A DNA stretch of 25,106 nucleotides from positions 1 through 25,106 of IMG/VR virus record IMGVR_UViG_3300033980_000307; one strand, 5' to 3'. Shown one piece after another: positions 1-25,106 of the stretch. A program made the position numbers and the translations under genes. The notes under the pieces are model-generated. The model had not been told where the DNA came from, searched no databases, and saw only the letters and a list, made by a program, of their open reading frames with translations. This DNA is from a virus. Each line of letters begins with the position of its first letter. Position 1 is the stretch's first letter.

Positions 1-2
1 CC

Positions 3-980
3 ATGCTTATTCGTTGGGCGGATCAAGAAAGCCTTACCGAATGGCAACCCGCTATCACCAATCAGGCTGGCGATTTGCGCCTGTCTCACGGCTCAGAGAT
101 TGTTTCTGCGGTGCAAACTCGACAAGAGATCTTTACCGTCACTGACTCAGCGGCTTACTCGTTACAGTACGTTGGCGCGCCGCTCGTTTGGGGTGCTCAA
201 CTACTTGGCGACAACATCTCTATCGTCGGTCCTAACACGTTGATTTTCGCCTCGGGCATTGTGTTTTGGATGGGTGTTGACAAGTTCTATCTCTATAGCG
301 GTAGGGTTCAAACCCTTGACTGCGCACTTAAGCGTTATGTTTTTAACGATATCAACCTTTCCCAAGGATTGCAAACGTTCGCAGGCACTAATGAGGGCTT
401 TAACGAGGTTTGGTGGTTTTATTGCTCGGCCAACAGTACGACAGTTGATCGCTATGTCATCTTCAACTACCAGGAAAACATTTGGTACTACGGCACCATG
501 GCTCGCACCGCTTGGTCTGATTCAGGGCTTCGCGATTACCCACAGTCTGCCGACTATAACAGTCGCATTCTGAATCAAGAGTATGGAGTGGACGACAACG
601 CTTCGGGTACTCCAGCAGCTATTGAAGCCTACATTGAATCAGCAGAGTTTGACATTGATGATGGCGATCGGTTCATGTACGTCTATCGGACCGTTCCTGA
701 CCTGACTTTCACCGGATCTACAGACGACAGCGATCCCGAGGTCGTCTTCACGATTTACCCCAAAGCAAGCTCCGGCTCGGCTGACGGCACCCCAGCTAGC
801 GGCACGGTAGCCGCGCCTAATTACCCTGTTGATCAATACACCTCGCAAATCTATACCCGCTTCAGGGGCAGGCAGGCTTATATCAAAATTCGTTCTAACA
901 AAGTTGGAACAACGTGGCAGCTTGGAGCGCCTCGCCTCGACATCCGCCAGGACGGTCGAGCAACAGGAAGTGGCGCATGA
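3..980 (+). CDS. Tail/virion stabilisation protein (P22 gp10-like family), 5' truncated
   Basis: The frame is open from the left edge, and the Met at base 3 sits inside the phrase MLIRWADQES with no ribosome site visible, so the true start lies upstream; 325 residues remain. The visible part is rich in short aromatic beta-strand repeats (FWMGVDKFYLYSG, NEVWWFYCS, YVIFNYQENIWYYG, AWSDSG), as expected of a beta-propeller-like tail protein. It continues with a region of the type YIESAEFDIDDGDRFMYVYR that I recognise from phage proteins annotated as stabilisation or tail accessory factors. In P22-like phages such proteins close the portal and link it to the tail. The call rests on remembered family resemblance and on position directly before other virion genes. 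The stop overlaps the next start (ATGA, 977-980), indicating one transcript. Confidence 0.6.
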   Translation: MLIRWADQESLTEWQPAITNQAGDLRLSHGSEIVSAVQTRQEIFTVTDSAAYSLQYVGAPLVWGAQLLGDNISIVGPNTLIFASGIVFWMGVDKFYLYSGRVQTLDCALKRYVFNDINLSQGLQTFAGTNEGFNEVWWFYCSANSTTVDRYVIFNYQENIWYYGTMARTAWSDSGLRDYPQSADYNSRILNQEYGVDDNASGTPAAIEAYIESAEFDIDDGDRFMYVYRTVPDLTFTGSTDDSDPEVVFTIYPKASSGSADGTPASGTVAAPNYPVDQYTSQIYTRFRGRQAYIKIRSNKVGTTWQLGAPRLDIRQDGRATGSGA

Positions 981-1621
981 GCCAGATTAATTTTCCTTCA
1001 CCGCCAAATCTACCGCTCTCCCCCAATCAGTTTGATACGCGTTATCAGGACGGGTTAAACAACGTCTTTCGTTTGTACTTTAACCGGATTAGCGGGACTC
1101 TTCAAAACATACTGGGTCCGCAGGGCGGTCAGTTCTTGAATTTCCCCTCCGCTGCTTTTTACGACACGACGGATCAAACTGCCGCAAGCACAACAGTGGC
1201 TTATCCCGTCTCATTAAATAGCACGTCCTTTAGCAATGGCGTCACCGTTGTTAGTGGTTCTCGTATAACGGCTGCTTACTCCGGGATTTACAACATTCAA
1301 TTTAGCTTGCAGTATGTAAATACAGATTCACAAATCCACGACATTGACATATGGTTTAGGAAAAATGGCACGAATTTAGCCGACTCAAACTCTCGCTTTT
1401 CCGTACCGAACAAACACGGATCCGTCGACGGCCATCTCATTGCAACGCTTAATTTCTTTGCAGATCTTGTGACGGATGACTATGTTGAGATAATGTGGCG
1501 TACAGACAATGTTGCCGTTGGTCTTGAAACGCTCCCCAGTACCTCGAGCCCGGATAGGCCTGCCATCCCTTCTGCCATTGTGACCGCAACATTTGTATCT
1601 TCAAAACTTGAAGGGGCATGA
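977..1621 (+). CDS. Putative tail protein with C1q/TNF-like jelly-roll domain
   Basis: The product is 214 aa. The start at 977 is chosen because it follows an AGGAAG ribosome site and overlaps the upstream stop by four bases; the longer upstream frame reads out of frame through the previous gene. Residues ~1-55 form a short N-terminal region (NQFDTRYQDGLNNVFRLYFN) typical of virion-attachment segments. The rest is beta-rich, with SGSRITAAYSGIYNIQFSLQ followed by DIWFRKNGTNL and a closing strand IVTATFVSS. The AxYSGxYxIxFSxQ pattern is typical of C1q/TNF-like jelly rolls, which phages use in tail fibres and host-contact proteins. A receptor-binding or tail decoration role is inferred. No catalytic motif is visible. 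Confidence 0.6.
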   Translation: MSQINFPSPPNLPLSPNQFDTRYQDGLNNVFRLYFNRISGTLQNILGPQGGQFLNFPSAAFYDTTDQTAASTTVAYPVSLNSTSFSNGVTVVSGSRITAAYSGIYNIQFSLQYVNTDSQIHDIDIWFRKNGTNLADSNSRFSVPNKHGSVDGHLIATLNFFADLVTDDYVEIMWRTDNVAVGLETLPSTSSPDRPAIPSAIVTATFVSSKLEGA

Positions 1622-1731
1622 CAAACACATGCTTCTTCCTTCATAATGTCGGCCAATATCGCGTCCTTTCCCGGCGCGCGGCCCCTTGTAGGGCCTTGGC
1701 TCATTTGGAAAGGTTAAATCATCATGGATGA
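1618..1731 (+). CDS. Possible 37-aa small ORF bridging two virion genes
   Basis: An ATG at 1618 overlaps the upstream stop as ATGA, is preceded by GAAGGGG, and its frame ends in TGA at 1729-1731, eight bases into the next gene. This arrangement would link translation across an otherwise empty 102-base gap. The peptide begins MTNTCFFLHNVGQYR and is Arg/His/Cys-rich with no recognisable motif. A competing 23-codon frame begins at 1646 (MSANIASFPG). The gap also contains a small hairpin (GGCCC 1680-1684 / GGGCC 1691-1695). The ORF may be chance; only its coupling geometry supports it. Confidence 0.22.
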   Translation: MTNTCFFLHNVGQYRVLSRRAAPCRALAHLERLNHHG

Positions 1732-3460
1732 AGCGATGCAGGGCATTATGTCATTGCCCGAGGACCAAGGACCACGGGCCTCGATCACACCCGAGCAAAT
1801 GGCGATCTACGATCAGATGCGCCAGACCATACCGCCCAAAGAGTTTGGCGACGAGCTCTTGAACACAGCTATGCAGGCCGATCCTCAAACGGTCCAAGCG
1901 TTCAAAGAAGAACTCATGGCGCTTGAGATCCCGCTGGATACCCTGAAGCTTTTGAATGAGATGGTCGATGCCATCTTAGCAAGCCCTAGCGACTATCAAA
2001 TGCTGCGTCGCGAGTACATGCGCCGTGGCGTGACTGAAGATCTTTTGCCTGCGCAGTTCGACCCGGCATTTTTTGCTGCTTTGAACATGGCCCTTGATCA
2101 AATGCCCGTGCAGCAACCCCAGGCTCCGATGGCCATGGCAGGTGGTGGCATTGCATCGCTTGCACAGTACGGTCGCAACGGCGACACCATGCTTGCGCAT
2201 ATCACACCGGAAGAAGCCGCATTGCTCAAGGCTCGTGGTGGTGCAGGCACGATCAATCCCATGACAGGCCTGCCTGAGTACGCAAACATCTTTTCCAGTA
2301 TTGGCAAGGCTGTTAAGAAGTTTGCCAGCAGCACGGTAGGCAAGATTGTCACAACGGTTGCGCTTGGGTTCTTTCTTGGACCTGCCGCAGCATCCATGCT
2401 TGGCGTTACATCCTCTGCTGGCGTTGCCGCTGTGGGTGGCTTTTTGGGCGGCGCGGGATCCACGCTGCTTGGTGGCGGCAGCCTAAAAGAAGCTTTGAGA
2501 GCCGGTGCAATCGGTGGCTTAACAGCAGGTGCAGCGCAGGGTATTACAGGCGGCGCAGATGCATTTACTTCAGGTAGTTACACAGGGCCTACTACCGTTA
2601 GCGGGCAATTCCAACGAGTTAGCGACTTCTTTTCCCCCTCTGCCGCACAGTCTGCGGCACCTACCTCGTTGGTTGAACCGGGATCTGCCCCAACCCTAGC
2701 TGACTCTCGGTTTGGCGGAGAGTACGTGGATCCGGCCTCTCGGTTTGGGGCAGAGCCACCTCCTGTGTCGGCACGAGCTATGCCTGCACCTGCCGCACCG
2801 CAGGCCACAGGCACGCTTGACTACTTGAAACAAGGGGAATTTGGCAAGGCTTTTGAATCACTCACGCCGTCAGGCATTAGTAAAGCAGGGGAAGCCGCCG
2901 CTCAAGATGCCGGTATGAAGGCCATGGAGGCGCTTCAAGCGAGACTACCCAGTGCAACACCAGCGATGCTTGAGGCTGAGTATCAAAGAGTATACCAAGC
3001 GGCGATGCCTGGGATGTTTGCTAAATATGGTCCCCTGGCTGCTGCGACCCTTGGCGCAACAGCACTTGCCGGAGGGTTCAAGACAACGCCAGCAACACTC
3101 CCTCTTGGTCTTCAAGAGACGGGAGACGACTATCTTCGCAAGTATCCCGAACGATACAGGCTAGCTTTCGGGGGCCTTGGTCCGGGAACCCAGCGCTACA
3201 ACCCATACTTGCCGCCACTCCCTCCAACAAACATGGCTGAAGGCGGTATTGCAGACTTGGATAAGTTCCCGCGCAAGACCGGTCACATCAAGGGCCCTGG
3301 CACGGGGACCTCGGATTCCATTCCTGCGATGTTGTCAGATGGCGAGTTTGTGTTCACGGCCAAAGCAGTGCGGTCCGTGGGCAATGGCTCACGGCGTAAG
3401 GGTGCAAAGCGTCTTTATAAGTTGATGAAGGCTCTGGAGAGCAACAATGTCCACAACTAG
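1724..3460 (+). CDS. Putative internal virion / DNA ejection protein with Gly-zipper hydrophobic core
   Basis: The product is 578 aa, starting at ATG 1724 after GGAAAGG. Residues ~20-130 are predicted helices. Residues 136-150 read MAMAGGGIASLAQYG, a motif that recurs as MAEGGIADLDKFP at 504-516. Residues ~203-278 are a long Gly/Ala hydrophobic stretch (TVALGFFLGPAAASMLG, then GGFLGGAGSTLLGGG) that could insert in or cross a membrane. Residues 300-365 are Pro/Ser/Ala-rich and probably disordered. The C-terminus (523-573) carries DSIPAMLSDGEFVFTAKAVR and a basic helix, a block I recognise from structural or tape-measure-like proteins of marine and freshwater phages. No lysozyme or transglycosylase motif is seen. 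Membrane-active ejection protein is an inference from composition and from its place in the virion block. Confidence 0.5.
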   Translation: MDEAMQGIMSLPEDQGPRASITPEQMAIYDQMRQTIPPKEFGDELLNTAMQADPQTVQAFKEELMALEIPLDTLKLLNEMVDAILASPSDYQMLRREYMRRGVTEDLLPAQFDPAFFAALNMALDQMPVQQPQAPMAMAGGGIASLAQYGRNGDTMLAHITPEEAALLKARGGAGTINPMTGLPEYANIFSSIGKAVKKFASSTVGKIVTTVALGFFLGPAAASMLGVTSSAGVAAVGGFLGGAGSTLLGGGSLKEALRAGAIGGLTAGAAQGITGGADAFTSGSYTGPTTVSGQFQRVSDFFSPSAAQSAAPTSLVEPGSAPTLADSRFGGEYVDPASRFGAEPPPVSARAMPAPAAPQATGTLDYLKQGEFGKAFESLTPSGISKAGEAAAQDAGMKAMEALQARLPSATPAMLEAEYQRVYQAAMPGMFAKYGPLAAATLGATALAGGFKTTPATLPLGLQETGDDYLRKYPERYRLAFGGLGPGTQRYNPYLPPLPPTNMAEGGIADLDKFPRKTGHIKGPGTGTSDSIPAMLSDGEFVFTAKAVRSVGNGSRRKGAKRLYKLMKALESNNVHN

Positions 3461-4856
3461 TTATCAGCAACAGATCATCCGGGAAGAACCGAGGATTGAG
3501 GCCTACAAGATAGGTCTCATAGATGAAGCCAAGAACCTTTACGGCACGCCGCTTGACTTACCTGCCTACGAAGTAGCGGGCCAGTCTGCTGGGCAGATAC
3601 AGGCTGCGGATCTCTTGCGCCAGGGCATTGGTGCGTACGAGCCCTTCATGCAGGCAGGCTCGCAGGCCTTGACTCAAGGACAAACGCTCGCGCAACAAGG
3701 CGCACAACTTGCAGGCGGCATCGATGTCGCACCGCAATTTCAGGTGGCGCAAGATGCACTAGGACGAGGGCTCGGTGCGGCAGACATCCTTGGCGGCTAT
3801 GCGCAGACCGCTGGCCAGGGTTTGCAGGACATCTTAGGTGGTGTAGCCGGTATCGAGCAGGCACGCAAAGGCTTGCCTGAGTACATGCAAGGGGATATCC
3901 GCACATCTCAGGCACTCTTGGGTGAGGCAGCGCGTGGTACGCGTGCGGCAAGCGGCTCGTTCACCGCGCCCACGACGGCACAGTCTTACATGTCGCCTTA
4001 CATCCAGGCCGTGGTTGACATTCAACAACGTGAGGCACAGCGTCAAGCCGACATTGCAAGGACACAGCGTGCCGGACAGGCTGTGAGCGCAGGCGCTTTT
4101 GGCGGGTCGCGTCAGGCTGTGATGGAGGCCGAAGCTGCAAGGAACTTGGCTCAGCAAAAAGCTGACATCCAGGCAATGGGCCTACAGCAGGCTTATCAGC
4201 AAGGACAGCAGCAGTTTAATGTTGAACAACAAGCTGCTGCACAACGCGCTGCGCAGATGCAAGGCATTGCGGGCACTTACGGTCAGCTAGGCCTGCAACA
4301 AGCGCAGTTGGGTCAGGCTGGAACGCAACTAGCCGGTCAGTTGGCGGGGCAGCAGGCGCAACTCGGGCTTATGCCTGCGCAGTTAGCGCAAACCCAAGCC
4401 GGGATCCTTGGTCAACAAGCCGGTCTTTATGGTCAGCTTGGCCAAGGCATTGCAGGCTTGTCCGCCCAGCAGGCAGGCATTGATCTTCAGCGCGCTGCAC
4501 AATTGCAGCAGGCAGGCCAGGGCATTGGCTCTTTAGGCATGCAGCAGGCTTCACTGGGTCAGGCCATGCAGCAATCAGGGCAATCCGACGTCAGCGCCTT
4601 GATGGGCGTAGGTGCCATGGAGCAGGCTAACGCACAAGCGCAGCTTGATGCGATGCGGGCTACGCAAATGCAAGACGTTATGGCTCCTTACCAACAACTC
4701 GGGTTTGTGGCAGACATCTACAAAGGCGCACCCAGTTCACAAAGTTCATTGATTGCAACCAGCCAGCCTTCGGCAAGTCCCTTCCAGACAGCAGCAGGAT
4801 TGGGCATTGCAGGGTTGTCGGCTGCGGCGGGCGCTAAGAAAGTCGGTCTTATCTAG
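3447..4856 (+). CDS. Ala/Gln-rich putative internal virion protein
   Basis: The product is 469 aa and starts 14 bases inside the preceding gene. The N-terminal third contains GAYEPFMQAGSQALTQGQ. The middle holds the best conserved-looking block (~175-240): SYMSPYIQAVVDIQQREAQR, then GAFGGSRQAVMEAEAARN. Residues ~245-400 are a low-complexity Gln/Ala/Leu/Gly repeat region (QAQLG, QLAGQQAQLG, QQAGI, QQASLGQ) likely to form long helices or coiled coil. I recognise this architecture from uncharacterised phage structural proteins next to ejection proteins, but no biochemical role is established for it to my knowledge. It probably packs with the flanking gene products inside the capsid or tail. The composition produces several long antisense frames, which are artefacts. 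Confidence 0.5.
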   Translation: MSTTSYQQQIIREEPRIEAYKIGLIDEAKNLYGTPLDLPAYEVAGQSAGQIQAADLLRQGIGAYEPFMQAGSQALTQGQTLAQQGAQLAGGIDVAPQFQVAQDALGRGLGAADILGGYAQTAGQGLQDILGGVAGIEQARKGLPEYMQGDIRTSQALLGEAARGTRAASGSFTAPTTAQSYMSPYIQAVVDIQQREAQRQADIARTQRAGQAVSAGAFGGSRQAVMEAEAARNLAQQKADIQAMGLQQAYQQGQQQFNVEQQAAAQRAAQMQGIAGTYGQLGLQQAQLGQAGTQLAGQLAGQQAQLGLMPAQLAQTQAGILGQQAGLYGQLGQGIAGLSAQQAGIDLQRAAQLQQAGQGIGSLGMQQASLGQAMQQSGQSDVSALMGVGAMEQANAQAQLDAMRATQMQDVMAPYQQLGFVADIYKGAPSSQSSLIATSQPSASPFQTAAGLGIAGLSAAAGAKKVGLI

Positions 4857-4864
4857 GAAAAATG

Positions 4865-6880
4865 ATGAAATCAAAAGTCATGGATCGGCCCATGTTTAAG
4901 GGCAAAAAGGATGATCCCGAAGAGGTCGGAATCATGTCGCTTTTGATGGGCGAAGACGATGACGATGAGGGTGACGAAGACGAGGACATGTCTTCGTTGA
5001 TGGATCGTCGCCCTAATTCACCTGAAATACTCATGAACAACCTGCGAGGCGACGTACGCTCTGTGGATGCACGCTTTGAAGAGCTTGCTGACATGGTGGG
5101 TTATGGTGCAGCGCAGCAAACGCCACCTGAAGTGCTTGCTCTGCTACAGCCCGTGCTTGCTGCGGAGCAACAAGGCATTGCTGCATTACCAGCCGTGGCC
5201 CCTGGAGCTGCTCCGGCAGGTGTCCCAACCCCGCCACCGCCAATGGGCATGCCTGCTGGCGCAAACCTCCCTCCAGGGGCCGCCCCTCCACCGATGCCGC
5301 CTGAAGCAGCGGGCATTGGTTCATTGCCCCAGGGCATGGCCATGGGAGGGCCTGTCCAACGTTTTAGGAGAGGCTCAGACGAAGACGGCGTCGAGCCCGC
5401 AGATACTGAGCCGTCTGAAGACGATGCAACCGGCGGCGCTGGAAGGACAGGTTTAGGCGCGGTTAACTATGCACGAGCCATGGATCCTGCACAGGTAGCG
5501 GCTGCGAAAGCTGCTTTTGCGCGTCTTTTCAAGGAGCCTCCTCGATCAACGGAAACGCTTGAACAAGCAGCAGCGCGCAAGACTCGTCTTTATCAAAGCC
5601 TGCTTGGACAAGACAAGAGCGCCACCCAAGCGCAAATGCTTTTTGACTTAGCGGGAGCTGGACTTGCACTGGCCGGAAATGTGGATCCACGCACGGGGCA
5701 ACCGATGCGGGGCTCTTTTGCAGCTCGTCTTGCGGGTGCTGCCAGTCAGCTTCCGGCGCAAATTGGTGCGCGCGCTTCGGAAGCAGAGAAGATGGCGCAG
5801 CAGATCAAAGCGCTAGGCTTGCAAGCGGCTGAGAAAGAGCAAGAGTCCGATAGAGCGGCAAGACTGCGCCGTGAGCAGTTGATCGCGGGTATTGGCAAGG
5901 AACTCCTTCGCGGTGAAGCTGCTGAGAACGTTGCTAACATTAGAGCAGCGGCAGCAGCATCAAAGGCCGCTGCCGACAAAGGCATGACGCCTGCTGTGAT
6001 GAATGCGTTGATGTCGAACCCGGAATTGGTTAGGGAGTTTGCGTCGGGAGCCAATACGGCTGACACGACAAGGCTTGAGTTTGCGATTAAGAACTACACG
6101 CAGCCCAAGACAGAGCAGTACATTGATCCTCAAACCAACATGCCTGTTATGCGAACCACGCGTAATGAGCTTCCCAGTTACCTGTCAGATGCTATCAGCG
6201 CACGAGCCAAGGCCCTTGGATCAAGGCCCACGGCTCAAGCGCCTGCTCCTGCTCCTGCACCAGCGGGAGCAATGCCAGCACCGGCGCCTGCTCCGGCTGC
6301 AACCACAGCGCCTGTCATGGCTCCGGTTCCAGCGACCACGGCTCAAGCGCCTGTGCCACCAGCAGGTCAAGCGGTTCCAACCAGTCTTTACCGGCTGGCA
6401 TCTACGGGTACGGGTCCTTTGAACATGCTCCGCGCAGGCGTCTCGCGTGTTCCACTTGTCGGCGGCATGGTTGACCCGAAGTATGAGCAGTCGGTAACCG
6501 AGATCAACAACTCGGTGGCGCAGATGGTCAAGTCGCTGCAAGAGACAACGCGAATGGCTAATGCCGAGCGCGTGGATATCGAAGAGCGCTTAAGCGCGCT
6601 ACCACGATTCATCGACCGTCCCGATGCTTTCCAAAACCGCTTGATTGCTTTGGATAACGTATTGTCCGGCATTGAGCAAGGCGCGGTAAGCAGGACACAA
6701 GAAGCCAACATTGGTGCTTCCCGTCGCCAAGAGGCTGAACAAAAGGCTTCCGAGGTACGGCGCATCCGTCAGATGATAGGTTTGCCCACGCGCATCTACT
6801 CGGCAGAACAAGCCAAAGCCCTTGAGCCAGGGACCGAGTTTCTGTATGTTCCGACCAATAAGTTTATGGTTCGTAAATAG
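4865..6880 (+). CDS. Putative internal virion protein with acidic N-terminus and Pro/Ala linkers
   Basis: The product is 671 aa. Two adjacent ATGs exist (4862 and 4865); the second is chosen because the AGGA core at 4855-4858 is six bases from it and only three from the first. Near the N-terminus is a strongly acidic run (residues ~29-41, GEDDDDEGDEDED). Residues ~110-150 are Pro/Ala/Gly-rich, then comes GMAMGGPVQRF (157-167), related to motifs in the gene at 1724. A helical middle (~205-440) includes AAAAASKAAADKGM. A PAPAPA linker (~451-505) precedes a C-terminal helical domain ending EFLYVPTNKFMVRK. There is no catalytic signature. Context makes this the third of four consecutive ejection-type proteins. 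Exact role unknown. Confidence 0.5.
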   Translation: MKSKVMDRPMFKGKKDDPEEVGIMSLLMGEDDDDEGDEDEDMSSLMDRRPNSPEILMNNLRGDVRSVDARFEELADMVGYGAAQQTPPEVLALLQPVLAAEQQGIAALPAVAPGAAPAGVPTPPPPMGMPAGANLPPGAAPPPMPPEAAGIGSLPQGMAMGGPVQRFRRGSDEDGVEPADTEPSEDDATGGAGRTGLGAVNYARAMDPAQVAAAKAAFARLFKEPPRSTETLEQAAARKTRLYQSLLGQDKSATQAQMLFDLAGAGLALAGNVDPRTGQPMRGSFAARLAGAASQLPAQIGARASEAEKMAQQIKALGLQAAEKEQESDRAARLRREQLIAGIGKELLRGEAAENVANIRAAAAASKAAADKGMTPAVMNALMSNPELVREFASGANTADTTRLEFAIKNYTQPKTEQYIDPQTNMPVMRTTRNELPSYLSDAISARAKALGSRPTAQAPAPAPAPAGAMPAPAPAPAATTAPVMAPVPATTAQAPVPPAGQAVPTSLYRLASTGTGPLNMLRAGVSRVPLVGGMVDPKYEQSVTEINNSVAQMVKSLQETTRMANAERVDIEERLSALPRFIDRPDAFQNRLIALDNVLSGIEQGAVSRTQEANIGASRRQEAEQKASEVRRIRQMIGLPTRIYSAEQAKALEPGTEFLYVPTNKFMVRK

Positions 6881-6888
6881 AGGTAATC

Positions 6889-9800
6889 ATGGCCGAGGCC
6901 CCTTTGCGCATTGAAGACTTTGCAAGTCCCGTGGGCCAAGCGCCTACGAAACCATCCGATAACCTGGAAGGGATTGCTACTGAAACAGCCCCTGATACCA
7001 GTCTGTTCGATGTGGCCAGTGAGTACGCCAAGGGCCTTGTGCAAGGCGTCACGGAACAAGCGCCATCAGCAGGTGGTTTGTACGGTGGTGCGCGTTTAGG
7101 CTTTCAAGCAGGGACAAGAATCCCTTTTGGCCAGCCTTATACAACGGTTGCAGCCACCGTAGCCGGTGGTTTAACAGGTCTACTGGGCGGCAATGCTCTG
7201 GGCGAGCAGATTGGCAAGCAGCTCTACGAAGAGCAGACCAACCCGGAACTCAAGCCTTTTCGTGAGGCAGGCAGGACCACGGGCGGCGGCTTGGCATACT
7301 TGCCCCTGGGTTACACCATTCCAGCTACGACGGGTGTTCGCGTGTTGGACTTCATGGGCAAGCTCGGTACGTTTGCCCGTTCGCATCCCATTCTTTACGG
7401 GGCGCTTGAGACGCAATCAGCAGTCGGTGCTGGTGTTGGCGCGGGAACGGCAGAACTCGTAGCCCCAGGCGAGACGCTTCCACGTGTCACTGGGGAAGTA
7501 GTTGGTGGTTTATTGAACCCATCGAAGCTGGTCACGACGGCTTCCTTGCCCTTTCTCGACCTTACTAAGCGGCTCGTGAGCCGTTTTTCGGCAGGCCAGC
7601 GTGAGGGGAGGGCGGCGAACCGCCTTGTCGCTATTTTAGAAGAAAACTTTGAGCCTGAATTGCGTCAGGCAGATCCCGAGAAGTGGGCAGACGCTTACAA
7701 CAAGGTTTATTTGCCTAACCTGATCCAGGCGCTGAAAGATCCAGGGCTTGTTCCAGGCATGACCTCGGCGCAAAAGACAGGCGATATTCCCCTGACGGTG
7801 CTTGAAACGTCGCTTGCACGACAAAATGATGAGTTTGGTCCGAAGGTGGCTGAGCAAGGGCGCAAGGCTCAAGAGGCTGTGATCCGCATGATCAACATGC
7901 TTAACCAGTCAGGCGATCCCACCATGTTGCAAGAAGCAGCACGGCTGCGTGACACCTATTTGCGCCAGCTTTTAGACGGTCGCTTGGCAGCGGCTGATGC
8001 AAGATCGGCTATTGCGATCGCAGGGATTAGTAAGGATAGCCCTGCTAATCGAGCACGAATTGGGCAGATTATTCGCGAAAACGTAGACAGTGCGCTTAAA
8101 GACGCCCGCGAAGTGGAGCACACGCTTTGGACCGATGTGCCCAAGGCGATCCGCGCTCAGATTGACGAGACGGTTACCAGTTTGAAAAAGCAGGGGGCAA
8201 GCGACGACCAAATCCGTGCTGCTGTTGCACGTTTAACCGATGGGCAAGCAGTTGTTGCTAGTAATTTTAGTAAGCAGTTTGAAACGATACGATCGGAGAT
8301 GTCTCCCGAATACTATAACCGGGAGTTTCCTGCAATCGTCAAGGACATCTACGGGCGTCTCTCTAAAGCACAAAACATCAAAAAGCTCTCTCCAGAGCAG
8401 CTCATGATGTTCGGTAAGGAGTCGAATCCGACCTTAGCTACTTCGTTTGAAACACTTCAAAAAGATCTACAGACGGCTAAAGCGACTATTGACGCTAACG
8501 CTGATAATGCCAAAAAACTTGCTAGCGTACTTAAGGGTAATAATTTCTATCTTGATGTCCTTACGCCAACATCTTCAACCACTAAACGGTTTGACGCTTC
8601 TTCCGCTGATCCACAGAAACGGGTTTTTGCACGGAAGTTAATAGATGTGACATTGGGTAGACTTCCTCGCGAAGAACTGTCTGAGGCAATGCGTGACTAC
8701 ACAATTTACGGTATTGGCAGGTCAGGAAAGCTAGAGGGTGTTGTCTCAAAATTATTTGATTCGGAACAACTCAAAGCCTTAAGGGACGCTGAAGCAGCTA
8801 AGCAAAACTTGGCATCACTTCAAGCTCAGGTTAAGGAAGCGCAAAAAGAACTTATCGAATCGGGCAAGGACTTCGTCCGCCGGGGTGCGATCAACGTAGG
8901 CGATTTGGTCAACGCACGACGCGACATGCTGCGCTTGGCCATGGACGCAGAGGCTAGGGGCGAACGCGCTAATTACGCTTTCTACTCCAAGTTCTCTGAG
9001 GCATTGCTCGATGACATGGATCAGGTGCGCAACCCTGCTTATGACGCAGCGCGTGCCTTCTCCAAGGAGTTAAACGACAGCTTCACGCGCACCTTTGCCG
9101 GTGATATGCGTGCCGTAGGCAAGACAGGAGCTGAGCGCATCCTGCCCGAGATCCTTGTCTCACGGGCCTTTAGCGGTAATTCGGATGTTGTGAACGCACG
9201 ATTACAGCAGATTCAAGACGCTGTCGATATGCTGCCTCGTTTACACAATCAATATGTTGCAGACTTCGGGCCTAACGATCCAAGGGCCAGGATCCTTGAA
9301 GATGCGGTCAACCGTTCCGGTGAGCGTGTTGTGTCGACCGCTGATGCTGTGGATCGCGCCACGCGTCTGGCAGCAGCGGCATCTATCGATCCCCAGACAG
9401 GTCGTCTGAACTCGTCGCGTTTATCACGTTGGATGAATGAAAACGAGACGCTCGTTAACAGCATTCCAGGTTTGCGTTACGACTTGGAAAACAGTCTTCG
9501 CGCGCAGAACTCGTTGGATCTGGTGACCAAGCAAAACTCTGCGATCGCTAAGAAGATTGATAAGCAGGTTGCCTTCTCAAAGTTCCTTGGCGAGAACCCT
9601 TCTGAAGCTGTGGCCGATGCCATTAATAGCAAGAACCCGGCGCTAAGTATGCGGCGTTTGGCTCAAGCAGCAAGCACCGGCATGGGCGGCGGAAGAAGCC
9701 AGGACATGGTGGATGCGTTGAAGTCGGCTGTCTACGACTACGCCTACGCCAAGGGAGGCGGCGATAAGCTTAGCTTTCAGGCCTACAACGATGCGTTCTT

Positions 9801-10488
9801 TTCCCCAACATCGACTGGCAGGCCTTCGCTTGCAGACATCCTGGTTGATAGCGGTGTGATGAATCGCGGCGAGATTGCCAACATCAAGAAGCTGACCGGC
9901 GAGTTGTCACGCATCGAAGCCGTCATGCAAAACAAACAAGTGCTCGATCGCGTGCTTGAGACCTCCGATGCCGTTGAGGATCTTGTGCTTCGCGTGGTCG
10001 GTGCTCGGATGGGTGCTGGATTGGCCAGTAAAGGAGCAGAAGCGGGCGGATCAAGCTTGATTGCCGCTTCGGCTGGCTCAAAGATGATGCGTGAGATGTT
10101 CGATCGCATGCCCAATGAGAGCGTGCGCGGCTTGTTAGAACAGGCTGCAAAAGACCCCGCCTTCATGGTTCGACTGCTTGAGAAGGGGCGCTCGGAGCAA
10201 GACAAAATCCGCTTTGCCAAGCAGTTGCGCGGCTATCTGATCAATGCTGGATTGACCGCCGCTGAGGGCGAAGAACCCACAATTGCTGCTGCACCACCAA
10301 CCGTTGCCGAGCGCACCGCCGAACGCTTGCTCAAGAAGCTTCCCCCCGCACCGCCTGCACGCGGTCTTTTAAGTGGTACCGTACCTCAGCCAGGACGCCC
10401 ACAGGCCCGTGCTCCGGGTGGAGCGCCTCAGCCGCAGGCAAGGGACATGCTGCGTCAGCTTTTCCCTTTTGACGCAGTGTTACGATAG
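6889..10488 (+). CDS. Large putative internal virion / DNA ejection protein (1199 aa)
   Basis: This is the largest protein in the window, starting at ATG 6889 after AGAGGT. Residues ~60-215 are Gly/Ala-rich and hydrophobic (GGLYGGARLGFQAG, TVAGGLTGLLGG, VGAGVGAGTAELV), a candidate membrane-interacting segment. From ~225 on it is charged and helical with coiled-coil stretches (for example AKQNLASLQAQVKEAQKEL). The last ~65 residues are Pro/Ala-rich (LPPAPPARG, PQPGRPQARAP) and end LFPFDAVLR. Size, helical build and position at the end of the structural block match the very large ejection proteins of podoviruses (T7 gp16 is 1318 aa). Unlike gp16, no lytic transglycosylase motif is visible at the N-terminus. 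Its 3' end overlaps the convergent nuclease gene by 34 bases. Confidence 0.5.
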   Translation: MAEAPLRIEDFASPVGQAPTKPSDNLEGIATETAPDTSLFDVASEYAKGLVQGVTEQAPSAGGLYGGARLGFQAGTRIPFGQPYTTVAATVAGGLTGLLGGNALGEQIGKQLYEEQTNPELKPFREAGRTTGGGLAYLPLGYTIPATTGVRVLDFMGKLGTFARSHPILYGALETQSAVGAGVGAGTAELVAPGETLPRVTGEVVGGLLNPSKLVTTASLPFLDLTKRLVSRFSAGQREGRAANRLVAILEENFEPELRQADPEKWADAYNKVYLPNLIQALKDPGLVPGMTSAQKTGDIPLTVLETSLARQNDEFGPKVAEQGRKAQEAVIRMINMLNQSGDPTMLQEAARLRDTYLRQLLDGRLAAADARSAIAIAGISKDSPANRARIGQIIRENVDSALKDAREVEHTLWTDVPKAIRAQIDETVTSLKKQGASDDQIRAAVARLTDGQAVVASNFSKQFETIRSEMSPEYYNREFPAIVKDIYGRLSKAQNIKKLSPEQLMMFGKESNPTLATSFETLQKDLQTAKATIDANADNAKKLASVLKGNNFYLDVLTPTSSTTKRFDASSADPQKRVFARKLIDVTLGRLPREELSEAMRDYTIYGIGRSGKLEGVVSKLFDSEQLKALRDAEAAKQNLASLQAQVKEAQKELIESGKDFVRRGAINVGDLVNARRDMLRLAMDAEARGERANYAFYSKFSEALLDDMDQVRNPAYDAARAFSKELNDSFTRTFAGDMRAVGKTGAERILPEILVSRAFSGNSDVVNARLQQIQDAVDMLPRLHNQYVADFGPNDPRARILEDAVNRSGERVVSTADAVDRATRLAAAASIDPQTGRLNSSRLSRWMNENETLVNSIPGLRYDLENSLRAQNSLDLVTKQNSAIAKKIDKQVAFSKFLGENPSEAVADAINSKNPALSMRRLAQAASTGMGGGRSQDMVDALKSAVYDYAYAKGGGDKLSFQAYNDAFFSPTSTGRPSLADILVDSGVMNRGEIANIKKLTGELSRIEAVMQNKQVLDRVLETSDAVEDLVLRVVGARMGAGLASKGAEAGGSSLIAASAGSKMMREMFDRMPNESVRGLLEQAAKDPAFMVRLLEKGRSEQDKIRFAKQLRGYLINAGLTAAEGEEPTIAAAPPTVAERTAERLLKKLPPAPPARGLLSGTVPQPGRPQARAPGGAPQPQARDMLRQLFPFDAVLR
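10449..10478. other. Hairpin at the convergent gene junction
   Basis: CTGCGTCA (10450-10457) and TGACGCAG (10470-10477) form a perfect 8-bp stem around a 12-base pyrimidine-rich loop, extendable by G-T wobbles at both ends. It sits across the overlapping 3' ends of the plus-strand ejection gene and the minus-strand nuclease gene. No U-tract follows on either strand, so it is not a canonical intrinsic terminator. It could be an RNA 3'-end stabiliser, a weak bidirectional terminator, or coincidence. Confidence 0.35.
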
Positions 10489-11147
10489 TAGTTATCTACC
10501 CGCTCAAGCCAGCCTGTCTTGTATTGGCTAAATTCGCGTCCGGTGGTTGTGAATACCTGCGTACCACCGGACTGCATAGCCATCATCACCACACCCATCT
10601 CAATCTCGGTGCCAAACTGATAGTCATGCGCTAAGGCGTAGGCGGATAACTGGTGGAAGTAGTCCGTGATCCATTCATGACGTTTCGGTTTGTTTGATTG
10701 CTTGAAGTCAATGATCGCAGGCTTTCCCTTGTACAAGCCCACCATGTCCGTGGTCCCTGCATAACGATTCGGGATGTACAAGGTAACCTCCGATCCCCAG
10801 ATCTCAGTGATGTGGTGAAACTCCTCGCGAATCAAGCGATACCCCATCTCGTAGCCCTTGATCGTCTCCCAGGTGTAAGGCGCAGGTAGATCCTGGCCCG
10901 CAATCATGTGCTCAATGACGCTGTGCATGTGCGTGCCGATCGTGGCGGCAGTCGTCTTGATGCGCTCAGCTTCCTCTTTACCTATGCGTTGCACCCATTC
11001 GTTGATCTTGACCCTGTCCTTGGTTGAGTCAAGAATGCGCGTCACGCTGGGTAGTCTTTGATCGCCATAGGTGCGACCCTCTTCGCCGTCATGACGTGCA
11101 AGCTTTTCGTAAGCATACTTACTGCGGATGGGGACTAAATCAGCCAT
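10455..11147 (-). CDS. PD-(D/E)XK nuclease (RecB/Cas4-like exonuclease)
   Basis: The product is 230 aa. The start is at 11147, preceded on the minus strand by GAGGAAA. Visible family motifs: LPSVTRIL near residue 32, GTHMH (71-75) as the upstream GxxxH-type motif, Glu120 in WGSEVTLYI, GTTDMVG with Asp134, IIDFKQ with Asp147 and Lys149 (the D-x-K core), and QLSAYA with Gln166. Together these are the metal-binding and catalytic positions of RecB-type nucleases. No Fe-S cysteine cluster as in Cas4 is present, so this is the simple phage exonuclease form. It likely processes DNA ends in recombination or degrades host DNA. Its start lies 13 bases inside the SNF2 helicase gene, implying co-translation, and its end overlaps the convergent virion gene. 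Confidence 0.85.
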   Translation of the reverse strand: MADLVPIRSKYAYEKLARHDGEEGRTYGDQRLPSVTRILDSTKDRVKINEWVQRIGKEEAERIKTTAATIGTHMHSVIEHMIAGQDLPAPYTWETIKGYEMGYRLIREEFHHITEIWGSEVTLYIPNRYAGTTDMVGLYKGKPAIIDFKQSNKPKRHEWITDYFHQLSAYALAHDYQFGTEIEMGVVMMAMQSGGTQVFTTTGREFSQYKTGWLERVDNYYRNTASKGKS

Positions 11148-12589
11148 TGTTTGATTTCCTCGCCAAGAACCTGAGATGCCACGTCAATCTTATCGCGCAG
11201 CGCTTTAACAATCTTCTCATCAACCGTCTTGGGCGCAATTAAGTCGACGTAAGTCACCTTGTTAACTTGACCTATCCGGTGAGCACGGTCCTCGGATTGC
11301 AATCGTTTTTCTAAATCAAAACTATTGCTGTAATAGACAACAACACTGGCCGCAGTGAGCGTGATCCCGTAGCCGCCCGTCTGCGGATTGCCTACGAAAA
11401 ACCGCATCGGGGAGCTTGGATCCTGGAACTTCTCAATCACACGCTGGCGTTCATCAAGCTTTGTGTCGCCGTAGTACACGCCTACCGAATCCATGCCGTA
11501 AGCTTTTTGCAGTGCAAGATGAATGGCTTCGATGTTGTGCCGATAGGTCGCCCAGATGATGACCTTGCCGCCTGTTTCTTCGATGACGTTGAGCAACTCC
11601 TGGATGCGATTATTAGGCAGCTCCTGTATGGTGCCGTCATCAAGCTTTGCAAATCCACACACGAGCTGGTGCAGTCGCATCAGTTGCGTTAAGGCGTTGA
11701 CCGTGGACACCGTGCCCGTGGCGAACTGTGCAAGCGCCATGGCTTTCATCTGGTTATAAGCGCGCTCTTGCTCGTCAGTCAGATCGACATCGCGCCGCAC
11801 AAAAAGCTTGTCAGGTAGATCCAAACATTCTTCCTTGGTCACTCGGAAGCTAAAGCGGCTGACCATCCTTTGTAACTCGTCAAGCCGCTGAAAACCGACA
11901 ACCTGCTTGAAAGCGTGCGTTGCAACACGGCGTTCGATGACTACAGCAAAGCGGGACTGGAATGCATAGAAGCTATCTGTGCCCAGGCAATCGGCAGACA
12001 AGAAGTTGCACTGCGAAAACAGATCCATTGGCGTCTTGGTGACAGGCGATCCAGTCATGATTCTGCGAAAGCGTGCAAGCCTTCCAAGTTTTGTAATGTT
12101 CTTGGTTCGTGCAGCGGTATGCGTCTTAATGGTCGTACTCTCATCGATTGCCATTAAGGCGCTATGAGACAGTAAAAAACGCTGTGCGAACAATCGTCCC
12201 TTGTCCGTGGACAACGCTTCAACGTTCATAACAAGGATTTTCAAATCCTCTGTCACCTCAAAGATGGCATCGAGCGCTGCCTTCTCAGCCTTGCGTGGCG
12301 AGGGCGTCCAAAGCGCCGCACGGTAGATGACATGCGAGGGCATGTGCTTTGGGATTTCTATATCGATCCAGTTTCTGTATACGCCCTTGGGCGCTACAAT
12401 CACCGCAGCGTTGACCTCACCGTTATCGTACAGCATGGCTAAGTTATTGATTAACATATAACTTTTGCCCGTTCCCATGTCAGCAAAGAGCGCAGCTAAG
12501 GGCTTGCGCCAGAAACGTTCTAGATACGCTTTCTGATGCTCAAAGGGTTTGTTTCGATACGGGTAATTGGCTAAGTATTGCTCTTCCAT
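11135..12589 (-). CDS. SNF2-type superfamily 2 helicase/ATPase
   Basis: The product is 484 aa. The start is at 12589, directly preceded by AAGGAGAAC on the minus strand; the same frame stays open to 12823 but runs antisense to another gene and lacks a better site. Helicase motifs in order: HQKAYL (18-23, Q-motif region), ADMGTGKSY (Walker A, Lys42), AIDEST (147-152, motif II as DEST rather than DEAH), MTGSPVTKT (motif III, from 178), KVIIWATYRHN (motif IV region), GGYGITLTAA (motif V), and QSEDRAHRIGQ (431-441, motif VI). The HRIGQ ending is typical of SNF2/Rad54-like translocases. In phages such proteins probably remodel DNA or act in recombination or replication start. It pairs with the nuclease downstream on the same minus-strand transcript. 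Confidence 0.9.
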   Translation of the reverse strand: MEEQYLANYPYRNKPFEHQKAYLERFWRKPLAALFADMGTGKSYMLINNLAMLYDNGEVNAAVIVAPKGVYRNWIDIEIPKHMPSHVIYRAALWTPSPRKAEKAALDAIFEVTEDLKILVMNVEALSTDKGRLFAQRFLLSHSALMAIDESTTIKTHTAARTKNITKLGRLARFRRIMTGSPVTKTPMDLFSQCNFLSADCLGTDSFYAFQSRFAVVIERRVATHAFKQVVGFQRLDELQRMVSRFSFRVTKEECLDLPDKLFVRRDVDLTDEQERAYNQMKAMALAQFATGTVSTVNALTQLMRLHQLVCGFAKLDDGTIQELPNNRIQELLNVIEETGGKVIIWATYRHNIEAIHLALQKAYGMDSVGVYYGDTKLDERQRVIEKFQDPSSPMRFFVGNPQTGGYGITLTAASVVVYYSNSFDLEKRLQSEDRAHRIGQVNKVTYVDLIAPKTVDEKIVKALRDKIDVASQVLGEEIKQWLI

Positions 12590-12605
12590 AAGTTCTCCTT
12601 TCTTG

Positions 12606-12623
12606 CAGGACTTGCATGTCCTG
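12606..12623. promoter_or_regulatory. 18-bp near-perfect palindrome, candidate operator
   Basis: CAGGAC (12606-12611), TTGCAT and GTCCTG (12618-12623) make an inverted repeat in which 16 of 18 positions are symmetric, including the central TGCA. It covers the putative plus-strand -35 element, the expected place for a dimeric repressor or activator site. Confidence 0.4.
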
Positions 12624-12630
12624 AAATCGA

Positions 12631-12640
12631 AGTGTACACT
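12631..12640. promoter_or_regulatory. 10-bp perfect palindrome overlapping candidate -10 elements
   Basis: AGTGTACACT is fully self-complementary and is flanked by an outer inverted pair ATCGA (12626-12630) and TCGAT (12647-12651). It supplies a TACACT hexamer on both strands. It may be a protein site or simply a symmetric -10 region. Confidence 0.35.
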
Positions 12641-12670
12641 GGCTTCTCGATTTAAGAAAGGAGAAAGGCG

Positions 12671-13003
12671 TTGGCTAAAGTCTATGCCGTTACAGAAACG
12701 GGGCAACACAACATTACTTCTGCATTGGATTTTGGAACGATCGAAGTGATCCTCCCAAACAATGTGCAGCTTGCATTTAGTGTCGCACCTACCGTCGCTC
12801 GCGTGCAGCGCAAACTTGAGCACTTCACCGACGATGATTATTTGCTTTTCATTGGCGACCCCACGGCGATCGGCATTGTCAGCGCCGTTGCAGCGTCCAG
12901 GAACAATGGACGATACAAATGTCTTAAGTGGGATCGCGTAGAGAGGCGATATATTCCTATCCAGGTTGATCTGTTTCCCAAGAAAGGAGAAAGTTATGAG
13001 TGA
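12671..13003 (+). CDS. Conserved phage protein of unknown function, TTG start
   Basis: The product is 110 aa. The start is TTG at 12671, supported by AAGGAG at 12658-12663 with seven-base spacing; no nearby in-frame ATG exists. The protein is compact: a beta-rich N-terminal half (GTIEVILPNN) followed by RKLEHFTDDDYLLFIGDP, AIGIVSAVAA, NNGRYKCLKWDR and YIPIQVDLF. I recognise this layout from small proteins encoded next to SSB-like genes in aquatic phages, but know no function for it. No membrane segment or enzyme motif is visible. It is the first gene of the rightward replication transcript and overlaps the next gene by eight bases. Confidence 0.8.
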   Translation: MAKVYAVTETGQHNITSALDFGTIEVILPNNVQLAFSVAPTVARVQRKLEHFTDDDYLLFIGDPTAIGIVSAVAASRNNGRYKCLKWDRVERRYIPIQVDLFPKKGESYE

Positions 13004-13544
13004 TTTGTTTGAACAAGATGCCGATGCACTTCAGGTCGGCGATGACAAGCTGGCTGGCATTGCCCAGCTCGCCAAGCGTGCCAAGCTCTTGGAGAAGGAA
13101 ATACTAGAGTTAGAGACAAGCCTGAGCGAGCGCCAGGATAATTACCGCAAGCTCACCGAGGAAACACTGCCCGAGGCGTTTGCCGAGCTTGGGCTTAAGA
13201 GCTTCGCTATGGAGGATGGCAGTAAGATTGAAGTCAAGCAGTTTTACAGCGCTACGGTCAGCAAAGCCAAACAGGCCGAAGCCTTTGCGTGGCTGCGTGA
13301 ACGGGGCTATGACGACATTATCAAGAACACGGTGACGGTGCGTTTTGGCCGTCGCGAAGACGAGCTTTGTGCTCGTTTACTGGATCTTCTCTCGAAGCAA
13401 GGCTTTCCGGCTGAGCAAAACGAGAAGATAGAACCCCAGACCCTTAAGGCCTGGGTTAAAGAGATGCTGACCACGGGGCGCGAAGTACCTTCGGATTTAT
13501 TTGGGGTGTACGTGGGCAACAAGGCCAGCATCAAGTCAACTTAA
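12996..13544 (+). CDS. Conserved phage protein with N-terminal coiled coil, unknown function
   Basis: The product is 182 aa. The start at 12996 is chosen over an in-frame ATG 30 bases upstream because it follows AAAGGAGAAAGTT and begins just before the preceding stop. Residues ~14-50 are a clear coiled coil (AKLLEKEILELETSLSER). Next comes LPEAFAELGLKSFAMEDGSK, a mixed region IKNTVTVRFGRREDE, and a C-terminal block QTLKAWVKEML plus DLFGVYVGNKASIKS. The family is familiar from aquatic phages beside single-stranded DNA-binding genes, with no assigned role that I know of. Its position suggests a replication or recombination accessory role; this is inference. Confidence 0.8.
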   Translation: MSDLFEQDADALQVGDDKLAGIAQLAKRAKLLEKEILELETSLSERQDNYRKLTEETLPEAFAELGLKSFAMEDGSKIEVKQFYSATVSKAKQAEAFAWLRERGYDDIIKNTVTVRFGRREDELCARLLDLLSKQGFPAEQNEKIEPQTLKAWVKEMLTTGREVPSDLFGVYVGNKASIKST

Positions 13545-13567
13545 TCACGAACCAAGGACCGAGAATC

Positions 13568-14353
13568 ATGGCAAAGACAGATGTAGCAGTAAAAGAAACC
13601 GGCACAGCGCTTGCATTAGCGAGCATGTTTGAAGCAGATGCCGGAGCAGGTCTTGAGCAGATGGACAAGGATGACTTTGCGCTTCCTTTTCTTAAGGCAC
13701 TGACCAATAACTCCGACGAGATCGGTGTTATTGAAGGTGCCATGCCTGGGATGATCTTTAACACAGTGACCAAGGAGCTCTTCGACGGCAAGAAGGGTAT
13801 CGTTGTGGTCCCGACCGCCTACGTACGGCAGTACATTGAGTGGGCACCGCGTGGCAGCGGTTCGTCGGGAGCACCTGTGCAGATCTACCCAGCAACGTCC
13901 GATATCCTTAGTCGCACCAATCGCGTTCCGGGCGACAACAAGGACTATCTGGACAATGGGAACTACATCGAGAACACCGCCAATCACTACGTGATGATGG
14001 TGACCGATGAAGGCATCCCGGTTCCTGCCCTCATTGTGATGAAATCCACTCAGCTTAAGAAGTCACGCAAGTGGAACAGCATGATGATGTCGACCAAGCT
14101 CATGGGGAAGAACGGTCCCTACACGCCGCCAATCTACAGCCAGATGTATCGGCTCACGACCACGGCAGAGAGCAACGACAAGGGCAAGTGGTATGGCTGG
14201 GAAGTCGAGCGCATTGGCTCAATCCCGGCGGATCAGATCGCATCGGTTTACATGGCTGCAAAGCAGTTTGCAGAGTCCGTGAACCGTGGGGAGGTAAAGG
14301 TTAAGCACGAGTCGGAAGGCGCGACTATGCAAGACGCGAACATCCCGTTCTGA
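13568..14353 (+). CDS. Putative single-stranded DNA-binding protein
   Basis: The product is 261 aa; ATG 13568 is the first start after the previous gene. The N-terminal part has DFALPFLKALTNNSDEI and GMIFNTVTKELFDGKKGIVV, then a beta-rich core (VVVPTAYVRQYIEW, NHYVMMVTDEGIPVPALIVM) followed by basic STQLKKSRKWNSMMM and YGWEVERIG. The chain ends in a flexible acidic tail finishing DANIPF. A terminal acidic IPF tip is the hallmark that bacterial SSB uses to recruit partners (E. coli SSB ends DDDIPF). I recognise the body as a phage family often labelled SSB-like, but no standard OB-fold signature can be proved by eye. Context fits: it lies directly before the primase. Confidence 0.6.
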   Translation: MAKTDVAVKETGTALALASMFEADAGAGLEQMDKDDFALPFLKALTNNSDEIGVIEGAMPGMIFNTVTKELFDGKKGIVVVPTAYVRQYIEWAPRGSGSSGAPVQIYPATSDILSRTNRVPGDNKDYLDNGNYIENTANHYVMMVTDEGIPVPALIVMKSTQLKKSRKWNSMMMSTKLMGKNGPYTPPIYSQMYRLTTTAESNDKGKWYGWEVERIGSIPADQIASVYMAAKQFAESVNRGEVKVKHESEGATMQDANIPF

Positions 14354-14378
14354 TTGAATTGGGGGAAAGCCGGAGCAC

Positions 14379-14392
14379 CGGGGAGTACCCCG
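14379..14392 (+). other. Small hairpin before the primase gene
   Basis: CGGGG (14379-14383), loop AGTA and CCCCG (14388-14392) form a compact stem-loop in the 55-base gap between the SSB-like and primase genes. It is followed by a five-codon frame (MRKQK, 14395-14412) whose stop overlaps the primase ATG as ATGA. It has no U-tract, so it is not a terminator; a modest effect on translation start or mRNA stability is possible. Confidence 0.25.
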
Positions 14393-14408
14393 CTATGAGA
14401 AAGCAGAA

Positions 14409-15929
14409 ATGACTGACTTTAAAACGATCTTTCGTGGGCTTGACATTGCCCATGGCACCTACAAGATTGAGAAGGCGCGGGGAGATGGCAAACAAGCGGG
14501 AAAGGCCGTGGTGGTTAGGCAACCACCAACTGATGAGCTTTGGGTCAAGCATCTTCAGGGGGTTGAGCCTTCTCTTGGCATTATTCCTATCCGTGCTGAT
14601 AACAGTTGCACTTGGGGTTGTATTGACATTGATCAATATCCCTTGGATCACAAAGGTGTTGTGGAAAAAATTGCGAAGTTAAAGCTTCCACTCGTGGTGT
14701 GTCGCAGCAAGTCAGGCGGCGCACATGTGTTTCTCTTTACCACCGAACCTGTCCCTGCGGCGGACATGCGCAAGTACCTGACTGCGGCAGCGGCACTGCT
14801 AGGTGAGTCAGGCAGGGAGATCTTCCCTAAGCAAAGCGAGATTCTTGTTGACCGTGGCGATACGGGCAACTTCTTAAACCTTCCCTACTTTGGCGGCGAT
14901 GAAACGCTCCGTTATGCGATTAAGAGCGACGGCAGTGCAGCAACGCTCGAGGAGTTCTACCGCCTTTACGAAGAGGCTGTGCAAACGCCTCCGCTGTCTT
15001 TCCCCGAGGCTCCGGCACAACCCGAGCAGCCCATCAAGGATGGACCGCCATGCCTCCAAACGCTTTGTGCGCAAGGCTTTCCTGAAGGCACAAGAAACAA
15101 CGGTCTTTTCAACATCGGCATCTACCTGAAACGGACAGGCGCATCGAACTGGGAAGACAAGTTATCGGAGTACAACCACAAGTTCTTTGGCCCACCGCTT
15201 GGCTTATCTGAGGTTCAGATCATTGTTAAGCAGTTGACCAAGAAAGATTACAAGTACAAGTGTAAAGATGCGCCCATTAATAGTTTTTGTAATGCTGGTC
15301 TGTGCCGTACTCGCAAGTATGGCGTTGGCGCGGATGGTCCTGATTCGCCTCAAATGTCTGCCCTCTCCAAATACAATAGTGAACCTCCGCTATGGTTTTT
15401 GGATATCAACGGCAGGCGTGTTGAGCTTGACACCGAGAGTCTACACAACCAAGCGGCGTTTCAAAAGGCCTGCATGGAAAAGGTCAATCTATTGCCTCCG
15501 ACCCTGCGAAAGCAAGACTGGGAGCAAGTGCTCAACGCGCTCCTAAGGGAGATGGTGGAGCTTGAACAAATCCAAGAGGCGTCCGAAGACACGACACTGA
15601 CAGGACGCTTCACTGCACTGCTTGAAGAGTTCACCACGCACATTCAACAGGCCATGGACCGTGATGAAATTCTCTTGGGCAGACCCTGGGTGGATGAAGA
15701 AGACCAGCGCGTTTACTTTCGCATCAAGGATCTGGAAGACCACCTCACGCGCAATAACTTCAAGGGCCTGAGTGCCCCGAAAATGGCTCAGCGTCTGCGT
15801 GATTTAGGCGGTGAGCCGTTGCCCTTGTTCCTTAAAGGACGCACCACACGCGTGTGGCGTATGCCGTGCTTCCCGAAACAAGAAGCACCCTTTGAGACAC
15901 CAACCGCTAAGAAAGGGAGTCCGTTCTAA
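14409..15929 (+). CDS. Archaeo-eukaryotic-type primase (AEP/PrimPol-like) with Cys cluster
   Basis: The product is 506 aa. Residues ~1-175 carry AEP primase signatures: GCIDIDQY with Asp73 and Asp75 (metal-binding DxD), VCRSKSGGAHVFLF with Ser102-Gly-Gly and His106 (nucleotide-binding sxH motif), and ILVDRGDTGNFLNLPYFGGD with Asp148 (third metal ligand). Residues ~215-300 form a second domain with EGTRNNGLFNIGIYLKR and four candidate metal-ligand cysteines: Cys215, Cys285, Cys294 and Cys299 (PPC...YKC...SFC...GLCRTRKYG). The C-terminal ~150 residues are helical, possibly winged-helix (HLTRNNFKGLSAPKMAQRL), and end GSPF. The protein should make RNA or DNA primers for the phage polymerase. No helicase domain is attached. 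Its stop overlaps the next start (TAATG). Confidence 0.8.
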   Translation: MTDFKTIFRGLDIAHGTYKIEKARGDGKQAGKAVVVRQPPTDELWVKHLQGVEPSLGIIPIRADNSCTWGCIDIDQYPLDHKGVVEKIAKLKLPLVVCRSKSGGAHVFLFTTEPVPAADMRKYLTAAAALLGESGREIFPKQSEILVDRGDTGNFLNLPYFGGDETLRYAIKSDGSAATLEEFYRLYEEAVQTPPLSFPEAPAQPEQPIKDGPPCLQTLCAQGFPEGTRNNGLFNIGIYLKRTGASNWEDKLSEYNHKFFGPPLGLSEVQIIVKQLTKKDYKYKCKDAPINSFCNAGLCRTRKYGVGADGPDSPQMSALSKYNSEPPLWFLDINGRRVELDTESLHNQAAFQKACMEKVNLLPPTLRKQDWEQVLNALLREMVELEQIQEASEDTTLTGRFTALLEEFTTHIQQAMDRDEILLGRPWVDEEDQRVYFRIKDLEDHLTRNNFKGLSAPKMAQRLRDLGGEPLPLFLKGRTTRVWRMPCFPKQEAPFETPTAKKGSPF

Positions 15930-16441
15930 TGACTGATGTCTATCGCATCAAGGACATGGATCTTGCCATCATCGGCATGTGTTCGACCTGGGATAACAAC
16001 ACACTGGTTGAGCGCGTGGTCTACGACGGGAACGTTGTCCGAAACACATTGATCGAGGATCACAACATGTCCTGGGACGAGGCCGTCTCGTTCATCGACC
16101 ACAACATTGTCAATAGTTATATCGGTCCTGGTACACCGATCCTGGTATGGCCCATGGAATGGGAGGAAGTTCATGAGCACACAAAAAGTATTCGGCCCTC
16201 CAGGTACGGGCAAGACCACTTACCTGCTGAGCGTGGTTCAAGAGGAACTAGCCAAGGAGACGCCGTCAAACAAGATCGGGTACTTCGCATTCACGCGCAA
16301 AGCGGCGAACGAGGCTCGGGATCGGGCGATTGCGAAGTTCCCCCACTTGAATCCGGTCAGCGACTTTCCCTGGTTCCGAACACTCCACAGTCTTGCATTT
16401 CGGTGTCTTGGGATCAACAGCAAAGAGATGATGCAAGATGA
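15929..16441 (+). CDS. Small conserved phage protein with anomalous out-of-frame extension
   Basis: The start at 15929 (TAATG overlap, AAGGGAG upstream) opens a 170-codon frame. Residues 1-~81 look like a genuine compact protein (LIEDHNMSWDEAVSFIDHNI, SYIGPGTPILVWPMEWEE), a small phage family I recall as roughly 80-90 aa, normally ending just after the TPI-V-P phrase. From residue 82 on, the frame overlaps the UvrD helicase gene by 269 bases and reads low-complexity Arg/Gly/Ser text (GQDHLPAERGSRGTSQGD), the +1 translation of the helicase P-loop region. The extension is therefore probably not selected as protein: either the normal stop was lost, or a sequencing or assembly change removed it. 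Function unknown. Confidence 0.55.
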   Translation: MTDVYRIKDMDLAIIGMCSTWDNNTLVERVVYDGNVVRNTLIEDHNMSWDEAVSFIDHNIVNSYIGPGTPILVWPMEWEEVHEHTKSIRPSRYGQDHLPAERGSRGTSQGDAVKQDRVLRIHAQSGERGSGSGDCEVPPLESGQRLSLVPNTPQSCISVSWDQQQRDDAR

Positions 16442-17675
16442 GAATTACAAGGCGTTTGGTCAGAGCTGCGGTCTAACGATCGCTACAGAGAAAGATACAG
16501 TCGACGGTTTCATCTCGCGCGCTGATAACGCGATTCTTAACGAGATCAATCTTGCACGGATCAAGGGACTTGATCTAAAGACCCATTACAACCAGTCCTC
16601 GCTCGATATTGAGTGGTTTCACTTTGAGTACGTGGAGCGTGCATACAGGCAGTACAAGCTCGATGAAGGCCTGCTTGATTTCACCGATCTGCTTGAGCTT
16701 ATCGTGCAAGAACCTTTCAGGCTACCTAAGCTCGATGCGTTGATCGTAGATGAGTCACAAGACCTATCGCGCCTTCAGTGGCAGTTGGTTAAGGATCTTG
16801 CCAAACGCTCTGATCGTGTTTATCTGGCAGGCGATGATGATCAGGCTATTTACAACTGGGCTGGCGCTGATGTGGATTCGTTTCTCACCTACCCGGGCGA
16901 AGTGCGGGTATTGAACAAATCCTATCGCATCCCTGCCAAGGTCCACCGGCTTGCCGAGCGCGTCGTCAAACGCATTCGCCACCGGCAGTCCAAGGACTGG
17001 TCTTCGCGTGATGAAGAAGGCAGCATCCAAACTTATAACCATTTCGCACAAGTTGATATGAGCGAGGGCGAGTGGCTCGTGATGGCCGCAGCGAACTACA
17101 TGCTCGATGAAATGCCCGAGTGGCTCAAGGGCCAAGGACTTTTGTTCGAGCGCCACGGCACACGGAGCATTGGCGAGAAAGTGCTGGGTGCGGTGTACGG
17201 CTGGGAGACGCTACGCAAGGGTGGTGAGGTGCCGCTTTCTGTTGTCAAGATAGTCTATGGCTATCTAGATTCAGCGCTCATAGCCAAAGGCTATAAGACC
17301 ATGGCTCAAGCGCCCGAGGATCGGATGTACTCGATCAAGGATCTGCACAACAAGTGGGGCTTGCTCACCGATGGCATCTGGCACGAGGTACTGACCAAGA
17401 TCAGCGCTTCACAGCGGCAGTACATCATTGCTTTACTGCGACGAGGAACGAAACTTAATGCAACACCAAAGATAAAATTATCCACGATCCATGGCGCAAA
17501 AGGCGGAGAAGCTGATAACGTTCTACTTTTGACAGACCTGTCTACCAAGTTTGCTAAAAGCTATGACACGAACCCCGACGACATCAATCGATTGCTCTAC
17601 GTCGGCATCACGCGCACACGCAATGTCCTGCACTTGGTGCTTCCACAGAACAGTCAAAAAGGCTTTCGTTTATGA
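16173..17675 (+). CDS. UvrD/Rep-type superfamily 1 DNA helicase
   Basis: The product is 500 aa. The start at 16173 follows GGGAGGAAG and places the Walker A motif at the extreme N-terminus as is usual; an upstream in-frame ATG (16107) lacks support. Motifs in order: FGPPGTGKTTYLL (7-19, Lys14), FAFTRKAANEARDRA (Ia), LDFTDLLE, LIVDESQDLSRLQW (motif II, Asp193-Glu194), YLAGDDDQAIYNWAGA (motif III), NKSYRIP (motif IV), STIHGAKGGEADNV (motif V) and LLYVGITRTRN (motif VI). All ATPase motifs are present, so an active 3'-5' translocase is expected. It is shorter than E. coli UvrD (720 aa), lacking much of the accessory 1B/2B domains. With no DnaB- or gp4-like helicase in the window, it is a candidate fork helicase. 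It overlaps the polymerase gene by four bases. Confidence 0.92.
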   Translation: MSTQKVFGPPGTGKTTYLLSVVQEELAKETPSNKIGYFAFTRKAANEARDRAIAKFPHLNPVSDFPWFRTLHSLAFRCLGINSKEMMQDENYKAFGQSCGLTIATEKDTVDGFISRADNAILNEINLARIKGLDLKTHYNQSSLDIEWFHFEYVERAYRQYKLDEGLLDFTDLLELIVQEPFRLPKLDALIVDESQDLSRLQWQLVKDLAKRSDRVYLAGDDDQAIYNWAGADVDSFLTYPGEVRVLNKSYRIPAKVHRLAERVVKRIRHRQSKDWSSRDEEGSIQTYNHFAQVDMSEGEWLVMAAANYMLDEMPEWLKGQGLLFERHGTRSIGEKVLGAVYGWETLRKGGEVPLSVVKIVYGYLDSALIAKGYKTMAQAPEDRMYSIKDLHNKWGLLTDGIWHEVLTKISASQRQYIIALLRRGTKLNATPKIKLSTIHGAKGGEADNVLLLTDLSTKFAKSYDTNPDDINRLLYVGITRTRNVLHLVLPQNSQKGFRL

Positions 17676-19537
17676 GAACCATGTCGTTATTCCCCACGCC
17701 TTCGGAGTGGGTCCCACCGTCCTCCTTTCCCGATCTGTCGGATGCCAAGGAGATTGCAATTGACCTCGAAACTTGCGACAAGAACCTGGAACGTTTCGGC
17801 CCCGGATGGCCAAGAAATGACGGCTACATTGTCGGTTACGCCTTTGCTGTTGACGGATGGCGAGGGTACTACCCAGTTGCTCACGAGGGTGGAGGTAACC
17901 TTGACCGTGGGATTGTTGAGCGATTCGTTCGACGTGTGCTTGAGCTTCCAGCCCCCAAAATCATGCACAACGCAGCCTACGACCTTGGATGGCTTCTCGC
18001 CTCTGGATTTAATGTGCGGGGTCGAATCATTGACACCATGGTCGCTGCTGCTTGCATCGATGAAAATCGATTCAGCTACGCCCTCAACGCCCTCGGTTTC
18101 GATTATCTCAAAGAGGTCAAGTCTGAGCAGGGACTAAAAGAAGCCGCCCAAGACTTTGGCGTGCATGCCAAAAAAGAACTCTGGCGCTTGCCTGCTATGT
18201 ATGTGGGCGACTACGCTGAACAAGACGCTGCGCTCACACTAAAGCTCTGGCAGACACTTAAGATTGAACTTCGCAAAGAAGAAGTCGAATCGATCTTCGA
18301 GCTTGAGTCCGATCTGCTTCCTATCTTAGTTGGCATCACCAAGCGTGGGATTCGTTTTGATCGCGATCGCGCACTTAAGCTCGTGGGCGAGATGCAAGAC
18401 AAAGAAGCCCAGCTTGTCAAATCCATTCGCAAAACATGTGGGGCACCGGTAGACATCTGGGCCGCAGCCAGCATCGCCATCGGGTTTGACAAGCTCGGGA
18501 TCCAATACCCAAGAACCAACACGGGCCTGCCAAGCTTTACAAAAAGCTTTCTGGATACGCACGAGCACCCGATCTGCAAGCAAATCGTTGAAGCACGCGA
18601 GCTCAACAAGACCCACGGCACGTTCTTGCAGCCTTACCTGGACTTCTCCGCTCACGATGGCCGCATCCATCCGCACATCAACCAGATTCGATCCGACGAT
18701 GGCGGCACGGTCACAGGCAGGCTATCCATGGCAAGCCCCAATCTCCAACAGGTTCCCGCCCGACACGAGATCATTGGGCCGTTAGTCAGGGGCCTTTTCC
18801 TGCCCGAAGAAGGGCAGATGTGGGCCGCCAATGACTTCTCGTCTCAAGAACCGAGGATCCTGGTCCACTATGCAAGCCTCCTGGGCCTGCCCGGGTCCGA
18901 TGACATGGTCACCGCCTACCAAAACAACCCCCGCACGGACTTCCACCAAATGGTTGCCGATATGGCCGGGATTAAACGCAAAGCTGCCAAGACAATCGGT
19001 TTGGGGTTGATGTACGGCATGGGCAAACAAAAGCTTGCCAACAGTCTTGATCTTCCGATTGATGAGGCGGAAGAATTAATCCGCAAGTTTCATGAAAAAG
19101 TACCATTTTTACGTGGCACCGTCGATGCCGTGATGCGCCGCATCGAGCATCGAGGCTCAGGCGGTGCGATCCGCACGCTCCAAGGCAGGAAGTGCCGCTT
19201 CCCGCTTTGGGAACCCACTGAGTGGGGGATCAACAAGGCATTGCCTTTTGAAGAAGCCTCCATTAAATACGGCCCAAGGATCAAGCGGGCTATGACGTAC
19301 AAAGGGTTGAATAGGCTGATCCAAGGCTCTGCTGCTGATCAAACCAAGAAGGGATTGATTGAGCTTCACAAGGCAGGCTTTACGCTGCTGCTCCAGGTTC
19401 ACGACGAGATCGCGCTATCGGTTAACAGTCGCGAAGAGGCGCAAGAAGCAGCAAACGTTATGGCCAATGCCGTGAAGCTTGAAGTGCCTTCCATTGTTGA
19501 TGTAGAGACTGGACCTTCTTGGGGAGAGGCTGCATAA
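17672..19537 (+). CDS. polA: Family A DNA polymerase with 3'-5' exonuclease domain
   Basis: The product is 621 aa, starting with ATGA overlap at 17672 (a second Met lies three codons on). The exonuclease domain shows AIDLET (Asp31, Glu33), HNAAYDLGWL (Asp104) and YAEQDAALT (Tyr181, Asp185), so proofreading appears intact. The polymerase domain shows TVTGRLSMASPNLQQVP (347-362), motif A NDFSSQEPR (Asp388), motif B/O-helix RKAAKTIGLGLMYG (436-449) and motif C QVHDEIALS (His577, Asp578). There is no room for the 5'-3' nuclease of bacterial Pol I. In the O-helix the residue matching E. coli Phe762 is Leu444 (TTG, 19001-19003). In published virioplankton studies this residue class has been linked to slower, more accurate synthesis and less aggressive lifestyles. 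This is almost certainly the phage replicative polymerase. Confidence 0.95.
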   Translation: MRTMSLFPTPSEWVPPSSFPDLSDAKEIAIDLETCDKNLERFGPGWPRNDGYIVGYAFAVDGWRGYYPVAHEGGGNLDRGIVERFVRRVLELPAPKIMHNAAYDLGWLLASGFNVRGRIIDTMVAAACIDENRFSYALNALGFDYLKEVKSEQGLKEAAQDFGVHAKKELWRLPAMYVGDYAEQDAALTLKLWQTLKIELRKEEVESIFELESDLLPILVGITKRGIRFDRDRALKLVGEMQDKEAQLVKSIRKTCGAPVDIWAAASIAIGFDKLGIQYPRTNTGLPSFTKSFLDTHEHPICKQIVEARELNKTHGTFLQPYLDFSAHDGRIHPHINQIRSDDGGTVTGRLSMASPNLQQVPARHEIIGPLVRGLFLPEEGQMWAANDFSSQEPRILVHYASLLGLPGSDDMVTAYQNNPRTDFHQMVADMAGIKRKAAKTIGLGLMYGMGKQKLANSLDLPIDEAEELIRKFHEKVPFLRGTVDAVMRRIEHRGSGGAIRTLQGRKCRFPLWEPTEWGINKALPFEEASIKYGPRIKRAMTYKGLNRLIQGSAADQTKKGLIELHKAGFTLLLQVHDEIALSVNSREEAQEAANVMANAVKLEVPSIVDVETGPSWGEAA

Positions 19538-19623
19538 TGAAACCTGTAGTCCATGCTGTTCTCCTCAAGGCGCTTCCCGCGCACTTCGGCCCGTGGTTCA
19601 AGGACCACGGGTCTTTTTTATGA
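19537..19623 (+). CDS. 28-aa ORF translated across the terminator hairpin
   Basis: The ATG at 19537 overlaps the polymerase stop (TAATG) and is well placed behind GGGGAGAGG (19521-19529). The frame runs through the whole terminator stem and ends in TGA at 19621-19623, overlapping the next gene's ATG (ATGA). The peptide starts MKPVVHAVLLKALPAHFG and has no known motif. Good ribosome spacing and overlaps on both sides suggest it is translated. If so, ribosomes would open the hairpin, and the ORF might act as a leader that lets transcription and translation continue into the downstream genes. This is inference. Confidence 0.35.
   Translation: MKPVVHAVLLKALPAHFGPWFKDHGSFL
19588..19620 (+). terminator. 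Rho-independent terminator after the polymerase gene
   Basis: CCCGTGGT (19590-19597) pairs perfectly with ACCACGGG (19604-19611) around loop TCAAGG. G-T and G-C pairs extend the stem to ten pairs (19588-19613). It is followed by TCTTTTTT (19612-19619). This is the strongest terminator signal in the window and closes the replication transcript. Confidence 0.85.
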
Positions 19624-19925
19624 TTAAGAAGAAGAAAAAGAAAAGCGGTCCCCCGCGCCTGTGGTTCAAGCGGGAGAAGAAACCCATCTCGCCCTCGCGC
19701 AGGCAGACAAAACCATGGTGTACGGTGATGCTGCCGCTTGAGGCTTATGCCATGCTGACTGAGCTGAGCGATTTTCATATTGTTTCTCGCTCAACGATCG
19801 CTCACCGCTTGATCTACGCAGAATTTTTACGTACACTTTCTCGCGTAGACCCCGAGAAAGCTAAAGAAATGGAGAAAGAATTTGAAGCGCGCTTTCGTAA
19901 TCCCGTTATCGAACGTGTTGAATGA
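19620..19925 (+). CDS. Basic protein with possible ribbon-helix-helix fold
   Basis: The product is 101 aa, starting with the ATG directly after the terminator U-tract. It has no ribosome site of its own at normal spacing; translation is best explained by coupling to the 28-codon ORF. The first ~33 residues are extremely basic (MIKKKKKKSG, then RLWFKREKK and SRRQTK). Residues ~34-72 (CTVMLPLEAYAMLTEL, SRSTIAHRLIYAEFL) have the strand-helix-helix spacing of ribbon-helix-helix DNA-binding proteins, and a charged helix follows. It could be a small transcriptional regulator, but the RHH assignment is by eye only. It overlaps the next candidate gene by 44 bases. Confidence 0.6.
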   Translation: MIKKKKKKSGPPRLWFKREKKPISPSRRQTKPWCTVMLPLEAYAMLTELSDFHIVSRSTIAHRLIYAEFLRTLSRVDPEKAKEMEKEFEARFRNPVIERVE

Positions 19926-20250
19926 TGCTGAGATCTTCGTTCAATACGAAGTCCTGCCTGCTGAGGGAGGACTACCTGAACAAATCGATATTAAAACCGC
20001 TTGGTTTGATCTAGCGTTCTTAGACAGGCCTCGACGCGTCAACATTCTTGGCGCGCTGAGTGAGTCAAACCTCATGCTTTTAGAAGACGAAGCCTATGAA
20101 AATTATCGAGCCTTTCAACAGACTCAACAAGAGCGGGATCCGCGCCAACTTGAGCTATTACCAGACCCGTATGGACCGGTTGAAGCAGGAAATACGCGAG
20201 CTGGAGTTCCAGTACCAATTGAATATCTGCGCGTACTCGTTGATGATTGA
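19882..20250 (+). CDS. Hypothetical protein, overlapping reading frames at 3' end
   Basis: The product is 122 aa if it starts at TTG 19882, which follows GGAGAAAG at good spacing; GTG 19915 is an alternative that reduces the overlap with the preceding gene. The N-terminal two-thirds (NDAEIFVQYEVLPAEGG, KTAWFDLAFLDRPRRVN, LSESNLMLLEDEAYEN) look like normal protein. The last third (QLELLPDPYGPVEAGNT) shares its DNA with another open frame (20096-20287) that has a higher share of G/C at third codon positions. Either both are real with an unusually long overlap, or this gene's natural 3' end has been altered. Function not recognised. Confidence 0.5.
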   Translation: MKRAFVIPLSNVLNDAEIFVQYEVLPAEGGLPEQIDIKTAWFDLAFLDRPRRVNILGALSESNLMLLEDEAYENYRAFQQTQQERDPRQLELLPDPYGPVEAGNTRAGVPVPIEYLRVLVDD

Positions 20251-20287
20251 TAGCAAGGAGGATAACGATGATGCAACAACTAAGTGA
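20096..20287 (+). CDS. Possible small coiled-coil protein in an overlapping frame
   Basis: The product is 63 aa, with ATG at 20096 and only a weak purine-rich site upstream. The middle reads MDRLKQEIRELEFQYQLN, a convincing short amphipathic helix, and third codon positions are G/C-rich, more like selected coding sequence than the competing frame. It overlaps the previous gene by 155 bases and the next by 20. It may be the real gene here, or an artefact of the composition of its neighbour. Confidence 0.35.
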   Translation: MKIIEPFNRLNKSGIRANLSYYQTRMDRLKQEIRELEFQYQLNICAYSLMIDSKEDNDDATTK

Positions 20288-20483
20288 TCGATTGCGTATG
20301 CTTGCTGAGCATTTGAACGAGGAAGATGCTCACCTGCTCATGCTTGCTTCTAACCACATGGAAGCTATGCGCGTGTGGAAGATTCGTTGGGCAGAGACGG
20401 AAGAAAAGTTACATAACTTACATCAAATGCATGAGAAACTACTGAGGGAATACAATGAATACAGAAGAGAACACGGGGACTGA
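20268..20483 (+). CDS. Small helical hypothetical protein
   Basis: The product is 71 aa. A strong AAGGAGG (20255-20261) sits six bases before ATG 20268 (a second ATG follows at once). The sequence is wholly helical and charged (SDRLRMLAEHLNEEDAHLL, WAETEEKLHNLHQMHEKLL), suggesting a coiled coil. Several His and Met residues are present but no metal motif. Unknown function; first well-initiated gene of the accessory region. Confidence 0.7.
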   Translation: MMQQLSDRLRMLAEHLNEEDAHLLMLASNHMEAMRVWKIRWAETEEKLHNLHQMHEKLLREYNEYRREHGD

Positions 20484-20619
20484 TGACTTTCCTATCAGTC
20501 CTGAGCAAATGAAGTGGCCGTTTAGAACCGAAGAAGAACAAAAAAAGATTATCAAGTGGCACAAAAAGCAGCAAAAACGTAGTACAGTACTTGAAGGTGT
20601 CGAAGAGGCACCATTCTGA
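20455..20619 (+). CDS. 54-aa hypothetical protein ending in acidic APF tail
   Basis: The ATG at 20455 follows GAGGGAA and overlaps the preceding gene by 29 bases; the frame ends at TGA 20617-20619. The protein has an acidic N-terminus (MNTEENTGTDDFPIS), a basic lysine/glutamine-rich middle (EEEQKKIIKWHKKQQKRS) and an acidic tail GVEEAPF. The final Pro-Phe behind acidic residues resembles the SSB interaction tip. Function unknown. Confidence 0.6.
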   Translation: MNTEENTGTDDFPISPEQMKWPFRTEEEQKKIIKWHKKQQKRSTVLEGVEEAPF

Positions 20620-20634
20620 TACAGGAGAAAGAAG

Positions 20635-20904
20635 ATGGAAGAACGTCAATGGAAGTCTGGCTCTGATGTCCTAGCAAGGTTTCGTAACCAACCTGCTGCC
20701 AAGACGCTTACGCGTTTTGATTTGCGTGGTGCAAAGGAAATTGATGGCCAGCCCGTCGAAGCAATCGAGTACAACTTTCGTGGTGTTGGCCTTGCCGTCA
20801 ACATTAAACGAGAGGTGCGCGATACCTGGGTCCCGCCGTCTGAGGATCCTTTTTACAAAGCCAAATGGGCTTTTTACAAAGCACTATTTTCAACAGGAGA
20901 ATGA
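20635..20904 (+). CDS. Hypothetical protein, 89 aa
   Basis: ATG 20635 follows AGGAGAAAGA. A mixed alpha/beta protein: SDVLARFRNQPAAKTLTRFD, then a probable beta-hairpin EYNFRGVGLAVNIKREV, and an aromatic C-terminus. That C-terminus contains an internal repeat (FYKAKWAFYKALF) encoded by a 13-base direct repeat at 20849-20861 and 20870-20882, exactly seven codons apart. No family recognised. Confidence 0.7.
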   Translation: MEERQWKSGSDVLARFRNQPAAKTLTRFDLRGAKEIDGQPVEAIEYNFRGVGLAVNIKREVRDTWVPPSEDPFYKAKWAFYKALFSTGE

Positions 20905-20906
20905 AC

Positions 20907-21377
20907 ATGGATAACGAACCCGTTAAAAGAGTCTCACCGCTTAAGGGCCGCAAGCTTGGTCCACGCAAAAAGCCTTCGCCTTTAAAAGGCCGCAAGCTCG
21001 GCCCACGCAAGTCCAAAGTAGTCCTCCCCTTGGGCTTGTTTAACGTGGCACAAAAGGCCGCTCGGGAATACATCGCGATTGCAGGAGGCGGCACGCGCAC
21101 GCCTGATTCGGTTGATAAGTTGCTTGCCGAGCGGGGCAAGAGCTACGGCAGCTTTGTTTCGCTTGCCAAAACAGCGCAGGAGTTTAAGAGCTTGCTCTAC
21201 AGGGAGCTTGGCTCAAGGAACAAGCGCCTTGCTGATGATCAGGCCGAAGCACTGGAGATGATCATCCACAAGATCGCACGCATCATCAACGGCAATGCAG
21301 ATATTGCTGATCACTATCTGGACATTGCAGGCTACGCCAAACTTGTTGGCGAGCGGCTGCAAGGCAGGTCGCTATGA
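20907..21377 (+). CDS. DUF6378-type phage protein with duplicated basic N-terminal tail
   Basis: The product is 156 aa. Of two in-frame ATGs (20901, 20907) the second is chosen, since AGGAGA at 20895-20900 touches the first and is six bases from the second. The first ~37 residues contain the 12-residue basic unit SPLKGRKLGPRK twice. The C-terminal ~90 residues (DKLLAERGKSYGSFVS, QAEALEMIIHKIARIING, DHYLDIAGYAKLVGERL) match the conserved text I know as DUF6378, common in phages and of unknown function. The basic tail could bind nucleic acid; this is inference. The stop overlaps the next start (ATGA). Confidence 0.75.
   Translation: MDNEPVKRVSPLKGRKLGPRKKPSPLKGRKLGPRKSKVVLPLGLFNVAQKAAREYIAIAGGGTRTPDSVDKLLAERGKSYGSFVSLAKTAQEFKSLLYRELGSRNKRLADDQAEALEMIIHKIARIINGNADIADHYLDIAGYAKLVGERLQGRSL
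20934..21011 (+). repeat. Tandem in-frame repeat of 42 bases
   Basis: Two copies (20934-20969 and 20976-21011) encode the same 12 residues SPLKGRKLGPRK at a 14-codon period. They differ at several third codon positions, so the duplication is old enough to have drifted while the protein text was kept. Confidence 0.7.
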
Positions 21378-21616
21378 GCTTCGATGTTGAACTAGAAAAG
21401 ACCATTCACGAGAGCCAGCAGTTGCTGACCAAGGCGCTTGATCTTTTTGATGACTATAACGCTGACACGTCGATGTACGTATTGGGATGGTTGATGGCCA
21501 TTCATGTGCATTACGTTGTCGAGCACAAGCTCATGGATGAAGACAAAGCTTTGAAGATGGCCGCTTCGTTAATTCGCTCAGCCTACATAGCTCAAAGGGA
21601 GGACGAGCATGAGTAA
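21374..21616 (+). CDS. Small helical hypothetical protein, 80 aa
   Basis: The start overlaps the DUF6378-type stop by four bases, with AAGG upstream. The sequence is all-helical: ESQQLLTKALDLFDDYN, a moderately hydrophobic stretch VLGWLMAIHVHYVVEH, then DEDKALKMAASLIRSAY. It is not hydrophobic enough for a confident membrane segment. No known family. Confidence 0.65.
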   Translation: MSFDVELEKTIHESQQLLTKALDLFDDYNADTSMYVLGWLMAIHVHYVVEHKLMDEDKALKMAASLIRSAYIAQREDEHE

Positions 21617-21767
21617 AGATCACGAAGCGATCGTTCAGGTGATCAAAGTGGCGATTGATCACCACGACTGGCGGCTTGTGCGCCACCTCACACGGCTTAT
21701 CGAGATGCTGGATGCAGCTATCGATGATGATGACAAAGACCCACCTTTTATGGAAAGACAATCATGA
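21609..21767 (+). CDS. 52-aa hypothetical protein
   Basis: ATG 21609 follows GGGAGGA and overlaps the previous gene by eight bases; TGA at 21765-21767 overlaps the next ATG. The protein is a helical segment (AIVQVIKVAIDHHDWRLVRHL) followed by an acidic linker IDDDDKDPPF. Tight coupling on both sides supports translation. Unknown function. Confidence 0.6.
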   Translation: MSKDHEAIVQVIKVAIDHHDWRLVRHLTRLIEMLDAAIDDDDKDPPFMERQS

Positions 21768-22039
21768 TGACGACTAAAGTTATGGCGATCACGGCTCCCG
21801 AGCCTGTGTTCGTTTTAAATGGCATGACATACCTGCCGCACTACAGCAAGCCATGCTGGGTGCAGCCAGGGGCTTTTGTGACGACCTACAACAGCATTCG
21901 GAAGATGGATGAACATGAAGAGGATAAAGGCAAACGGCTCTCTGCCTCAGAGCTCTTTGCTCTCGGGGCCCAGGTCGAAGAGCGGACTTTATGGCCTCGT
22001 GAGTGGACAAAGAATTGGCAGCAGTGGTTGAGACCGTAG
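21764..22039 (+). CDS. Hypothetical protein, 91 aa
   Basis: Two adjacent ATGs (21764, 21767) follow GGAAAG. The N-terminal half is beta-like with TAPEPVFVLNGMTYLPH and the C-terminal half helical with many Trp (LWPREWTKNWQQWL). No motif recognised; kept because of ATGA coupling with its upstream neighbour and normal composition. Confidence 0.65.
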   Translation: MMTTKVMAITAPEPVFVLNGMTYLPHYSKPCWVQPGAFVTTYNSIRKMDEHEEDKGKRLSASELFALGAQVEERTLWPREWTKNWQQWLRP

Positions 22040-22041
22040 TC

Positions 22042-22227
22042 ATGAGCCCAGCTTACAAATTTGCGATGCTCGCGGCGTGGTTGGAGGGCTACGCCGAGGG
22101 CCTTCCTGACTACTGCACGAATGAGAAGTTCAAGATCAAAGAGGCAGCAGAGTTGCTCATGGAGGTCTACGAGCAACGCATGAAGGACAAGGAGGAGTGG
22201 AAGCAACACGCAGGAGATAGGGCATGA
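22042..22227 (+). CDS. 61-aa hypothetical protein
   Basis: ATG 22042 lies two bases after the previous stop; a GTG at 22003 in the same frame would give 74 aa but has no ribosome site. Helical and acidic: FAMLAAWLEGYAEGLPDYC then IKEAAELLMEVYEQRMKDK. The stop overlaps the next start. No family assigned. Confidence 0.6.
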   Translation: MSPAYKFAMLAAWLEGYAEGLPDYCTNEKFKIKEAAELLMEVYEQRMKDKEEWKQHAGDRA

Positions 22228-22535
22228 ACAATGCCGAGATTCTCAAGCTGGCTCGGCGCACGGGCGTGCTGCTTTCAGGCAGGCCCGAGCATGAAGAAGC
22301 GGTCAAACAGTTTAGTAAGCAGTTGCTTAGCCAGTACAAGGCGCTGACGCCGACACAAGAGCGGTACTTACAGGCGCTTGATGACTGGATGTCGCTTGCG
22401 GGATTAGCCAAAAGTTTTAGTTGTACGCCGCAAAATGCGCTCAAGATGATACGAGCGCTCGAGGCAAAAGGTCTGGTTGTTAAGACGATGCTCTTTCGAG
22501 GGGCTTGGGCGTTTTACTACAGGAGAAAGTTATGA
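22224..22535 (+). CDS. Small winged-helix-like DNA-binding protein
   Basis: The product is 103 aa, starting at ATGA overlap 22224 behind GGAGATAG. Residues ~40-100 (LTPTQERYLQALDDW, SLAGLAKSFSCTPQNALKMI, RALEAKGLVVKTMLFRG, AWAFYYRR) have the helix-turn-helix and wing spacing seen in MarR-like winged helices. It may regulate phage or host genes. Paired with a second HTH-like gene directly downstream with a four-base overlap. Confidence 0.6.
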   Translation: MNNAEILKLARRTGVLLSGRPEHEEAVKQFSKQLLSQYKALTPTQERYLQALDDWMSLAGLAKSFSCTPQNALKMIRALEAKGLVVKTMLFRGAWAFYYRRKL

Positions 22536-22846
22536 CTTTGATACCAAAGGAGCGTCGAAAGCAGATGATCTTCGATTACCTGCGCGGGCTCAAGAATCCC
22601 GTTACGGCAGAGCATGTCGGGGAGAAGTTCAAGATCACCAAGCGCCGTGCTGACCAGTTGCTGGTTGAGTTGGCAGCAGACGATTTAGTCATTAAGACAA
22701 AAGGCTATAAGCAGCAAGAGGTGACCTGGAAAAAGACGATGGTGATCTGCTTTGCAGTCAAGGATGAATACAGAACCTACAAGAAACGAGAACCTAAGGT
22801 AGCGAGGGCTTGGCACGATCCATTTGGACTGGGGACGAGAACATGA
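22532..22846 (+). CDS. Small winged-helix-like protein, 104 aa
   Basis: The start at 22532 follows AGGAGAAAG and overlaps the previous stop; a longer in-frame start at 22505 is rejected as unsupported. Residues ~8-60 (ERRKQMIFDYLRGL, TAEHVGEKFKITKRRADQLL, VELAADDLVIKT) have a typical winged-helix pattern, followed by a basic tail (YRTYKKREPK). No characterised family recognised. Possible partner or paralogue of the preceding HTH protein. Confidence 0.6.
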   Translation: MTLIPKERRKQMIFDYLRGLKNPVTAEHVGEKFKITKRRADQLLVELAADDLVIKTKGYKQQEVTWKKTMVICFAVKDEYRTYKKREPKVARAWHDPFGLGTRT

Positions 22847-23052
22847 GCGAAAACAAAAATGCAAAGACACCAACAGATGGTGGACCAGCGTTTCCCATTG
22901 CACATTCGCACCTAATCCAATCAGGTATGTCCCTGCGCGACTACCTTGCAGCCAAGGCGATGCAAGCACTGGCGCAGGGGAATTATTTTGATGCAACCGC
23001 GAGGCAGGCCTACATGATTGCAGACGCCATGCTGAAAGCGAGGGAGCGATGA
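22843..23052 (+). CDS. Cassette gene A1: small phage protein with LRDYLAAKAM motif
   Basis: The product is 69 aa, starting at 22843 (ATGA overlap). It opens MSENKNAKTP, the shared leader of all A-type genes here. It continues GGPAFPIAHSHL and GMSLRDYLAAKAMQAL, a phrase common in small proteins of proteobacterial phages and prophages whose function is unknown. The C-terminus is one helix (ARQAYMIADAMLKARER). First gene of the three-gene cassette. Confidence 0.7.
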   Translation: MSENKNAKTPTDGGPAFPIAHSHLIQSGMSLRDYLAAKAMQALAQGNYFDATARQAYMIADAMLKARER

Positions 23053-23414
23053 GCAAAGAAGCTATGCAACTAGCGCTTGAGGCGCTGGAGAAAGTAATCA
23101 CTGCGTTTGGATCAGGCTTAACGCTACAACAGAACGCTATCACCGCCCTGCGCAAAGCACTAGAGACAGAGCAAGAGCCAGTTTTGTGGCTGAAAACTTG
23201 GTCTGATGGGTCTGTGTCTGTCCTAAAAACTAAGTCGCATGCTTTTGCTGACCATGAATTAGAACCCCTCTACGCCGCACCACCAAAGCAATGGGTTGGG
23301 CTGACGGATGAGGAACTCAAGCCGTTATGCGATGAAAACCCCATTATGTTTGGCGCTTACACCGTTGACTTTATTCAAGCCATCGAAGCCAAGCTAAAGG
23401 AGAAGAACACATGA
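23049..23414 (+). CDS. Cassette gene B1: hypothetical protein with WVGLTDEE motif
   Basis: The product is 121 aa, starting with ATGA overlap. The N-terminal helix ALEALEKVITAFGSG and NAITALRKALETEQEP lead to a variable segment, then PLYAAPPKQWVGLTDEEL and a closing helix FIQAIEAKLKEKN. This layout (helical start, QEP hinge, APPK, GLTDEE, IEAKLKEK) is widespread in phages of Burkholderiales and relatives, with no known function. A paralogue lies at 24203. It ends with AAGGAGAAG, which also serves as the ribosome site of the next gene. Confidence 0.7.
   Translation: MSKEAMQLALEALEKVITAFGSGLTLQQNAITALRKALETEQEPVLWLKTWSDGSVSVLKTKSHAFADHELEPLYAAPPKQWVGLTDEELKPLCDENPIMFGAYTVDFIQAIEAKLKEKNT
23149..23179 (+). 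repeat. 31-base direct repeat, ALETEQEP block (second copy 24312-24342)
   Basis: B1 and B2 share these 31 bases with one mismatch, encoding the hinge before the variable segment. Confidence 0.7.
23268..23314 (+). repeat. 47-base imperfect direct repeat, APPKQW-LTDEE block (second copy 24437-24483)
   Basis: The B1 and B2 genes share this block with only a few mismatches. Shorter relatives covering TGGGTTGG and CTGACGGAT occur in A2 (near 24018) and A3 (near 25050). Confidence 0.7.
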
Positions 23415-23662
23415 GCACAGAACCCGAAGCCTTGCGGCTGGCTGATGCGCTGGACGCTGAGTTTGTGCAAGGACGAATAAGCAATAGCACGGGCAGGGAA
23501 TCAGCCGTCGAACTGCGCCGATTGCATGAGGTCAATCAGGATCTGCTGAAGGCACTCAACACGATCCTCAACATATGCTTGATAGATAACGGGCACTGGG
23601 CCAAGACGATAGAACGCGAGGCTCATGAAGCCATCGCCAAGGCGATTGGGGGTAGGGCATGA
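23411..23662 (+). CDS. Cassette gene C1: small helical hypothetical protein
   Basis: The product is 83 aa, starting at 23411 behind AAGGAGAAG with ATGA overlap. Typical text: EPEALRLADALDAEF, AVELRRLHEVNQDLLKAL, EREAHEAIAKAIGG. Paralogous to the body of the gene at 24568, which shares ADAL and ELRRLH. The function of this common phage family is unknown. Confidence 0.7.
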   Translation: MSTEPEALRLADALDAEFVQGRISNSTGRESAVELRRLHEVNQDLLKALNTILNICLIDNGHWAKTIEREAHEAIAKAIGGRA

Positions 23663-24210
23663 GTGAAAACAAAAACGCAAAGACACCAGCAGACGGGCCT
23701 GCGGCAAACAGAGCAATGACGCTAGAGGAAGTGCAACAGTGGATTACCACCACATGGATAAGGTGTCAGGACGAAGTTTGGCGGCAGCTACCAACACCCA
23801 AAAAAGTTTCAAAAGATGATCAAGAGCCGGTGGCGTGGATGCACAACGTTATTGAAGGTAATGTCATCACGCACATGCCCGCAGACATTGGCCGTCATCC
23901 TGAGCGATGGACTGCGCTTTACAAAGACCCTACGCCGTGCAAAACATGCGAGTCACTTGCTATGGCAGTAATGAACGATCAGACATACCACGAAAAAGTA
24001 ATTGCAAAGCGTAAGTGGGTTGGGCTGACGGATCAGGAAGTAATGGTCGCTGCATATCAAGCAGGATTTGACATTCATGAGGATTACGAAAACGAGGACG
24101 ACCCAGAAGCAATGCACTGGTGGACACCTGATGGTGAGGCTTGTGACGATTCTTTGCTGAAACTGCGTGACCTTATCGAAGCCAAGCTCAAGGAGAAGAA
24201 TCATGGATAG
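23659..24210 (+). CDS. Cassette gene A2: chimeric A-leader plus B-type C-terminus
   Basis: The product is 183 aa, starting at 23659 (ATGA overlap). It has the A-type leader MSENKNAKTPADGPA, then unique text MTLEEVQQWITTTWIR, a QEPVAWMHN hinge, a CKTC pair (Cys94, Cys97), KWVGLTDQE, and ends LIEAKLKEKNHG like B1. It therefore looks like a recombinant between an A-type start and a B-type end. Cys94/Cys97 alone are too few for a zinc site unless His110-111 take part. Function unknown. Confidence 0.65.
   Translation: MSENKNAKTPADGPAANRAMTLEEVQQWITTTWIRCQDEVWRQLPTPKKVSKDDQEPVAWMHNVIEGNVITHMPADIGRHPERWTALYKDPTPCKTCESLAMAVMNDQTYHEKVIAKRKWVGLTDQEVMVAAYQAGFDIHEDYENEDDPEAMHWWTPDGEACDDSLLKLRDLIEAKLKEKNHG
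23665..23701 (+). repeat. 37-base direct repeat, A-gene leader (second copy 24942-24978)
   Basis: The leader of A2 is identical over 37 bases to that of A3 at 24942-24978; the A1 leader at 22843 is a more diverged copy of the same text. Such identity at gene starts could support recombination between cassettes. Confidence 0.75.
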
Positions 24211-24571
24211 AGAAGCTATTGAAGAAGCGATAGAGGTGCTGGAGGATGCAAGCGCAGAGATGTTGACGGAAACAGGCGATGAAAATTACTACGTCGAAGC
24301 CATCGCCGTTTTGCGCCAAGCACTAGAGACAGAGCAAGAGCCTGTGGCGTTTATTAATGTGGAAAAGCAAAAACTTGAGTGGGCCAAACTTACATCGTGG
24401 CATACGCCAACAATAGTAAACCTGCCAAAGATTCCACTCTACACCGCACCACCAAAGCAATGGGTCAGTCTGACGGATGAGGAGATCAGCGCAGTGGATT
24501 GGAAACCTAACGAGACTTTGCATGACTATGCAAGGCATATAGAACTTAAATTAAGAGGTAAAAACACATGA
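24203..24571 (+). CDS. Cassette gene B2: paralogue of B1
   Basis: The product is 122 aa; the start at 24203 follows AAGGAGAAG, eight bases inside the previous gene. The start EAIEEAIEVLEDASAEM differs from B1, but IAVLRQALETEQEPV, LYTAPPKQWVSLTDEEI and the closing basic helix (HIELKLRGKN) correspond block for block. Nucleotide identity is concentrated in those blocks. Unknown function. Confidence 0.65.
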   Translation: MDREAIEEAIEVLEDASAEMLTETGDENYYVEAIAVLRQALETEQEPVAFINVEKQKLEWAKLTSWHTPTIVNLPKIPLYTAPPKQWVSLTDEEISAVDWKPNETLHDYARHIELKLRGKNT

Positions 24572-24939
24572 GCCAGCAGGATTCTTTATGTCCAAAGTGT
24601 GGGCTAATCTCGTGGAGCGGTCATCGCTGTGCGGCAATTCTTGAAGGAGAAGAACACATGAACCCACAACCCAAAGCCTTAGTGCTGGCTGATGCGCTAG
24701 AAGAACTTGACGTGCAATTCAGCCACACGGGTCTATGCGGAGAAGCCGCCGACGAACTGCGCCGATTGCATGTATGGGAAAAGGCTTACGAAGCCGTATG
24801 CGATGAGCGAGATGCGATCATAAGGTCGCTTCTGCGATGGGTTGAGAAAGAGATGCGCTACGCCGGGTGGGACATACGCTTAAACGACCAGCACGGACGC
24901 ACGGATGTGTACGAGGCCATCAAGGAGTTCTTAGCATGA
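24568..24939 (+). CDS. Cassette gene C2: C-type protein with added zinc-knuckle-like N-terminus
   Basis: The product is 123 aa from ATG 24568. Residues 1-30 carry Cys8-x2-Cys11...His19-x-Cys21 (LCPKCGLISWSGHRC), a plausible small zinc site. From Met31 (24658) the protein is the C-type body (KALVLADALEELDVQF, AADELRRLH), and that internal Met has its own perfect AAGGAGAAG, identical to the site before C1. Either the gene gives two products, or a short zinc-knuckle ORF became fused in frame to C2. Unknown function. Confidence 0.6.
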   Translation: MSQQDSLCPKCGLISWSGHRCAAILEGEEHMNPQPKALVLADALEELDVQFSHTGLCGEAADELRRLHVWEKAYEAVCDERDAIIRSLLRWVEKEMRYAGWDIRLNDQHGRTDVYEAIKEFLA

Positions 24940-25106
24940 GCGAAAACAAAAACGCAAAGACACCAGCAGACGGGCCTGTGGCATGGAGTTGCCAGTGTGG
25001 CAGGCCTTATACGGTTACCTGTATTTCAAGCAAACCACAAAAGAAGGAATGGGTTGGACTGACGGATGAGGAGATCAGCATCATCTGGCGTGACATTGAC
25101 GGAAGC
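24936..25106 (+). CDS. Cassette gene A3: 3'-truncated by window edge
   Basis: The start overlaps the previous stop (ATGA). Fifty-seven codons are visible: leader MSENKNAKTPADGPVAW, then a Cys group CQCGRPYTVTC (Cys19, Cys21, Cys29), then KEWVGLTDEEISII. It again joins an A leader to a B-type block, as in A2, opening a third cassette that continues outside the window. Confidence 0.6.
   Translation, partial: MSENKNAKTPADGPVAWSCQCGRPYTVTCISSKPQKKEWVGLTDEEISIIWRDIDGS

Follow-up and report, generated by a model that had tools for sequence, protein, structure and literature searches.

The question raised by this locus is what the 81-base gap between two divergent genes (12590-12670) does, and whether its palindromes are operators at a decision point between two opposing transcripts, as proposed in the first-pass annotation, or parts of something else. 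The window, i.e., the whole stretch of DNA analysed, corresponds to a virus record 25,106 bases long and is probably a fragment, because several related contigs measure 50-68 kb. Only two of its genes lie on the minus strand (10455-11147 and 11135-12589, as read from the list of open reading frames), which leaves one divergent junction and bears out the statement that this is the sole divergent gene pair of the window. The leftward operon starts with a helicase at an ATG codon (12589, minus strand), and the next gene in the opposite direction starts at a TTG codon (12671, plus strand). The plus-strand run encodes relatives of phage Pam3 gp32, gp33 and gp34, followed by a primase, a UvrD helicase and DNA polymerase A. 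Among 80 loci with a gp32-like gene, the helicase is divergent from this gene in 77, codirectional with it in one (L077) and missing from the stretch covered in two. At its far end, the nuclease gene overlaps a late gene for a 1,199-aa protein tail to tail by 34 bases (10455-10488). The features of the junction are collected in Table 1.

Table 1. Features at and around the divergent junction; transcription starts and the hairpin are predictions, and N stands for any base.
Feature	Position	Strand	Basis
PD-(D/E)XK exonuclease-like gene, second in the leftward operon	10455-11147	-	phrog_298, 1.4e-48; PF12705 below its cut-off
SNF2-type helicase gene, first in the leftward operon	11135-12589	-	PF00176, 5.9e-22; phrog_62, 2.5e-119
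Shine-Dalgarno AGGAG of the helicase gene	12595-12599	-	sequence
Dyad, arms CAGGAC and GTCCTG around TTGCAT; on the minus strand a predicted 5'-terminal hairpin of 6 bp in the leftward RNA	12606-12623	-	arms covary across relatives
Forward -35, TTGCAT (TTGACA in some relatives, e.g., L067 and L333)	12612-12617	+	TTG 16-19 bp before the forward -10 in 100/102 regions
Predicted leftward transcription start (± 2)	12624	-	7 nt past the reverse -7 position
Reverse -10, TACACT, shares 12635-12636 with the forward -10	12631-12636	-	TANNNT in 101/102 regions, middle bases vary
Forward -10, TACACT, spacer 17	12635-12640	+	TANNNT in 96/102 regions
Predicted rightward transcription start (± 2)	12647	+	7 nt past the forward -7 position
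Candidate for a reverse -35 (weak), TTTCTT, separated by 17 bp from the reverse -10	12654-12659	-	sequence; 2/6 match to TTGACA
Shine-Dalgarno AGGAG of the Pam3_gp32-like gene	12659-12663	+	sequence
Pam3_gp32-like gene, opens the rightward replication operon	12671-13003	+	PF23992, 3.7e-25

The palindromes that had attracted attention are present in the gap. The 18-bp near-perfect palindrome CAGGACTTGCATGTCCTG pairs at eight of nine positions and contains TTGCAT, and the perfect 10-bp palindrome AGTGTACACT at 12631-12640 supplies TACACT on both strands (12635-12640 on the plus strand, 12636-12631 on the minus strand). The outer ATCGA/TCGAT pair is also there (12626-12630 and 12647-12651), but it is present in only one of the 102 regions compared below and is a chance feature as judged from that comparison. 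A perfect 12-bp inverted repeat (12593-12604 and 12654-12665) is simply the two Shine-Dalgarno sequences facing each other. In dinucleotide shuffles of the whole window, 26.8 perfect 10-bp palindromes are expected and 24 were observed; 18-mers with at least eight of nine pairs number five as opposed to 3.2 expected. When the 81 bp were shuffled locally 5,000 times, the 10-bp type arose in 7.6%, the 18-bp type in 1.1% and both in 0.6% of the shuffles. Composition alone gives the palindromes no claim above chance, and the case rests on conservation.

Two sets of upstream regions were compared, as far as conservation is concerned. Set 1 drew on 80 gp32-like loci, phage DSL-LC04 and 19 of 80 helicase loci, of which 47 were inspected; the others were duplicate contigs, too short, or members of a distant group (L142, L144-L161) that was left out of the 102 regions and from which 12 loci entered only the analysis with the best-promoter scan. 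The 101 regions of set 1 included four without an anchor match (L074, L077, L078, L081); the remaining 97 comprised 67 distinct sequences and were reduced to 43 representatives. Set 2 comprised 240 more loci, many from contigs already sampled; 236 were usable, 235 were scored and 54 fell below the score, leaving 59 distinct segments that are not identical to set 1, although close relatives of set 1 remain among them. With a matrix of both promoter cores, a score of 8 was reached by 181 of the 235 scored loci of set 2 (4.3% of shuffles) and a score of 12 by 162 (0.4%). Together, the two sets give 102 distinct anchored regions, the window included, and the patterns or the matrix used for anchoring contained the reverse -10.

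Base-sharing -10 elements on opposite strands, the hallmark by which bacterial bidirectional promoters were compared here, lie at 12631-12640, and both are intact as TANNNT in 95 of the 102 regions, whereas the perfect palindrome persists in only 48. From outside to inside, the five pairs of the palindrome are symmetrical in 95, 71, 83, 75 and 102 of the regions. The reverse hexamer is mostly TACACT, TACAAT, TATACT or TAGACT, so it varies where a -10 tolerates variation. Because symmetry is kept at the critical positions and relaxed at the others, the 10-bp palindrome is best explained, on this comparison, as two overlapping -10 hexamers and not as an operator. Since the 102 regions had been chosen with the reverse -10 in the pattern or matrix, we recounted with forward-only anchoring, i.e., with no filter on the reverse strand. 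A TTG-N16..19-TANNNT promoter was then found in 214 of 238 distinct regions of both sets and was absent in 24, and an A stood at the reverse -7 position in 195 of the 214, against a background of 30%.

The element is also specific in its position. Exact AGTGTACACT occurs as one copy in 9 of 17 records (window included), always at this junction according to a coordinate check, and is absent elsewhere in them, while the looser TTGC-N18..20-TACACT is also seen away from the junction in 5 of these 17 records. An unchanged copy of the window's 29-base promoter was found in 10 IMG/VR contigs, all of them close relatives already sampled. In DSL-LC04 (OR003939), the nearest annotated relative found, the gene order is the same and TTGCAA-N17-TACACT is present with AGTGTACACT, together with a CGGG/CCCG dyad recognised by reading; its DNA is otherwise diverged, with one megablast match that covers 4% of the window at 74%. 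Two entries of the DSL-LC04 record deserve mention in their own right: the deposited start of its helicase gene (13466-14830) looks about 28 codons short compared with the similarity, with a GTG near a ribosome site by reading, and 18249-18506 is deposited as an "RNA polymerase sigma-G factor", whose counterpart in the window, as assigned from the order of the genes (15929-16441), gave no match to Pfam.

We consider the gap to be a conserved and probably ordinary sigma70-type bidirectional promoter, with a probability of roughly 0.8 on the comparative evidence. The description of the gap as a divergent control region thus holds, with a conserved -35 and -10 on the plus strand and a conserved -10 on the minus strand. 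By consensus both promoters are weak: a stricter promoter scan of the gap returned no promoter, and in several loci the best match of a simple scan falls elsewhere. The reverse -35 candidate coincides with the complement of the ribosome site of the plus-strand gene, from which it is not separable, and the scan chose TTCTTA with a spacer of 16 in the nearest relatives of the window, TTTCTT with 17 in L017 and L027, and TTTCTA with 17 in DSL-LC04 (L162). The predicted starts are 23 bp apart. In the available part of Middlemiss et al. (PMC10268837), bidirectional promoters are defined for working purposes by starts 7-25 bp apart, and in that of Warman et al. (PMC12825309) a distance of 18 bp is the commonest, with 10 and 23 bp also common. 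The gap resembles the bidirectional promoters of E. coli and Salmonella described by Warman, Grainger and colleagues, as far as these two sources were available, in the overlap of opposite-strand -10 elements, in its place between divergent genes and in the predicted 23 bp (PMC12825309; PMC10268837). It differs from them in that it belongs to a phage family, that both predicted outputs are mRNAs of one replication module, and that a covarying dyad surrounds the forward -35. A partial literature search, which included the accessible part of PMC9599517, returned no report of this region or of phage bidirectional promoters, which does not prove that none exists.

The dyad over the forward -35 is the one unusual feature and is only partly explained. 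In relatives, the arms around TTGCAT or TTGACA change together, e.g., CAGGAC/GTCCTG, CGAGAC/GTCTCG, TGGGG/CCCCA, AAGGTTG/CAACCTT, AAGCTG/CAGCTT and others. Because whole-sequence alignment with MAFFT misaligned the arms, their covariation was assessed by arm swapping, in which the pairing of a region's own arms is compared with that of arms borrowed from other phages. Own arms paired better than swapped arms in both sets (z 6.6, n = 43, for set 1; z 8.0, n = 59, for set 2) and in thinned samples (P 0.002 for set 2, n = 10; z 6.0 for all regions, n = 18). These are the compensatory changes looked for in a 5'-terminal mRNA stem-loop, and they are partly compositional: z was 2.9-4.6 with the right arm reversed, -0.5 to 2.4 with it shuffled, 0.6-2.6 with another segment and -0.9 to 1.3 with the complement taken without reversal, as opposed to 6.1-8.4 for the real arms. 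Judged by these controls, part of the signal is complementary composition and the remainder is true pairing. Single stems are modest, as only 15 of 43 outscored 95% of the shuffles made from them, and the stem cut-off was passed in 61 of the 102 regions. A lack of conservation of the palindromes in related phages would, by the first-pass annotation, count against it; the promoter cores and the pairing of the dyad are conserved, but the exact palindromes often are not.

If the dyad acts as RNA, only the leftward one of the two predicted transcripts would carry it, because it lies upstream of the predicted rightward start. Folded as 28 nt, it gives -8.7 kcal/mol on the minus strand and -10.1 kcal/mol on the plus strand. 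In a strand test based on the asymmetry of G.U and A.C wobbles, set 1 favoured the leftward strand (P 2e-4), and set 2 gave z -0.8 (P 0.79). Pooling of the sets gave P ≤ 0.004 against swapped arms; direct sign tests were not significant. Interior wobbles numbered 11 on the plus and 12 on the minus strand, and single folds favoured the minus strand in 16 and the plus strand in 21 of 43. Since the result of set 1 was not replicated in set 2, the hairpin on the leftward RNA is treated here as putative, and its position relative to the reverse -10 is not independent evidence because it is largely fixed by the spacing of the -35 and -10. That the dyad is the 5'-terminal hairpin of the leftward helicase/nuclease mRNA thus has about an even chance of being correct. 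Rfam yielded no match to any curated family up to E 1 for 12400-12900. In six representatives, L057, L060, L061, L064, L065 and L067, a second hairpin (TCGC-TTTT-GCGA and variants) begins at the predicted rightward start or a single base away from it.

The precedent for such a structure is the 5'-terminal stem-loop of ompA and papA. According to the available part of a review (PMC3997798), a 5' hairpin hinders RppH in converting the 5' end, and an mRNA degraded from this end can be stabilised by it. As in these stem-loops, the stem predicted here would begin at most a few bases from the 5' terminus and just upstream of an open ribosome site (PMC3997798, as far as available); unlike them, the putative hairpin of the window is encoded around the -35 of an opposing promoter.

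The strongest alternative holds that the forward promoter works in one direction only, that a phage dimeric repressor binds the 18-bp dyad over the -35 and blocks the rightward operon, and that the leftward genes start elsewhere. It accounts for the position of the dyad exactly on the -35 and for mismatches with no reproducible strand bias, as expected for DNA, and phage repressors and operators can co-vary. A rigid dimer site, however, should not look like the 61 passing stems, which share no common half-site (32 different left arms) and span outer lengths of 12-25 bp, both even and odd, and the arm spacing varies even among the related L249, L335 and L348. Because of these lengths and the number of left arms, a hairpin accounts for the dyad better than a rigid protein site with two-fold symmetry would, as far as its comparative features can tell. 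The conserved reverse -10 would also be left unexplained by a one-way promoter. Overlapping divergent phage promoters under repressor control are known from the lambda pRM/pR type, which the gap resembles in being divergent, short and of phage origin, but it differs in having no repressor-type gene at the junction and no conserved operator sequence.

The candidate repressors were not found with every dyad. The small RHH-like protein encoded at 19593-19925 has homologues in 15 of 19 genomes, window included, and speaks for an operator. Pfam returned no match for this protein itself; when its AlphaFold model (mean pLDDT 76) was used for a fold search, mostly ribbon-helix-helix proteins came out on top, all with E above 2, so the label RHH-like is plausible on the model. 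The product is small and basic, with SPSRR..W.T and RHH-like helices, and its gene directly follows the DNA polymerase gene. A 13-row profile of the protein matched 3 of 11 genomes, four of which had been picked because the earlier search missed them; in a search that was not exhaustive, nothing was found in the other eight, seven of them contigs of 54-63 kb and possibly incomplete. These eight include the genomes of the dyad-bearing L338, L350, L357 and L359. The product of 22224-22535 has a sub-threshold MarR match and was found in 2 of 19 genomes, window included, and the third product named earlier (22505-22846) has no significant family match. Within the sensitivity of the searches and the completeness of the contigs, neither candidate regulator was found everywhere that the dyad occurs. 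A MarR-like operator is thus not supported, nor is an RHH-like one in general, although in the group that carries the RHH-like protein such an operator may exist. Taken as a whole, the repressor explanation seems unlikely, and the palindromes as operators of a decision point find no support in view of the missing half-site, the overlapping -10s and the candidate regulators not found with every dyad.

Far less probable is a role in DNA structure, with the dyad extruding or marking a replication start. The site does have the helicase gene on one side and the replication genes on the other, and the conserved pairing does not clearly prefer either strand, but the stems have little length, no direct repeat in 12300-13000 has more than two copies, the change in skew is small and as gene direction predicts, and the inverted locus L077 has the genes and no dyad. 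That the palindromes arose by chance in a plain intergenic gap agrees with window counts close to those of shuffles; it is contradicted by conservation and covariation and is hardly credible. Least probable of all is an N4-like system, in which a virion RNA polymerase uses a hairpin promoter; this reading was rejected because its only evidence is a weak N4_RNAP_helical match of the 1,199-aa late protein (E 0.015, 14.4 bits), below the family cut-off of 27 bits and matched in none of the other 16 records (so that no match above the cut-off to this one helical-domain family was found in all 17), in a protein with no relative of solved structure (best E 0.6, a designed helical repeat) whose closest relative with an annotation is called a "DNA transfer protein". 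This late protein (6889-10488) has few relatives, 2 among 50,697 phage records, and matches its DSL-LC04 counterpart, which carries that annotation, at 38%.

Some loci depart from the layout of the window. In the inverted locus L077 (815-3336), the helicase and nuclease adjoin the gp32-like gene in the same direction; TTGAAA-N17-TAGAAT is present upstream of the gp32-like gene, the reverse hexamer is spoiled (TATTCG) and the stem score is in the lowest 4% of the 102. L074 is codirectional by reading, as its upstream stretch reads as the end of a codirectional nuclease; it has TTGCAA-N17-TACAAT with a reverse hexamer TATTGT that is still tolerable and a weak stem (lowest 12%). Many loci of the distant group, upstream of the helicase in L142-L161 and at the 023Pt_psg01 record ends (L166 and L167), have TTGACA about 25 bp before TGTCAA, a layout readable as two interleaved facing promoters. 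In L144 and L156, for example, their predicted starts would be about 37 bp apart, outside the definition of 7-25 bp. A best-promoter scan of the joined record ends did not reveal the layout of the window in HTVC023P and HTVC027P. In another related group, many of L389-L409, an element resembling GACGGTTnAGTCAACCGCCGAT, a CGGTT/AACCG hairpin, recurs upstream of the helicase, before the next gene.

According to the bidirectional promoter reading, the host sigma70-type RNA polymerase would read the gap as a single promoter. HTVC027P, a distant relative, is lytic and encodes no RNA polymerase according to the available part of PMC12753301, which is in line with use of the host polymerase. The forward TTGCAT-N17-TACACT would start the rightward replication operon (gp32-like, gp33-like, gp34-like, primase, UvrD helicase and DNA polymerase), and the reverse -10, which has two bases in common with the forward one, would start the leftward helicase and exonuclease operon. 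One polymerase would be bound at a time, in either orientation, so that both halves of the replication and recombination module could be switched on from one site. In E. coli, as described in the accessible part of PMC12825309, competition between polymerases at bidirectional promoters matters mainly when activity is raised. Because the gene content of both operons serves DNA replication and recombination, their joint expression is more plausible than a choice of one fate over the other.

The leftward RNA, beginning at about 12624, would form the dyad hairpin, which is encoded around the forward -35, right at its 5' terminus. Decay that depends on the 5' end would presumably be slowed by this hairpin, with the ribosome site left open. 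This full account, a bidirectional promoter combined with a leftward 5' hairpin, is moderately likely in view of the sequence comparisons. A further extension is offered more tentatively: the same stretch of about 18 bp would provide one transcript with its -35 region and, through its other strand, the opposing transcript with a protective hairpin at the 5' terminus, and in L057-L067, with a hairpin at the rightward start too, the 5' hairpin of each mRNA would overlap the promoter region of the other. Selection would then keep the pairing and not the sequence, and the choice of the polymerase would be coupled to the life of the message.

Since both -10s persist in 95 of 102 regions and the perfect palindrome in 48, the palindromes would largely be by-products of an overlapping two-way promoter and not a proven on/off switch, which cautions against a common inference, as a palindrome over a promoter need not be an operator. 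Should the dyad form the 5' hairpin of the mRNA that runs the other way, one segment of DNA would serve two strands at once. Bidirectional promoters have been defined from maps of transcription starts; here, comparative sequence alone indicates one that is maintained across a phage group, with selection acting on both -10 elements and not on the palindrome.
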